The notes under the pieces: generated by a model
Databases searched by the model: none
What the model was told of the DNA's origin: nothing
Seen by the model: the letters and a program-made list of their open reading frames with translations, nothing else
Assembly: GCA_026989275.1 (NCBI GenBank)
Contig: JALSJQ010000014.1
Span: forward strand, 1-64,000
Length of the DNA stretch: 64,000 bases
Origin: Albidovulum sp.
GTDB taxonomy: Bacteria; Pseudomonadota; Alphaproteobacteria; Rhodobacterales; Rhodobacteraceae
Direction: 5' to 3'
Translations under genes and position numbers: made by a program
In this document: positions 1-64,000 of the stretch, one piece after another
How the letters are laid out: the number at the start of each line of letters is the position of its first letter
Numbering within the stretch: position 1 is the first letter of the stretch

Positions 1-1
1 G

Positions 2-67
2 CCTGCCGAAATCATCGAGGGGGTTGAATTCAAGGACGGGATCAAGCAGGAAAAACATGCCGCCTGA
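2..67 (+). CDS. Possible 3' end of a gene entering from the left edge
   Basis: An open frame enters from the window edge and stops at a TGA at 65-67 after 21 codons, reading PAEIIEGVEFKDGIKQEKHAA at its end. The residue mix looks like a charged protein tail, but 21 codons are too few to identify a family. If real, it converges on and overlaps the tail of the minus-strand gene that ends at 42. It could equally be chance. Confidence 0.2.
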   Translation, partial: PAEIIEGVEFKDGIKQEKHAA

Positions 68-605
68 TCAGACCGTCACCAACTTTCGGGCATAGCTCCA
101 TCCAGAAAGAAGGTGGCATGTATGGACCGGCAATTCCAAACGTCGTGAATCCTGGGATGAAATCCCTGATGACGCCCGGCAGTTGCACACTTTCAATTGG
201 TGCGAACAACCGACCGACCTCACCTAGGTGCCCCGTCGCTTGGTATATGCCATTGGCCCAAGTCGAGCATATTTGCGAAGGGTTTGAAAAATTCCCAAAA
301 ACTGCGCAATCGTAATGTTGACCGACTTGTGATTTCACTGCGGAAAAGATCTTGTCAAACTGCGTTTTCGTAACGGGAACGCTGTGGGTTACATGCGTCC
401 TACTATCGAGCATACCATCTTCTCTTTTAACTATACCATCAGCAGTACTTCCCCAATCACGGACAAGAAGCCCAAGGCCGGGCGCGTTTTGGTTTGCTCC
501 GACGGTAAAAGAAATCCCCGGCCCTCAGAACGTAACGTTCATGTGTCCTGTCAAGGAACCGTTATCCGCTCCGTATACATTGAAATCAATTGAATAATTG
601 CTCAT
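42..605 (-). pseudogene. Permuted NlpC/P60-like protein broken by an in-frame TGA
   Basis: One reading frame runs from an ATG at 605 (its ATGA overlaps the upstream gene's stop) to TGA at 42-44, about 187 codons, interrupted only by a TGA at 527-525 (codon 27). The flanking residues read GHMNVTF-stop-GPGISFTVGAN, so a TGG-to-TGA change would restore a Trp. A His in a GH-hydrophobic strand (H21) before a Cys in ICSTWAN (C113) matches the order of permuted NlpC/P60 (papain-like) amidase folds, but this is by-eye recognition. Translation restarting at the ATG at 413 would give 123 residues without H21. AT-rich codons (AAT, TAT, ATT) set it apart from the chromosome downstream. Possible readings are a fresh nonsense mutation, a sequencing error or, less likely, readthrough. 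Confidence 0.5.
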
Positions 606-1270
606 CTGCCGAACTCCACCACATATATTTCGAACCCGTCGCAGTTCTGCTTGCTCCGCAGCACAAGTTTTTCGGCAGGCATAGCTGCCAGACCTTCAGA
701 CAAACCGGAATCGACAAGCAGAGGCCTGCGCAACACGGCGGGATTGAGCCCCTTGCCGGATTCCCGGAAAAGCGGTTCCGCATCGGCTGGAAGCATTGCA
801 GCGATCCAGAATTTCGCATGCGATGGCCGGCCGATCCCGGCCAGCCAACCTTCGAACGTCAAATACGTGCCCCCTTTGGGATAGTGCACGCGAAAGGGGA
901 AGTTACTGCCATCCGCCGGATCAATATCGCGAAAGCGAACCACACGGAAATCCGCGCAGGAGACGTTCTCGGGATTGGGCGGATAATAAGAGTGAGCGGT
1001 AGTTTCCAGTCCCACCGGCTCGACCTCTCCGGGGAGAAGGGCGGGCGTGTTCGGGCCTCTTTCATCCCATGACCGCCGGTAATCCTCCCAGCTCGACCAC
1101 CAGTAGGAATCCACAACAATTCTCCAGAAATCAAAGGCGACAGAACCGAAATCCCCCACTGCGTATACTTTTCCCAATCCAATGGCAGTGATGACCAAAA
1201 AAACATGTATCACTCTACTGACCTGCTTTCGCACGCCCATCATGAAGTCAAACGGATATAAGAAGTGCAT
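602..1270 (-). CDS. Hypothetical membrane-anchored or exported protein
   Basis: About 222 residues, unrecognised. A hydrophobic stretch (VIHVFLVITAIGLGKVYA) within the first 40 residues suggests a signal peptide or anchor; the rest is an aromatic-rich soluble domain with few cysteines. The ATG at 1270 sits behind GGCGGAAGTG; a GTG directly before it (1273) and an ATG at 1243 are alternatives. It overlaps the end of the upstream gene by about 20 bases, and its TGA overlaps the ATG of the broken gene downstream (ATGA), so all three were probably co-transcribed and translationally coupled. Codon use is less GC-biased than the core genes from 2618 onward. Confidence 0.6.
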   Translation of the reverse strand: MHFLYPFDFMMGVRKQVSRVIHVFLVITAIGLGKVYAVGDFGSVAFDFWRIVVDSYWWSSWEDYRRSWDERGPNTPALLPGEVEPVGLETTAHSYYPPNPENVSCADFRVVRFRDIDPADGSNFPFRVHYPKGGTYLTFEGWLAGIGRPSHAKFWIAAMLPADAEPLFRESGKGLNPAVLRRPLLVDSGLSEGLAAMPAEKLVLRSKQNCDGFEIYVVEFGR

Positions 1271-1850
1271 CACTTCCGCCCCCCAAAATGATCCAGGCGC
1301 AATCCCTTATGAAGCAGCCGGTCCCCTCATTCCTCTTCCAGCGCCCGGCCCCCAGAAGAACATGCGATATCGTCAGCCCCTTGCAGAAACCCTGCGGGTC
1401 TTCGCCGCTGAAGTTGACGGCAATTTCCGGCAGGCCGTCGGCGCGATCGACATGGCGGGTGTAGCAGTTCACCCCGATTCTGATTTCTCCGGGCGCCAAT
1501 TGCACCGGGCAATCCGGAATACCGGCCCCCAGTTCTTCCGCGATCGCCCTCAAGGCCTCGGGCACGCCCTTCAGTTCCGCAGGGTCGTAGGCAAGATCTC
1601 CGAACCAGACCAGAGTTGTGTTGTCGGGAATGATCTCCGCAGCAGCGCCCCGCACGATCACCGGCTTGTCGCGCACATCAAGCAGTGCGGCGAAACGCTT
1701 CACATCCGCCAGCCAGTCGCGGCTGGCATCGCTGTAAATGATGATCGTGGGAGGTCTGCGCATCTGCTGCGCGATGGCGGGCAATGCGGCAGCAAGCACC
1801 CCGACAAAGGCCAGCACAACAGCCCCGATCACACGTCCCCCGCCGACCAT
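1248..1850 (-). CDS. Hypothetical secreted protein, first gene of a three-gene set
   Basis: A 200-residue protein with a clear Sec signal peptide (VIGAVVLAFVGVLAAALPAIAQQ region) and a mature domain starting MRRPPTIIIYSDASRDW. Five cysteines in the mature part (IPDC, VNCY, GFCKG, TGCF, RDCA) could form disulfides in the periplasm. I do not recognise the family. The ATG at 1850 was chosen because GGGGGTGA precedes it at good spacing and the signal peptide begins there; the open frame extends upstream without protein-like sequence. It leads a tight set with the two genes below it on the minus strand. Confidence 0.6.
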   Translation of the reverse strand: MVGGGRVIGAVVLAFVGVLAAALPAIAQQMRRPPTIIIYSDASRDWLADVKRFAALLDVRDKPVIVRGAAAEIIPDNTTLVWFGDLAYDPAELKGVPEALRAIAEELGAGIPDCPVQLAPGEIRIGVNCYTRHVDRADGLPEIAVNFSGEDPQGFCKGLTISHVLLGAGRWKRNEGTGCFIRDCAWIILGGGSDALLISV

Positions 1851-2287
1851 GACGGAATCACCCCCACAGAACCATTCTTGTGAGTCATTTCGAGCAAGCG
1901 GGGGGGCTGTCAACGCGTTTTTCTCCTTCCGCGCGAGCGGCCGACACGAGCGCTTGGTGACCACGTCGATGAGGCGTTTCAGGTTCGGAAAACCCACCCG
2001 CCGCGCGCCCGAACCCAGGCTGGCGAATGTCCGACCCCGGTCGATTGTCGGCAAACGCGACCGCCATCGAAGTGTTCAGGTTGCGTTACAAAATAATGAC
2101 GTAATTTCAGTATCTTGCAAAAAAATTACCAAATCACCGCAGTCATGAGGTTCAGAGAAAAACGGCCCGGAGAGACCGATTTCGGGCATTTTGCGCCCTC
2201 CAAGGTGAACAGTCCACCGGCTAACCCTTGAAAACAACGGGAAAATTCGGGCGCGGCAGGTGCAGAGAAACATTCCTCACGGGACAG
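1851..2287 (-). other. Gene-free, AT-rich leader between tRNA-Ser and exported-protein cassette
   Basis: No convincing gene lies here. The stretch around 2085-2155 is far richer in A+T than anything else nearby (runs such as CAAAAAAATTACC). On the minus strand TTGGTA (2132-2127) and TGAAAT (2109-2104) are spaced by 17 bases and could be a sigma-70-type promoter for the cassette, though about 250 bases from the first start. The rest may be island-edge sequence next to the tRNA 3' end. I found no duplicated tRNA tail inside the window. Confidence 0.4.
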
Positions 2288-2377
2288 TGGCGGAGGAGGT
2301 GGGATTCGAACCCACGGTGGGGTTGCCCCCACGCCGGTTTTCAAGACCGGTGCATTCGACCGCTCTGCCACTCCTCC
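2288..2377 (-). tRNA. tRNA-Ser (anticodon UGA)
   Basis: The minus strand folds as a type II tRNA: acceptor GGAGGAG pairs with CTCCTCC, the anticodon stem-loop reads CGGTC-TTGAAAA-CCGG with TGA as anticodon, a long GC-rich variable arm follows, and GGTTCGAATCC forms the T arm. The discriminator G is followed by an encoded CCA at 2290-2288. It reads UCN serine codons. The unusual low-G+C cassette starts on its 3' side, the usual place for integrated islands. Confidence 0.97.
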
Positions 2378-2617
2378 CTGCGCTCCGCTTAGTCGATGAA
2401 GGCTGATTCTGGAACCGGCCATCCGCCGATGCCTCCACCGACCCGGCGCCACTGCCCGCCTTGCGGATGCCCTCCGGCCGATCCTGCGTCGAACGGGTGC
2501 TTGCCGACGCTCCCGACCGGAAAGATCGCCACCGTCCGGCGGGCCAATACGCTTCAATCACCGCCAGCCCCGTGATAATGTCGCCGCGGCAGGGTTCGAC
2601 AAGGGCAGGGAACGGGA

Positions 2618-3580
2618 ATGGCTGACAAATCAGGCACATCGTCACGACGGTATCGACTGTGGATCGGGGGAGCGGCCGCCCTCCTGCTGCTCTCCGCCTG
2701 CGAACCCCTCGGCGGGGCGTCCGGCAAGCCGGCAGACGAGCCCGTCACCGCCCCGCCGATCGACGCGCAAGGCCCCGCCACGCGGATCGTCGAGCGTGAC
2801 GTCGAAGCCCCCGAAATCTTCCACAAGAAGGCGCCGGGGCTCTGGGACGGGCGGCCGTCGCTCGGCGGGGTCTGGGTCGCGCATCCCGACGTGAAGGCCC
2901 CCGAACGCGTGCTCATCCGCAACGAGACCAACGGCAAGTTCGTCATCGGCGCCCTCTTCCGCCGCGAGCGCGACATGCCGGGCCCGGCCTTCCAGATCTC
3001 CTCCGATGCGGCCGCCGCGCTGGGCGTGCTCCCCGGCAAGCCCGTCCCCCTGAGCGTCACCGCCCTGCGCCGCAAGACGATCACCCTGCCCGAAACGGGA
3101 GGCAAGACCGGCCCGGTAGCGTCGCCGGCCAAGGCCGGAGCAGCGAGCGCCGAAGCCGGGAAGAGCGGCCCGCCGCGCGACGGCCGCCCGCCGGCACGGC
3201 CGGCCTCGAGCGGAACCGCTGACAAGACAGGCCGCCCCGTCAAGGCGGCCGAACCCACCGGAGCCGCCGCACGAGCGGCCGGTTCCCGCGCCGAAGCGTC
3301 CGCCGCCGGCTCAACCGTCAAACCCGGCGCGGCCAGGTCGGCCGCGCTTGCCAGGCCCTATGTGCAGGTCGGCATCTTCTCGATCGAAGCCAATGCGAAA
3401 CGCACCGCCCGGCTCCTCGAGGCCGAGGGCATCGTGCCGATCGTCAAGGCCCAGGAAAGCCGTGGTCGCCGGTTCTGGCGCGTTCTCGTCGGCCCCGCCA
3501 CCAATGCCCGGGAGCTGAAGATCCTGCTCGGGAAAGTGCGCAAGGCCGGTTTCCTCGACGCCTATCCCGTCTCCCGCTGA
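2618..3580 (+). CDS. SPOR-domain lipoprotein
   Basis: A 320-residue envelope protein. The first 28 residues form a lipoprotein signal with lipobox LSAC (Cys28), so it should be lipid-anchored at the outer or inner membrane. A middle region (about 65-165) with conserved RNETNGKFVIGALF and later an Ala/Pro/Lys-rich linker leads to a C-terminal SPOR domain (about 245-320, YVQVGIFSIEANAKRTARLL), the fold that binds denuded septal peptidoglycan glycans. It precedes a D,D-carboxypeptidase gene by 24 bases, consistent with a cell-wall role. The middle region resembles the beta-barrel part of RlpA-like proteins only loosely, so lytic activity is not claimed. Confidence 0.85.
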   Translation: MADKSGTSSRRYRLWIGGAAALLLLSACEPLGGASGKPADEPVTAPPIDAQGPATRIVERDVEAPEIFHKKAPGLWDGRPSLGGVWVAHPDVKAPERVLIRNETNGKFVIGALFRRERDMPGPAFQISSDAAAALGVLPGKPVPLSVTALRRKTITLPETGGKTGPVASPAKAGAASAEAGKSGPPRDGRPPARPASSGTADKTGRPVKAAEPTGAAARAAGSRAEASAAGSTVKPGAARSAALARPYVQVGIFSIEANAKRTARLLEAEGIVPIVKAQESRGRRFWRVLVGPATNARELKILLGKVRKAGFLDAYPVSR

Positions 3581-3604
3581 GCGCATGAGCACAGGCATGA
3601 GCAC

Positions 3605-4804
3605 ATGAACATGAAACGTCGATCCAGCGAAAGCGGCCCCATGAGACACGCCATGAAAGCCCTCTTCTTTCTCGTCGCCGTCCTGCCGTTTCTCTTCATG
3701 GCGGGCCCGGCCGCGGCTTTCGAGAGCCGGGCCCGGGCCGTTCACGTCATCGACATGAGCACCGGCCAGACGCTTCTTTCCAAGGAAGCCGACACGCCGC
3801 TGCCGCCGGCCTCGATGTCGAAGCTGATGACACTCAACATGCTGTTCGAAGCGCTGAAGGACGGGCGCGTGACCATGGACACCACCTTCCGCGTCTCGAA
3901 GCGGGCGGCGGCCATGGGCGGCTCGACGATGTTCCTGCGCGAGGGAGAGCGCGTTGCGGTGCGCGATCTCATCCCCGGCATCATCGTCAATTCCGGCAAT
4001 GACGCCTGCGTCACGGTGGCCGAGGGCCTCGCCGGCACCGAGGAAAATTTCGCCAGACTGATGAACGAGCGGGCCCGGGCGATAGGGCTCGAGCATTCCA
4101 GCTTCGTCAACGCTTCCGGCTGGCCGGATCCGGGGCAGCGCATGAGCATGCGCGATCTCGTCACCCTTGCAGAGCGGCTGATAACGGAATTTCCCGAATA
4201 CTACCCCTATTTCGCCATCAGGAAGTTCGCCTACAAGGGCCGGGCACCGGCCAATGCCCGCAACCGCAACCCGCTTCTGTGGATCGACGGCCTCGGCGCC
4301 GACGGGCTCAAGACAGGTCACACCCAGGAATCGGGATACGGCCTCGTGGGTTCCGCCAGGCAGGGGGAGCGACGCATCGTCTTTGCCATGACCGGCCTGC
4401 CCTCGGCCAGAGCCCGCGCCGAGGAAGGCGAACGGATCCTCAGCTGGGGCTTTCGCCAGTTCCTTCTCAAGGACGTTCTCGCACCCGATACGCCCCTGAG
4501 CGAGCTCGATGTCGCTCTCGGCGCGGCTTCCGCCGTACCCGTGGGCGTGAGCGAGAAGCTCCGCCTGCTCGTGCCGGCGACGGTGCGCGACAAGATCACC
4601 GTGCGCATCCGGCACAAGGCGCCGCTCATTGCCCCTCTGCGCAAGGGGGATGTCGTCGGCACACTGATCGTCGAGGTTCCCGGGCTCGAGCCCGTGACCC
4701 GGCCGCTGGTCGCTCTCGAGGACGTGCCCGAAGGCGGGCTGCTCGTCCGTCTCGGGGCCGCGGCCCGGATCCTGCTTCGGCGCGCGCTCGCGGCCGCAGG
4801 CTGA
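3605..4804 (+). CDS. dacC: D-alanyl-D-alanine carboxypeptidase (penicillin-binding protein 5/6 type)
   Basis: A 399-residue serine peptidase S11 that trims the terminal D-Ala from peptidoglycan pentapeptides in the periplasm. The three signature motifs are present: SMSK (Ser70, Lys73), SGN (130-132) and KTG (236-238). A signal peptide ends near AAAFE (residue 39), and a beta-rich C-terminal domain (about 290-385) matches the PBP5 C-terminal domain that positions the enzyme. ATGs at 3605, 3611 and 3641 are all possible starts; the last gives a more normal signal peptide. It lies two bases upstream of tmk. Confidence 0.93.
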   Translation: MNMKRRSSESGPMRHAMKALFFLVAVLPFLFMAGPAAAFESRARAVHVIDMSTGQTLLSKEADTPLPPASMSKLMTLNMLFEALKDGRVTMDTTFRVSKRAAAMGGSTMFLREGERVAVRDLIPGIIVNSGNDACVTVAEGLAGTEENFARLMNERARAIGLEHSSFVNASGWPDPGQRMSMRDLVTLAERLITEFPEYYPYFAIRKFAYKGRAPANARNRNPLLWIDGLGADGLKTGHTQESGYGLVGSARQGERRIVFAMTGLPSARARAEEGERILSWGFRQFLLKDVLAPDTPLSELDVALGAASAVPVGVSEKLRLLVPATVRDKITVRIRHKAPLIAPLRKGDVVGTLIVEVPGLEPVTRPLVALEDVPEGGLLVRLGAAARILLRRALAAAG

Positions 4805-4806
4805 CG

Positions 4807-5454
4807 ATGCCGGGCTTCTTCATCACCTTCGAGGGCATTGACGGGTCGGGCAAGAGCACCCAGGCCCGGCGCCTTGCCGAGGCGCTGAAGGCACGCGGAC
4901 TCCCCGTCACCCTCACCCGCGAACCCGGCGGCTCCGAAGGCGGCGAAGAGATCCGCCGTCTTCTGGTCGAGGGCGCACCGGGGCGCTGGTCGCCCGTCAC
5001 CGAGTTGCTCCTGTTCAACGCCGCCCGCCGCGACCATCTCGAGCGGCTCGTCGCGCCGCGCCTCGAGGCCGGAGAGATCGTCATCTCCGATCGCTTCGCC
5101 GATTCCACCCGTGTCTATCAAGGCGCGATCGACCCGTCCCTGCGTGCAATGGCCGAGGAGATCCACCGCCTCGCCATCGGCCGCGAAGCGGACCTGACCT
5201 TCCTCATCGACACCTCCCCCGATCTGGCGGCACGGCGCGGCAGGCCCGGCCGGGAAGACCGGTTCGAGGCCAAGGGCGACGCCTTCCAGAGGCGCCTTGC
5301 CGCCGCCTTCCGCGCCCTTGCCGAGGCCGAACCTGCGCGCATCGTCCGTATCGACGGCAACCGCCCCGCCGACGAGATCGCCGACGAGATCCTCCGCATC
5401 ACCCTCGCGCGGCTGCCGGCGCCCCTGGCCCGGAAGGGAGGCGGAAATGGCTGA
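4807..5454 (+). CDS. tmk: Thymidylate kinase
   Basis: A 215-residue cytosolic kinase converting dTMP to dTDP with ATP. The P-loop is FEGIDGSGKST near the N terminus, followed by the TREPGG motif and DRFADS for substrate binding; RRGRPGREDRFE is the lid region. The length is normal. The ATG lies two bases after dacC's stop, and the gene overlaps the next one (holB) by eight bases, so translation of the replication genes is coupled. Confidence 0.96.
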   Translation: MPGFFITFEGIDGSGKSTQARRLAEALKARGLPVTLTREPGGSEGGEEIRRLLVEGAPGRWSPVTELLLFNAARRDHLERLVAPRLEAGEIVISDRFADSTRVYQGAIDPSLRAMAEEIHRLAIGREADLTFLIDTSPDLAARRGRPGREDRFEAKGDAFQRRLAAAFRALAEAEPARIVRIDGNRPADEIADEILRITLARLPAPLARKGGGNG

Positions 5455-6547
5455 GGACGAACTGCCCGAGCCCGACCGCCGCGACGGGCTGCCCCATCCG
5501 CGCCACACGAGGCGGCTTTACGGGCAGGAGGGGGCGGCCCGCACCTTCCTCGAGGCGTGGCAAGCCGAACGGCTGCACCATGCCTGGCTCCTCACCGGGG
5601 CCGAAGGTGTCGGCAAGGCCACGCTCGCCTGGCAGCTCGCTCGCCAGCTTCTCGCCCATGATTCCCCCCCGGCCGAGCTCGCCCCGCTGCCGCCGGAGCA
5701 TCCCGTTGCGCGGCGGATCGCGGCCCTGTCCGAGCCGCGGCTCTTTCTCCTGCGCCGCCCCTGGGACAGCGAACGCAAACGCCTCAGGGCCGAAATTCCG
5801 GTGGACGAGGTGCGCCGGCTGCGCGACTTCCTCGCCCTTTCCGCAACCGATGGCGGGCGCCGGGTGGTCATCATCGACGCGGCCGACGAGCTCAACCGCA
5901 ACGCGGCCAACGCCCTGCTGAAGCTGCTGGAGGAACCCCCGAAGGGCACGGTGATGTTTCTCGTCTCCCATCAGCCGGCGCGGCTCCTGCCGACCATCCG
6001 TTCGCGCTGCCGCACCCTGCCGCTCCGCCCGCTGCCCGCCGGAGCGCTGGCGCAGGCCCTGCAGGAGGCGGGCGTGACGATCCCCGACGGGGCGGCAGAT
6101 GCGGTCGCCGCGCTCTCGGGCGGCTCCGTCGGCGCGGCCGGCTCGCTGATCGCAGGCGGCGGCCTCGATCTCTACCGCGATCTCGTCGCCCTTCTCTCCG
6201 GCTGGCCGCAACTCGATCGCGGGCGGCTCTCGGCTCTCTGCGCGAGCGTTGCGGGCATGCAGGGCGGAGAGCGTTTCGACCTTCTTCTCGCGCTCCTTCT
6301 CACCCTTATGCATCGGGCGGCGCTGACCGGGGCGGGACGGCCGCCGGCAGCGGAAGCCGCACCCGACGAAGCGGCGGTGCTGGCCCGCCTCGCGCCCGAC
6401 CCGGCGACCGGCCGCGCCTGGGCCGCACTTGCCGCCCGCAGCGCCGCCCGGGCACGCCACGGCCGCTCGGTCAACCTTGACCCCGCCCTTCTGCTCCTCG
6501 ATATCCTCCTCGAGAGCGAAACCATCGCCGCAACCAGCCCGGCCTGA
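5447..6547 (+). CDS. holB: DNA polymerase III subunit delta prime
   Basis: A 366-residue clamp-loader subunit. The N-terminal AAA+ domain has a P-loop (TGAEGVGKATLAWQ, about residue 47), and the region around 140-200 carries DAADELNRNAANALLKLLEEPP and an SRC motif (IRSRCRTLPL), the arginine-finger signature shared by delta prime and tau. The ATG at 5447 follows GGGAGGCGGAA inside the end of tmk. The zinc-binding cysteines of gamma/tau are absent, as expected for delta prime. The tmk-holB-tatD order is conserved across Rhodobacterales. Confidence 0.93.
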   Translation: MAEDELPEPDRRDGLPHPRHTRRLYGQEGAARTFLEAWQAERLHHAWLLTGAEGVGKATLAWQLARQLLAHDSPPAELAPLPPEHPVARRIAALSEPRLFLLRRPWDSERKRLRAEIPVDEVRRLRDFLALSATDGGRRVVIIDAADELNRNAANALLKLLEEPPKGTVMFLVSHQPARLLPTIRSRCRTLPLRPLPAGALAQALQEAGVTIPDGAADAVAALSGGSVGAAGSLIAGGGLDLYRDLVALLSGWPQLDRGRLSALCASVAGMQGGERFDLLLALLLTLMHRAALTGAGRPPAAEAAPDEAAVLARLAPDPATGRAWAALAARSAARARHGRSVNLDPALLLLDILLESETIAATSPA

Positions 6548-6569
6548 TGCCGAAAGGCGGGAGATACCC

Positions 6570-7433
6570 ATGAGAAACGACAGCAACACCCACGGGACGG
6601 ACACGCCGCCCGCCATCGTCGACAGCCATTGCCATCTCGATTTTCCCCAGTTCGCCGACGATCTCGAGGGCGTCATCGAGAGGGCCCGGGCGGCCGGCGT
6701 CACCCGCATGGTGACGATCGCGACTCACCGCGCCCGGCTCGACGCCAACCGGACCATCGCCGAAGCCCATGAGGGCGTGTTCCTCGCCGGAGGCATGCAT
6801 CCGCTCCACGTGCATGAGGAGCCGCCGATCTCGGTCGAGGAACTCGTCGCGATGGCACGGCACCCGAAATTCGTCGCCATCGGCGAAACCGGGCTCGATT
6901 ACCATTATTCGATGGAAACGAAGGATCTTCAGGCCGAAAGCCTGCGGGTGCATATCGAAGCGGCGCGAAGAACCGGCCTGCCGCTCATCATCCATTCCCG
7001 CGACGCCGACGACGACATGGCCCGCATCCTCACGGAAGAATACCGCGCAGGCCCCTTCTCCTGCGTCATGCACTGCTTCTCGTCGGGCCGGGCACTGGCG
7101 GAAACGGCCCTCGATCTCGGTTTCTATCTGTCGATGTCGGGCATCGTGACTTTCAGGAAATCCGAGGAGCTGCGCGCGATCTTCCGCGACGTGCCGCTCG
7201 AGCGGATCCTGGTAGAGACCGACGCGCCCTATCTCGCCCCCGTGCCCCATCGCGGCAAACGCAACGAACCGGCCTTCACCGCCCATACCGCGCGCATCGG
7301 CGCCGAGATCAAGGAAGTGGACTATCCGACCTTCGCTCGGGCGACGAGCGCGAATTTCGACCGGCTCTTCAGCCGCGCCGCCGCGCTGCTCCCGGCCGAT
7401 GCCGCTGCGCGGCAAGTTGCGAAGAGCGGCTGA
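6570..7433 (+). CDS. tatD: TatD family metal-dependent hydrolase
   Basis: A 287-residue TIM-barrel hydrolase of the YcfH/TatD group (nuclease or deoxyribonuclease activities are reported for the family). The metal ligands appear in order: DSHCHLD, an active-site Glu in AIGETGLDY, IIHSRDAD, MHCFSSG and the terminal ETDAPYLAP. The ATG at 6570 follows GGCGGGAG. An ATG-initiated product is preferred over any extension into holB. The next gene starts one base after the stop. Confidence 0.93.
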   Translation: MRNDSNTHGTDTPPAIVDSHCHLDFPQFADDLEGVIERARAAGVTRMVTIATHRARLDANRTIAEAHEGVFLAGGMHPLHVHEEPPISVEELVAMARHPKFVAIGETGLDYHYSMETKDLQAESLRVHIEAARRTGLPLIIHSRDADDDMARILTEEYRAGPFSCVMHCFSSGRALAETALDLGFYLSMSGIVTFRKSEELRAIFRDVPLERILVETDAPYLAPVPHRGKRNEPAFTAHTARIGAEIKEVDYPTFARATSANFDRLFSRAAALLPADAAARQVAKSG

Positions 7434-7434
7434 C

Positions 7435-8280
7435 ATGGCGCGGTTGCGGCTCACCATTCTCGGCTGTGGTTCCTCGGGGGGCGTGCCGCGGATCGGCAAC
7501 ATCTGGGGCGCATGCGACCCGACGAACCCGCGCAACCGCCGCCGCCGCTGTTCGCTGCTCGTCGAACGGTGCGCCGACACCGGAAGGACGACGCGGGCCC
7601 TGATCGACACCACCCCCGACATGCGCTGCCAGCTGCTCGACGCCGGCGTCGGGGAGCTCGACGCGGTGCTCTGGACCCATTCCCATGCCGACCATGTGCA
7701 CGGAATCGACGATCTGAGAATGGTGGTGATGAACCGCGGCGCCCGCCTGCCGGTCTGGGCCGATGCCGCCACTTCGGAAGCCCTGCTCGACCGCTTCGGC
7801 TACGTCTTCGTCCAGCCCGCGGGCAGCCCCTACCCGCCGATTCTCGAGCTGCACCAGATCGACGGCGAAGTGACGATCGAAGGGGCGGGCGGGCCGCTCG
7901 TCTTCACCCCGATACCGGTCCGACACGGCCGGATCGGGGCTCTGGGTTTCCGGGTCGGCAATGTCGCCTACATGCCCGACGTCTCCGCCATTCCCGACGA
8001 CAGCTGGCCGCTGCTCGAGGGGCTCGACTGCTGGATCCTCGACGCGCTGCGTCTCACCCCGCACCCGACCCATGCCCATCTCGACCTCGCCCTTGAATGG
8101 ATCGCCCGGGCAGACCCGGTGCGGGCGGTGCTCACCAACATGCATGTGGACATGGATCACGCCGCCACCGACAGGGCCACGCCCCCCCATGTCACCCCGG
8201 CCCATGACGGCATGGTGCTGGAGTTTCCGCTGGACGGCGCGGCCGAGGCCGGCGCATCCTCCCTGCCGGAGGCCTCATGA
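7435..8280 (+). CDS. MBL-fold metallohydrolase, PhnP-like
   Basis: A 281-residue metallo-beta-lactamase-fold protein. The canonical metal motif is THSHADHVHGID, with further ligands in PVRHGR and AHLDLALEW. The opening LTILGCGSSGGVPRIGN and cysteines near GACDPTNPRNRRRRCS match the PhnP/RNase-Z-like phosphodiesterase group found after tatD in this order of bacteria. The natural substrate is unknown; cyclic phosphodiesters are plausible from the family. The stop overlaps the next start as ATGA. Confidence 0.88.
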   Translation: MARLRLTILGCGSSGGVPRIGNIWGACDPTNPRNRRRRCSLLVERCADTGRTTRALIDTTPDMRCQLLDAGVGELDAVLWTHSHADHVHGIDDLRMVVMNRGARLPVWADAATSEALLDRFGYVFVQPAGSPYPPILELHQIDGEVTIEGAGGPLVFTPIPVRHGRIGALGFRVGNVAYMPDVSAIPDDSWPLLEGLDCWILDALRLTPHPTHAHLDLALEWIARADPVRAVLTNMHVDMDHAATDRATPPHVTPAHDGMVLEFPLDGAAEAGASSLPEAS

Positions 8281-9218
8281 GCCAGCTAGCCGGCATCGTC
8301 CTGCCGGTCTTTCTCGTCATCGCGATGGGATGGCTGGCCGTCGTCAGCCGCCGCTTCCCGGTCGGGGCGGCCGAGGCGGTGATGCAATTCGCCCAAGGGT
8401 TCGCGATTCCGGCGCTGCTCTTTCGCACCGTTGCCCGGATCGACCCGGGCAGGGTTCTCGACTGGCGGCTGCTCGTCTCCTACTACACCGGCTCGCTCAC
8501 GGTGTTTCTCGTCGGCTTGGCCGGGGCGATGCTGCTTTTCCGTCGCCCGGCCGACAATGCCGTGGCCGTCGGCTTCGCCGCCATGTTTCCCAACTCGGTG
8601 CTGCTCGGCCTGCCGATCATGGAACGCGCCTACGGGGAAGACTCGCTGGCGCCGATCTTCGCCATCATCGCCTTCCATGCCCCCTTCTGCTATCTCGTGG
8701 GTTCGGTGGCGATGGCCTTCGCACGGCGCGGCCGCGGGTTCGGGATCTGGCGCACGAGCCTCGCCCTCGTCTCCACGCTGGCCCGCAACCCGCTGCTGAT
8801 CGCCCTCTTTCTCGGCTTCCTGTTCAACCTTTCGGGCCTGACGCTGCCCGGGGTGATCGACGATGCCCTCGTCCTGCTCGTGCGCGGCGCGCTGCCGGCG
8901 GCCCTCTTTGCCCTGGGTGGCATTCTCGTGGCCTATCGGCCCGAGGGCGATCTGCGGCTGATCGGCTGGGTGGTGCTGCTCTCCCTCCTGCTCCATCCGG
9001 CCATTGTCTGGGCGATGGGGCGGGAGATCCTCGCCCTGCCCTTTCCGGCGGGCGAGGCGGCCGTCACCACGGCGGCGATGGCCCCGGGGATCAATGCCTA
9101 TCTCTTCGCCTCGATGCACGGCACCGGCAAGCGGGTCGCGGCAAGCGCCGTGCTCACGGGCACACTGCTGTCGATCCTGACCGCCAGCTTGTGGCTGCAT
9201 CTTCTCGGCGGCGGCTGA
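8277..9218 (+). CDS. AEC family transporter
   Basis: A 313-residue integral inner-membrane protein with roughly ten hydrophobic segments arranged as two halves, typical of the auxin efflux carrier (AEC) family. It has the usual features of short loops and a GALPAALFALGGIL segment in the second half. It overlaps the preceding MBL gene by four bases (ATGA) with GGAGG ahead of the start, so it belongs to the same transcript. The substrate cannot be told from sequence; bacterial relatives include carriers for malonate, malate or amino acids. It ends 42 bases from the convergent ABC operon. Confidence 0.85.
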   Translation: MSQLAGIVLPVFLVIAMGWLAVVSRRFPVGAAEAVMQFAQGFAIPALLFRTVARIDPGRVLDWRLLVSYYTGSLTVFLVGLAGAMLLFRRPADNAVAVGFAAMFPNSVLLGLPIMERAYGEDSLAPIFAIIAFHAPFCYLVGSVAMAFARRGRGFGIWRTSLALVSTLARNPLLIALFLGFLFNLSGLTLPGVIDDALVLLVRGALPAALFALGGILVAYRPEGDLRLIGWVVLLSLLLHPAIVWAMGREILALPFPAGEAAVTTAAMAPGINAYLFASMHGTGKRVAASAVLTGTLLSILTASLWLHLLGGG

Positions 9219-9260
9219 GGCAGACGGCGGCCGGGTGTGGCGGCGCCCCGCCCGCCCGGC

Positions 9261-10169
9261 TCACGCCTCGATGCCCCGCAGCCGCTCGTTGCGCCGCCGC
9301 AGAAGCTCGATCGTCGTCAGGAGCAGGATCGAGATAACCACCAGGATCGTCGCCACCGCGAGGATGGCCGGGCTGATCTGTTCGCGGATGCCGTTCCACA
9401 TCTGCCGCGGGATCGTCTGCTGATCGTAGGCAGCCACGAAGAGCACCACCACCACCTCGTCGAAGGAGGTGACGAAGGCGAAGAGCGCCCCCGAGATCAC
9501 CCCGGGCATGATGAGCGGCATCTGCACCTTGAAGAAGGTGGTGGCGGGCGAGGCGCCGAGCGAGGCCGCCGCCCGCGTCAGGGAATGGTCGAAGCCGACG
9601 AGGGTCGCGGTCACCGTGATGATGACGAAGGGAATGCCGAGCGTCGCATGGGCCAGGATGATGCCGAGATAGCTGCCGGCAAGCCCCGTCATCGAATAGA
9701 AGAAGAACAGCCCGGTGGCGACGATGATGATCGGCACGATCATCGGCGAGATCAGGATCGCCATGATCAGCCGGCGCCAGGGCATCTCGGGCCGCGACAG
9801 GCCGAGCGCGGCCACGGTGCCGAGCACCGTCGCAAGCAGCGTCGAGAAGAAACCGATGATGATCGAGTTCTTCGCCGCCTGCACCCATTTGGCGTTCTCC
9901 CACACGTCCCGCCACCAGGCCCATGTGTCGGGATTGTCGGGATTGATCATGCCGAAGGTGAGCAGGGTCCTGTACCAGCGCAGCGAGAAGCCCGCCGGAT
10001 CGAGACTGAGCATCTTGTCGGTGAAGGTGAAATAGGGCTCGGCATTGAAGGACAGCGGAATGATGATGAGGATCGGCGCGATCAGGAACAGGAAGATCGC
10101 CGCGCAGATCACGAGATAGACCCGGTGCCAGAGCCGCTCGAGCGGGGATGCATAGGGGGGTAGGGCCAT
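9261..10169 (-). CDS. ABC transporter permease, PotC type
   Basis: A 302-residue inner-membrane permease, last gene of the A-D-B-C importer operon. It shows six membrane segments and the EAA loop near RAAASLGASPATTFFKVQMP, which contacts the ATPase. A sequence-supported start at 10169 follows GAGGAGG located over the stop of the upstream permease gene. By family it pairs with the PotB-like subunit to form the polyamine-type channel. The exact solute (spermidine, putrescine or a relative) is an inference. Confidence 0.9.
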   Translation of the reverse strand: MALPPYASPLERLWHRVYLVICAAIFLFLIAPILIIIPLSFNAEPYFTFTDKMLSLDPAGFSLRWYRTLLTFGMINPDNPDTWAWWRDVWENAKWVQAAKNSIIIGFFSTLLATVLGTVAALGLSRPEMPWRRLIMAILISPMIVPIIIVATGLFFFYSMTGLAGSYLGIILAHATLGIPFVIITVTATLVGFDHSLTRAAASLGASPATTFFKVQMPLIMPGVISGALFAFVTSFDEVVVVLFVAAYDQQTIPRQMWNGIREQISPAILAVATILVVISILLLTTIELLRRRNERLRGIEA

Positions 10170-10180
10170 TCGATGCCTCC

Positions 10181-11476
10181 TCAGCCGAGCTTGAGATTGT
10201 CGATGCCCACGAGCCGGTCGTAGAGCCAGTAGAGGATCAGCACCCCGCCGAGAAGCAGCGAGGCCAGCGCCGCGGCCAGCGACCAGTTGAGCGATTTCTG
10301 CATGTGGAAGGCGATCATGTTCGATATCAGCTGCCCCGAGGAGCCGCCGACCAGCGCCGGCGTGATATAGTATCCCACCGCCAGAATGAAGACGAGCAGC
10401 GCCCCGGCGCCGATGCCGGGCACGGTCTGCGGCAGGTAGATGCGGCGGAAGGCCGTCCAGGACGTGGCGCCGAGGGAGCGGGCGGCGCGGACATAGGACG
10501 GGTCGATCGTCCGCATCACCGAATAGAGCGGCAGCACCATGAAGGGCAGCAGGATGTGGGTCATGGCGACGACCGTGCCGGTCTGGTTGAAGATCATCTG
10601 CAGGCGCTGATCGTCGCGAATGAGGCCGAGCCAGACGAGAATGTCGTTGACCACCCCGTTCGTCTGCAACAGGACAATCCAGCTCGTCGTGCGGACCAGA
10701 AGCGAGGTCCAGAAGGGCAGAAGCACGAAGATCATCAGCAGGTTGGAATACCTGAGCGGGAGATTGGCCAGAAGATGGGCAATGGGAAAGCCCAGCACCA
10801 GCGTCAGCCCGGTGATGACGAGCGAAAGCACCAGCGTGCGCAGAAAGAGCTTGCCGTAGATCTGCCGCTCCGGCTCCACCCGCACGATGTCGCCCCCGGC
10901 GTCGCGGGTGAAGTCGAGGGCGTTGAGGAGAAAGTCGATGGTATAGGCATGGGCCGCCTGTCGCATCGCCGTCCAGACCCGCGGATCACCCCATTTCCGG
11001 TTCGCCTTGAGCAGCGCCTCCCCGAAAGGCGGCTTCAGCCGCCTGGCCTTGCGGGCGGTCGAGGTGAAGAGCGAGCGCGTACCCGGCACGTCGTAGTTGA
11101 TCCGGGTCGCCACGGCGCCGATGGTCTTGTTCTTGCGGGCCTCCTTCAGATCCTCGATCAGGAGGGCATAGGCTTCCTCGGTGGGCGGATCGTCCGGATG
11201 GGCCTTCAGCCAGGCGCTGATCCGCGGCATGTTCTGGGAAAAGGTCGGGTTGTAGATCGCCCGGTGGAGCATCTGCCCGATCGGGGTGATGAAGGTGACG
11301 AGCACGAAGACGAGAAGCGGCAGCACCAGCAGAAAGGCCCGCCAGCGCGCGCGGCGCCCCGCCCGGGCGAGCGCCTCGTCGAGCGGCTGACCGTCCACCG
11401 TCAGGATCGGCCCGTCCTCGACGCCGCCGGCGGTAGTGACGACGGCCGCATGGGGATCGGCTGGCACCTGGCTCAT
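10181..11476 (-). CDS. ABC transporter permease, PotB type, with long periplasmic insert
   Basis: About 431 residues, longer than the roughly 285-310 usual for PotB. After TM1 (FLLVLPLLVFVLVTFITP) comes a charged, probably periplasmic region of some 150 residues before TM2 (LFLRTLVLSLVITGLTLVLG). The EAA loop is RAARSLGATSWTAFRRIYLP. The ATG at 11476 is preferred because CAGGAGAGTGAAG precedes it; an ATG at 11503 is the alternative. Long inserts of this kind are known in alphaproteobacterial PotB relatives, and the insert may touch the binding protein. Confidence 0.88.
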   Translation of the reverse strand: MSQVPADPHAAVVTTAGGVEDGPILTVDGQPLDEALARAGRRARWRAFLLVLPLLVFVLVTFITPIGQMLHRAIYNPTFSQNMPRISAWLKAHPDDPPTEEAYALLIEDLKEARKNKTIGAVATRINYDVPGTRSLFTSTARKARRLKPPFGEALLKANRKWGDPRVWTAMRQAAHAYTIDFLLNALDFTRDAGGDIVRVEPERQIYGKLFLRTLVLSLVITGLTLVLGFPIAHLLANLPLRYSNLLMIFVLLPFWTSLLVRTTSWIVLLQTNGVVNDILVWLGLIRDDQRLQMIFNQTGTVVAMTHILLPFMVLPLYSVMRTIDPSYVRAARSLGATSWTAFRRIYLPQTVPGIGAGALLVFILAVGYYITPALVGGSSGQLISNMIAFHMQKSLNWSLAAALASLLLGGVLILYWLYDRLVGIDNLKLG

Positions 11477-11668
11477 CGCTTCACTCTCCTGGTCTCCTGT
11501 CATCGGCGCGCTTCATCGGGGCTGCGGCCCGGGGCGGGGCACCCGCCCGGGAGCGGACGTTCGGCGTGCCCCCCGATCCGGAGGACCCGACAGGCACTCC
11601 CCGCGGGCAAACGTTCCTCCACCGAGATGCCCGCGCCCGGCCGGGCGGGAACGCTTGCCGGCGGGGAG

Positions 11669-11695
11669 GTCCGGCGCGGACGCGCCGCGCCGGAC
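11669..11695 (-). terminator. Intercistronic stem-loop after the binding-protein gene
   Basis: GTCCGGCGCG pairs perfectly with CGCGCCGGAC across a seven-base loop, 37 bases past the stop of the potD-like gene and within a 255-base spacer before the permease start. No T-run follows, so it is more likely an mRNA-stabilising or partial-attenuation hairpin that lets the binding protein be made in excess, a common arrangement in ABC importer operons. Confidence 0.5.
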
Positions 11696-11731
11696 GGTGA
11701 CACGGCCGCGCGAGGCGGCAGGCAGGCGCCC

Positions 11732-12811
11732 TTACTGGGCGAGCCAGGCGTTGAACCGCTCGTTGAGCTCCGTGTCGTGGTCGGCCCAGAACTCGAAATC
11801 GTTGACGAGCGCGTTCCTCAGGTTCTCCGGCGCCGTCGGCATGTGGGGCTTCATGTCGGTCTTGCCGTCCTTGTACTTGCCGACGAGCGGCGCCGAGGAC
11901 TTCCGCGCCGGACCGTAGGAAATGTACCTCGCCTGATCGGCCAGCCGCTGGGTGTCGGTAGCGAACTTGATGAACTCCCAGGCGTCGCTCTTGTGGGGAG
12001 CCCCCTTCGGCATGACGAACATGTCGAAGTCCATGATCTGACCATCCCAGAGAATGGCGAAGGGCTTGTTCTCCGCCACCATGGCGTTGAAGATCCGGCC
12101 GTTGTAGGCGGTGGTCATCGCCACCTCGCCATCGGCCAGCAGCTGCGGCGGCTGCGCCCCGGCTTCCCACCAGACGATCTGATCCTTGATGGTGTCGAGC
12201 TTCCTGAAGGCCCGATCGACCCCTTCGGGGGTGGACAGCACCTCATAGACCTTGTCGGCCGGCACGCCATCGGCCATCAGCGCCATTTCGAGGTTGGCCT
12301 TGGCGCTCTTGCGCAGACCGCGCTTGCCGGGGAACTTCGCGAGATCGAAGAAGTCGGCGATGGTCTTCGGCGCTTCCTTGAACCGCGTGGTGTCATAGGC
12401 CACGACGGTGGACCACACGATGTTGGGCACGGCGCAGTCGGTCAGGGAATCGCCGATGAAGTCGTCCCTGGCCGGGGTGCCATCGGGCGCCGGCGGCAGC
12501 TCGTCGACCGGAAGCTCCTCGAGCAGCCCTTCGTCGCACAGGCGCACGGCGTCGGAACGCTCGACATCGGCCACGTCCACGGAGACGTTGCCGGCCTCGA
12601 CCTGCGCCTTGATCGGCGTGGCGGGGTTGTCGGCATCGACCCAGATCACCTTGATCCCGGTCTTCGCGGTGAAGGGCTTGCCATAGGCCTCGACCTGGCT
12701 CTTGGTGTAGGCACCGCCCCAGCTCATCACCACGATCTCGCGGTCGTTGCCCGCAAGGGCCGCGGTGGCAAGGCCGAGGACGGCCGCCCCTGTCATCAGC
12801 AGTTTCTTCAT
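11732..12811 (-). CDS. Periplasmic polyamine-type substrate-binding protein
   Basis: A 359-residue extracellular solute-binding protein with a Sec signal peptide ending at ALAGNDRE. The mature protein begins IVVMSWGGAYTKSQVEAYGKPF, the cluster D (PotD/PotF-like) signature, and includes DVADVERSDAV and later PKGAPHKSDAWEFIKFATD. It would deliver the solute to the permease pair below. Polyamine specificity is by family only; related proteins bind other small cations, opines or amino-sugar compounds. The start follows AGGAGAGGAAG. Confidence 0.9.
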   Translation of the reverse strand: MKKLLMTGAAVLGLATAALAGNDREIVVMSWGGAYTKSQVEAYGKPFTAKTGIKVIWVDADNPATPIKAQVEAGNVSVDVADVERSDAVRLCDEGLLEELPVDELPPAPDGTPARDDFIGDSLTDCAVPNIVWSTVVAYDTTRFKEAPKTIADFFDLAKFPGKRGLRKSAKANLEMALMADGVPADKVYEVLSTPEGVDRAFRKLDTIKDQIVWWEAGAQPPQLLADGEVAMTTAYNGRIFNAMVAENKPFAILWDGQIMDFDMFVMPKGAPHKSDAWEFIKFATDTQRLADQARYISYGPARKSSAPLVGKYKDGKTDMKPHMPTAPENLRNALVNDFEFWADHDTELNERFNAWLAQ

Positions 12812-12906
12812 CTTCCTCTCCTGTGCAGTTTCCTCTTGCAGTGCTCCTGACGGGTTTCTCCCTGTCCTGCCGACACCCGCGCCCGAGGACGGGGCGTCAC
12901 CTGCCT

Positions 12907-12929
12907 GCGCACCACCGGCGGCGGTGCGC
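12907..12929 (-). terminator. Hairpin in the ATPase-to-binding-protein spacer
   Basis: GCGCACC pairs with GGTGCGC over a nine-base loop, just past the stop of the potA-like gene in a 132-base spacer. No T-run is seen. It may protect the 3' end of the first cistron or lower readthrough. Function is inferred. Confidence 0.3.
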
Positions 12930-12943
12930 CATCGCCTGCCCCG

Positions 12944-14029
12944 TCACAACGGATCGAGAGCGCGGCAATCCTCGACCGCCCAGCTCACGGGCATCGTCTG
13001 CCCTACCATGATGGGCGGGTGGCCCGAATTGTTGGGCACCTTGATGATGAACTCGTCGTTGCCATGCACGCGGGCACGGCAGCGGATATGGTCGCCAAGA
13101 TAGATCATCTCGAGCATCTCGGCCGTGGCCCGGTTCTCGCCGCCGCTTTCGCCGAGCCGCACGCGCTCGGGCCGAAGCGACAAGAGCGTCGGGCTGCCCG
13201 GCCCTTCCACCCGGACGGCAAGGGCCTTCGTGAGCGCCCCGTCGGCCAGCCGCACGGTGGCGACATCCCCCTCGAGCGCGACCACCTCCCCTTCGAGCTT
13301 GTTGTTCTCGCCGATGAACTGGGCGACGAAACTGTTCTCGGGGCGCTCGTAGAGATCTTCGGGAGTGGAAAGCTGCTGGATCACCCCGTCATTGAAGACG
13401 GCGATCCGGTCCGACATGGTGAGCGCCTCGGACTGGTCATGGGTGACATAGACCACGGTGATGCCGAGCCGCTCGTGCAGATGCTTGATCTCGTATTGCA
13501 TGTGCTCGCGCAGCTGCTTGTCGAGCGCGCCCAGCGGTTCGTCCATGAGCACGAGCTCGGGCTCGAAGACGAGGGCGCGGGCAAGAGCGATGCGCTGCTG
13601 CTGGCCGCCCGACAGCTGCCCCGGCAGCCGGGTGGCGAATTCCTCCATCTGCACCATCTCGAGCGCACGGCGCACCTTGCCTTCGCGTTCCTCTCTCCCG
13701 ATCCCCCGCACCTCGAGGGGGAAGGACAGGTTCTCGGCCACCGTCATGTGCGGAAAGAGGGCATAGTTCTGGAACACCATGCCGATACCGCGCCTGTGAG
13801 GGGGAATGTCGTTGATCGGCTGTCCGTCGAGCCGGATCTCGCCATGGGTCGGCACCTCGAAGCCGGCCAGCATCATCAGACAGGTGGTCTTGCCCGAACC
13901 GGACGGGCCGAGCATGGTGAGGAACTCGCCACGGCCGATGGAGATGTTGAGATCCTTCACGACCAGCGTGCGCCCGTCGTAACTTTTCTGCACACGATCG
14001 AACACGACGAATGCGTCGTCAGTCGCCAC
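12944..14029 (-). CDS. ABC transporter ATP-binding protein, PotA type
   Basis: A 361-residue ATPase that powers the importer. Walker A is GPSGSGKTTCLMMLAG, the Q-loop follows in VFQNYALFPHMTV, the signature is LSGGQQQRIALARAL, Walker B is LVLMDEPLGALD, and the H-loop is YVTHDQSEAL. A TOBE-type C-terminal regulatory domain (about 240-355) is present. GTG at 14029 is the start, behind GGGAGAGCGGGCC. It is the first gene of the four-gene operon on the minus strand. Confidence 0.93.
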   Translation of the reverse strand: MATDDAFVVFDRVQKSYDGRTLVVKDLNISIGRGEFLTMLGPSGSGKTTCLMMLAGFEVPTHGEIRLDGQPINDIPPHRRGIGMVFQNYALFPHMTVAENLSFPLEVRGIGREEREGKVRRALEMVQMEEFATRLPGQLSGGQQQRIALARALVFEPELVLMDEPLGALDKQLREHMQYEIKHLHERLGITVVYVTHDQSEALTMSDRIAVFNDGVIQQLSTPEDLYERPENSFVAQFIGENNKLEGEVVALEGDVATVRLADGALTKALAVRVEGPGSPTLLSLRPERVRLGESGGENRATAEMLEMIYLGDHIRCRARVHGNDEFIIKVPNNSGHPPIMVGQTMPVSWAVEDCRALDPL

Positions 14030-14360
14030 GGCCCGCTCTCCCTGTTGCGCCCCTTCGCGGGGGCGGAATTTGGCTCAAACAAACATCATTGGCGGCCGCG
14101 GCGCAAGCCGCAGCGCCATTCATTCCTCCGACCGCCTCGCCGCGACCGAAAATGAGGCACGAGCGACGCCCCCTCCTCAACCGGCATGCGCCACCCGCAC
14201 GGGCAACAAGCGCAGGAGGGGAGAATCAGTCACGCCAGGATCCCCGCTTCCGGGAAGCACGGGGCGGGTGCGGACCCATCGTCGGGCGCGACCGAAGGCG
14301 GCCCCGGCCCGATGGCCGCGGATCGTCCACGGATGGAGAGAAGGACGGAAAGGCGCCAGC
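14030..14360. other. Gene-free stretch between importer operon and tRNA-Leu
   Basis: I see no plausible gene here; open frames in it lack protein-like composition. It should hold the promoter and leader of the importer operon on the minus strand and the downstream tail of the tRNA-Leu transcript. No convincing promoter hexamers or hairpin stood out. Confidence 0.4.
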
Positions 14361-14447
14361 TGGTGCGGTCGAGAGGACTCGAACCTCCACGGGTTTTACC
14401 CCACAGCGACCTCAACGCTGCGCGTCTACCAGTTCCGCCACGACCGC
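14361..14447 (-). tRNA. tRNA-Leu (anticodon GAG)
   Basis: The minus strand reads a type II tRNA: acceptor GCGGTCG pairs with CGACCGC, the D arm is GCGGAACTGGTAGACGCGC, the anticodon stem-loop is CAGCG-TTGAGGT-CGCTG with GAG as anticodon, and the T arm is GGAGGTTCGAGTCCTC. The discriminator A is followed by encoded CCA (14363-14361). It reads CUC and CUU leucine codons. Confidence 0.97.
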
Positions 14448-14671
14448 ACGTCTGGCTGGCGAGGGGTCATTTAGCGAGTGACTCGGGAAATGTGAAGGGG
14501 GCGGGAGCGGTTTTTTGCACCTCCCCTCATTCGCGCGAGAAGGCACGCTCCGCCGGCCGGGGGAATGGGGGTTGTGAAACACCCTGCCGGTATGCTGCAA
14601 GCATGCAGGACGAGGGGGCGGCCGGGCGGCGGCTTCCGGCACGCGCATGATGAAACACGGGCGGTGACGAA

Positions 14672-15205
14672 ATGGGATTCGATTTCAGGATAGAGGAGAG
14701 CCGGATCCTCCAGGGCGTACGGATCATCACGCCGGACGTGTTCGAGGAGACCCGCGGCACCATCTGGACCTCCTATCTGGAACGGGAGATCGGCGCGCTC
14801 CTGCCCGAGGGGCTGCGCTTCGTGCACGACAAGTTCTCCCTCTCCTGGAACAACGTGCTGCGCGGCATCCACGGCGACCACAAGTCGTGGAAGCTCGTGA
14901 CCTGCGTGTACGGAGAGATCCATCAGGTCGTGGTGGACATGCGCCCCGACTCGCCCAGCTACCTGCGCCACGAGCGTTTCGTCATCAACCGCCACGACCA
15001 GAAGCTCGTCCTCATCCCCCCCGGCATGGGCAACGCCTATTACGTCTCCTCTCCCGAAGCGGTCTATCATTACAAGCTGGCCTATGAGGGCGACTACGTC
15101 GATGCCGACGAGCAGTTTACCGTCGCCTGGAACGATCCGCGGCTCGGCATCGACTGGCCGACGGACGACCCGATCCTCTCCCCCCGCGATGCGCGCCTGA
15201 CATGA
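14672..15205 (+). CDS. dTDP-4-dehydrorhamnose 3,5-epimerase family protein
   Basis: A 177-residue RmlC-fold protein acting on a nucleotide-linked keto-sugar. RGIHGDHKSWKLV carries the base His equivalent to RmlC His63, and a Tyr-rich stretch (YHYKLAYEGDYV) followed by NDPRLGIDWP matches the end of the family. It opens a four-gene set with a cupin, methyltransferase and aminotransferase. No rmlA, rmlB or rmlD lies nearby, so the product need not be rhamnose. Its stop overlaps an in-frame ATG of the next gene (ATGA). Confidence 0.85.
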   Translation: MGFDFRIEESRILQGVRIITPDVFEETRGTIWTSYLEREIGALLPEGLRFVHDKFSLSWNNVLRGIHGDHKSWKLVTCVYGEIHQVVVDMRPDSPSYLRHERFVINRHDQKLVLIPPGMGNAYYVSSPEAVYHYKLAYEGDYVDADEQFTVAWNDPRLGIDWPTDDPILSPRDARLT

Positions 15206-15261
15206 AGCCGCCGGCGCCCGCGGCCACCTCCTTCCATCCGCCATTCTCCATTGAGGCTCCC

Positions 15262-15669
15262 ATGACCGAAATCATCGAACATGACGGCAGGATCATCTCG
15301 ATCATCCACCGCAGCGAGGACTGGAAGAAGGGGCTCGACTTCATCACCCCGAACGAGCTCTTCATCCAGGTCGGCACCTGGTGGTATGACCGGGGCAGGA
15401 AGCTCGCCAGCCACATCCACAACGATTTCGACCGCCCCGGCGGCCGCACGATGGAGAGCGTCTATGTGCGCCGGGGCGCCATGCGGGTGCTGCTCTATGC
15501 CGAAGATCGCAGCTTCCTGCGCGATCTGGTGCTGAGGGAAGGCGACCTGGCCGTCTTCGCCTATGGCGGCCACGGCTACGAGATCCTCGAGGACGACACC
15601 CAGATCATCGAGAGCAAGAACGGCCCCTTCGTGGATGTCGAGACCGACAAGACCAAGTTCGAGGGCTGA
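15262..15669 (+). CDS. Small cupin protein of the sugar cassette
   Basis: About 135 residues with a single cupin barrel: HIHNDF (metal or sugar-binding His pair), GGRTMESVYVRRGAMRVLL and a C-terminal GDLAVFAYGGHGYEI motif matching cupin motif 2. It may be a sugar isomerase, epimerase or regulator; specificity is not clear. ATG at 15262 was chosen because the 20 residues gained from the overlapping ATG at 15202 are Pro/Ala-rich and not protein-like; the 15202 start would couple it to the epimerase gene. Three bases separate it from the methyltransferase gene. Confidence 0.75.
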   Translation: MTEIIEHDGRIISIIHRSEDWKKGLDFITPNELFIQVGTWWYDRGRKLASHIHNDFDRPGGRTMESVYVRRGAMRVLLYAEDRSFLRDLVLREGDLAVFAYGGHGYEILEDDTQIIESKNGPFVDVETDKTKFEG

Positions 15670-15672
15670 GCC

Positions 15673-16227
15673 ATGAAACTTCACCTGGGCTGCTGGCACC
15701 GCTACATCCCCGGCTGGGTCCATGTCGATCTGTGCGACATGCCCCATATCGACCACAAGACCTCGGTGGACGATCTCTCGATGTTCGAAGACGGCGCGGC
15801 CGACATCATCTACGCCAGCCACGTTCTGGAATATTTCGACCGCATCGAGGCCGCCCGCGTGCTGGCCGAGTGGCGCCGGGTGCTGCGCCCCGGCGGAACG
15901 CTGCGCCTCGCGGTGCCCGACTTCGACGCCCTGATCGAGGTCTATCGGCGCAGCGGCACGCTCGGCACGATTCTCGGCCCGCTCTACGGCCGCATGGAGA
16001 TCGAGACCCCCGAGGGGCCACGCACGCTCTATCATCGCACCGTCTACAATTTCGCCGATCTCGCGGCGCTGCTCGAGGAAAACGGCTTTTGCGACGTGCG
16101 CCGCTACGACTGGCGCCAGACGGTTCACAAGGACCACGACGATCACAGCCAAGCCTATTATCCCCACATGGACAAGGAAAACGGTCTTCTGATCAGCCTG
16201 AACGTGGAGGCCACTCGCGATGAGTGA
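15673..16227 (+). CDS. SAM-dependent methyltransferase (type 11)
   Basis: A 184-residue class I methyltransferase. KLHLGCWHRYIPGWVHVDL is motif I in its short glycan-cluster form, DIIYASHVLEYFD is the motif around the SAM site, and LRPGGTLRLAVPD is motif III. Small proteins of this type in polysaccharide clusters methylate sugars or their carriers. GAGGGCTGAGCC precedes the ATG. Its end overlaps the aminotransferase start by eight bases. Confidence 0.85.
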   Translation: MKLHLGCWHRYIPGWVHVDLCDMPHIDHKTSVDDLSMFEDGAADIIYASHVLEYFDRIEAARVLAEWRRVLRPGGTLRLAVPDFDALIEVYRRSGTLGTILGPLYGRMEIETPEGPRTLYHRTVYNFADLAALLEENGFCDVRRYDWRQTVHKDHDDHSQAYYPHMDKENGLLISLNVEATRDE

Positions 16228-17323
16228 CAAAGACGAATTCATCATGCAGATGCGCCCATGGTTCGGCGAGGAAGAGAAGCGCGCCCTGGCCGAATACATG
16301 GAAGAGGACGGCTTCCTAACCGAGTTCCGGCGCACGGCCGCTTTCGAGCAGGCGATTGCCGACTACACCGGCGCCCGGCATTGCATCGTCACCAACAACG
16401 GCACCGTCAGCCTCACGCTCGCCGCCCTGGCCGCCGGCATCGGAGCCGGGGACGAGGTGATCGTGCCCGATTTCACCATGATCGCCACCCCCAATTCGGT
16501 GCAGATGATCGGCGCCAGGCCGGTCTTCGTCGATGTCGAGCCGGGAACGCTGTGCATGGACATCGACGCCGCCCGGGCCGCCATCGGTCCGCGCACACGG
16601 GCGATCATGCTGGTCACCGCCAACGGCCGCTATCCCGAAGCCGGCATCGAAGCCTTCCGGCGCCTGTGCGCCGAGAAGGGGCTGATCCTGATCGAGGACA
16701 GCGCACAGTCTCTCGGCTCGCGCTATCCCGACGGCACCCATATGGGGCTCAAGGGGGCGGTCGGATCCTTCTCCTTCTCGGCGCCGAAGATCATCTCCAC
16801 CGGGCAGGGCGGCGCGCTGATCACCGATGACGACACCATCGCCCGTCGTCTGCGCCGGCTCAAGGATTTCGGCCGCGTCCGCGGCGGCACCGACATCCAC
16901 GACGAGATCGGCTACAACTTCAAGTTCACCGAGCTGCAGGCGGTGGTGGGTCTCGAGCAGATGAAGAAGCTGCCCTGGCGTGTCGAGCGCAAGCGCGAGA
17001 TCTACCGCCGCTACCGGCACAACCTGGCCGACGTGCCGGAGGTGCGCTTCTTCGATCAGGATCTCGAGCACACCACGCCCTGGTTCATCGACGTGATGGT
17101 CGAGGCGCGCGAGCGGCTGCAGGCGCATCTCGAGGCGGCGGGGATCGGCACGCGGGTGATGTATCCGCCGATCCACCGGCAGAAGGCCTATGACCGACCG
17201 GGGCATTTCCCGGTTGCCGAGGAGGTCGGCCGGCGCGGCCTGTGGCTGCCCTCCGCCGCACAACTCACCGATGCGCAGATCGACCGGATCACCGGGGCGA
17301 TTCGCGCTTTCTACGGCCGGTGA
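16220..17323 (+). CDS. DegT/DnrJ/EryC1/StrS family aminotransferase
   Basis: A 367-residue PLP enzyme of fold type I that transfers an amino group to a keto-sugar nucleotide. [10 protein letters not shown] supplies the PLP-binding Asp, and [15 protein letters not shown] holds the Schiff-base Lys. [22 protein letters not shown] is the typical dimer motif. Together with the epimerase and methyltransferase it suggests an amino- and methyl-decorated deoxysugar for surface polysaccharide or protein glycosylation. GGAGG precedes the ATG inside the end of the methyltransferase gene. Confidence 0.9.
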
Positions 17324-17334
17324 AGGGGCAGGCG

Positions 17335-18063
17335 ATGAAGCGATCCGTCGCCCCTGCCGCCTTGCCTCCCTTCCCCGCCGCCCGCCCCTTCGCGGCGGGC
17401 GCGGCGGCGGTGCCGGGCGTCGAGTGGTGGCGCTCGGAGGCGCTCGTGCCTTACCCTGCCGCACTCGCGGCGATGGAAGAACGGGTCGCCGCCATCGCCG
17501 AGGGGAAGGCGCAGGAAGCCGTCTGGTTCCTCGAGCATCCGCCGCTCTATACCGCCGGCACCTCGGCCCGGCGGGAAGATCTGATCGACCCCGATCGCTT
17601 CCCGGTCTTCGAGGCCGGTCGCGGCGGCCAGTTCACCTATCACGGCCCCGGCCAGAGGGTGGTCTATCTCATGCTCGATCTCGGGCGGCGCGGTCGCGAC
17701 GTGCGCGCCTTCGTCGCCCGGATCGAGCGCTGGGTGATCGGCGCGCTGGCCGAATTCGGCGTCCGCGGCGAGATCCGCCCCGACCGCGTCGGGGTGTGGG
17801 TGCCGCGCCCCGACAAGCCCCCCCTCGCGGACGGCACCTTGCGCGACGACAAGATCGCCGCCATCGGCATCCGTCTGCGCCGCTGGGTGAGCTTTCACGG
17901 CTTCGCGGTCAATGTCGATCCCGACCTGTCCCATTTCGCCGGCATCGTGCCCTGCGGCATTCGCGGCCACGGGGTGACGAGTCTTGCCGATCTCGGGCAT
18001 CGGGCGGACATGGCCGCGTTCGACGCGGCGCTCCTTGCCACGGCGGACGCGATGTTCGGCTGA
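17335..18063 (+). CDS. lipB: Lipoyl(octanoyl) transferase
   Basis: A 242-residue enzyme moving octanoyl from acyl carrier protein to lipoyl domains of 2-oxoacid dehydrogenases. [19 protein letters not shown] is the family signature; Lys173 ([10 protein letters not shown]) and Cys207 (GIVPCGI) are the catalytic pair. A 20-residue Ala/Pro-rich leader precedes the conserved part. It begins 11 bases after the aminotransferase gene but probably has no functional tie to the sugar cassette. Confidence 0.95.
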
Positions 18064-18275
18064 AGGCGCCTCGGGCATCGCGCCCCATCACCGGAACCCG
18101 ATGCCGGCCGCCCCGCCGCCCGTGAGGGCACGCCCCGCCCCGCGGAGCGGCCCTCTGGAAAATCCTCATGCCCTGTGCAAATAAGGAGCCGCCTTCCGTG
18201 CTCCCCCCCACGGATGCACGGATCGTCAGCCGGATCGGCTTCGTTCAACCCGTTCTCATCCTGAGGAGGATTCCG

Positions 18276-18674
18276 ATGAAACGCGCTCTCACGCTCGCCA
18301 TTGCCGCCCTCGGCCTGGCCACCGCCGCCCATGCCGGGGGCGATCCGGCCAAGGGCGAAAAGATCTTCAAGAAATGCAAGTCCTGTCATGCGATCGTCGC
18401 GCCGGACGGCACCGCCATCGTCAAGGGCGGCAAGGTCGGCCCCAACCTCTACGGCGTGATCGGTCGCAAGGCCGGCTCCTATGAAGGCTACAAGTATTCG
18501 AAGGCTCTCAAGGCCGCCGGCGAGAACGGCCTCGTCTGGTCCGAGGAGGAGCTCGCCAAGTTCGTGGCGAATCCGAAGAAATACCTGGGCGGCAAGTCGA
18601 AGATGTCCTTCAAGCTGCGCAAGGGCGGCGAGGACGTGGCCGCCTATCTCGCCTCGGTTGCCAAGAGCGAGTGA
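18276..18674 (+). CDS. Class I cytochrome c (c2/c550 type), periplasmic
   Basis: A 132-residue precursor with a 20-residue Sec signal peptide (ends THAHAG-like AAHAG). The heme site is CKSCH (Cys34, Cys37, His38) and the distal ligand is Met110 in KSKMSFKL. It should shuttle electrons from the bc1 complex to terminal oxidase; the ctaD gene 220 bases downstream supports this, as in Paracoccus, where cycA and a ctaD gene are neighbours. AGGAGGA lies seven bases before the ATG. A strong terminator follows. Confidence 0.93.
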   Translation: MKRALTLAIAALGLATAAHAGGDPAKGEKIFKKCKSCHAIVAPDGTAIVKGGKVGPNLYGVIGRKAGSYEGYKYSKALKAAGENGLVWSEEELAKFVANPKKYLGGKSKMSFKLRKGGEDVAAYLASVAKSE

Positions 18675-18734
18675 ACGCGATTCGCGCCGAGAGGGAGGGG
18701 TGCCGTCGCCCGCCGGCCCGGCGCGATGGGAAAG

Positions 18735-18767
18735 GCCGGCCCTTCGCGCGAAGGGCCGGCTTTTTTT
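18735..18767 (+). terminator. Rho-independent terminator after the cytochrome c gene
   Basis: GCCGGCCCTT pairs perfectly with AAGGGCCGGC over a six-base loop, followed by seven T residues. It is the clearest intrinsic terminator in the window and separates the cytochrome c transcript from ctaD. Confidence 0.93.
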
Positions 18768-18896
18768 GCGACAAACTGCCCTTTCGGGGGGATATTTTGT
18801 TGAGCCGCCACGGCGAGGCGTTTATCAAGGCGGCACCGCCCCCGCCGCGCTCGGGGGCCAAGACATTCTAACTGGGACGTGTCAGGAGAAAACGAG

Positions 18897-20567
18897 ATGG
18901 CAGACGCAGCCACCCACGCACACGACCACCATGAACGGCCGAACTTCTTCGTTCGGTGGTTCATGTCGACGAACCACAAGGACATCGGCATCCTCTACCT
19001 CTTCACCGCCGGTTTCTTCGGGTTCGTCTCGGTCCTCTTCACCGTTTACATGCGCATGGAGCTCATGGAGCCCGGCGTGCAATACATGTGCCTCGAGGGC
19101 GCGCGCCTGATCGCCGACCCGGCAGCCGAATGCACGCCCAACGGCCACATGTGGAACACGTTCATCACCGCCCACGGCATCCTGATGATGTTCTTCGTGG
19201 TCATTCCGGCGCTCTTCGGGGGCTTCGGCAACTACTTCATGCCGCTGATGATCGGCGCGCCGGACATGGCGTTCCCGCGGATGAACAACCTCAGCTACTG
19301 GCTCTATATGGCCGGCGCCACCCTCGGCACGCTGTCGATGTTCGCGCCGGGCGGCGACGGCACCGGAACCGGCGTAGGCTGGGTGCTCTACGCCCCGCTC
19401 TCGACCACCGAACCCGGCATGGCGATGGACATGGCGATCTTCGCGGTGCACCTTTCGGGCGTCTCGTCGATCCTCGGGGCGATCAACATGATCACCACCT
19501 TCCTGAACATGCGCGCGCCGGGCATGACGCTGTTCAAGACGCCGCTGTTCCCCTGGTCGATCTTCGTCACCGCGTGGCTGATTCTCCTGTCGCTGCCGGT
19601 GCTCGCCGGCGCCGTGACCATGCTGCTCACGGATCGCAACTTCGGCACGACCTTCTTCGACCCGGCCGGTGGGGGTGACCCGGTTCTCTATGCCCACCTC
19701 CTGTGGTTCTTCGGCCATCCCGAGGTCTACATGATGATCGTGCCGGGCTTCGGCATCATCTCTCATGTCGTCTCGACCTTCTCGCGCAAGCCGATCTTCG
19801 GCTACCTGCCGATGGTCTGGGCGATGATCGCGATCGGCGCCCTCGGCTTCGTCGTGTGGGCGCACCACATGTACACCATGGGCATGAGCGTCACCCAGCA
19901 GGCCTATTTCATGCTGGCGACCATGGTGATCGCGGTGCCGACCGGCATCAAGATCTTCTCCTGGATCGCCACGATGTGGGGCGGCTCGATCGAGTTCAGG
20001 ACGCCGATGCTGTTCGCCTGGGGCTTCCTGTTCATGTTCACCGTCGGCGGCGTGACCGGCATCGTGCTCAGCCAGGCGCCGCTCGATCGGGTCTATCACG
20101 ACACCTACTACGTCGTGGCGCACTTCCACTACGTGATGGCGATCGGGGCCGCGATGGCGATCTTCGCCGGCATCTACTACTGGATCGGCAAGATGTCGGG
20201 GCGGCAGTATCCCGAATGGGCGGGCAAGCTGCACTTCATCCTGTTCTTCATCGGGACCAACCTGACCTTCTTCCCGCAGCACTTCCTCGGCCGTCAGGGC
20301 ATGCCGCGGCGCTACATCGACTACCCGGAGGCCTTCGCCGACTGGAACTACCTGTCGTCGATCGGCGCCTTCATCGGCTTCGCTTCCTTCGTGTGGTTCA
20401 TCGGCGTGGTGTTCTACACCATCTTCGCCGGCCGCCGCGTCGCCGAGGACAACTACTGGCATCTGCCGGCCGACACGCTCGAGTGGAAGCTGCCTTCGCC
20501 GCCGCCCGAGCACACTTTCGAGACGCTTCCGACCCCGGACATGTGGGACACCGCGAAGCACCACTGA
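18897..20567 (+). CDS. ctaD: Cytochrome c oxidase subunit I (aa3 type)
   Basis: A 556-residue inner-membrane catalytic subunit with twelve expected helices. Heme a and a3 ligands sit in [11 protein letters not shown] and [12 protein letters not shown]; CuB ligands are GHPEVY (with the cross-linked Tyr) and WAHHMY. The D channel ([12 protein letters not shown]), the glutamate of GHPEV and the K-channel Lys (GIKIFSW) are all present, so it is an A1-type proton pump. The ATG at 18897 follows AGGAG. Subunits II and III are not adjacent. Its stop overlaps the next ATG (TGATG). Confidence 0.97.
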
Positions 20568-21136
20568 TGCCCTGGAAACTGCATCAGACGAACAGGGAGG
20601 AGGCCTCGGAGATTTCCGGGGCCTCTTCATCTGCGCCCTTCGAACGGGCCGGAGGACTGCGCTTCACCTTCGAGATCTGGCCGCACCGTTCTCTCAGCCG
20701 CGCCGGCTTCTACGGCTTCCTGCTGATGACCTGGCTTGCCTTCACCGTGCCGCTCGCCGCCTTTCTCGGCACGGTGCATCTCTGGATGCTCCTGCCTTTC
20801 ACCCTCGTCGCCCTCGCCGCCACCTGGTGGTTCATCGAACGCAATTACCACGACGGAACGCTGGTCGAGCTGGTCGAGATCACCCCCGAGGAGATCCGCG
20901 TCGTCCGCCACGAACCCGACGGGACCACCCGCCGTTGGGAAGCCAACCCCTACTGGGTGCGCATCACCCTCCGGCAGGACGGCCCGGTCGAGAACTATCT
21001 CACCCTCAAGGGCAGCGGCCGGGAGATCGAGCTCGGCGCCTTCCTGACCCCGGAGGAACGGTGCGAACTGAAGGACGCGCTCGAGAATGCGATCACCCGC
21101 GCACGCAGCGCCACGGCGCCGAACGGCTTCGGGTGA
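20567..21136 (+). CDS. DUF2244 membrane protein
   Basis: A 189-residue protein with two neighbouring membrane helices (about 45-90) and a cytosolic beta-rich tail ending around LEN-AITRARS. The FTFEIWPHRSLSRAGF opening is typical of DUF2244, a family repeatedly found next to aa3 oxidase genes in alphaproteobacteria. The one-base overlap with ctaD means translational coupling and suggests an accessory role in oxidase assembly; no activity is known to me. Confidence 0.88.
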   Translation: MPWKLHQTNREEASEISGASSSAPFERAGGLRFTFEIWPHRSLSRAGFYGFLLMTWLAFTVPLAAFLGTVHLWMLLPFTLVALAATWWFIERNYHDGTLVELVEITPEEIRVVRHEPDGTTRRWEANPYWVRITLRQDGPVENYLTLKGSGREIELGAFLTPEERCELKDALENAITRARSATAPNGFG

Positions 21137-21311
21137 GTCCGCCGTCACGCACCGCCCCACCGACCACCGGTGCCCGACTGCCGCCATCGCGCGGCAAGAC
21201 CGCGAGCAAGGAATGACGTCTCCTGCCGGCATCTTCCCGCCTCCGCCTTGCCCCGGCCGCATGCCGTGTTACCCTTGCCCGAGCTTCATCAGCCGAGGGG
21301 AGGAATTCGTC

Positions 21312-21710
21312 ATGGGCAGACACGCCATCGCGGCCGCGGCCGCTGCTCTCCTCCTCGCAGCGGGCCCGGCATCCGCTTTCGGGATCCGTTTCGACTGGAA
21401 GGGGCTGGAGCGTTGCACCTCGGGCCATCCTGACACGGTCGCCAATCCGCGCTTCGTGCTCGAGGATGTGCCCGAAGGCACGAAATACATCCGCTTCCGC
21501 CTGAAGGATCTCGACGTGCCGCAATACGATCACGGCGGCGGCGTCGTGCGCTATACCGGCCAGAAGGAGATCGCACCCGGCGCCTTCACATACCGCTCCC
21601 CCTGCCCGCCCGACGGCGTTCATACCTATGAATGGACGGCGACCGCGCTCGGCAGCCGCACCGGCCGCCCGCTTGCCATCGCCAGGGCAAGACGAAAATA
21701 TCCCGAATAG
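21312..21710 (+). CDS. Exported PEBP (YbhB/YbcL)-like protein
   Basis: A 132-residue protein with a clean signal peptide (cleavage after ASA, before FGIRFDWK). The mature part has DVPEGTKYIRFRLKDLDVP and the C-terminal CPPDGVHTYEWTATAL, matching the phosphatidylethanolamine-binding-protein fold, although the set of anion-site residues is shorter than in classical PEBPs. Two cysteines (LERCTSG, SPCPP) could bridge in the periplasm. GAGGGGAGG precedes the ATG. Role unknown. Confidence 0.7.
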   Translation: MGRHAIAAAAAALLLAAGPASAFGIRFDWKGLERCTSGHPDTVANPRFVLEDVPEGTKYIRFRLKDLDVPQYDHGGGVVRYTGQKEIAPGAFTYRSPCPPDGVHTYEWTATALGSRTGRPLAIARARRKYPE

Positions 21711-21797
21711 GACAGGGCCGCACACCCCCCTTCGAGCGGGCGGCAAACCGAAGGATCCTCGGCACGGCCCCTTTCCGGCGCCACATGTCCCCGGCGC

Positions 21798-22292
21798 TCA
21801 GCCGAGCCGTTCCTTCACCAGCTTCCCGGCCCTGGCGAAGTCCATCCGGCCCGCATAGCGGGCCTTGAGCGCCCCCATCACCCGGCCCATGTCACGGATC
21901 GTTTCGGCCTTCTCGGCCCGGATGACCTCGTCGATCGCCTTCACCATCTCCTCGTCGGTCAGCTGCCGGGGCAGGAACTCCTCGATGACGCCGATCTCGT
22001 CGCGCTCCTTCTCCGCCAGCTCGAGACGGCCGCCCTCCTCATAGGCCCGGGCGCTCTCCTGACGTTGCCTGATCATCTTGCCGAGGACGGCGAGGATCTC
22101 CGCATCCGGGATACCCTCGCTGTTGCCTTCGCCACGGGCCGCGATGTCCCGATCCTTGATCGCCGCATCGATCAGCCGCAGGGTGGAAAGCCGCACCGTC
22201 TGCCGCGAACGCATCGCCTCCCTGAGCGCTTCGCGCAGCCGCTGCCGCAGGCCGGGCCCGCCTTCTTCCCCTGTCCGATCCTCGGTGCTCAT
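21798..22292 (-). CDS. GatB/YqeY domain protein
   Basis: A 164-residue helical protein. RLSTLRLIDAAIKDRDI, EILAVLGKMIRQRQESA and MGRVMGALKARYAGRMD match the YqeY family, related to the tRNA-binding tail of GatB. Its exact function is unsettled; a role with tRNA-dependent amidation is suggested by homology. ATG at 22292 is the first start after low-complexity sequence. It is divergent from carA, an arrangement common in alphaproteobacteria. Confidence 0.9.
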   Translation of the reverse strand: MSTEDRTGEEGGPGLRQRLREALREAMRSRQTVRLSTLRLIDAAIKDRDIAARGEGNSEGIPDAEILAVLGKMIRQRQESARAYEEGGRLELAEKERDEIGVIEEFLPRQLTDEEMVKAIDEVIRAEKAETIRDMGRVMGALKARYAGRMDFARAGKLVKERLG

Positions 22293-22482
22293 GGCATCAT
22301 CCGTTGCAGCACCGGCGCGCTCTGCCGGCCGGGGGACAATAGCCCGTGATCCCCCCCTTCTCAAGCCTCGCCCCCGGTCGGCGCCGCTTGACCATGGAGC
22401 GGTCAATCCGTATCTGTCGGCCGATCGGGCGGCAGGCGCGCCCCTCCCGTGGCGCAGAGCCCTTCAGGAAACAGGAAACGCC

Positions 22483-23643
22483 ATGTCCTCCCCCTCCGGC
22501 AAGCCCACAGGCTGCATCGTTCTGGCCAATGGCGCCGTCTTTCATGGCGAAGGCTTCGGCCGCGTCGGCTCGGTGGCGGCCGAACTCGTCTTCAACACGG
22601 CCATGACCGGCTACCAGGAGATCATGACCGACCCGTCCTATGCCGGGCAGGTGGTGACCTTCACCTTCCCCCATGTCGGCAATGTCGGCGTCAACCCCGA
22701 AGACGACGAATCGCGCGCCGCCTTCGCCGAAGGCATGGTGGTGCACTGGCGACCGACCGAACCTTCCAACTGGCGCGCCTCCGCACCGCTGCGCACATGG
22801 CTCGAGCGGCAGGGCCGGATCGGCATCGGCGGGGTGGACACGCGGCGGCTGACCCGGGCGATCCGTCAGCAGGGCGCGCCCAACGCCGTCATCGCCCATG
22901 ATCCGAACGGCGATTTCGATCTGGAGGCGCTGCGGGCAGAAGCCTTGGCCTTCCGCGGGCTCGAAGGGCTCGATCTCGCCAGGGAGGTCACCTGTGGGCA
23001 GACCTACCGGTGGAACGAGACGCGCTGGCGCTGGCCCGAAGGCTACGGCAGGCGCAGCGGCCCCGGTCGGCGCGTGGTGGCGGTCGATTACGGCGCCAAG
23101 CGAAACATCCTGCGCTCGCTGGCCTCGGCCGGCTGCGACGTCACCGTGCTGCCCGCCACCGCCACCGCCGAAGACATCCTTGCGCACGAACCCGAGGGGG
23201 TGTTCCTGTCGAACGGCCCGGGCGACCCGGCCGCCACCGGCGAATACGCCGTGCCGATGATCCGCCATCTCCTCGAACGGACCGACCTGCCGATCTTCGG
23301 CATCTGCCTCGGGCACCAGATGCTGGCCCTCGCCCTCGGCGCCCGGACGGTCAAGATGAATCACGGCCATCACGGCGCCAATCATCCGGTGAAGAATCTG
23401 GAAACCGGAAGGGTCGAGATCACATCGATGAACCACGGTTTCACGGTGGACACCGCCTCGCTGCCCGAAGGGGTGATCGAAACCCACGTCTCGCTCTTCG
23501 ACGGCACCAATTGCGGCATCCGCATGACCGACCGGGCCGTCTTTTCCGTGCAATATCACCCCGAAGCGAGTCCCGGCCCGCAGGACAGCGCCTATCTCTT
23601 CGACCGTTTCGTCGAGGCGATGGGTGGCCCGATCGCGGGCTGA
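22483..23643 (+). CDS. carA: Carbamoyl-phosphate synthase small subunit
   Basis: A 386-residue glutaminase subunit that feeds ammonia to CarB for arginine and pyrimidine synthesis. The N-terminal domain has the NTAMTGYQEIMTDPSY signature; the class I amidotransferase triad is Cys in FGICLGHQ plus His and Glu in QYHPEASPGP. FLSNGPGDP is intact. CarB is not in the window. The 190-base gap to the divergent YqeY gene must hold both promoters. Confidence 0.97.
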   Translation: MSSPSGKPTGCIVLANGAVFHGEGFGRVGSVAAELVFNTAMTGYQEIMTDPSYAGQVVTFTFPHVGNVGVNPEDDESRAAFAEGMVVHWRPTEPSNWRASAPLRTWLERQGRIGIGGVDTRRLTRAIRQQGAPNAVIAHDPNGDFDLEALRAEALAFRGLEGLDLAREVTCGQTYRWNETRWRWPEGYGRRSGPGRRVVAVDYGAKRNILRSLASAGCDVTVLPATATAEDILAHEPEGVFLSNGPGDPAATGEYAVPMIRHLLERTDLPIFGICLGHQMLALALGARTVKMNHGHHGANHPVKNLETGRVEITSMNHGFTVDTASLPEGVIETHVSLFDGTNCGIRMTDRAVFSVQYHPEASPGPQDSAYLFDRFVEAMGGPIAG

Positions 23644-23804
23644 CCCCGCGAAAGACCGCCCCGCCGCCGGCATCCCTCGGGAGGAGAGCGACGGGAAGAC
23701 GGGGAATGCTCCCCGACCGGCCGGAGCGTTGGCACGAGGGAAGGGTGCCCCCGAAATTCCGGTCGAGACGGCGCCTTGTCCGGTCGCGCCCATTCTCGCC
23801 CCCC

Positions 23805-23820
23805 TTAACGATCTCTTAAC
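23805..23820 (+). promoter_or_regulatory. CtrA-type binding site
   Basis: TTAA-CGATCTC-TTAAC matches the full alphaproteobacterial CtrA consensus TTAA-N7-TTAAC exactly, and is followed by CAT as in many strong sites. It lies 36 bases before the glycosyltransferase start, where a bound regulator would cover or adjoin the promoter. In such a G+C-rich setting this AT pattern is unlikely by chance. Confidence 0.75.
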
Positions 23821-23855
23821 CATCCGCATGCATAGCTGCCCCCGGGAGGGGGACG

Positions 23856-25793
23856 ATGGGGCGCACGCGCAGGGAACCCACATCGCGGAAACGGACGGGC
23901 GGAGCATCGGGCTTCGGCGAATTGCCGCAAACGGCCTTCGTCCCGGCCGACGGCCGGGCGCTCCGCGGGTCACCCTCCCCGCCGGTCGATGATGCGCTCC
24001 GGGCCCGGGGGCTGGTTCTGGCCCGCGCCGAGGGCACGCGGCCCGAACTGGCCCTGCGGGCACGCGGCCTGATCGACGATGCCGGCTTCGCCGCGCTTCT
24101 GTCCGACGATCTGGCCATCCCCCGAATCGACCTTGCCGCCAGTCCTCCCATGCCGGCCCTGCTCGCTGCCGCCGACCCGGTCGCGTGTCTTCGCCATGAT
24201 GCGGTGCCGTGGCGCGAGGAGGCGGGCCGGATCGTCTGGGCGGTGGCCGACCCGGTCGATCTCGCCGCACGCGAGGCGCTGCCCGCGGCTTTCGTGATCG
24301 CCCCGCGGGAACAGATCCGCCGCACCGTTCATGCGGCCCATGCGGCGGCTCTCGTGGCCCGGGCCGAGAACCTCTGCCCGCACACGAAAAGCTGTCGCAG
24401 CTGGCTGCGGCCGATCCGGCCCGCCGCACTCGTCCTCGCCGGGCTGATCGTGGCACTTGCAGCCGCCGCCTTTCCCGCAGGGGCGGCCCTCGCCGTCGTC
24501 GTCGTCGCCTTCGCGACGCTCGGCGCCAACATCACCCTGCGGCTGCTCGGGCTTCTTGCCGCCTGCCGTCCCCGCCCGGAAACGCCCCCTCCGCCGGATC
24601 GGCGCGCCCTGCCTTTCATCACGCTGATGCTGCCGCTTCACCGCGAGAACGGCACCCTCGCCCAGCTTCTCGCCGCCCTCGAACAGCTTCATTACCCGCC
24701 CTCGAAATGCGAATTCCTGCTGATCACCGAGGCGGACGACACCCTGACCCGCGCATCCCTTGCCCGTTACCGACTGCCTGCAAATGCCCGGGTGGTGATC
24801 GTTCCCGGGGGCCGGGTGCAGACCAAGCCGCGCGCGCTCAACTTTGCCCTGCCCGAAGCGCGGGGAGACATCGTCGGCGTGCTCGACGCGGAGGACCGGC
24901 CCGAGCCCGACCAGCTGCTGCGCATCGCCGCCGCCTTCGCCGCCGGTGGCGCGCGACTGGCCTGCGTGCAAGGCACGCTCGACTTCTACAACGGCAGGGA
25001 AAACTGGATCGCACGCTGCTTCACCATCGAATATGCCACCTGGTTCCGCATCGTCCTGCCGGCCTTCGCGCGTTTCGGCCTGCCGGTGCCGCTAGGCGGC
25101 ACGACGATGTATGTGCGCCGCGACGTGCTCGAGGCCGTCGGCGGCTGGGACGCGCACAACGTCACCGAAGACGCCGATCTCGGCCTGCGTCTCGCCCGCG
25201 AAGGATGGGAGACGCAGCTGCTGCCGACCACCACCTTCGAGGAAGCCAATCACCGCCCCTGGCGCTGGATCCGGCAACGCTCGCGTTGGCTCAAGGGTTA
25301 TGCCGTCACCTGGATCACCCACATGCGCCATCCGCGCGCGGCGGTGCGGGCCTTCGGCTGGCGGGCCATTCTGGCGCTCAACGCCCATTTCGCCGGCACG
25401 CTCTGCGCTTTCCTGCTGGCGCCGCTCTACTGGACCATGTGGATGGAGTTCGCCGGCCTGCATCACCCGCTTCTCGTCCTTGCCGGCCTGCCTCCCGCGA
25501 GCGGCAGAGTGCTTCTCGGCTTCTTTCTCGGCAGCGCGCTGGTGCAGTATCTTGCCGGCTTCGTCGCCCTGGCCCCGCCGCATCTGCGGACCCATCGCTG
25601 GTGGCTGCCGACGCTCGGCTTCTACTGGCCGATGGCTAGCATCGCCCTGATGAAGGCGCTGTGGGAACTGCCCTTCCGCCCCTGGCACTGGGACAAGACC
25701 GAGCACGGAACGAGCCGGAGGGGAACGGAAGGAACGGCCACTATCAGCGGCGGCGACACCGGGCAGGGACGGCGGGCCGCCCCATCGGCCTGA
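23856..25793 (+). CDS. Membrane glycosyltransferase 2 with GspE-N/MshEN-like N terminus
   Basis: A 645-residue inner-membrane protein. Residues about 65-160 (GLIDDAGFAALL..., AADPVACLRHDAVPW..., WAVADPVDL) resemble the GspE N-terminal/MshEN domain, members of which bind cyclic di-GMP. Two helices (about 188-235) lead to a GT-A domain: DAED (344-347), TEDAD (437-441) and QRSRWLKGY (474-482), the processive cellulose-synthase-like set, followed by several helices. This resembles XagB-type polysaccharide synthases. GGGAGGGGGACG precedes the ATG and a CtrA site lies just upstream, suggesting cell-cycle or motility-linked surface polysaccharide export. Confidence 0.88.
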   Translation: MGRTRREPTSRKRTGGASGFGELPQTAFVPADGRALRGSPSPPVDDALRARGLVLARAEGTRPELALRARGLIDDAGFAALLSDDLAIPRIDLAASPPMPALLAAADPVACLRHDAVPWREEAGRIVWAVADPVDLAAREALPAAFVIAPREQIRRTVHAAHAAALVARAENLCPHTKSCRSWLRPIRPAALVLAGLIVALAAAAFPAGAALAVVVVAFATLGANITLRLLGLLAACRPRPETPPPPDRRALPFITLMLPLHRENGTLAQLLAALEQLHYPPSKCEFLLITEADDTLTRASLARYRLPANARVVIVPGGRVQTKPRALNFALPEARGDIVGVLDAEDRPEPDQLLRIAAAFAAGGARLACVQGTLDFYNGRENWIARCFTIEYATWFRIVLPAFARFGLPVPLGGTTMYVRRDVLEAVGGWDAHNVTEDADLGLRLAREGWETQLLPTTTFEEANHRPWRWIRQRSRWLKGYAVTWITHMRHPRAAVRAFGWRAILALNAHFAGTLCAFLLAPLYWTMWMEFAGLHHPLLVLAGLPPASGRVLLGFFLGSALVQYLAGFVALAPPHLRTHRWWLPTLGFYWPMASIALMKALWELPFRPWHWDKTEHGTSRRGTEGTATISGGDTGQGRRAAPSA

Positions 25794-26027
25794 AGCGATC
25801 GGCAGCGCCTTGCCGGAGACACCGCGGAGGCACGACCGCTTCTTGCGGCGGGCGCCGTTCCCGGCCCGGCACTCCTTCGGTGACGACCGCTCCGCCACCC
25901 CCGGTGACGTGCCCGGCGCGCTTCTCGCTGACGCCTCCGGCTGTCCCGGCAAACTTCGGGCCGCCTCCTCGCTGGCGCATCAGATGGCATCGCCGGTGGC
26001 ACTCCGCCCTGCCGGGCAGTCAGCCGC

Positions 26028-26732
26028 TCAGCCCCCAGTTCCTCCCTTGCCGGGGGGAGACGCCAGCGCATCGGCCGCCGGCACCTCGCCCGCGCCCAGA
26101 AGCAGCCGGGTCTCGAAGGCGCGCGAGAGATGACGCCTGAGCGCCTCGTCCGCGGCCACCTCGTCCCGCCGCTCGATGGCCGAAACGATGGCTTCGTGCT
26201 CCTCGAGCGCCTCCCGGTCCCGGCCCGGAACCGCAAGGGAGGTCGTCGCCATCAGCGCCATCGAACGATAGACGAGATCGAGCTGCTGCACGAGGTAGCG
26301 GTTGTGACTCGCCAGATGCAGCTGGTTGTGAAAGCGGCGATTGGCGCGGGCCATGGCCTGGGCATCTCCCACGAGCCTGCGGTCCTGGGTCACCATTTCC
26401 CGCAGCACCCGCATCTCCTCCGGAGCGGCATGACGCGCCGCCAGCCGCGCCGCGAGCGCCTCGAGTTCGGTGCGAACGGCATAAAGTTCCGACAGCTGGT
26501 TGTGATCGAGCGAGGCGACGATCAGGCTGCGCCCGTCGCGCGTCAGCAGCGACTGGATCTCCAGCCGCTGCAACGCCTCGCGAATCGGGGTGCGCGACAT
26601 GCCGAAGCGCTCGGCAAGCTCGCTCTCGACCAACCGGTCCCCGGGCTTGTAGATGCCGACGTCGATCGCCTCGAGAATGAGATCGTAGGCATCCTTCTGA
26701 CCGTCGCGCGCCGCGCTGCCCTGCCTTGCCAT
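26028..26732 (-). CDS. GntR family (FadR/FCD) transcriptional regulator
   Basis: A 234-residue DNA-binding protein. The winged helix is at the N terminus (ESELAERFGMSRTPIREALQRLE), and the FCD effector domain follows with metal-site residues spread through ELYAVRTELEALAARLAA, ANRRFHNQLH and EEHEAIVSAIERRD. The ligand is probably a small carboxylate, by family. The start at 26732 follows GAGGGAAG; a longer form is possible. It is divergent from the HAD gene, 110 bases away, and may regulate it. Confidence 0.9.
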   Translation of the reverse strand: MARQGSAARDGQKDAYDLILEAIDVGIYKPGDRLVESELAERFGMSRTPIREALQRLEIQSLLTRDGRSLIVASLDHNQLSELYAVRTELEALAARLAARHAAPEEMRVLREMVTQDRRLVGDAQAMARANRRFHNQLHLASHNRYLVQQLDLVYRSMALMATTSLAVPGRDREALEEHEAIVSAIERRDEVAADEALRRHLSRAFETRLLLGAGEVPAADALASPPGKGGTGG

Positions 26733-26842
26733 GAGCTTCCCTCGGCTCGGGGTTCGCCTGGAGGGCGGCGAATCGCTCCGGATCCGTCCCCCTTTCTTCA
26801 AAAGCCCCCGAGCGCGGCGCCGTCAAGCGGGCTTGCATCGGG

Positions 26843-27592
26843 ATGCCCCTTGATCCCGCCGCAAGGGCGGCGCACAAGACCCTCATGGAGGAGGCCCGGA
26901 CGCAAACGCCCATCGTGCCCGTCCCGCCGGAAGACGACGGGGAGGCCGCGTGGATCTTCGATCTCGACAACACGCTCTATCCGCCCTCGATGCGGCTCTT
27001 CGATCAGATCGAGGCACGGATGACCCGCTTCGTGATGGAAGCGCTCGGTGTCGATCGGGAGAGAGCGGACCATCTGCGCCGCCATTACTGGCAACGTCAT
27101 GGCACCACCCTTGCCGGGCTGATGCGCGAACACGGCATCGATCCCCACGATTATCTTCACGCGGTGCACGACATCGACTTCTCCCCGCTCGCCCCGGACC
27201 CCATCCTCGCCGCACGCATTGCCGCCCTGCCGGGCAGGCGCATCGTCCACACAAACGGCCCGAAGGGCTATGCCGAAAGGGTGCTCGAGGCCCGGGGTCT
27301 TGCGGAGCTGTTCGATGCGGTCTTCGGCATCGAGGAAACCGGCTTCGCCCCGAAACCCGAAGCCAGGGCCCATGACCTCGTGATCGCCGCAGCCGGCATC
27401 TCTCCCCGGCAGGCCACCATGTTCGAGGACGACCCGCGCAACCTCGCCGTGCCCCATGCCCGCGGGATGCGCACCGTCCTCGTCCGGCAGGATCGGGAGA
27501 GTGGCACGGGCGATGCTCCCCGGGCCCATCCCCATGTGCACCATGTGACCGACGATCTGGCCGCTTTCCTCGGCCAGCTGCTCGAGGAGTGA
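26843..27592 (+). CDS. HAD hydrolase, pyrimidine 5'-nucleotidase type
   Basis: Up to 249 residues. Motif I is FDLDNTLYPP (nucleophile Asp), motif II is VHTNGPKGYA, the Lys is in FAPKPEA and motif III is FEDDPRNL. The order and the YPPS stretch match the pyrimidine 5'-nucleotidase (SDT1-like) group. ATG at 26885 is an alternative giving a more usual N terminus; neither start has a strong ribosome site. It runs directly into the next gene. Confidence 0.85.
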   Translation: MPLDPAARAAHKTLMEEARTQTPIVPVPPEDDGEAAWIFDLDNTLYPPSMRLFDQIEARMTRFVMEALGVDRERADHLRRHYWQRHGTTLAGLMREHGIDPHDYLHAVHDIDFSPLAPDPILAARIAALPGRRIVHTNGPKGYAERVLEARGLAELFDAVFGIEETGFAPKPEARAHDLVIAAAGISPRQATMFEDDPRNLAVPHARGMRTVLVRQDRESGTGDAPRAHPHVHHVTDDLAAFLGQLLEE

Positions 27593-27597
27593 TTTCG

Positions 27598-28842
27598 ATG
27601 GCACCCGCTGGAGGCGCTGCATCCCCGACCGCCACTTGCGAAACCACCGACGTGCTCGTGGCCGGAGGCGGCATCGCCGGGCTCGTGGCCGCCACGGCCT
27701 TTGCGGCGAACGGCTTTCGCACCCTGTGCGTCGATCCGGCCCCGCCCGTGACCGAGGAAAGGGCCCCGGGTGCCGACATCCGAACCACGGCATTCATGCA
27801 ACCTTCCCGCGCCCTCCTCGAGCGCATCGGGCTCTGGCCGCGCCTCGCTCCCCATGCCGCCCCGTTGCAGATCATGCGAATCGTCGAAGCCGGAGGGCGG
27901 CAGGGAGAGATACGGGAGATCGCCGACTTCGACGCCGCCGAGATCTCCGACAGCCCCTTCGGCTGGAACCTGCCCAACTGGCTTCTGCGGCGGGAGATCC
28001 TCGCCCATCTGGCAACGCTGCCGCTGGCCACGTTCCGGCCCGGAGTCGGGGTTGCCGACATCCTGCCGCGCACGCGCGAGGCCCTCGTCACCCTGTCCGA
28101 CGGCAGCCGCGTGAAGGCCGATCTCGTGATCGCCGCCGACGGGCGCGACTCCCCCATCCGCACCCGGCTCGGCATCCGCACCACCACATGGCGCTACGGC
28201 CAGAAGGCGCTGGTCTTCTCGGCCTCCCATCCACGGCCCCACGGCCATGTCTCGACCGAGATCCACCGCTCGGGCGGCCCCTTCACCCTCGTGCCCCTGC
28301 CCGACGGTGAGGACGGGCGCCACCGATCGGCCGTCGTCTGGATGGATCGCGGACCCGAGCAGCGGCGACGGCATGCGCTTGCGCCCGAGGCGCTGGCAAA
28401 GGAGGCGACCGAACGGTCCGGCGGCCTTCTGGGACCGCTGACGGTCGAAGGGCCGATCGCCCTGTGGCCCATCATCACCCGTTTCGCCCATCGGCTGACG
28501 GGGCCGCGCACGGCGCTCGTGGCCGAAGCCGCCCATGTCGTCCCGCCGATCGGCGCCCAGGGGCTCAACCTCTCGCTGGCCGACATCACCGCCCTGCTGG
28601 ATCCGGCCGTGGCCGATGCCGCCTCCCTCGGCGACGCCCCGATGCTCGCCGCCTATGAACGCAGGCGCAAATGGCTCGTGCGCACGCGGGTGCAGGGGAT
28701 CGACCTTCTCAACCGGACCTCGATCGCCGGAGTGCCGCTCCTGCGGGATCTGCGGCGGATCGGCATCCGCATCATCCGGGACACCCCGCCCCTCCGGCAG
28801 CGGCTGATGCGTGCCGGTATGGGGCCGGGGCTTCTCGGATAG
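27598..28842 (+). CDS. UbiH/UbiF family FAD-dependent hydroxylase
   Basis: A 414-residue class A flavoprotein monooxygenase, probably a ring hydroxylase of ubiquinone synthesis. The dinucleotide fold is VLVAGGGIAGLVAATAFAANG, the DG motif is VIAADGRDSPIRTRLGI, and the second FAD motif is ALVAEAAHVVPPIGAQGLNLSL (the usual GD is EA here). GAGGAGTG precedes the ATG at 27598, which lies six bases past the HAD stop. Which ring position it acts on cannot be told. Confidence 0.88.
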   Translation: MAPAGGAASPTATCETTDVLVAGGGIAGLVAATAFAANGFRTLCVDPAPPVTEERAPGADIRTTAFMQPSRALLERIGLWPRLAPHAAPLQIMRIVEAGGRQGEIREIADFDAAEISDSPFGWNLPNWLLRREILAHLATLPLATFRPGVGVADILPRTREALVTLSDGSRVKADLVIAADGRDSPIRTRLGIRTTTWRYGQKALVFSASHPRPHGHVSTEIHRSGGPFTLVPLPDGEDGRHRSAVVWMDRGPEQRRRHALAPEALAKEATERSGGLLGPLTVEGPIALWPIITRFAHRLTGPRTALVAEAAHVVPPIGAQGLNLSLADITALLDPAVADAASLGDAPMLAAYERRRKWLVRTRVQGIDLLNRTSIAGVPLLRDLRRIGIRIIRDTPPLRQRLMRAGMGPGLLG

Positions 28843-28934
28843 GTGTCACGGATCCGTCGCCGTTCCCCCGGCAGCCGGACGGGGAAGGGCGACCCGGATG
28901 CGAACAGACGGCCAGGAAGCCGCAATGCCCGGGT

Positions 28935-30074
28935 TCAGGTGACCGGACCGATCACCTTGTCGAACACTGCCTCGAGCCGCGCCACCTTGCCATCGACATC
29001 GGCGAGCTTGTCGAGCCCGAAAAGGCCGATGCGGAAGCTCGAGAAATCGTCACCCTCGTCGCAGGCAAGCGGCACGCCGGCCGCGATCTGCACGCCTTCG
29101 GTCGCGAATTTGCGCCCCGAGCGAATCTCCGGGTCGTCGGTATGGGAGACGACGACGCCGGGCGCCGCGAACCCTTCGGCCGCGACCGACCGCACCCCGC
29201 GGGCGGCGAGCGCGGCCCGGACCCGGTTGCCCAGCGCCCACTGGGCCTTGCGGGCGGCTTCGAGACCGAAGGCGAAAGTCGCCTTCATGTTGTCGCGGAA
29301 ATGGCGCAGCGCATCGGTCGGCATGGTGGCGTGATAGGCATGGGCGCCGTCCTCATAGGCCTTCATGATGGCGCGCCAACGCCCCAGATCACCGGCGAAG
29401 CTGCTGGCCGCGGCAATCTCCAGCGCCTTTTCGGCCCGCTCGTTCATCACGACGATGCCGGCCGAAGGCGTCGAGGACCAGCCCTTCTGGGGCGCCGAGA
29501 TCAGCACATCGACCCCGGCGGCGGCCATGTCCACCCAGACCGCGCCCGAGGCGATGCAGTCGAGCACGAACAGCCCGCCCACATCGCGCATGGCCCTGCC
29601 GATGGCGGCGAGCCACTCGTCGGGCAGGATCATGCCGGAAGCGGTCTCGACATGGGGGGCGAACAGGACGGCCGGGCGCTGCCGGTCGATGGCCGAGAGA
29701 ATTTCGTCTAGCGACGCCGGCACGAAGGGCGCCTGCCGGTCGTTGGCGACCCGGCGCGCCTTGAGCACGGTTTCGGACGCGGGCAGGCCGGTGGCCTCGA
29801 AGATCTGGCTCCAGCGATAGGAGAACCAGCCGTTGCGGATGACGAGCACCTCGCGCCCGGCGGCAAAGGCCCGCGCCACCGCTTCCATCGCATAGCTGCC
29901 GCCACCGGGAACGAGCGCCACCGCCTCGCCGCGATAGACCTCGCGCATGCCCTCGGAAATGTCCCGCATGACCTCCTGGAACTCGGCCGACATGTGATTG
30001 AGCGCCCGGTCGGTGAAGACCACCGAAAATTCCTCGAGCCCCGCCTCCCGCGGTCCGAAACACTGATCCGTCAT
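28935..30074 (-). CDS. Class V aminotransferase, alanine/serine-glyoxylate type
   Basis: A 379-residue PLP enzyme. The PLP Lys is Lys197 (SAPQKGWSSTPSAG), with the pyridine-N Asp172 in FVLDCIASGA. VPGGGSYAMEAVARA and the HVETASGM stretch match the glyoxylate aminotransferase group. The substrate pair is likely alanine or serine with glyoxylate, by family. GGAGGACAGGCC precedes the ATG at 30074. It is divergent from the sulfide:quinone oxidoreductase gene across 202 bases in which I see no gene. Confidence 0.87.
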   Translation of the reverse strand: MTDQCFGPREAGLEEFSVVFTDRALNHMSAEFQEVMRDISEGMREVYRGEAVALVPGGGSYAMEAVARAFAAGREVLVIRNGWFSYRWSQIFEATGLPASETVLKARRVANDRQAPFVPASLDEILSAIDRQRPAVLFAPHVETASGMILPDEWLAAIGRAMRDVGGLFVLDCIASGAVWVDMAAAGVDVLISAPQKGWSSTPSAGIVVMNERAEKALEIAAASSFAGDLGRWRAIMKAYEDGAHAYHATMPTDALRHFRDNMKATFAFGLEAARKAQWALGNRVRAALAARGVRSVAAEGFAAPGVVVSHTDDPEIRSGRKFATEGVQIAAGVPLACDEGDDFSSFRIGLFGLDKLADVDGKVARLEAVFDKVIGPVT

Positions 30075-30276
30075 GGCCTGTCCTCCGATTTCAGCTGCCA
30101 TCCCGCTTCTGGCGCGGCGGCGCCGGCGATGCAACCGCTTCCGCAGGCACGGGCGGCGTCAGGCACGGGCGGCATAATGTCCGCAGGGCCATTTCGGGCT
30201 TGGATTTTCCCCTGCCGCTGCGGCAAGAAAGGGCTGGCGGCCCCACGGGACCGTCGGGGAGAAAAGGGAGTTGCAC

Positions 30277-31485
30277 ATGGAAAAGCATCAGATCGTCATC
30301 GTCGGCGGCGGCGCCGGCGGCCTCTCGACCGCCGCCAGCCTGAAGAAACGTCGTCCCGCCCTCGACATCGCCGTGATCGAGCCGGCGGACGTGCATTACT
30401 ATCAGCCGGGTTTCACCCTCGTGGGCGGCGGGGTCTTCAGACCCGAGCAGACCCGCAGGCCAATGGATGCCATCTGGCCGAAGGGGATCACACGCATCAA
30501 CGGCCGCGTCGAGGGTTTCGACCCCGGGAGCAACATCGTCCATCTCGAGGACGGGCGCGAAGTGAGCTACGACTATCTCGTCGTCGCGCCCGGCCTCAAG
30601 CTCGACTGGGGAGCGATCGAGGGGCTCGAAGAGACTCTCGGCCGGAACGGCGTCACCTCGAACTACCGGCCCGATCTCGCCCCCTACACCTGGCAGCTGG
30701 TGCAGGATTTCCGGGGCGGCCCCGCTCTCTTCACCCAGCCGCCGATGCCGATCAAATGCGCCGGCGCCCCGCAGAAGGCGATGTATCTCTCGGCGGATCA
30801 CTGGCGCCGCACCGGCCGGCTCGACAAGGCCGACATCCATTTCTGCAACGCCGGCGGCGTGCTCTTCGGCGTGGCGGACTACGTCCCGCCGCTGATGAAC
30901 TACGTCAACCGCTACGGCATCCATCTCGACTTCAGCCACAACCTCGTGAAGATCGACGGCGCGAACAAGGTCGCGACCTTCTCCGTCACCGAAGGAGAGG
31001 AGACCCGCGAGGTCGAGATGCCCTTCGAGATGATCCATGTCGTGCCGCCGCAGACCGGGCACGATTTCATGAAGAACAGCCCGCTCGTGAACGAGGGCGG
31101 CTGGGTCGATGTCGATCAGCACACGCTCCAGCACAACCGCCATGCCAACATCTTCAGCCTGGGCGACGCCGCCTCGACACCCAACGCCAAAACCGCGGCC
31201 GCAGCCCGCAAGCAGGCGCCGATCGTGGCCGAGAACCTGATCGCCGTCATGGAAGGCAAGGATCCGTGGGCGAAATATGACGGCTACGGCTCCTGCCCGC
31301 TGACGGTCGAGCGCGGCAAGATCATCCTGGCCGAGTTCGGCTATGGCGGCAAGCTGATGCCGTCCTTCCCCTGGGATTCCACCAGGCCGCGCCGCTCGGC
31401 CTGGCACCTCAAGAAGAATTTCCTGCCCTGGCTCTACTGGAACGGCATGTTCAAGGGCCGCGAATGGATGGCGAAGCCCCAATAG
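30277..31485 (+). CDS. sqr: Sulfide:quinone oxidoreductase, type II-like
   Basis: A 402-residue FAD enzyme oxidising sulfide to polysulfide or persulfide and reducing quinone at the inner membrane. FAD sites are VIVGGGAGGLSTAA and FSLGDAASTPNAKTAAAA. The two redox cysteines are Cys161 (MPIKCAGAPQKAMYL) and Cys340 (YGSCPLTVERGKIILAEF), flanked as in mitochondrial SQOR; the third Cys of type I enzymes (near residue 128) is absent (TSNYRPD). The C-terminal amphipathic part (NFLPWLYWNGMFKG) would attach to the membrane. AAGGGAG precedes the ATG. Confidence 0.88.
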   Translation: MEKHQIVIVGGGAGGLSTAASLKKRRPALDIAVIEPADVHYYQPGFTLVGGGVFRPEQTRRPMDAIWPKGITRINGRVEGFDPGSNIVHLEDGREVSYDYLVVAPGLKLDWGAIEGLEETLGRNGVTSNYRPDLAPYTWQLVQDFRGGPALFTQPPMPIKCAGAPQKAMYLSADHWRRTGRLDKADIHFCNAGGVLFGVADYVPPLMNYVNRYGIHLDFSHNLVKIDGANKVATFSVTEGEETREVEMPFEMIHVVPPQTGHDFMKNSPLVNEGGWVDVDQHTLQHNRHANIFSLGDAASTPNAKTAAAARKQAPIVAENLIAVMEGKDPWAKYDGYGSCPLTVERGKIILAEFGYGGKLMPSFPWDSTRPRRSAWHLKKNFLPWLYWNGMFKGREWMAKPQ

Positions 31486-31519
31486 GGCACGCCCGCGGAA
31501 CGGGCGGACATCCGCGCAT

Positions 31520-31550
31520 GAAGGGCTCGGCTGCGGCCGGGCCCTTCTTC
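31520..31550. terminator. Bidirectional hairpin between sqr and an Lrp gene
   Basis: GAAGGGCTCGGC folds with GGCCGGGCCCTTC through 12 pairs (one G-T) and a four-base loop, with TTC repeats following on the plus strand. It sits between convergent genes, 34 bases past the sqr stop, and would stop transcription from both sides. Confidence 0.75.
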
Positions 31551-31551
31551 G

Positions 31552-32013
31552 TCAGGCCCGGCCGAGGGGGCCGGGGCGCTCCTCGCGCCACATGACGACA
31601 TTGGCCTCGACCTCGCCGAGCCCCGGCAGGGCCATGATCCGCCGCCGTAGCACCCGCTCGAAATCGGCGATGTCCCGCGCGACCACCTCGATGCGATAAT
31701 CGTAGCGACCGAGCACATGCTGCACATGCTGCACTTCGGGGATCGCGGCCAGAACGCGCTCGAACTCGACATGGGACGTGCCACCGCGCGCCGCCAGCTT
31801 GACGCCGAGATGCACCGTCACCCCGAGACCGAGCTTCTCGCGGTCGAGCACCGCCTCGCGCGGGCCGAGCACACCGGCCTTCTCGAGCCGGGCCATGCGG
31901 CGCGAGACGGCCGATTGCGAAAGACCGAGCCGCTCGGCAAGGGCAACGCTCGTCAGATCCCCCGCCTCCCAGAGGAGCTCCAGGATCTGCCGGTCCCGCG
32001 CATCGAGCGCCAT
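31552..32013 (-). CDS. Lrp/AsnC family regulator (distal of pair)
   Basis: A 153-residue regulator. The N-terminal helix-turn-helix is SVALAERLGLSQSAVSRRMARLE and the C-terminal RAM/AsnC domain follows (PEVQHVQHVLGRYDYRIEVVARD). ATG at 32013 gives the usual MALDARDRQIL opening; an ATG at 32043 is possible. It is 109 bases after a second Lrp gene on the same strand, an arrangement seen next to ilvC in Rhodobacterales. The amino-acid effector is unknown. Confidence 0.88.
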   Translation of the reverse strand: MALDARDRQILELLWEAGDLTSVALAERLGLSQSAVSRRMARLEKAGVLGPREAVLDREKLGLGVTVHLGVKLAARGGTSHVEFERVLAAIPEVQHVQHVLGRYDYRIEVVARDIADFERVLRRRIMALPGLGEVEANVVMWREERPGPLGRA

Positions 32014-32122
32014 CGGCCCGTCATCCTCTTCCTGCCCGCGCATTTTCCGCCCTTCGCCCCTTCACCTCCGCTCCCGGCAGACCCGCCTGCCGACTCTTCG
32101 CCGCGCATTTCGCCGCAGCGAC

Positions 32123-33827
<1,705 letters not shown>

Positions 33828-33906
33828 AGAGCTGCCGGGTAACGACCCGAGCTGCATGACCCGGCTTCATGGCTTGACCTTCCAGGCAACATCGTCAACC
33901 GATGCG

Positions 33907-33929
33907 AGGGCGGCCCGCGGGCCGCCCTT
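33907..33929 (+). terminator. GC-rich palindrome after ilvC
   Basis: AGGGCGGCCCG is followed at once by its perfect complement CGGGCCGCCCT, 80 bases after the ilvC stop. Only two T residues follow before a C-rich tract, so it is a weak or Rho-assisted terminator at best. Confidence 0.5.
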
Positions 33930-33989
33930 CCCCTGCCCTCCCGGCAGCTCCCATTCACACCCGGGAACGCCCGACCCGGAGGATGTTTC

Positions 33990-34949
33990 ATGGCCGCTCT
34001 CCAGGCACAGCCCGCCCCGTCCGTCACGCCGCCCGCCGCCCCGCCTGCCGGTCCGGGCCTTCTCGAATGGGCCCAGCTCGCCTTCCTCGGGATGATCTGG
34101 GGCGGCTCCTTTCTCGCGGTCGAAATCGCCCTGCGGGCCTGGTCGCCCCTGTGGATCGTGGCAGGCCGGGTGAGCCTTGCGGCGCTGTTCCTTCTTGCCG
34201 TCAGCTTCGCGAAGGGCATCCCGCTCCCCAAGATCGCCGGCCGGACAGGCCGCCGGATCTGGCTCCATGCCGTCGCCATGGGCTTCTTCTCCAACGCCCT
34301 GCCGTTCTCGCTCCTTTCCTGGGCGCAGAAGCACGTGACCTCGGGTTTCGCCGGCATCACCATGGCCTCGGTGCCGCTCCTGATCCTGCCGCTGGCACAC
34401 TTTCTCGTTCCGGGCGAGCGGATGAGCCTGCGCCGCCTCGGGGGCTTCCTGATCGGTTTCGTGGGTGTGGGCGTGCTGATCGGGCCGGGAATCTTCACTT
34501 CGGCAGGCAGCAGCCTCGAAGGGATTGCCCGGATCGCCTGCCTGGCGGCGGCCGCCTCCTACGCCATCGGTTCGATCGTCACCCGTCTGACCCCGCCGAC
34601 GCCGCTTCCGGCCTTCTCGGCCGCTGCGCTGACGGCCGCCAGCGTGATGATCGTGCCGCTTGCGCTGGCCCTCGAGCCCCTGCCCGACATCCTCGCCCCC
34701 GGCCCCGCTGCCGCCGTGCTCTATCTCGCCCTCCTGCCGACGGCGATCGCCACGCTCATCCTCGTGCGCCTCGTTCACCGTGCCGGCCCGGCCTTCCTTT
34801 CGCTCGTCAACTATCAGGTGCCGGTCTGGGCGACGCTGTTCGGCCTCGTCTTTCTCGGGGAAGAACTGCCGGGGCGGTTCGTGCTGGCGCTGGCGCTGAT
34901 CCTTGCCGGTCTCGCCCTCGGCCAGTCGCGCGCACCGCGCCCGGCCTGA
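33990..34949 (+). CDS. DMT superfamily (EamA) transporter
   Basis: A 319-residue inner-membrane protein with ten predicted helices in two EamA repeats; FLGMIWGGSFLAVEIALR opens repeat 1 and YLALLPTAIATLILVRLV falls in repeat 2. Such carriers export amino acids or related metabolites; the substrate is unknown. GGAGGATGTTTC precedes the ATG. It stops eight bases from the convergent glmM gene. Confidence 0.88.
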   Translation: MAALQAQPAPSVTPPAAPPAGPGLLEWAQLAFLGMIWGGSFLAVEIALRAWSPLWIVAGRVSLAALFLLAVSFAKGIPLPKIAGRTGRRIWLHAVAMGFFSNALPFSLLSWAQKHVTSGFAGITMASVPLLILPLAHFLVPGERMSLRRLGGFLIGFVGVGVLIGPGIFTSAGSSLEGIARIACLAAAASYAIGSIVTRLTPPTPLPAFSAAALTAASVMIVPLALALEPLPDILAPGPAAAVLYLALLPTAIATLILVRLVHRAGPAFLSLVNYQVPVWATLFGLVFLGEELPGRFVLALALILAGLALGQSRAPRPA

Positions 34950-34957
34950 AGGCGGCT

Positions 34958-36316
34958 TCAGCGCAAGGCCGCCTCGATTTCGCCGACGATGTCCGCCACC
35001 ACCTTCTCGAGAAGGCCCGGATCCTCGCATTCGGCCATCACCCGGATGACCGGTTCGGTGCCCGAGCGGCGGATGAGCAACCGGCCCTTGCCCGCGAGCG
35101 CCTCCTCGGCCGCACGGATCGCCGCCTGCACGGTCGGCTCGCCGAGAGGGTCCCGGCCGGGGGCGAAGCGCACATTCTCGAGCTTCTGCGGCACAGGGTC
35201 GAACAGTTGCGCCAGCCGGCTCGCGGGCTGCCCGGTCTCGACCATGGCCGCGAGAAACTGCAGGCCGGCGATGATGCCGTCCCCCGTGGTGGCACGGTCG
35301 AGCATGACGATATGGCCCGACTGCTCGCCGCCGAGATTGTAACCGCCCTGCCGCATCCGCTCGACCACATGCCGATCACCCACACGGGTGCGTTCGAGCC
35401 GGATGCCGTGGGAGTCGAGATAGCGTTCGAGGCCGAGATTGGACATCACCGTTGCCACCAGCGCCCCGCCGCGCAGCTTCTCGGCCTCGGCCCAGCGCGT
35501 TGCCAGAAGCCCCATGATCTGGTCGCCGTCGGCGATCCGGCCGCGCTCGTCGATCAGGATCACCCGGTCGGCATCGCCATCGAGGCAGATGCCCAGATCG
35601 GCCCCCGTCTCCACCACCTTGTCGGCCGCCGCCTGGGGCGCGGTGGAGCCGACGCCGGCATTGATGTTGAAGCCGTCGGGCTCGGTGCCGACAGGGATCA
35701 CCTCGGCACCGAGCTCGAACAGGATCTCGGGCGCGGTGCGCCAGGCGGCCCCGTTGGCGCAATCGATCACCACCTTGAGCCCGTCGAGGCGGGCCCGCGG
35801 GGGAAAGGTGGTCTTGGCGTATTCGACATAGCGGCCGCGCCCGTCGTCGATCCGCTGCGCGCGGCCGATGCGCTCGGGCGGCGCGAGGACGAAATCCTCC
35901 TCGAGCACCATGCGGGCGATCTCGGCCTCGTCCTCGTCCGACAGCTTGAAGCCGTCAGGACCGAAGAACTTGATGCCGTTGTCGTGATGGGGGTTGTGGG
36001 AGGCCGAGATCATCACGCCGAGATCGGCCCGCATCGAGCGGGTGAGATAGCCCACGGCCGGAGTCGGCACCGGGCCGAGCAGAAAGACGTTCATCCCCGC
36101 CGATGTCAGCCCCGCGGTGAGGGCGTTCTCGATCATGTAACCCGAGCGGCGCGTATCCTTGCCGATCACCACCCGCGCCTCGTGGGCACCGGAGGCGAAA
36201 CGGTTGGCCGCCGCCACACCGAGGCGCAGGGCGATCTCGGCCGTCATCGGCCACAGATTGGCGCGGCCCCGCACGCCGTCGGTGCCGAAAAGCCCCCTGG
36301 CTGAAATGTCCCTCAT
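34958..36316 (-). CDS. glmM: Phosphoglucosamine mutase
   Basis: A 452-residue enzyme converting glucosamine-6-phosphate to glucosamine-1-phosphate for peptidoglycan and [15 protein letters not shown] opens the protein, the phospho-Ser is in [18 protein letters not shown], the metal loop is [11 protein letters not shown], the sugar-binding loop is GEQSGHI and the phosphate loop is [12 protein letters not shown]. It is downstream of folB-folP on the same strand, separated from folP by 141 bases with no gene. Confidence 0.96.
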
Positions 36317-36457
36317 CCTGCGTTCTCCAGACCGTCTTCAGATCGCCTTTCGGGCCGGACCGCCCGCACACGGCGCATTGTCTTCCCGCCCGGGGAAAGG
36401 GTCAACGCACCGCTCCCGCATGCGCGGGAAGCTGCGGGAAACCGCCGCTCGTGCCCT

Positions 36458-37474
36458 TCAGCCTTCCGGCGGGTGGAGCACCAGCCACAGATCGAGGGCC
36501 TGGCGGGTCTCGGCCACGTCGTGCACGCGGAGGAGCTGCACCCCCTGACGCACCGCATCGAGCGCGACCGCCAGCGAGCCGGCCACGCGGCGCGCCGGTG
36601 CCGATTCGCCGGAGACGGCCCCGATGAAGCTCTTGCGCGAGACCCCGAGAAGGATCGGGCAGCCGAGCGTATGAAACAGGCTCAGCCCCCGCAGGAGACG
36701 CAGATTGTGGGCAAGCGTCTTGCCGAAACCGATGCCCGGATCGACGACGATGCGGCTTCTGGGAATGCCGGCCCTCTCGGCCAGCGCAAGCCGACGCTCG
36801 AGCCAGTCATAGACATCGAGCAGGACGTCGGCATAGCTGGCACGCTGCTGCATCACCTTCGGATCGGCCGGCGAATGCATCAGGCACAGCGCGGCGCCCG
36901 ACCCGGCTACTTCCGCCGCCATGGCCAGATCATGGGTCAGCCCCGAGACATCGTTGATCATCGCGGCGCCGGCGCCGGTGGCCGCCCGTGCCACGGGGGC
37001 CTTCCGCGTGTCGGCCGAGACGGGCAGATCGAGTCGCGCCCCGAGAGCGGCGATCACCGGGCGGACGCGGGCGATCTCGACTTCCTCGGGCACCGGGTCG
37101 GCCCCGGGGCGGGTCGATTCGCCGCCCACATCGAGCATGTCGGCTCCGGCCTCGGCCAGCGCCACCCCATGCGCGACAGCCGCGGCCGCATCGGCATGAA
37201 GCCCGCCGTCGGAAAAACTGTCGGGAGTGACATTGACGATTCCCATGATCCGCGGCCGGTCCATCGCAAGCCCCGCAATCGCGGCGCGCGGCGCGGTCAG
37301 CCGGGCGAAGACCTCGCGGGGCAATTCGTCCACCGAGACGATTCGCGCCGGCCCCGTGCGGGAAATCCGCCGAACGGCGACAAAGCGCATCCAGCCTCCC
37401 GCCAGCGGCGCGGCAAAGACCGGCGCCTCCTCCGGAAACAGCGGGATCGGTTGCCAGTAGAAGCGCGTGCTCAT
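36458..37474 (-). CDS. folP: Dihydropteroate synthase
   Basis: A 338-residue TIM-barrel enzyme condensing pterin diphosphate with p-aminobenzoate. GIVNVTPDSFSDGG and DVGGESTRPGADPV are the two signature loops; DPGIGFGKT and SRKSFIGA follow. About 70 residues precede the first signature, longer than in E. coli and typical of Rhodobacterales. Its ATG overlaps the folB stop (ATGA), so the two folate genes are coupled. Confidence 0.96.
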   Translation of the reverse strand: MSTRFYWQPIPLFPEEAPVFAAPLAGGWMRFVAVRRISRTGPARIVSVDELPREVFARLTAPRAAIAGLAMDRPRIMGIVNVTPDSFSDGGLHADAAAAVAHGVALAEAGADMLDVGGESTRPGADPVPEEVEIARVRPVIAALGARLDLPVSADTRKAPVARAATGAGAAMINDVSGLTHDLAMAAEVAGSGAALCLMHSPADPKVMQQRASYADVLLDVYDWLERRLALAERAGIPRSRIVVDPGIGFGKTLAHNLRLLRGLSLFHTLGCPILLGVSRKSFIGAVSGESAPARRVAGSLAVALDAVRQGVQLLRVHDVAETRQALDLWLVLHPPEG

Positions 37475-38469
37475 TCCGCCCTGCCGAAGCTGCCGCCGCG
37501 GCGGCGATCTTCCCGTGCCCCGTCCACGTCCGCGGCGAAGCGTTCCGTCAGCTCGCCGGGACGCGCGATCACCTCCGCGCCCGGTACCGACGAACCGCCC
37601 CCCGCGATCACCAGCGCCTCGGCCTCGAAACGCTCGGAGAACCAGCGGGCCAGATCGACCGGGGCGACGGAGGCGGGCTTGTCCCGGGCATCGAGCACGA
37701 TCTTCGACGGGGCCCAGACCGAGATCTGCCCGTGCTTCATCGCCCAGTCGATCTCGGTGCGACTGTCCACCACCACGCAGCGCCGGTCCTGCCCGGCAAG
37801 CTTCCAGGCCATCTGCTCGATGGCCAGAAGCGCGATACGCCGGTCTGCCAAGGGTTGCCCCGCCCCGGGGAGTGGCAGACCCGGCGCATCCACGCAGATC
37901 ACCGTGGGCCTGCCCAGATCGGCAATGGCGTCGATCCAGCGCCGGAGATCGGGGCCGGCCAGCGTCCTGCGCGGCAGGAAGACCACGAAGGGATGCGGCC
38001 GTGCGAGCGGATCGGAAGGTCGCGCGGCAAGCGGGGCGATCCGGCCGTCTCGCGGCAGGCGACTGCGCATGATCTCGATCCCGAGCGCCCCCGGCACCCG
38101 GTCGAGTTTCTCGATGCGGATGAAGACCCGCTCCGCCCGCGGATCGAGCAGGATCCGGGCGGCGATGCGCTCGGCCACGGTTTCGAGCAGATTGAACCGC
38201 TCCTCGGCAAGAACGCCCTCGATCGCCTCGACGATCATGTCGTAGGACAGCACCTTGTCCACGTCGTCGTCCTGCGCCGCCGGCAGGGGCGCATGCTCGA
38301 CCACCACGTTGAAGCGAACCCGCTGCGGCACGCCGCGCTCGGCCTGAAAGGCGCCGATCTCGAGCGCAAGCACGAGATCGCGCACCGAGATGCGATCGAG
38401 CTCGGTGCCGGTTGCGGCGGCCCGCTCTTCGAGGGGGCCGAGGGCCGCCCTGATTGCGCCTTCAGCCAT
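37471..38469 (-). CDS. folB: Dihydroneopterin aldolase with extra C-terminal domain
   Basis: A 332-residue protein. Residues about 20-135 are FolB (LALEIGAFQAERGVPQRVRFNVVV, FNLLETVAERIAARILL and the Lys of IRIEKLDRVPGALG). Residues about 155-310 form a second domain not found in the roughly 120-residue enterobacterial FolB; its pattern (RRIALLAIEQMAWKL, DWAMKHGQISVWAPSKI) faintly recalls the amino-acid-kinase family. Long FolB proteins occur in Rhodobacterales. The second domain's job is unknown. Confidence 0.88.
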   Translation of the reverse strand: MAEGAIRAALGPLEERAAATGTELDRISVRDLVLALEIGAFQAERGVPQRVRFNVVVEHAPLPAAQDDDVDKVLSYDMIVEAIEGVLAEERFNLLETVAERIAARILLDPRAERVFIRIEKLDRVPGALGIEIMRSRLPRDGRIAPLAARPSDPLARPHPFVVFLPRRTLAGPDLRRWIDAIADLGRPTVICVDAPGLPLPGAGQPLADRRIALLAIEQMAWKLAGQDRRCVVVDSRTEIDWAMKHGQISVWAPSKIVLDARDKPASVAPVDLARWFSERFEAEALVIAGGGSSVPGAEVIARPGELTERFAADVDGAREDRRRGGSFGRAE

Positions 38470-38602
38470 GCCTGCGTCTCACCCGTTTGCCATACCCGCC
38501 GGCCCGGCGGCCCGCAGGGTGTAGCGCCCCGACCGAAGAGGGGCAAGGCCGCAGGCGACCGTTGCGGCCGCCGGGGCGACACGCCCGCACGGCCCCGCCC
38601 TC

Positions 38603-39328
38603 TCAGCCGTCGTTGCGGTAGAAGTAATGATCGCCGATCCGGGCGGTGCGCGTGAAGGACCGGGCCCATCTCGGCCGCACCTTGACGGAATGGTAGAAGG
38701 TGGCCCCCCTGGTGAGATTGTGGGGGACGGTTCCGTCGAGCAGGAGCTTCGCCACCTTGCCCACCCGCTCCCAGGCCCTCGGTTCGGTGATCACCTCGGG
38801 CCTGCCGTCGCAATTGTAGCTGAACTGGCAGCGATAGCGTCCGTTGCCGATGCCCTGCCGCACCACGGCACAGACGCTGTTCGGGAAGGCCGACGACCTG
38901 ACGCGGTTGAGGATGACCTCGCCCACGGCCATCATGCCCTCGATACTCTCGCCCCGCGCTTCGAAATAGAGTGCTTCGGTGAGGCATTTCCATTCGCTGC
39001 CGCCACGGGCCGGCGGCAGGCGGTCGATCTGCTCGCGGGTCAGCCGGGGGTTGCCGCCGAAGCCGAAGCGCAGCGTGGAACGCGGCACGATCCGGGCGAT
39101 GCGCGTCAACCGGCTGGTCGGAACCGCCGTCAGATGCGCGCTCTCGCGCATGAGCATCGGCACCACGGGCGAAAGGGCAACCACCGGCGAAGTGGCGCTG
39201 CTGGCGCTGGTGTTCTCTCCGGCCAGGGCCGCCCCCTGCAGACCGAACACCGCGATCAGAAGCCCGCACAGCGCATGGCGCATGTCGCAGGCCCATCGGC
39301 TCCTTCGCATGTCACGGTTCACTGGCAT
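38603..39328 (-). CDS. SleB-type cell wall hydrolase
   Basis: A 241-residue exported protein. After a signal peptide (CGLLIAVFGLQGAALA) comes a linker and then the hydrolase_2 (SleB) domain from about residue 110: CLTEALYFEARGESIEGMMAVGEVILNRV with the catalytic Glu, QFSYNCDGR and ATFYHSVKVRPRWA. It would cleave peptidoglycan glycan strands. The ATG at 39328 (after GAGGATGATGTCGAG) or the one at 39310 is likely; the frame extends further upstream without support. An AT-rich 254-base leader precedes it. Confidence 0.88.
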   Translation of the reverse strand: MPVNRDMRRSRWACDMRHALCGLLIAVFGLQGAALAGENTSASSATSPVVALSPVVPMLMRESAHLTAVPTSRLTRIARIVPRSTLRFGFGGNPRLTREQIDRLPPARGGSEWKCLTEALYFEARGESIEGMMAVGEVILNRVRSSAFPNSVCAVVRQGIGNGRYRCQFSYNCDGRPEVITEPRAWERVGKVAKLLLDGTVPHNLTRGATFYHSVKVRPRWARSFTRTARIGDHYFYRNDG

Positions 39329-39582
39329 CTCGACATCATCCTCTCGGCAAGAGCAGTCGTGCAGCCTCGCCGACATGTTCGCTTCCCATGTGGTCCGCCC
39401 GGTGCGGGAATCAAGCACGCATTTTACATGAATTTCGCGCAAAAGCCGCTCCGTGCGACCTTCCGTCTCCTCCTGCCGGCCAAATCGGGAAAATTCATGG
39501 CAAAATCGCGACTTTCCTCGCAAGGGCGCCCCGATCGACCAGCCGGAATGAGCGGATGGGCGCTTCCTGCCGCGGGGCGTCC

Positions 39583-42165
<2,583 letters not shown>

Positions 42166-42174
42166 TGCCGCTCC

Positions 42175-42279
42175 TCATGCGTTGGCCGGGCAGGCCCTTT
42201 CGCAGTTGCAGCATAGCCCTTCGGCGCGCAGGTGCAATGCGGCCCCTTCACACCCGCATCCATCCCGGTCTTCGTTCAT
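42175..42279 (-). CDS. Possible 34-residue cysteine-rich peptide
   Basis: A short frame fills the gap between glyS and the PPDK-like gene. It encodes six cysteines in 34 residues arranged CGC, CCNC and a final C, including the stretch LHLRAEGLCCNCERACPANA. The pattern suggests a metal-binding knuckle. It ends immediately before the GGAG of the next gene. No strong ribosome site precedes its ATG, which lies 22 bases after the glyS stop, so reinitiation would be needed. Real or chance is undecided. Confidence 0.45.
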   Translation of the reverse strand: MNEDRDGCGCEGAALHLRAEGLCCNCERACPANA

Positions 42280-42301
42280 GCGGCAGTCGGCGAAGCCGTG
42301 C

Positions 42302-44362
42302 TCAGCCCTCGAGACGGGATAGGTCGGCCACCTGCCCGCAGACGGTGCGGATGCGATTGAGAAGGCAGAGCCGGTTGCGGCGGATGATGGAGTTCTCCGC
42401 ATTGACGACGGTGCTCTCGAAGAAGGTGTCGATCGGCTGCCGCAGATCGGCGATCGCCGCCATGGCCCCGGCATGGTCCTCGCGCTCGAGAGCGGTGCGG
42501 ATTTGCGTCTCGGCCGCGTCGAGCGCGGCGAAAAGGGCGCGCTCTTCCCCGGTCTCGGCGAATTTCGGATCGGGATCGAGCTCGTAGGACACCCCGTCCC
42601 TGCGCTCCTCCGCCGTGAGGATGTTGTTGGCGCGGCGGAAACCCTGCACGAGGTTTTCCCCCTCCTCGGTGGCGAGGAAGGCCGCGAGCGCCTCGGCCCG
42701 CCGCGCAAGGAGCAGGAGATCGTCATTGCCGGGCAGGCCGAGCACGGCATCGATCACGTCGTGCCGGATGCCCTTCTCCCGCAGATGCACCTTGAGCCGG
42801 TCGTGGAAGAAGGCAAGCAGGTCGTCGATATCGACATCGGAGCGGGCCATGGCGACGGCCTCGCGCAGCGGCAGGCGCAGATCGTTCTCGAACAGAATGC
42901 GGATGATGCCGAGCGCGGCCCGGCGCAGGGCGAAGGGGTCCTTCGAGCCGGTGGGCTTCTCGCCGATGGCCCAGAACCCGGCGAGCATGTCGAGCTTGTC
43001 GGCCAGCGCCACCGCCACCGAGACCGGCGCCAGCGGCACCGCATCGGACGGTCCCTGGGGGCGGTAATGATCTTCGGCGGCGGCGGCGACTTCGGGGGGA
43101 AAACCCGCCGCAGCAAGGTAGTAGCGCCCCATCACCCCCTGCAGCTCGGGGAATTCATAGACCATCTGCGAGGCGAGATCGGCCTTCGCAAGCCGCCCGG
43201 CCTGTTCGGCGAGGGCCGGATCGGCGCCGAGGCGGGGCGCGAGCCTCGCGGCCAGCGCGGCGATGCGGCGGGCGCGTTCCCCCACGGTGCCGAGCCGGTT
43301 GTGGAAGGTGACCTGCTCGAGCGCCGCGAGCCACGGCTCCAGCTTCTCCTCGCGGGCCACGCGCAGATCGTTCTCCCAGAAGAAGCGGGCGTCGGCGAGA
43401 CGCGCCGCCAGAACCCGGGCATTGCCGGCGAGGATCGCCGCGCCGCCGTCGGGCGCTTCGCGATCGGCCACGGTGACGAAGCCCTCGATCTGTCCCGATT
43501 GCGGATTTCGGAGCGAGAAGAACTTCTGATGCTCCCGCATCGAGGTCTGAAGCACTTCGGGCGGCAGGTCGAGAAACCGCGCCTCGATCCGCCCCGCCAG
43601 GGGCACCGGCCATTCGGCAAGGCCCGTCACCTCCGCAAGCAGCCCCCGATCCTCGACCAGATCGAGCCCGAGCGCCGCGCCGGCCGCGGCCGCTCCTTCG
43701 CGGATGCGGCGGCTCCGCTGTTCGGGGTCGAGCACGACCTTGTGCGCCTCGAGGCCGCGGGCATAGTCGTCGAAGCCGGAAACGGGGAAGGGTTCCGGAG
43801 CCATGAAACGATGGCCTCGGGCAAGGTTGCCGGCACGGATGCCCTCGATCTCGAAATCGACCACCCGGCTGCCGTCCTCGTCCGTCAGGATGGCGAGAAT
43901 GCCATGAAGCGGCCGCACCCAGCGCAGCTCATGCGCTCCCCAGCGCATCGACTTCGGCCAGGGGAAGGAGCGAATCACCTCGCCGAGCGTTTCGGCGACG
44001 ATTTCCTCGGCCGGCCGGCCGGCAGCGCGGCGGGTGGCGAACCAGAAGCGCCCCTTGGCGGTCTCGCGCAGCTCGAGGTCCTCCACCGCCACCCCTGCCG
44101 AGCGCGCGAAGCCGGCCAGAGCCTTTTCCGGCGCGCCCTCGCGCGGACCGCGGCGCTCCTCCTCGATGTCCGGCGAGCGCGGCGCGAGATCCTCGATGTG
44201 CAGCACCAGCCGCCTGGGCGTGACGAAGGCGTGCACCGACCCGTGGGCAAGGCCGCGCTCGGCGATCCCCCCCGTCATCAGCCGCGCCAGATCCTGCGCC
44301 GCCCGCGGCTGCATCCGCGCCGGAATCTCCTCCGACAGAAGCTCGATCAGAAGTTCGGCCAT
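42302..44362 (-). CDS. glyS: Glycyl-tRNA synthetase beta subunit
   Basis: A 686-residue subunit of the tetrameric bacterial glycyl-tRNA synthetase. The opening MAELLIELLSEEIPARMQPRA and inner motifs FVTVADREAPDG, SLRNPQSGQIEG and the HD-like stretch ending in VMGRYYLAAAGFP are characteristic; the C-terminal anticodon-binding region follows. GAGGAGAAATAAC precedes the ATG at 44362. One base separates it from the DUF6446 gene stop, so glyQ-DUF6446-glyS form one unit. Confidence 0.96.
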   Translation of the reverse strand: MAELLIELLSEEIPARMQPRAAQDLARLMTGGIAERGLAHGSVHAFVTPRRLVLHIEDLAPRSPDIEEERRGPREGAPEKALAGFARSAGVAVEDLELRETAKGRFWFATRRAAGRPAEEIVAETLGEVIRSFPWPKSMRWGAHELRWVRPLHGILAILTDEDGSRVVDFEIEGIRAGNLARGHRFMAPEPFPVSGFDDYARGLEAHKVVLDPEQRSRRIREGAAAAGAALGLDLVEDRGLLAEVTGLAEWPVPLAGRIEARFLDLPPEVLQTSMREHQKFFSLRNPQSGQIEGFVTVADREAPDGGAAILAGNARVLAARLADARFFWENDLRVAREEKLEPWLAALEQVTFHNRLGTVGERARRIAALAARLAPRLGADPALAEQAGRLAKADLASQMVYEFPELQGVMGRYYLAAAGFPPEVAAAAEDHYRPQGPSDAVPLAPVSVAVALADKLDMLAGFWAIGEKPTGSKDPFALRRAALGIIRILFENDLRLPLREAVAMARSDVDIDDLLAFFHDRLKVHLREKGIRHDVIDAVLGLPGNDDLLLLARRAEALAAFLATEEGENLVQGFRRANNILTAEERRDGVSYELDPDPKFAETGEERALFAALDAAETQIRTALEREDHAGAMAAIADLRQPIDTFFESTVVNAENSIIRRNRLCLLNRIRTVCGQVADLSRLEG

Positions 44363-44363
44363 G

Positions 44364-44930
44364 TTATTTCTCCTCGCCGAAAATCCGCTCTGCCTGGCTC
44401 TTTTCCTTCCGCAGCTGCGGCTCGAGCTGGTTCCAGGCGGCGGCCCGGCCGTCGGGATAGACGAGCACGATCCGGTCCACCCCCGGATGGATCCCCCGCT
44501 CACCGACGAAGGCCGTGGCCCGGCCCGCCTCGAGATCCTTCGTCAGCCGGGCGGCATCGAAGCAGTCGGTGAACCAGGACGGGCCGACGAGCGGCGTGGC
44601 GTCGTCGGTCGTCTCGAATCGCTGGCGCAGCGCCTCGAAGGGCATGTCGATGCGAAAGCAGGCGCGGAACTTGATCGGGGAGGTGACGGCATCGATACCG
44701 CGGAAGTCGCGCACCGGCACCGCGACAGGCGCACCGCCCCCTTTCGGCGTGAGGCGAATGGTGGTCACGCCGACTTCCCCGCCCTTCCGCCGCACCGTCT
44801 CGAGCGCCGGGTCGCCGGCGAGATGGACGGGGTGGTAATAGGCGTAGTAGCGGAAATACCACAATGCGGCGCCGAAGCCCGCCGCGATCAGGACGAGAGA
44901 CAGGACGACGACCTTGCCGCTGACCTTCAT
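44364..44930 (-). CDS. DUF6446-type membrane-anchored protein between glyQ and glyS
   Basis: A 188-residue protein with one N-terminal helix ([20 protein letters not shown]) and a periplasmic domain holding two cysteines ([15 protein letters not shown]). It matches my memory of DUF6446, a family almost confined to Rhodobacterales and usually found between the two glycyl-tRNA synthetase genes. Its ATG overlaps glyQ's stop (ATGA). No function is known; the coupling suggests only coordinated expression. Confidence 0.75.
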
Positions 44931-45958
44931 TGCGCCGCTCCTTCTCCGCCCGCCTGTCCGCGTTCCTCGCGCTCGCCCCCCGAAAAGCCCCCCTCGGCGG
45001 TCCTGAGGAAGGCATCGGCGCACATCTTCGCCAGGGCCCGCACCCGGCCGATATAGGCCTGCCGCTCGGTGACGGAGATCACTCCGCGGGCATCGAGAAG
45101 ATTGAAGATGTGACTGGCCTTGATGCACTGGTCATAGGCCGGCTGCGCCATGACGATACGCCTGCCGGTCTTCGGATCGATCTCGGGCTGGGCGAGGATG
45201 CGGCGGCATTCGGCCTCGGCGTCCTCGAAATGACGCAGGAGCATGTCGGTATCGGCCACGTCGAAATTGTAGCGTGAATATTCCGCCTCCGCCTGGCGGA
45301 ACACGTCGCCATAGCTCAGCGCGATCGGCGCGTCCGGATCGTTGAACGGCATCTCCATCACATGGTCGATGCCGAGCACATACATCGCCAGCCGCTCGAG
45401 CCCGTAGGTGAGCTCTCCCGAAACCGGCCTGCAGTCATGGCCGCCGACCTGCTGGAAATAGGTGAACTGGCTGACCTCCATGCCGTCGCACCACACTTCC
45501 CAGCCCAGCCCCCAGGCGCCCAGCGTCGGACTTTCCCAGTCGTCCTCGACGAAGCGGATGTCGTGCAGGAGAAGATCGATGCCGATGGCCGCAAGCGAAC
45601 CGAGATAGAGATCCTGCAGGTTCTCGGGCGAAGGCTTGATGATGACCTGATACTGGTAATAGTGCTGCAACCGGTTGGGGTTCTCGCCATAGCGCCCGTC
45701 GGTCGGCCGACGCGAAGGCTGGACATAGGCCGCAGCCCAGGGCTTCGGGCCGAGGGCCCGCAGGGTGGTGGCGGGGTGAAAGGTGCCGGCGCCCACCTCC
45801 ATGTCGTAGGGCTGGAGAAGGGCGCAGCCCTGTGCCGCCCAGTAATCCTGAAGCCGGGTCACGATTTCCTGAAAGCTGCGCGGCTTCTCCGGCGCCACGC
45901 CCCGACCGGGCGCGGCCGGGCTTGCGGGAGCATCGGATGCAGCGTCGTTGCGGTCCAT
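44927..45958 (-). CDS. glyQ: Glycyl-tRNA synthetase alpha subunit
   Basis: A 343-residue catalytic subunit that activates glycine. [37 protein letters not shown]-type class II motifs, [22 protein letters not shown] and [19 protein letters not shown] are diagnostic. About 25 Ala/Pro-rich residues precede the conserved region and about 20 charged residues extend the C terminus. ATG at 45958 follows AGAGGTGCGAGG. It leads the glyQ-DUF6446-glyS unit. Confidence 0.96.
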
Positions 45959-46317
45959 GGCCTCGCACCTCTTCCCTTCCCCCGCCGCTTCGGCAGGGAC
46001 GGCTTTCCATAGGAGCATGGACAGGGCGGGTCAACGCCCCGCGGGGTGGGGGCGGCATCGTGGCAGCCCGGAAGGCCTGCCGTCGCCCCGGTCGGGAGAC
46101 GGCCCGCACGGGAAAACCGCCCAAACGGGGCGAGGTTTCCCGCAGGCCGAAAGTCGCGATGGTCGAAAATCGTTGCCTTGGCAGTCGCGCTTCCCTAGTA
46201 GTTTTCTTCAGGCATTCAGTCTCGTGCGCCCTGTCCACCGGCTCGGGTTGCAGGGATTTCATCCGCCGGCCCTCGCCCCGTCCCGTGGCCCGGCATTTTC
46301 AGAATGGTTCCGGTTCG
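45959..46317. other. Divergent intergenic region of glyQ and protease-fold gene
   Basis: No gene seen. It must hold promoters for both neighbours. On the plus strand TTGCCT, 17 bases, then TAGTAG (about 46174-46202) is a weak candidate for the downstream gene. The region is slightly less G+C-rich near 46150-46220. Nothing else structured was found. Confidence 0.35.
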
Positions 46318-48258
46318 ATGTCGAAGACGTTTCCCGCCCCCGGCAGATCGCCCCGTCCCCGCAATAGTCTTCCCACGGGAAACTCCGGGAAATGCGCTCC
46401 GGTGCGCTTTCTGGTGGCTCTCCTCCTCGTTCTTGCCGCCCTCCTGTCGCGCCCGGTGGCGGCCGCGCCGCTCGTATGGCTCCAGATCGAGAGCCGGCCG
46501 AGCCGGAGCGAAGCCGTCGCCCGGGCGGAGGAATATGCCCGCCGGCTGCCGGATCTCGGGCCGGTTCATGTCTTCGCGAGCGGGGCGCGGTGGCATTCCC
46601 TTGCCCTCGGCCCCTTCGAGGAGGACGCCGCCTGGTCGTTGCGCCGCACCTTGCGGCGGAGCCGCCTGATCCCCCGCGACGCCTTCATCACCGAAGGGCG
46701 GGGCTTGCGCCACCATGTCTGGCCCGAAGGGCCGCTCGACGGGCTCGACGCCGGCACCATCGCGAGGCGGATCGCGGCGGGCGCGCCCCTTCCGCCCTCC
46801 TCCACCTCCGACGAAGCCGCGGCGACCGACGATGCCGGCATGACGGCGCCCGCGCCCGCGGAGCCGACCACCACCGAAACACCGACATCCGCAGAACCCG
46901 CCCCCGACACCGACCGGGAGACGCTGGCCGAGGCCCGGCGCCGCGAACGCAACCTCGACCGGCAGACCCGGCGCCGGATCCAGGAGGCTCTCGCCTGGAG
47001 CGGCCATTATCGCGCCGCCATCGACGGTGCCTTCGGTCGCGGCACCCGCGCCGCCATCAGCCGCTGGCAGCAGGACAACGGCTTCGCCCCCACGGGCTAT
47101 CTCACCGGGCGGCAGATGGAGAAGCTGCTCGGGGACTACCAGCATTTTCTCGATGCCGCCGGCATGGCCGCCTGGAACGACGGGAAGGCGGGGCTGCGCA
47201 TCGATCTGCCCCTCGGCCTCGTGGCCTTCGCGCGTTACGATCCGCCCTTCGCGCATTTCGCCCCCAAAGGGGAGAGCGGCGTGCGGATCGTGCTCGTCTC
47301 CCGCCCCGGCCGGGCGGCGGCCCTTTCGGCGCTGCGGGATTTCTTCAAGGCCGTGGACCTCATGCCCGCAAACAGCGAAGCCCTGATCAAGAAGGGCACG
47401 CTGGTGATGAAGGGTGCCGACGAGAAACGCCAGAGCCGCGTCTTCCTGCGCCACTTCAACGGCACGCTGAAGGGATATCTCGTCTCCTGGCCGCGCCGGC
47501 TCGATGCGCTGATGGAACAGGTCGAGCCGCGAATGGCCGCCAGCCTCGCCGCGACCGGCAAGGCCACGCTCGACCCCGACCTTGCCACCGATCTCGACCC
47601 CGAGGGCGCCGCCAGCATCGCCGGACTCGAGATCCGCAAGCCGGCAAGGAGCGGCTCGGGCGTCTTCGTCGACGAGAAGGGCATGGTGCTGACGGTGCCC
47701 GACCTCGTGGCCGACTGCGCCCGCGTCACCATCGACCACGACACGGCGGCACGGGTGATCCTGCCCGCGGAACCCGGCCGGCCGGCGCGGCTCGAGCCGC
47801 TCGCGCCGCTCGCTCCGGCCGCCGTCGCCCGGCTCGCCGCCCGGACGCCCCGGCCCGGAGAGCGGGTCCTGATCGCCGGCTTCTCCCATGGCGGCCTGCT
47901 CGGCCTGCCGAGCGTGACCGACGGCAAGGTGGTCCTGCCCCTCGTGGAGGAACCCGTCACGGAAGGGGCGGCCCTGATGACGCTGCGCGCCCATCTTCTC
48001 GAGGGAGACCGCGGCGGCCCCGTGCTCGACCGGAGCGGCAGGGTGCTCGGAATCGTGCTCGGCCCCATCCTCGAGGGGCGCCATCTCCCCCGGGGAATGA
48101 GCTATGCGATGGGCCTCGTTCCCGGCAGCGCGACCGTCCCTGCCACCATTCTCGCCGCCAGCACCGACATCCGTTCGGACGGCAGCGAGCGACCGAGCCG
48201 CGCCGCCCTCGAGGAGATGGCCCGGAACATGACGGCGCTCGTCGCCTGCTGGAAATAG
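46318..48258 (+). CDS. Exported peptidoglycan-binding protein with inactive trypsin-like domain
   Basis: A 646-residue protein with a signal segment (FLVALLLVLAALLSRPVAAAP). A SPOR-like stretch (about 51-120) is followed by a Thr/Pro/Ala linker, a peptidoglycan-binding type 1 domain (about 205-265, IDGAFGRGTRAAISRWQQDNGF), a middle domain and a trypsin fold (about 435-630). The catalytic positions are lost: LTVPDLVADC has Asp462 where the His of a TxAHV motif belongs, and GDRGGPVLD has Arg565 where Ser belongs. It is likely a structural or binding protein of the cell wall. The ATG lies behind a weak ribosome site. Confidence 0.8.
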   Translation: MSKTFPAPGRSPRPRNSLPTGNSGKCAPVRFLVALLLVLAALLSRPVAAAPLVWLQIESRPSRSEAVARAEEYARRLPDLGPVHVFASGARWHSLALGPFEEDAAWSLRRTLRRSRLIPRDAFITEGRGLRHHVWPEGPLDGLDAGTIARRIAAGAPLPPSSTSDEAAATDDAGMTAPAPAEPTTTETPTSAEPAPDTDRETLAEARRRERNLDRQTRRRIQEALAWSGHYRAAIDGAFGRGTRAAISRWQQDNGFAPTGYLTGRQMEKLLGDYQHFLDAAGMAAWNDGKAGLRIDLPLGLVAFARYDPPFAHFAPKGESGVRIVLVSRPGRAAALSALRDFFKAVDLMPANSEALIKKGTLVMKGADEKRQSRVFLRHFNGTLKGYLVSWPRRLDALMEQVEPRMAASLAATGKATLDPDLATDLDPEGAASIAGLEIRKPARSGSGVFVDEKGMVLTVPDLVADCARVTIDHDTAARVILPAEPGRPARLEPLAPLAPAAVARLAARTPRPGERVLIAGFSHGGLLGLPSVTDGKVVLPLVEEPVTEGAALMTLRAHLLEGDRGGPVLDRSGRVLGIVLGPILEGRHLPRGMSYAMGLVPGSATVPATILAASTDIRSDGSERPSRAALEEMARNMTALVACWK

Positions 48259-48428
48259 CACCGGGTCGCGACAGGACCGACCGGGGACCATCCGCACGAG
48301 AGCGGCACACCCCCCTCGGCTGCCGGAGCCGTTCGCCCGTCGCTCCCCTCCGCTCCTGCCGCGCGGCGTCCGTGGCGACGGCTTCCGGCAGTCTTCCGCC
48401 ACCGCCCATTCCGGCCCCCCGACCGCCT

Positions 48429-48902
48429 TCACCCGTGCCGTCCGCTCTCCGCCTTGCGCTGCCACCGGCCGGCCTCCTCGGCCCAGTAGACGAGGGCGAG
48501 CCCGGCATCGGCCAGCGCCTTCCACTGGCCACGGGCATGGGCCACCGCGTCCGGGTCGTTGCCGTCGAACAGCACCATGCCCCGGCTGCAGGCGGCGAGC
48601 TCGTCGGGGGCAAGCGGCGCCCCGTCGATCGAGATCAGCACCTCGGCCCGGTTGGGGCGGCCTTCGGATTCGGGCGTGAGCAGCACCGGCTGAAGCTGGT
48701 CATGGGGGCCACCGGCAAGACCGTGAGGCAGGAAGATCTCGCCGGTCGCCACCCACAGATGCTCGTCGAGCCATTCGAGGCGGGCACGGTCGCGCCCCCG
48801 AAGAAGCACCCGCCAGCCGCGTTCGAGGCTGCGAAGCAGAAGCGGCACGAGGGCGGCCTCGAGCGCCCGCTCCGTCAGGTGATAGAAGAACACCTCGGCC
48901 AC
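48429..48902 (-). CDS. holC: DNA polymerase III chi subunit
   Basis: A 157-residue clamp-loader accessory protein that links to single-stranded DNA-binding protein. EVFFYHLTERALEAALVPLLLRSLERGWRVLLR is the family opening; WVATGEIFLPHGLAGGP and LFDGNDPDAVAHARGQWK follow. It starts ten bases after the pepA stop, the conserved pepA-holC order of proteobacteria. Confidence 0.93.
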   Translation of the reverse strand: MAEVFFYHLTERALEAALVPLLLRSLERGWRVLLRGRDRARLEWLDEHLWVATGEIFLPHGLAGGPHDQLQPVLLTPESEGRPNRAEVLISIDGAPLAPDELAACSRGMVLFDGNDPDAVAHARGQWKALADAGLALVYWAEEAGRWQRKAESGRHG

Positions 48903-48912
48903 GGCGCCCCCG

Positions 48913-50403
48913 TCAGCCTTCCGCCGCCTCGAAACGCTCGCGGATCAGCCGGTTGACAGTACGCACCCCCCAGCCGGTCGCGCCTTTCGGAGCCAGATCG
49001 GTATCTTCCTTGAGAAGGGCGACACCGGCGATGTCCACATGAATCCACGGCATGTCGTCCTTGACGAAACGGCGCAGGAAACGTGCCGCCGTCACCGCTC
49101 CCGCAGGCCGCCCGCCGACATTCTTCACATCCGCCAGCCGCGATTTCAGCTGCCGGTCGTATGCGGCATCGAGCGGCATGCGCCACGCGCCCTCGCCGAC
49201 CTGCCCGGCCGCCTCGAGGAAGGCGCCAACAAAATCGTCATCCTCGGCAAACACCCCGGCGCGGTCATGGCCAAGCGCGATGATGATCGCCCCCGTCAGC
49301 GTGGCGAAATCGATCACCGCGGCCGGCTTGAAGGTTTCCTGGGCATACCAGAGCGCATCGGCCAGAACGAGCCGCCCCTCCGCATCGGTGTTGATCACCT
49401 CGACCATGTCGCCCTTCATGGTGCGGACGATGTCCCCCGGTCGCTGGGCGCAGCCGTCGGGCATGTTCTCGACGAGCCCGACCACGCCGACAACATTCGC
49501 CCTCGCCTTGCGCAGCGCCAGCGTCCGCATCACCCCTGCGACGACGGCGGCGCCACCCATGTCCATGGTCATCTCCTCCATGCCCTGGGCCGGCTTGATG
49601 GAGATGCCGCCCGAATCGAACACCACCCCCTTGCCGACAAGGGCCAGAGGCGCTGTTTCCTCTGCCCCGCCATTCCAGCGCATGGTGACGACCTTCGACG
49701 GGCGGCACGATCCCTGCCCCACGGCCAGGAGCGCATGCATGCCGAGTTCCTCGAGCCGCTTCTCGTCGAGAATCTCGACCTCGAGCTCCGTTTCCTCGCC
49801 CATTGCCGCCAGCCGGGCAGCGAAGTCCTCGGTCGAGAGAACGTTCGACGGTTCGTTGACGAGATCGCGGGCGAAGAACACCCCCTCGACCTCGGCGCCG
49901 CGCTCGAGCGCGGTGGCGGCCAGCGCCTCGGGTTTCGTCGTCATCACCGTGACCGGCGCGTCGAGCCCCTCGCGCGCCTTCTCGTCACTCTTGTATTCGA
50001 CAAAGGCATAGGCCCTGAGCGCCAGCCCCTCGACGAGTTCGTCCATCCGCATGCGGCTGCCCGCAAGGACGAGAAGCGGCTTGCCGGCGCGGCGGGCGGC
50101 AAGGCGGCCGCCGGCGCGGCGCGCGGTGGCGGCATCGGGGCGGCGGGCCAGCTTGACGACGATCACCGCCTCCGCCGCCATACCCGTGGGCCAGTCGATG
50201 AGGCAGGCCTCGCCTTCCTCGAGGCGCTCGAAAGCCGGGCTCGCGGCCAGGCGAGCCAGCGCGCCGCGGGTCAGCCGGTTGATGCGGCGCCCGGCCTGAT
50301 CGAACCGCCCGTCCGGCGCGACGAACACGGCCACGCGGCCGGCATGTCCGGCAATGGCATCCAGATCGAGCTCCCTGAAATCGATGGTGACGGGCTGGGT
50401 CAT
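48913..50403 (-). CDS. pepA: Leucyl aminopeptidase (M17)
   Basis: A 496-residue cytosolic di-metal aminopeptidase. Metal and catalytic residues lie in VGKGVVFDSGGISIKP, MTMDMGGAA and the signature NTDAEGRL. RDLVNEPSNVLS is typical of the family. The N-terminal domain (about 1-175) is normal. GGAGGTTTGC precedes the ATG at 50403; the frame continues upstream without protein-like sequence. It is divergent from the lptF operon. Confidence 0.96.
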   Translation of the reverse strand: MTQPVTIDFRELDLDAIAGHAGRVAVFVAPDGRFDQAGRRINRLTRGALARLAASPAFERLEEGEACLIDWPTGMAAEAVIVVKLARRPDAATARRAGGRLAARRAGKPLLVLAGSRMRMDELVEGLALRAYAFVEYKSDEKAREGLDAPVTVMTTKPEALAATALERGAEVEGVFFARDLVNEPSNVLSTEDFAARLAAMGEETELEVEILDEKRLEELGMHALLAVGQGSCRPSKVVTMRWNGGAEETAPLALVGKGVVFDSGGISIKPAQGMEEMTMDMGGAAVVAGVMRTLALRKARANVVGVVGLVENMPDGCAQRPGDIVRTMKGDMVEVINTDAEGRLVLADALWYAQETFKPAAVIDFATLTGAIIIALGHDRAGVFAEDDDFVGAFLEAAGQVGEGAWRMPLDAAYDRQLKSRLADVKNVGGRPAGAVTAARFLRRFVKDDMPWIHVDIAGVALLKEDTDLAPKGATGWGVRTVNRLIRERFEAAEG

Positions 50404-50659
50404 GCAAACCTCCTTGTATCTGCGACGTGCTTTTCCGGGGCGCTGCGCGCCGCCGCGGCGTTGCCTTCTTCCTAGGACCGGCGGGAAGGCGGCGCAAGCG
50501 GCGGACCCCATTCCGTTCCGGCGCCACCCGGGCAAACCGCCGCATGCAGACGGGTCACCCTCTCCCGGCAATCGCTGCCGGTCGCCATTGTCACCCGCCG
50601 CCCCCCCTTCTAGGATGCGGCCGTCCGAAGCGGGATCTTGCGGAGCGTGGGGGAAGCGG

Positions 50660-51793
50660 GTGCTGGGCAGGTTCGATCGCTATGCGCTGAAGCGCCTCTC
50701 GGGAGCCGCCGGCTTCTTCGCGCTCGTCTTCATCGGGCTGTTCTGGATCAACCAGTCGCTGGCGGTCTTCGACAGGGTGATCGCCGACGGCCGCTCCCTC
50801 TTGGTCTTCCTGCGGCTGATCCTGTTCTATCTGCCCGAAGTGGTGGCGATCATGCTGCCGGTGGTGGCCCTGGCCGCGCCGCTGCAGTTCTTCCACCGCC
50901 TCGCCGCCGAGCGCGAGCTCGTGGCCTGGTTCGCCGGCGGCGCTCTCCCCGCCCGGACCCTGCGGCCCGTGGCCGTCTTCGCCCTCCTGATGGCCGCGCT
51001 CTCGATGCTCTTCGCCCATTTCCTCGCCCCCCTGGGCCGGGACCGGCTGTCGGTCGCCGGCGAGGAAATCGACCGGGAGAGCTTCGCGCGGCTGATCCGC
51101 CCGCGCAATTTCGTCACCCTCGCACCGGGCGTGACCGTCTTCGTCGGCGACATCGACCGCGAGGGGGCCTTTCACGACCTCTTTCTTCACGACGAGCGCA
51201 CACCGGAGCGCCCCGTCACCTTCATCGCCCGCGCGGCCCGTCTGCTCAGGGGGGAGGAACGGGTGATCCTGTCGATGGAACAGGGACAGACCCAGCGGCT
51301 CGACCGGAATCGCCACGCCCTCGGCACGCTGAGTTTCGAGCGTTTCGACTACGATCTCACGCCCTTCCTCGCACACCAGGACGTCACGGGCCCCGATCAC
51401 GCCAATGTCCGGCTGCTGACGACGCCGGAACTCGTGGACCGCCGCCGGGATCTGCCCCTGGCGACACTCGAGATCACCGACCGGATGATGCAGTTCGTCT
51501 TCACCTTCGTTCTGCCCTTCCTGGCCGCGGCGGCCATGATGGCCGGTCCGCAGGGGCGCAACGGCGGCGGCTGGCGGATCGCCCTAGCGGTGGGAATCGC
51601 CCTGCTCGTCAATCTCGCCAATGGCCGGATGCTCGATCTCGTGCACCGCTCACCTGCCGCCTGGCCCGCGGCCTTCGTGCCGAGCCTCGTCGCCGCGCTT
51701 GCCGCCTTCTGGCTTCTTCGCCGGGCCGGCCGGCCGCTGTTGCCGGCCTTGCGGCACCGCACCGGATGCGGGGAGGCGAAGCGGCCATGCTGA
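50660..51793 (+). CDS. lptF: LPS export permease LptF
   Basis: About 377 residues with six helices flanking a periplasmic beta-jellyroll domain, the LptF/LptG fold. LGRFDRYALKRLSGAAGFFALVFIGLFW is helix 1 and LEITDRMMQFVFTFVLPFLAAAAMM lies near the cytosolic coupling region. With LptG and the LptB ATPase (not in the window) it extracts LPS from the inner membrane. GTG at 50660 behind GGGGGAAGC is preferred; ATG at 50615 is possible. It overlaps lptG by seven bases. Confidence 0.9.
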   Translation: MLGRFDRYALKRLSGAAGFFALVFIGLFWINQSLAVFDRVIADGRSLLVFLRLILFYLPEVVAIMLPVVALAAPLQFFHRLAAERELVAWFAGGALPARTLRPVAVFALLMAALSMLFAHFLAPLGRDRLSVAGEEIDRESFARLIRPRNFVTLAPGVTVFVGDIDREGAFHDLFLHDERTPERPVTFIARAARLLRGEERVILSMEQGQTQRLDRNRHALGTLSFERFDYDLTPFLAHQDVTGPDHANVRLLTTPELVDRRRDLPLATLEITDRMMQFVFTFVLPFLAAAAMMAGPQGRNGGGWRIALAVGIALLVNLANGRMLDLVHRSPAAWPAAFVPSLVAALAAFWLLRRAGRPLLPALRHRTGCGEAKRPC

Positions 51794-52890
51794 AGATTCT
51801 CGACCGCTATCTGGCCATCGCCATGTTGCGGAGCTTCCTCCTGACCGGAAGCGCCGTCGCCGTGCTCGTCACCCTCGTCACCACCCTCAACGATTACGGG
51901 CTCGTGGTGCGCGCCGGCGAGGGGATCGGCGCGGCCTTTTCCCTGGCGGCGCTGGCGGTGCCGCGGGAGATGCTCCAGATCCTGCCGATGGTGGTCGATC
52001 TGGCCGCCATCGCCCTTTTCCTCGCGCTCAGCCGGCACGGTGAAACGATCGCCACCGAAGCGGGCGGGCTGTCCCCGCTGCGCGGCCTCGCCGGGCCGGC
52101 GGCGGCCATGCTTGTCGCCGGTTTCGCCGTTCTCCTGCTGCTCGACCCGATCGCCGCGGCAAGCTCGCGCGCCCGGGAGAACCTGATCGCCCGTTACAAG
52201 GGGGCGAGCGCGAGCGTGTTCCAGGTCGGCCCGGGCGGCATCTGGCTGCGCGAGGGCAGCGCCATCGGCCCGCGCGTCATCCACGCCCGCGCCGCCTCGG
52301 CCGACGGACGGACGCTGCGCGCGGTGTCGATCTTCGCCTTCGACCGCGAAAACCGCCTCGTCCGCCGGATCGAGGCACGACGGGCGCGGCTCCTGCCCGG
52401 CCGCTGGGTGGTGGAACAGGGGACGAGCTGGCTCGTCAGCGCCCGCGATGCGGCCGCCACGGCCGTGACCTTCGAGCGGATCGAGCTGTCCTCCGAACTC
52501 GCCCCCGAAGTCGTGACCCGCGGTCTCGACGATCCGGCCACCGTCTCGCTCTGGCGGATGCCCGAGATGCTCGCGCGGCTCGAGGCGGCCGGGCTGAGCA
52601 CCACCCGGCTCGAACTCCAGCTGCACAAGCGCCTCGCCCTCCCGCTTCTGACCATCGCCGTCCTTCTTGCCGCCGCGGCCTTCACCATGCAGCCCACCCG
52701 CTTCGGCCATGCCGGGCTGCGCATTCTCATGGCGCTGGTTTCGGGCTTTTTCCTCTTCTTTCTCGACGTGTTTGCCCGCATTCTGGGGGAAAACGGCCAG
52801 ATCCCCCCTCCCCTCGCCGCCTGGGCCCCGGCGCTCGGGGGGCTGCTGCTGACAAGCGGTTTCATCCTCTGGCTGGAGGACCGGCGATGA
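51787..52890 (+). CDS. lptG: LPS export permease LptG
   Basis: A 367-residue partner of LptF. It starts MLKILDRYLAIAMLRSFL, typical of LptG, has a periplasmic domain (about 130-260) and ends with three helices (LALPLLTIAVLLAAAAFTMQ onward). ATGA overlaps join it to both neighbours (lptF before, lptD after), so the three transport components are translated in series. Confidence 0.93.
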   Translation: MLKILDRYLAIAMLRSFLLTGSAVAVLVTLVTTLNDYGLVVRAGEGIGAAFSLAALAVPREMLQILPMVVDLAAIALFLALSRHGETIATEAGGLSPLRGLAGPAAAMLVAGFAVLLLLDPIAAASSRARENLIARYKGASASVFQVGPGGIWLREGSAIGPRVIHARAASADGRTLRAVSIFAFDRENRLVRRIEARRARLLPGRWVVEQGTSWLVSARDAAATAVTFERIELSSELAPEVVTRGLDDPATVSLWRMPEMLARLEAAGLSTTRLELQLHKRLALPLLTIAVLLAAAAFTMQPTRFGHAGLRILMALVSGFFLFFLDVFARILGENGQIPPPLAAWAPALGGLLLTSGFILWLEDRR

Positions 52891-55094
52891 AGACATCCCG
52901 CCCCTGCCGGCGCTTTCCCTTTCCGACCCCGGGCCGCGCGCGGCTGCGGCGGCTGGCGCGGACGGCCGGGCTGGGCCTGCTCGCGCTTCTGGCGCCCCTC
53001 GCCCTTCCCGGAACGTCCTTCGAGGGCGGCGCGGCGGCAGGCGTGCCCGCGGCGGCGAAGCCGGCCATCGTCGTGGCGGATCAGATCGTCTGGCTGCCCT
53101 CGCGCGAAACCCTGACCGCACGGGGCCATGTCGAGATCTTCCACGAGGGCCGGCGCCTCACCGCCGAGGCCATCATCTACGATCGGCGGCAGGATCGGGT
53201 GAAGATCGTCGGGCCGCTCCGGCTCGAGGATGCGAAGGGACGGGTGACGTTCCTTGCCTCGCAGGCCGAACTCGACCCCGCCCTGCGCGAGGGCATCCTT
53301 CTCGGCGCCCGGCTGGTGATTGGCAACCGTTTCGAACTGGCCGCCCGCAGGATCGAGACCTCCGCCGCGGGCAGCCGGCTCGAAACGGTCTTCGCCTCGA
53401 TCTGCAAACCCTGCCGGCCCGGGGCGAAGCCGCTGTGGGAAATCCGCGCGCGCGAGGTCGTCCATGATCCGGCGGCGCGGCGGATCCGCTTCCGGAGCCC
53501 GATCCTCGCCCTCTACGGCACCCCGGTCATGTGGCTGCCGGCGCTTTCCGTGCCCGAGCCCGGCGTGCGGCGCGCAAACGGCTTTCTCGTGCCGCAACTG
53601 ACCAATTCGACCCTGCACGGGTTCAGCCTCGAAGTGCCCTATTTCGTCACTCTCGGCGATCATGCGGATCTGACCCTCGCGCCGCGCATCGCCACCAACG
53701 GCAATCTCGCCCTCTCGCTGCGCTGGCGCCGGCGCTGGGCCCGCGGCGTGGCCGAGGTGAAGGGGGGCGTCGCTTCGGAAACGGCCCTCTCCCGCCCCCG
53801 CGCATTCCTTCTCGGGCGCACCGCCTGGGCGTTGCCGCGCGGCTGGCGGCTCGACGGACGGCTCGAACTCGTCTCCGACGAGCGCTTCATGGAAGAATAC
53901 GGCTACAGCGGCAAGGACCGGCTCGAAAGCGGCCTCGCCCTCTCCCGCAGCGCTCCGCGGCGGCGCGAGGAGGCGGCGGCTCTCATCATCCGTTCGCTGC
54001 GATCGAGCGACAACAACGCGCTCCTGCCGACACATATCGTCGAGGCCCGGCACATCGAGCGGCGGCGGCTCGGAAACGGCGACACGCTCAGGATCGACCT
54101 TGCCGCCGGCGCCTTCATCCGCAGATCGACAACCGACATTCTCGGACGCGACCAGAGCCGCATCGCCGGCAGCCTCCTGTGGCAGCGCACGCGGCTGATC
54201 GGCCCCGGCATCCTTGCCCGAAGCAGGCTGGGCCTCGCCTTCGATGCCCGCGCCATCGGCGACGACAGCACCGCCCCGCCGACCATGGCCCGCGCCCTGC
54301 CGATGGCGGCGCTCGATCTGAGCTGGCCGCTCACCGCCCGCAGCCGCGCCGGCAGCTCGCTTCTCGTTCCGCGGGCCCAGCTCGTGCTCGCACCGAGCCT
54401 CGGAGCGGTGCCGAACGACGACAGCACCTTCGCCGAGATCGACGGCAGCAACCTCTTCACTCTCGATCGTTACGCCGGGCTCGACGGCATCGAGAGCGGC
54501 AGCCGCCTGACCCTCGGCCTCGCCTGGGCGCGGCAGACCGGTCAGGGCCGGCTGCGCTTCGAGGCCGGGCAGATCTTCCGCGGCGCGCCCGCGACCGGCT
54601 TCTCGAGCGCCTCGGGGCTTTCCGGCAGCCGTTCCGATCTATTCGTCGGCGCCGACTGGGAGAGCCCGACCGGCAGTTTCGCCTCCACCCGCATCTCCTT
54701 CGGCACCAGCGGCATCAACCGGGCCGAAACCCGTCTGCGCCACATGCGAAAGGACTGGTCCGTGGGGCTCGACCACCTCTGGAAACGGGCTGATCCGACC
54801 GCCGGCATTCCTCTCGACCGCAACGAGATCGACCTCACGGCCTACCGCAGGCTCCGCCGCAACTGGCACCTCAAGGCGACTATCAGCCACGATTTCGCCA
54901 ACGGCCTTTCCTCGCGAGCCGAAATCGGGCTGGGATACGAGGGTGACTGCGCCCGGATGGACCTTTCGCTCTCGCACAACGCCGCAAGCTCGACTAGTGT
55001 ATCGGCATCGACCTCGGTCAGCCTCAGGATCACCTTCCGGGGGCTCGGGGCCGATGCCGGCACGGGGCCGCGGCAATGCGGGCCGGGCCTGTGA
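52887..55094 (+). CDS. lptD: LPS-assembly protein LptD
   Basis: A 735-residue outer-membrane barrel that inserts LPS. A signal sequence (about 20-45) is followed by an OstA-type N-terminal domain (about 60-165, TARGHVEIFHEGRRLTAEAIIYDRRQDRV) and the barrel. Cysteines at SICKPC (two, near residue 172), EGDC and RQCG near the C terminus would form disulfides that activate LptD. It precedes surA, its folding helper, in the usual alphaproteobacterial order. GGAGGACCGGCG precedes the ATG. Confidence 0.93.
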   Translation: MKTSRPCRRFPFPTPGRARLRRLARTAGLGLLALLAPLALPGTSFEGGAAAGVPAAAKPAIVVADQIVWLPSRETLTARGHVEIFHEGRRLTAEAIIYDRRQDRVKIVGPLRLEDAKGRVTFLASQAELDPALREGILLGARLVIGNRFELAARRIETSAAGSRLETVFASICKPCRPGAKPLWEIRAREVVHDPAARRIRFRSPILALYGTPVMWLPALSVPEPGVRRANGFLVPQLTNSTLHGFSLEVPYFVTLGDHADLTLAPRIATNGNLALSLRWRRRWARGVAEVKGGVASETALSRPRAFLLGRTAWALPRGWRLDGRLELVSDERFMEEYGYSGKDRLESGLALSRSAPRRREEAAALIIRSLRSSDNNALLPTHIVEARHIERRRLGNGDTLRIDLAAGAFIRRSTTDILGRDQSRIAGSLLWQRTRLIGPGILARSRLGLAFDARAIGDDSTAPPTMARALPMAALDLSWPLTARSRAGSSLLVPRAQLVLAPSLGAVPNDDSTFAEIDGSNLFTLDRYAGLDGIESGSRLTLGLAWARQTGQGRLRFEAGQIFRGAPATGFSSASGLSGSRSDLFVGADWESPTGSFASTRISFGTSGINRAETRLRHMRKDWSVGLDHLWKRADPTAGIPLDRNEIDLTAYRRLRRNWHLKATISHDFANGLSSRAEIGLGYEGDCARMDLSLSHNAASSTSVSASTSVSLRITFRGLGADAGTGPRQCGPGL

Positions 55095-55163
55095 GGCGCA
55101 GGAGCGACAGCCCCCCGGAGCCGGAACCGGACCGGAACGGCAGGGACGAGAACGGGTGACCAG

Positions 55164-56435
55164 ATGACGTGCAGCGATCGAACCCATGCAGGCAACTTCT
55201 TCCGGGCATCGGACCCGGTTCGCCTTCTTCTTCTGCCGGCCTTCGCGCTGGCGCTTCTCGTTGTTGCGCTGCCGGCTGCGGCGGGGCTGTTCTCCCCGGT
55301 CGTGAAGGTCAACGGGCAGGCCGTCACGGAATACGAGGTGGACCAGCGCGCGGCGCTGATGGCGGCTCTCGGCGAAGGCGGAGATCTCTACCGGAAGGCG
55401 CTCGACGCCCTGATCGAAGACCGGCTCGGCGAGATCGAAGCCCGCAAGCTCGGTATCACCGTCTCCGATGCCGATATCGAGGCCGGCATGAAGGAATTTG
55501 CCGCTCGGGGCAATCTCGACGTCGCTCCCTTCCTCGCCTTCCTGGAGGAGCGGGGCGTCGCCCCGGAAACCTTCCGCGCCTTCGTGCGGGCCGGCATCGC
55601 CTGGCGCACCGTCGTGCAGCTCAGATTCGGCCCGAAGGTGCGCGTCAGCGAGGATGAGATCGACCGCGCCCTGGCCGCTGGCCAGAGCGGCAGCATCGAG
55701 GTGAAGATCGCCGAAATCATCCTGCCGAAGGGCGGCGGCAATGATGCGGCGCTGCGGGCCCTGGCCGAAGACATCGCCCGCGCTGCCACCACCCCCGAAG
55801 CCTTCGCCGCCCAGGCACGCACCTATTCGGCAGCCCCGAGCCGGGCCAATGGCGGCCTCGTCGGCTGGATCCCGCTCAACCGGCTGCCGCCCGAGATCGC
55901 GCCGCAGCTCATCGGCGCCCGGCCCGGGCAGGTCTTCGGCCCGATCGAGCTGCCGAACGCGATCGTCCTCGTCCAGTTCCGCGGGCTGCGCGAAGGCGGC
56001 GGCATCGCCCGCAAGGTCGAGGCGATCGACCATGCCATCCTCACCCTGCCCGGCGGCCGCTCGGCCGCGAACCTCAAGCGGGCAGCGGTAATCGCTGATC
56101 GGGTTGATACCTGCCTCGATCTGCAGGCCGAGGCCGACAGGCTCGCCAGGGAAGGCGCCGGTTTTTCCCGTCGCTCCCTGCCGCCGACCGAACTGCCGAA
56201 AGCCATCGCCCTCGAGATCGCCAAGCTCGACGACGGCGAGATTTCCACCACCCTGACCACACCCGACGGCAAGGCGCTGATGATGATCATGCTGTGCAAG
56301 CGGGTTCATGCCCTGCCCGAAGGCGAGCGTGAGCAGGTGCGGCAGGCGCTGATCACCAAGCGGCTCGAATCCTATGCCAACGCCTACATGGCCCAACTCA
56401 AGGCCGACGCGATCATCGAACATGTCCGCAAGTGA
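55164..56435 (+). CDS. surA: SurA-type periplasmic peptidyl-prolyl isomerase
   Basis: A 423-residue chaperone for outer-membrane proteins. A signal segment ends near ALPAAAG; a helical SurA_N domain (about 50-160, ALDALIEDRLGEIEARKLGI) is followed by a parvulin-like domain (about 180-285, IAEIILPKGGGNDAALRALAEDI and RPGQVFGPIELPNAIVLVQFRG). A second degenerate parvulin-like stretch follows. It is in the lpt operon and overlaps pdxA by 14 bases. Confidence 0.88.
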   Translation: MTCSDRTHAGNFFRASDPVRLLLLPAFALALLVVALPAAAGLFSPVVKVNGQAVTEYEVDQRAALMAALGEGGDLYRKALDALIEDRLGEIEARKLGITVSDADIEAGMKEFAARGNLDVAPFLAFLEERGVAPETFRAFVRAGIAWRTVVQLRFGPKVRVSEDEIDRALAAGQSGSIEVKIAEIILPKGGGNDAALRALAEDIARAATTPEAFAAQARTYSAAPSRANGGLVGWIPLNRLPPEIAPQLIGARPGQVFGPIELPNAIVLVQFRGLREGGGIARKVEAIDHAILTLPGGRSAANLKRAAVIADRVDTCLDLQAEADRLAREGAGFSRRSLPPTELPKAIALEIAKLDDGEISTTLTTPDGKALMMIMLCKRVHALPEGEREQVRQALITKRLESYANAYMAQLKADAIIEHVRK

Positions 56436-57471
56436 GCCTGTCCGGGGCAATGCCCCGCTGCAGCCCCTGGCACTGAGCACAGGAGAGCCTGCGGGCATCG
56501 CCCCCGAGATCACCCTCGCGGCCTGGCGGCGTCTGCACGCCCGCCTCCCCTTCTACGTGCTGGGGGATGCCGATCATCTCGCCGTCACCGCGAAACGGCT
56601 CGGAGACGACGTGCCGATCGCGCGAATCGAGCGGCCGGCCGAAGCCCTTGCCGCCGCACCCCGCGCCCTGCCCGTGCTTCATCGTCCCTTGCCGACCCTG
56701 CCCGAGCCGGGCCGCCCCCGGCCGGAGAACGCACCGGCTGTCATTGCCGCCGTCGAGGAAGGGGTGGCGCAGGTGATGGCCGGAGAGGCGGCCGCTCTCG
56801 TCACCAACCCGATCTCGAAACAGGTGCTGAAGGAAGGGGCGGGTTTTCCCCATCCGGGGCATACGGAATTTCTCGCCGCGCTCGTCGGCGCGCCGCGGCC
56901 GGTGATGATGCTCGCGGGCGGCGGGCTGCGCGTGGTGCCCTTGACGATCCACATCCCGCTTGCCGAGGTGCCCGCCGCCGTCACGCCCGATCTCATCGCC
57001 CAGACGGTGCGGGTGATGGATGCGGCGCTGCGACGGGACTTAGGCATCATCCGGCCGCGCATTGCCGTCGCCGGGCTCAACCCCCATGCCGGAGAGGGCG
57101 GCCACATGGGGCGGGAGGAGATCGAGATCATCGCCCCCGTGCTCGAGCGGCTGCGGGCCGAAGGTCTCACCCTCGTCGGGCCGCTGCCGGCCGATACCAT
57201 GTTCCACGAGGCGGCACGGCGCGGTTTCGACGCGGCCCTTGCCATGTATCACGATCAGGCGCTGATCCCGATCAAGACGCTGGCCTTCGACAGCGGGGTG
57301 AACATCACCCTCGGCCTGCCCTTCATCCGCACATCGCCCGACCACGGGACCGCCTTCGACATCGCCGGGAAAGGAATTGCCCGGCCCGACAGTCTCGTGG
57401 CCGCAATGGAGGAAGCGGCGCGCATGGCCCATATGCGCCGGAAACGCGGGAACGGTGCCGATGCCGGATGA
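56422..57471 (+). CDS. pdxA: 4-hydroxythreonine-4-phosphate dehydrogenase
   Basis: A 349-residue NAD enzyme of pyridoxal phosphate synthesis. [17 protein letters not shown] opens the protein; [43 protein letters not shown] and [20 protein letters not shown] carry the metal and substrate residues, and [13 protein letters not shown] ends the signature. Located between surA and rsmA, as in many proteobacteria. It overlaps rsmA by 11 bases. Confidence 0.96.
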
Positions 57472-58402
57472 AGGTGGCAAGGGGGGCAGGGGACGGGAGA
57501 CGACGCCCCGCGGCGCCGGTCGCGCGGCGACAGGTCGGGCGACACCGGCCGGGCGGCAGGGCGACCGGGCGGCGCCGCCCCTTCCCCCCTTGCGGGAGGT
57601 CATCCACCGCCACGGCCTCGCGCCGCGCAAGGCGCTCGGGCAGAATTTCCTCCTCGATCTCAACCTCACCCGCAAGATCGCCCGGCTCGCCGGCGACCTC
57701 CGCCAAGCCGACGTGCTCGAGATCGGCCCCGGCCCCGGCGGGCTCACGCGGGCGTTGCTCGAGGAAGGAGCACGCAAGGTGGTGGTGATCGAGAAGGACC
57801 GCCGCGCCATCCCCGCGCTCGAGGAAATCGCCCGGGCATGGCCGGGCCGGCTCGAGATCCTCGAAGGGGACGCGCTTGCGCTCGATCGACCGGCCTCCCT
57901 CGCCCCGCCTGTCAAGGTGGTGGCCAATCTGCCCTACAATGTCGGCACCGAGCTCTTCGTCCGCTGGATGACACCGCCCGCCTGGCCGCCCTTCTGGGAG
58001 AGTCTCACATTGATGTTCCAGCGGGAGGTTGCCGAGCGGATCGTCGCGGGGCCGGGCAGCAGGAGCTATGGGCGCCTGTCGGTGCTCGCCCAGTGGCGGG
58101 CACGCCCGCGCATCGTCATGACGCTGCCGCCCTCGGCCTTCACACCGCCGCCCAAGGTGCATTCGGCGGTGGTGCAGGTGATACCGACAGAACCGGTCTG
58201 CCCGGCCGATCCGAAGATGCTCGAAAGGGTTGTCGCCGCCGCCTTCAACCAGCGGCGCAAGATGCTGCGCGCGTCGCTGAAACGCCTCGCGCCGAACATC
58301 GAGGCCGTGGTGGAACGTGCCGGCATCGACCCGCGGCGGCGGGCGGAGACGGTTTCGGTCGCCGAATTCTGCGCCCTTGCCGGCATGCTTGCCCGCGTCT
58401 GA
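57461..58402 (+). CDS. rsmA: 16S rRNA dimethyladenosine transferase
   Basis: A 313-residue SAM methyltransferase that dimethylates two adjacent adenosines near the 3' end of 16S r[35 protein letters not shown] and [11 protein letters not shown] are the signatures; [15 protein letters not shown] is typical of the C-terminal domain. A 40-residue Gly/Arg-rich N-terminal tail is unusual for the family and could reflect the start choice; ATG at 57461 overlaps pdxA. Last gene of the lpt operon. Confidence 0.95.
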
Positions 58403-58452
58403 AGCCGCCTTCCTCAAGACCACCACGCAATCTGGTGACCCGGACCCACATC

Positions 58453-58549
58453 TTGACGCAATCTTGATGCCTGTTTATCGGGTGTCAGGAAATTTTCTTG
58501 CCGAAGACTTGCGATTCCCTTGCCTTTCGCCCTATTTGCTGCAATGCAG
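58453..58549 (+). promoter_or_regulatory. Candidate phaA promoter with PhaR-type operator
   Basis: TTGACG (58453-58458) and TATCGG (58476-58481) are spaced by 17 bases. Downstream, CTGC-AAT-GCAG (58539-58549) matches the CTGC-N3/4-GCAG site reported for PhaR in Rhodobacter, 38 bases before the phaA ATG. PhaR senses polyhydroxybutyrate, so binding here would tie thiolase and reductase expression to granule demand. The region is AT-richer than its surroundings. Confidence 0.5.
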
Positions 58550-58587
58550 AAAGAGATTCGCAACCCCATGCAGACGGGAGCCTTGCC

Positions 58588-59763
58588 ATGAAGGACGTCG
58601 TGATCGTATCCGCTGCCCGCACACCGGTCGGCAGCTTCAACGGGTCGCTTTCCGGCCTGCCCGCCCATGAGCTCGGGGCCCGCGTGCTCGAGGCGGTGGT
58701 CGAGCGCGCCGGGATCGACAAGGCGGAGGTCGGCGAAACCATTCTCGGCCAGGTGCTGACCGCAGCCCAGGGGCAGAACCCCGCCCGCCAGGCCCATATC
58801 GGGGCCGGCCTGCCGAAGGAAAGCGCGGCCTGGCTCGTCAATCAGGTCTGCGGGTCGGGGCTGCGTGCCGTCGCTCTCGGCGCCCAGCAGATCATGCTCG
58901 GCGATGCCGCCGTGGTCGCCGCCGGCGGCCAGGAAAGCATGTCGCGTGCACCCCATGCCCAGCATCTGCGCAGCGGCGTCAAGATGGGGGACGTCCGACT
59001 TGTCGATACCATGATCCATGACGGGCTGTGGGACGCCTTCAACGATTACCACATGGGCGTCACCGCCGAGAACGTGGCCGAGAAATGGGGCATCAGCCGC
59101 GAGGAGCAGGATGCCTTCGCCCTCGCCAGCCAGAAGAAGGCGGCGAAGGCCCGCGAGGAGGGGCGCTTTGCCGAGGAAATCGTGCCCGTCACCATCCGCC
59201 ATCGCAAGGGCGAAACGGTGGTCCGGGAAGACGAATACATCCGCCCCGACACCTCGCTCGAAAGCCTCGCGCGGCTCAGGCCCGTCTTCAGGAAGGACGG
59301 CACCGTGACCGCAGGCAACGCGTCTGGCATCAACGACGGAGCGGCCGCCGTGCTGCTGATGGCGGCGGAGGATGCCGCAAGGCGCGGCATCGAGCCCCTG
59401 GCGCGGATCGTCTCCTTCGCCACCTGCGGCCTCGATCCGGCCTATATGGGCGAAGGGCCGATCGACGCCACCCGCAAGGCCCTCGCCAAGGCCGGCTGGT
59501 CGGTCGAGGATCTCGATCTCGTCGAGGCCAACGAAGCCTTCGCCGCCCAGGCGCTCGCGGTCAACAAGGCCATGGGCTGGAACCCGGAGATCGTCAACGT
59601 CAATGGCGGAGCGATCGCCATCGGCCATCCGATCGGGGCTTCGGGCGCGCGCATCCTGGTCACCCTTCTGCACGAGATGAAGCGGCGCGATGCGAAGAAG
59701 GGGCTCGCGACGCTCTGCATCGGTGGTGGCATGGGCGTGGCGATGTGTGTCGAACGACCTTGA
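58588..59763 (+). CDS. phaA: Acetyl-CoA acetyltransferase (beta-ketothiolase)
   Basis: A 391-residue biosynthetic thiolase joining two acetyl-CoA into acetoacetyl-CoA. Catalytic Cys88 is in [21 protein letters not shown] holds the His and [10 protein letters not shown] the second Cys. [12 protein letters not shown] is the thiolase signature. GGGAG precedes the ATG. It is followed after 36 bases by phaB, making the first two steps of polyhydroxybutyrate synthesis; no phaC synthase is in the window. Confidence 0.96.
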
Positions 59764-59799
59764 GGGAAACCATCAACGGACACGGAGGGGAGAGTGAAG

Positions 59800-60522
59800 A
59801 TGGGCAGAGTGGCACTCGTGACGGGAGGCACCCGCGGCATCGGCCGGGCGATCTCGGTCGCGCTCAGGGAAGCGGGACACAAGGTCGCGGCCAATTACGC
59901 CGGCAACGACGAAGCGGCCCGCCGCTTCACCGAGGAGACCGGCATTCCCGCCTACAAATGGTCGGTCGCCGACTACGAGGCCTGCCGTGCCGGCGTGGCG
60001 CAGGTGGAGGCCGATCTCGGCCCGGTCGAGATCCTCGTCAACAATGCCGGCATCACCCGCGACGCCACCTTTCACAAGATGACGCCCGATCAATGGCGCG
60101 AGGTGATCGACACCAACCTCAACGGCCTCTTCAACATGACCCATCAGGTCTGGCCCGGCATGCGCGCGCGCGGCTTTGGCCGGGTGATCAACATCTCCTC
60201 GATCAACGGGCAGAAGGGGCAGATCGGGCAGGCCAACTATTCCGCCGCCAAGGCGGGGGATCTCGGCTTCACCAAGGCGCTGGCCCTCGAAGGCGCGAGG
60301 AAGGGCATCACCGTCAATGCCATCGCCCCGGGCTACATCGCCACCGACATGGTGATGGCTGTTCCCGAGAAGATTCGCGAACAGATCATTGCCCAGATCC
60401 CGGTCGGCCGGCTCGGAGAACCCGAGGAGATTGCCCGCTGCGTGGTATTCCTCGCTTCGGACGAAGCCGGTTTCATCACCGGATCGACTCTCACCGCCAA
60501 TGGCGGCCAGTACATGACCTGA
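59800..60522 (+). CDS. phaB: Acetoacetyl-CoA reductase
   Basis: A 240-residue NADPH-dependent short-chain dehydrogenase giving (R)-3-hydroxybutyryl-CoA. The cofactor motif is TGGTRGIGRAI; NNAG follows; the catalytic set is Ser134, Tyr147 and Lys151 (INGQKGQIGQANYSAAKAG, a PhaB hallmark). GGAGGGGAGAGTGAAG precedes the ATG; a GTG two codons earlier (59794) is possible. It is co-transcribed with phaA and ends before a strong hairpin. Confidence 0.95.
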   Translation: MGRVALVTGGTRGIGRAISVALREAGHKVAANYAGNDEAARRFTEETGIPAYKWSVADYEACRAGVAQVEADLGPVEILVNNAGITRDATFHKMTPDQWREVIDTNLNGLFNMTHQVWPGMRARGFGRVINISSINGQKGQIGQANYSAAKAGDLGFTKALALEGARKGITVNAIAPGYIATDMVMAVPEKIREQIIAQIPVGRLGEPEEIARCVVFLASDEAGFITGSTLTANGGQYMT

Positions 60523-60589
60523 AGCGGCTTTCGTTCGCCACGGCCCCCGTCCCGGCCGGGAGCAGACCGGAAGCACCGGGAGAGCAGGC

Positions 60590-60623
60590 GGAAGGCTCCC
60601 TGCAAGCAGGCAGGGAACCTTCC
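60590..60623 (+). terminator. Long hairpin after phaB
   Basis: GGAAGG and TCCCTGC pair with GCAGGGA and CCTTCC (one mismatch) around a six-base loop, 67 bases past the phaB stop. No T-run follows, so it is either a Rho-assisted terminator or an mRNA-protecting end. It lies between convergent genes. Confidence 0.55.
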
Positions 60624-60763
60624 GTCATGCCATGACCGGCCCGGCCGCGGCGGCACCCCTGCCCGTTCGCCCGAAACCCGGCGCGTGACCATGGGCGCTT
60701 CCGCCGGCCACCACGACGCCTTCCCTCCGGCCCGCATGCCGGACATCCGCCAAGCGCGCGGCT

Positions 60764-61342
60764 TCAGCCTGTCGGCCCGTCCCGATCGACGGGGGCGGCT
60801 CCCTCGTTTTCCTTCTCCGCCGGAGCCCTTTCCAGGGCATAACGGAAGGTGCAAAAGGGGGCGCCCTCCATCAGCGTCTGGGCGCGCTCGAAGCGGATCG
60901 CCGGGTTGAAGCCCTCGATCAGCGCCCCATCCCGGTTGCAGGAGAAGACCGCCCCGAGCTCTCCCAGCCCCAGCGCCCGATAGAGCTCGGCATAGCGGCA
61001 GCGGGTGACGTTGAAGGCAAGACGCTCTGCCGTGGCCTCGATCATCTCGTATTCGATGCCGCCGCCGGCGCTCCAGATATCGAGGATGGAAGCGAAGGCG
61101 GCCAGATCATCCCCGCGCTCGGCCGCCAGCCGGCGACCCTGTTCGCGGGCCTCGTTGCGGATCGCCTCGCTCACGACCGCGATCACCTTCTCGCGACCGA
61201 ATTCGCGCCCGAGCGCATCGATCACCGGGGCGAGGATCCGCGCTTCCGCCTCGCGGCGATTGATGAGACCGATGCGCTCGGTGAGCGTGTCGGGCAACCC
61301 CCCGCTCTCTCCCGTCCGGTCCCCGGTTCTTTCATGGCTCAT
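60764..61342 (-). CDS. ATC hydrolase family (L-2-amino-thiazoline-4-carboxylate hydrolase-like) protein
   Basis: A 192-residue helical cytosolic protein. The end carries [21 protein letters not shown] and TFRY, the Arg/Thr/Cys signature of this family, and [24 protein letters not shown] precedes it. Few members have a tested activity; the named reaction opens a thiazoline ring on the route to L-cysteine, while most relatives are uncharacterised. AGGGAGGAATGCACG precedes the ATG. It is 16 bases past the pseudouridine synthase stop, so they form a pair. Confidence 0.78.
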
Positions 61343-61358
61343 CGTGCATTCCTCCCTG

Positions 61359-62030
61359 TCAGAACGGCACCGGGGCGCGGAAGGTGACGCCGCGGCCGCC
61401 GTCCGGATGACGGATCCGCAGGCTCTCGGCATGAAGCTGCAACCGGTCGGCGGCCGCCCGCGCCGCTTCTCCGGCATAGAGCGGATCACCGAGGATCGGA
61501 TGGCCGAGCACCTTCATGTGCACCCGCAGCTGATGGCTGCGCCCGGTGGTCGGCATCAGCCGCACGCGGGTGACGGGGCTGCCGTCCTCCGTCTCCTCGT
61601 GCCGCAGCACCTTCCACGCCGTATGGGCCGGCCGCCCCCTCTCGTGATCGACCTTCTGCCGCGGCCGGTTGGGCCAATCGACGGCAAGCGGCAGATCGAC
61701 CTCGCCCTCCGCCGGCTCGAGCCGCCCCCATACCCGCGCCACATAGATCTTCCGGGTCTGCCGTTTCTCGAACTGGAGGCCGAGATGGCGTTGGGCATGG
61801 CGCGTCAGGGCGAAGATCATGACCCCCGACGTGTCGAGATCGAGCCGGTGCACGAGCAGCGCATCGGGGAAGGCCCGCTGCACCCGGGTCAGCAGACAGT
61901 CGGAGAGATGCGCCCCCTTGCCCGGCACCGACAGCAGACCCGCGGGCTTGTTCACCACCAGGATCTGGGCGTCGTGATGGAGAACGTCGAGCGGTTCCCC
62001 GGGCGGGCTGTAGACGAAACGGTCGGCCAT
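61359..62030 (-). CDS. rluA: RluA-family pseudouridine synthase
   Basis: A 223-residue enzyme. Catalytic Asp is in [33 protein letters not shown] and [24 protein letters not shown] are RluA-type motifs. The short form without an S4 domain matches RluA, which modifies 23S rRNA U746 and tRNA U32 in E. coli; target assignment here is inferred. AGGGGAAGAC precedes the ATG at 62030. The gene before it on this strand is pnp. Confidence 0.88.
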
Positions 62031-62215
62031 GTCTTCCCCTAGTCGATCCGAGGAGGGAAGAAAACCGCCCCTCCGCACCTCGACGATCATCGCGCCCCCC
62101 GAAGACGCTGCCCCTCCGACAGGGAACTTCGCCGGAAGATCGGGGGAAGCATGCTCCGACCATGCAGAGCGCACCGGCGAAGCAGGCGGAGATCTGGCGC
62201 CCCGGCCGGCACGAA

Positions 62216-62241
62216 AAGGCCCGGAGCGCGCCCCGGGCCTT
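62216..62241 (-). terminator. Hairpin terminator after pnp
   Basis: AAGGCCCGG pairs with CCGGGCCTT over an eight-base loop, 24 bases past the pnp stop, and on the minus strand it is followed by TTTTCG. It would end pnp transcripts before the rluA gene. Confidence 0.75.
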
Positions 62242-62264
62242 TCCTTCGTCCTGGTGTCGCAGGT

Positions 62265-64000
62265 TCAGCGCCGGCGGCGCGGCCCCTTGTCGGAGTGGTC
62301 TCCCGGCCTGATCTCGCCGGTTTCCTGATCGACCGCCTTCATCGACAGCTTGACCTTGCCGCGGTCGTCGAAGCCCAGCAGCAGCACCTTCACCTCCTGC
62401 CCTTCCTTCAGGACTTCCGAAGGATGGCCGAGGCGGCGATCGGCGATCTGGCTGATGTGGACGAGACCGTCCTTCTTGCCGAAGAAGTTGACGAAGGCGC
62501 CGAAGTCCATCAGCTTCACCACCTTGCCGGTATAGACCTTTCCGGCCTCGGGCTCGGCGGTGATCGAAAGGATCAGCTCCTTGGCCTTGTCGATCGCTTC
62601 CTGCTGCGGCGAGGCGATCTTGACCACGCCGTCCTCGCCGATGTCGATCTTGGCGCCCGATTCCTCGACGATCGAACGGATGGTCGAGCCGCCCGAGCCG
62701 ATGACCTCGCGGATCTTGTCGGTCGGAATGGTGATGGTCTCGATCTTGGGCGCATGGGCGGAGAACTCGGTCCGGCTCGTGGCCAGGGCCTTCCTCATCT
62801 CGCCCAGGATATGCTCCCGGGCTTCCTTCGCCTGAGCGAGCGCCTGACGCATGATCTCGGGAGTGATCCCGGCGACCTTGATGTCCATTTGCAGCGAAGT
62901 GACGCCCTTCTCGGTGCCGGCGACCTTGAAATCCATGTCCCCGAGATGGTCCTCGTCCCCGAGAATGTCGGTAAGAACGGCGAAGCGACCGTCCTTCTCG
63001 AGGATGAGGCCCATGGCGATGCCGGCGACCGGCGCCTTGAGCGGCACGGCGGCATCCATCATCGACAGCGAAGCTCCGCAGACCGTGGCCATCGAGGAAG
63101 AGCCGTTCGATTCGGTGATCTCCGACACCACGCGGATCGTGTAGGGGAATTCGGTCGAGGACGGCAGCACCGCCTGCAGCGCCCGCCAGGCGAGCTTGCC
63201 GTGGCCGATCTCGCGCCGCCCCGGCGGGCCGACCCGACCGACCTCACCCACCGAATAGGGCGGGAAGTTGTAGTGCAGGAGGAAGCTCGAACGGTAATTG
63301 CCGTGCAGCGCGTCGATGATCTGCTCGTCCTCTCCGGTCCCGAGCGTGGTGATGACGAGCGCCTGCGTTTCCCCGCGGGTGAAGAGCGCCGAGCCATGGG
63401 TGCGCGGCAGAAGCCCGACTTCGGCCGAGATCGGCCGGATGTCCTTCGGACCGCGCCCGTCGATCCGGCTGCCCCCCGACACGATGTCCCCGCGCAGGAT
63501 CTGCGATTCGAGCTCCTTGACCGCATCCCTGACGAACGGGTTTTCCCGGTCCTCCTCGTCGAGCGCCTCGATGATCGCGTTCTCGGCTTCCTCGAGTGCC
63601 TGCCGCCGCGCCTGCTTCTCGCGCACGGCAAAGGCGGCGCGGATCCTCTCCTCGCCGATCCGGCGAACCTTCGCGAGAAGGTCGGAATAGTCCGGCTCCT
63701 CGTAGGGGTAGGGCTCCCTTCCCGCCTCGGCGGCGAATTCCTCGATGAGCCCGATCACCGGCTGCATGGCCTCGTGGCCGAACTGCACGGCCCCGAGCAC
63801 CTCTTCCTCGGACAGCTCGTAGACTTCCGATTCGACCATCATCACCGCGTCCTTCGTGCCGGCGACGACGAGATCGAGCCGCTGCTCGGGGTTGTTGCGC
63901 AGATCGACGAGATCCATCACCGAGGGGTTGAGGACGTATTCCCCGTTCGCGAAGCCGACGCGCGCCGCGCCGATCGGCCCCCTGAACGGCACCCCCGACA
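62265..64000 (-). CDS. pnp: Polyribonucleotide nucleotidyltransferase, 5' end outside the window
   Basis: The C-terminal 577 or so residues of PNPase, which degrades RNA by phosphorolysis in the degradosome. The sequence enters at [25 protein letters not shown], part of the first RNase PH domain; the all-helical domain follows, then the second RNase PH domain ([41 protein letters not shown]), a KH domain ([20 protein letters not shown]) and an S1 domain ([29 protein letters not shown]). About 130 N-terminal residues lie beyond the right edge; the truncation is the window edge, not a break. Confidence 0.97.

Follow-up and report, generated by a model that had tools for sequence, protein, structure and literature searches.

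We report a gene whose upstream DNA and product together point to a surface-glycan synthase with a CtrA-activated promoter, one that has lost its response to c-di-GMP and kept the MshEN domain, a combined reading that we regard as probable. The gene lies in the window (the whole 64-kb stretch of DNA that was analysed), where the following features were assigned.

22078–23643, + strand: carA-like gene (start approximate; named by sequence reading), upstream of the MshEN-GT2 gene
23805–23820, + strand: CtrA-type box TTAAC-N6-TTAAC, the sole such site in the window and conserved upstream of the family's genes
23832–23837, + strand: putative -10 element ATAGCT, placed by its position in the family alignment, which the window fits partly
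23839–23852, + strand: hairpin CCCCC-GGGA-GGGGG in the leader, covering the ribosome-binding G run (-11.2 kcal/mol, z -1.9)
23856–25793, + strand: MshEN-GT2 membrane glycosyltransferase, 645 aa (Pfam, ORF and invariant signatures)
23988–24113, + strand: remnant of the MshEN N-subdomain (residues 45–86), with three modelled helices rather than four, motif I lost and motif II degenerate
24114–24335, + strand: MshEN C-subdomain (residues 87–160), from Pfam PF05157 and a fold match
24618–25445, + strand: GT2 region (residues 255–530) with processive-type signatures (PF13632, PF13641)
26028–26801, - strand: GntR-type regulator gene (start approximate; named by sequence reading), convergent with and downstream of the MshEN-GT2 gene

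The original prediction placed a TTAA-N7-TTAAC site 36 bases before the gene, and the sequence bears this out. The box, TTAACGATCTCTTAAC (23805–23820, + strand), reads both as TTAAC-N6-TTAAC and as TTAA-N7-TTAAC, and 36 nt separate its final base from the ATG at 23856. This ATG opens an ORF of 645 aa (23856–25793, + strand) that has no earlier start, an in-frame stop lying 13 codons upstream. At 68 % GC, the window holds only three TTAA words, two of which make up the box; TTAA-N7-TTAA(C) occurs once in the window, at 23805–23820, and in 0/100 dinucleotide shuffles of it. The genome to which the window belongs (2.57 Mb, 50 contigs) returned four matches to TTAA-N7-TTAAC vs three for the reversed control, i.e. 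no enrichment, and two matches vs none for the stricter TTAAC-N6-TTAAC. As the TTAA-N7-TTAAC count does not exceed its control, the presence of the box by itself is suggestive only and amounts to modest evidence; the strong evidence is its conservation across loci. The other of the two TTAAC-N6-TTAAC sites in this genome (L003, 1501–1516, contig C22) lies 107 nt before an ORF (1623–2531) that reads like an OlsB-type acyltransferase, potentially another envelope target of CtrA.

A protein search (E 1e-20) matched the glycosyltransferase gene in 177/198 sampled Rhodobacteraceae genomes, its own included, with a median identity of 42 %; nine of the 177 genomes returned two matches, and matches at weaker E-values may be paralogues. 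We read 149 loci, the window and 148 orthologues among the matches listed, leaving out the weakest-scoring matches and one duplicate (L160). TTAA-N7-TTAA is present upstream of the gene in 127 of these loci, window included; most orthologues keep the exact box at spacing 7. Within a fixed upstream stretch of 230 nt, the pair was found in 125/149 loci, compared with 0–5/149 for each of the spacings 2–6 and 8–15 and with 0.2 loci expected from how often it occurs in the remainder of these loci (6 in 1.01 Mb). It also ranked first (125/149) when all pairs of 4-mers were counted without a prior. Nineteen of the 22 loci that lack the exact box have a one-mismatch box 30–60 nt before a possible start, a position at which 0.016 such boxes are expected per locus. 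Named records, drawn partly from the same genomes as the 149-locus set, gave the exact box in 68/80 loci. A chance origin of the box is rejected by these conservation and spacing controls, though the counts in the window's own genome alone would not show that.

Three or four half-sites at 11-bp steps were found in 12/149 loci and in 7/80 loci of named records. Four TTAAC half-sites in this arrangement are present in L169, from an Albidovulum sp. MAG, the nearest relative found (79 % identity). The gene neighbourhood is conserved too, with a related carA-like ORF preceding the gene in the same orientation in 142/149 loci and a related convergent GntR-type ORF downstream in 136/149; beyond these two neighbours, no conserved operon partner was found next to the gene in the 149 loci. 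In a sample of the order, the gene was absent from 7/196 genomes, six of which belong to one genus (code g200) whose other members keep it. Outside the Rhodobacteraceae, 15 of the 190 genomes of the class that were searched contained homologues at E 1e-60 or better. The box was upstream of none of the seven homologues read (0/7), and 3/7 carry a strong dual c-di-GMP motif (14–16 of 18 positions), which suggests, from few loci, that the MshEN-GT2 fusion is older than its CtrA wiring.

The box sits at a promoter-like position. Its distance to the ATG is steady (median 47 nt; 36–61 nt in 86/101 loci where a single box and an in-frame ATG occur). Downstream, over 127 loci, A is mildly enriched at +27/+28 and T at +31/+32, counted from the first base of the box, which gives a weak -10 signal. 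Activating CtrA sites lie near -35 in Caulobacter crescentus, and 12–33 bp separate start site and start codon in the CtrA promoters of the Rhodobacter sphaeroides fla2 genes, as described in passages of PMC6180460. A hairpin over the ribosome-binding G run also occurs in L169 (2972–2997); as a family trait, the leader hairpin was rejected (104 leaders, median z 0.37, z < -1.5 in 10).

Relative to a Caulobacter CtrA reference sequence, the window's genome encodes one close ctrA product (73 % identity over 224 aa) with a nearly identical recognition stretch. A single half-site, TTAACGAGTTCATGG, lies 53 nt before this ctrA (L097), indicating possible autoregulation. Since the footprint is family-wide, its position promoter-like and ctrA present in the genome, CtrA control of the processive-type glycosyltransferase, as originally proposed, appears well supported. 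It is very unlikely that the box is instead bound by another regulator recognising TTAAC direct repeats: its spacing and sequence equal the C. crescentus consensus that was used for Dinoroseobacter shibae (PMC4046655), and the gene is absent in 13/16 genomes without detected ctrA vs 8/182 genomes with it (relatedness ignored). Moreover, TTAAC-N6-TTAAC outnumbers its control across 57 sampled genomes that do not count as ctrA-less (459 vs 218 matches, 50 of the former from G034) and does not do so across four ctrA-less genomes (10 vs 100). What speaks for such a regulator is that two genomes contain the gene and no detected ctrA, namely G184 (2 contigs, 99 % complete), where an exact box is also present (L149), and G008 (82 % complete), and that a D. 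shibae Dnr/Fnr site has a half-site in common with CtrA (PMC7232146). CenR was rejected as the binder, as the conserved pair is TTAA-N7-TTAA and the CenR motif differs (TGA-N8-TGA, as given in PMC9275681).

Three genomes of this set deserve separate mention. For G184, the alternatives are an assembly that has missed ctrA and a different regulator acting at the box; in G006, the DNA-binding half of ctrA was found in a short frame. G034 returned 50 TTAAC-N6-TTAAC matches vs one for the control, approximately seven times the median of its sampled relatives, suggesting either a CtrA regulon that has grown considerably or a repeated element bearing the site.

The product itself was assigned to glycosyltransferase family 2 by Pfam (PF13632, residues 340–530, E 1.2e-29; PF13641, residues 255–480, E 3.5e-23). 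D295, DAED (344–347), TED (437–439) and QRSRW (474–478) are invariant in 18/18 aligned proteins; the D, DxD-like, TED and QxxRW residues are thus all present, consistent with the predicted processive-type enzyme. Putative membrane helices around this domain were read from hydrophobic stretches. None of the NCBIfam models passed its cut-off, the best being PgaC (54 bits vs 422) and the match to the CelA model falling far below its threshold; among solved proteins, cellulose synthases come closest in sequence (E 7e-6). A surface glycan is the probable product, which the protein would both synthesise and extrude.

N-terminal to this region, Pfam detected an MshEN domain (PF05157, residues 87–160, 45.9 bits, cut-off 23.1), so the fusion of a GspE-N/MshEN domain with a glycosyltransferase (GT2, residues 255–530) stands as predicted. 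The match lies C-terminal to the stretch expected to hold the c-di-GMP motifs, which are described as a tandem RLGxx..xxG..xxxxLxxxLxxQ of two 24-residue motifs joined by a 5-residue linker (PMC5013675). We scored 18 motif positions in 141 proteins with a length of 560 aa or more, the window's included, taking 13 or more as a clear dual motif. The scores are bimodal: 79/141 proteins reach 13 compared with 0/2820 shuffles, and the exact 5-residue linker is present in 108/141 best placements. The same threshold is reached by 46 of the 78 proteins taken from named records. The window protein, by comparison, scores 9 of 18, within the range of 1000 shuffles of itself, with most contact positions changed; its motif II begins with R-P-E instead of R-L-G and ends in D instead of Q. 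L169 also scores 9. A wrong start codon or a sequencing error hiding motif I was rejected: no other start lies between the ATG and the in-frame stop 13 codons before it, L169 has a similar N-terminus, and a start-independent scoring of the whole open stretch leaves the count at 79/141 and gives the window 8. In the family, the first arginine of the motif is often proline, and RLG-type starts together with Q in both motifs were found in only 7/141 proteins, so full-strength c-di-GMP binding in the other motif-intact proteins is itself no more than a prediction.

Modelling of the N-terminus gave a mixed answer: the fold is that of MshEN, but the first helix of motif I is missing. The AlphaFold2 model of residues 20–186 (mean pLDDT 88.8; residues 1–45 modelled with low confidence or not included) has three helices before the C-subdomain, whereas that of an intact orthologue from Maritimibacter fusiformis (L171) has four. 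Superposed on MshE with bound c-di-GMP (5htl), the window model aligned over 119 residues (Z 12.2, rmsd 3.6 Å; E 3.3e-6) and the orthologue over 137 (Z 19.0, rmsd 1.8 Å). An entry for PilB with PilZ (7lkm) ranked first for the window model by Foldseek, and VIA-align put it level with 5htl (Z 11.3 vs 12.2). The remnant domain looks selected, as judged from dN/dS between the window and L169 (one pair, simple method), with values of 0.17 for residues 45–86 and 0.20 for residues 87–160, next to 0.13 for the glycosyltransferase core and 0.89 for the N-terminal tail.

A quick tree of 138 glycosyltransferase domains has 20 changes of motif state, of which well supported branches force at least eight; it does not tell gains from losses. 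The exact box accompanies 66/76 motif-intact and 51/61 motif-lost rows, one row being unclassed. Our reading is that c-di-GMP control would be an option dropped in the window lineage, with CtrA control as the constant.

The mechanism that we propose is as follows. The box would serve as a promoter element activated by CtrA, with its centre near -35, and the gene would be transcribed alone; judging by position and conservation, phosphorylated CtrA would bind both TTAAC half-sites, which lie one helical turn from each other, and recruit RNA polymerase. The product would be a family-2 glycosyltransferase that is embedded in the membrane and has the residues of a processive polymer synthase. More than half of the proteins read keep the MshEN tandem motif, which binds c-di-GMP elsewhere and probably gates the enzyme in them. 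In the window lineage, the first helix of motif I and most contact residues are gone; most likely the protein no longer answers c-di-GMP, and the amount set by CtrA would for that reason be the main control, while selection would retain the remnant domain for a structural or docking role.

The original prediction went further, holding that CtrA sets the amount of the window protein and c-di-GMP switches its activity through the MshEN domain. Dual control of this kind fits the 79/141 proteins with a clear dual motif, but for the window protein allosteric c-di-GMP control now seems quite unlikely: the first helix of motif I is absent, motif II is altered at both ends, the score resembles that of shuffles and the nearest relative shows the same loss. 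Something can be said for it nonetheless, as the MshEN fold is present, the genome returned two GGDEF matches and, across the family, the gene was absent in 11/11 genomes without GGDEF vs 10/187 with it (relatedness ignored); these 11 genomes fall within the 13 with neither a detected ctrA nor the gene. Weak or altered ligand binding may also persist in the modelled domain, because single MshEN changes reduce NfrB function without abolishing it (PMC8669469). The proposed link to a motility switch is unlikely here, since no FliF match was found in this genome (99 % complete), and a flagellar link was rejected on the same ground.

What the remnant domain does now is a separate question. The N-terminal domain of PilB is known in complex with PilZ, and a tentative but reasonable option is that the domain has become a protein-docking module that recruits a regulator or a glycan-export partner. 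Purifying selection on both subdomains (dN/dS 0.17 and 0.20) and the rank of the PilB–PilZ entry agree with this; the absence of a partner gene among the conserved neighbours (carA-like and GntR-type) does not, and a purely structural role would account for the same data. A docking role would be compatible with our preferred explanation, of CtrA activation with the c-di-GMP response lost, and would simply name what remains for the domain to do.

A general prediction of envelope genes under CtrA already exists: for 10 organisms, envelope-biogenesis genes are predicted to be over-represented in the set of CtrA targets (PMC2877005). We found no paper that ties CtrA to an MshEN glycosyltransferase in the Rhodobacteraceae in a search that reached parts of the texts of PMC4046655, PMC6473078, PMC7232146, PMC11655674, PMC9430884 and PMC2877005; supplementary tables lay outside its reach, and a listing there is possible. 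What the window adds is a probable glycan synthase that is widespread and syntenic and has a conserved CtrA-type box; the Rhodobacterales, the order to which the family belongs, include rosette formers with polar adhesins of unknown synthesis (PMC9980756). It also looks like a natural experiment, in which a transcriptional switch is kept as a second-messenger pocket comes and goes. As the pocket varies while the box stays, the two layers of control should be separable by comparing intact and lost orthologues. A bolder proposal, which we consider unlikely, is that the synthase is the missing maker of the surface or polar-adhesin glycan of the Rhodobacterales, controlled by a CtrA and c-di-GMP AND gate from which lineages like that of the window have repeatedly removed the c-di-GMP gate, keeping the CtrA gate. 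If true, a single polypeptide would in most lineages have its amount licensed by CtrA and its activity by c-di-GMP.

Among known systems, the closest analogue is NfrB of Escherichia coli, likewise a GT2 enzyme with DxD, TED and QxxRW fused to an MshEN domain, and one for which c-di-GMP binding has been shown (PMC8669469). The two differ in that MshEN is C-terminal in NfrB and N-terminal in the window protein (MshEN 87–160, GT 255–530), that nfrB shares an operon with nfrA and ybcH while the window gene stands beside a carA-like gene, that the window protein scores 8 bits against the NCBIfam NfrB model (cut-off 1170) and that its c-di-GMP motif is lost. The N-terminal domain of MshE (5htl) has the same fold as the window domain and shares its two motifs and 5-residue linker with many of the orthologues; the window protein, however, lacks the first helix of motif I and most contact residues, and its domain is attached to a glycosyltransferase, a type of fusion mentioned in PMC5013675. 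Loss of c-di-GMP binding through changed key residues is described there for the Xanthomonas GspE protein XpsE (2d27).

On the promoter side, the site is reminiscent of CtrA-activated promoters of Caulobacter and the Rhodobacteraceae, with the same TTAA-N7-TTAAC; those sites lie near -35 in C. crescentus, and the leaders are short in R. sphaeroides. The targets named in those accounts are flagellar, quorum-sensing, cell-cycle and sigma-factor genes (PMC6180460, PMC4046655); by text search, neither 'glycosyl' nor 'polysaccharide' occurs in the main text of PMC4046655. A parallel in logic is the Caulobacter holdfast, where HfsJ is a surface-glycan glycosyltransferase under c-di-GMP and CtrA-linked control; rosette-forming Rhodobacterales are described in the same source as being without homologues of the hfsE-D and uppA-F clusters (PMC9980756). 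The routes differ, as CtrA in Caulobacter acts on hfiA, whose product inhibits HfsJ (PMC9980756), whereas in the window it would act directly on the promoter of the glycosyltransferase gene.
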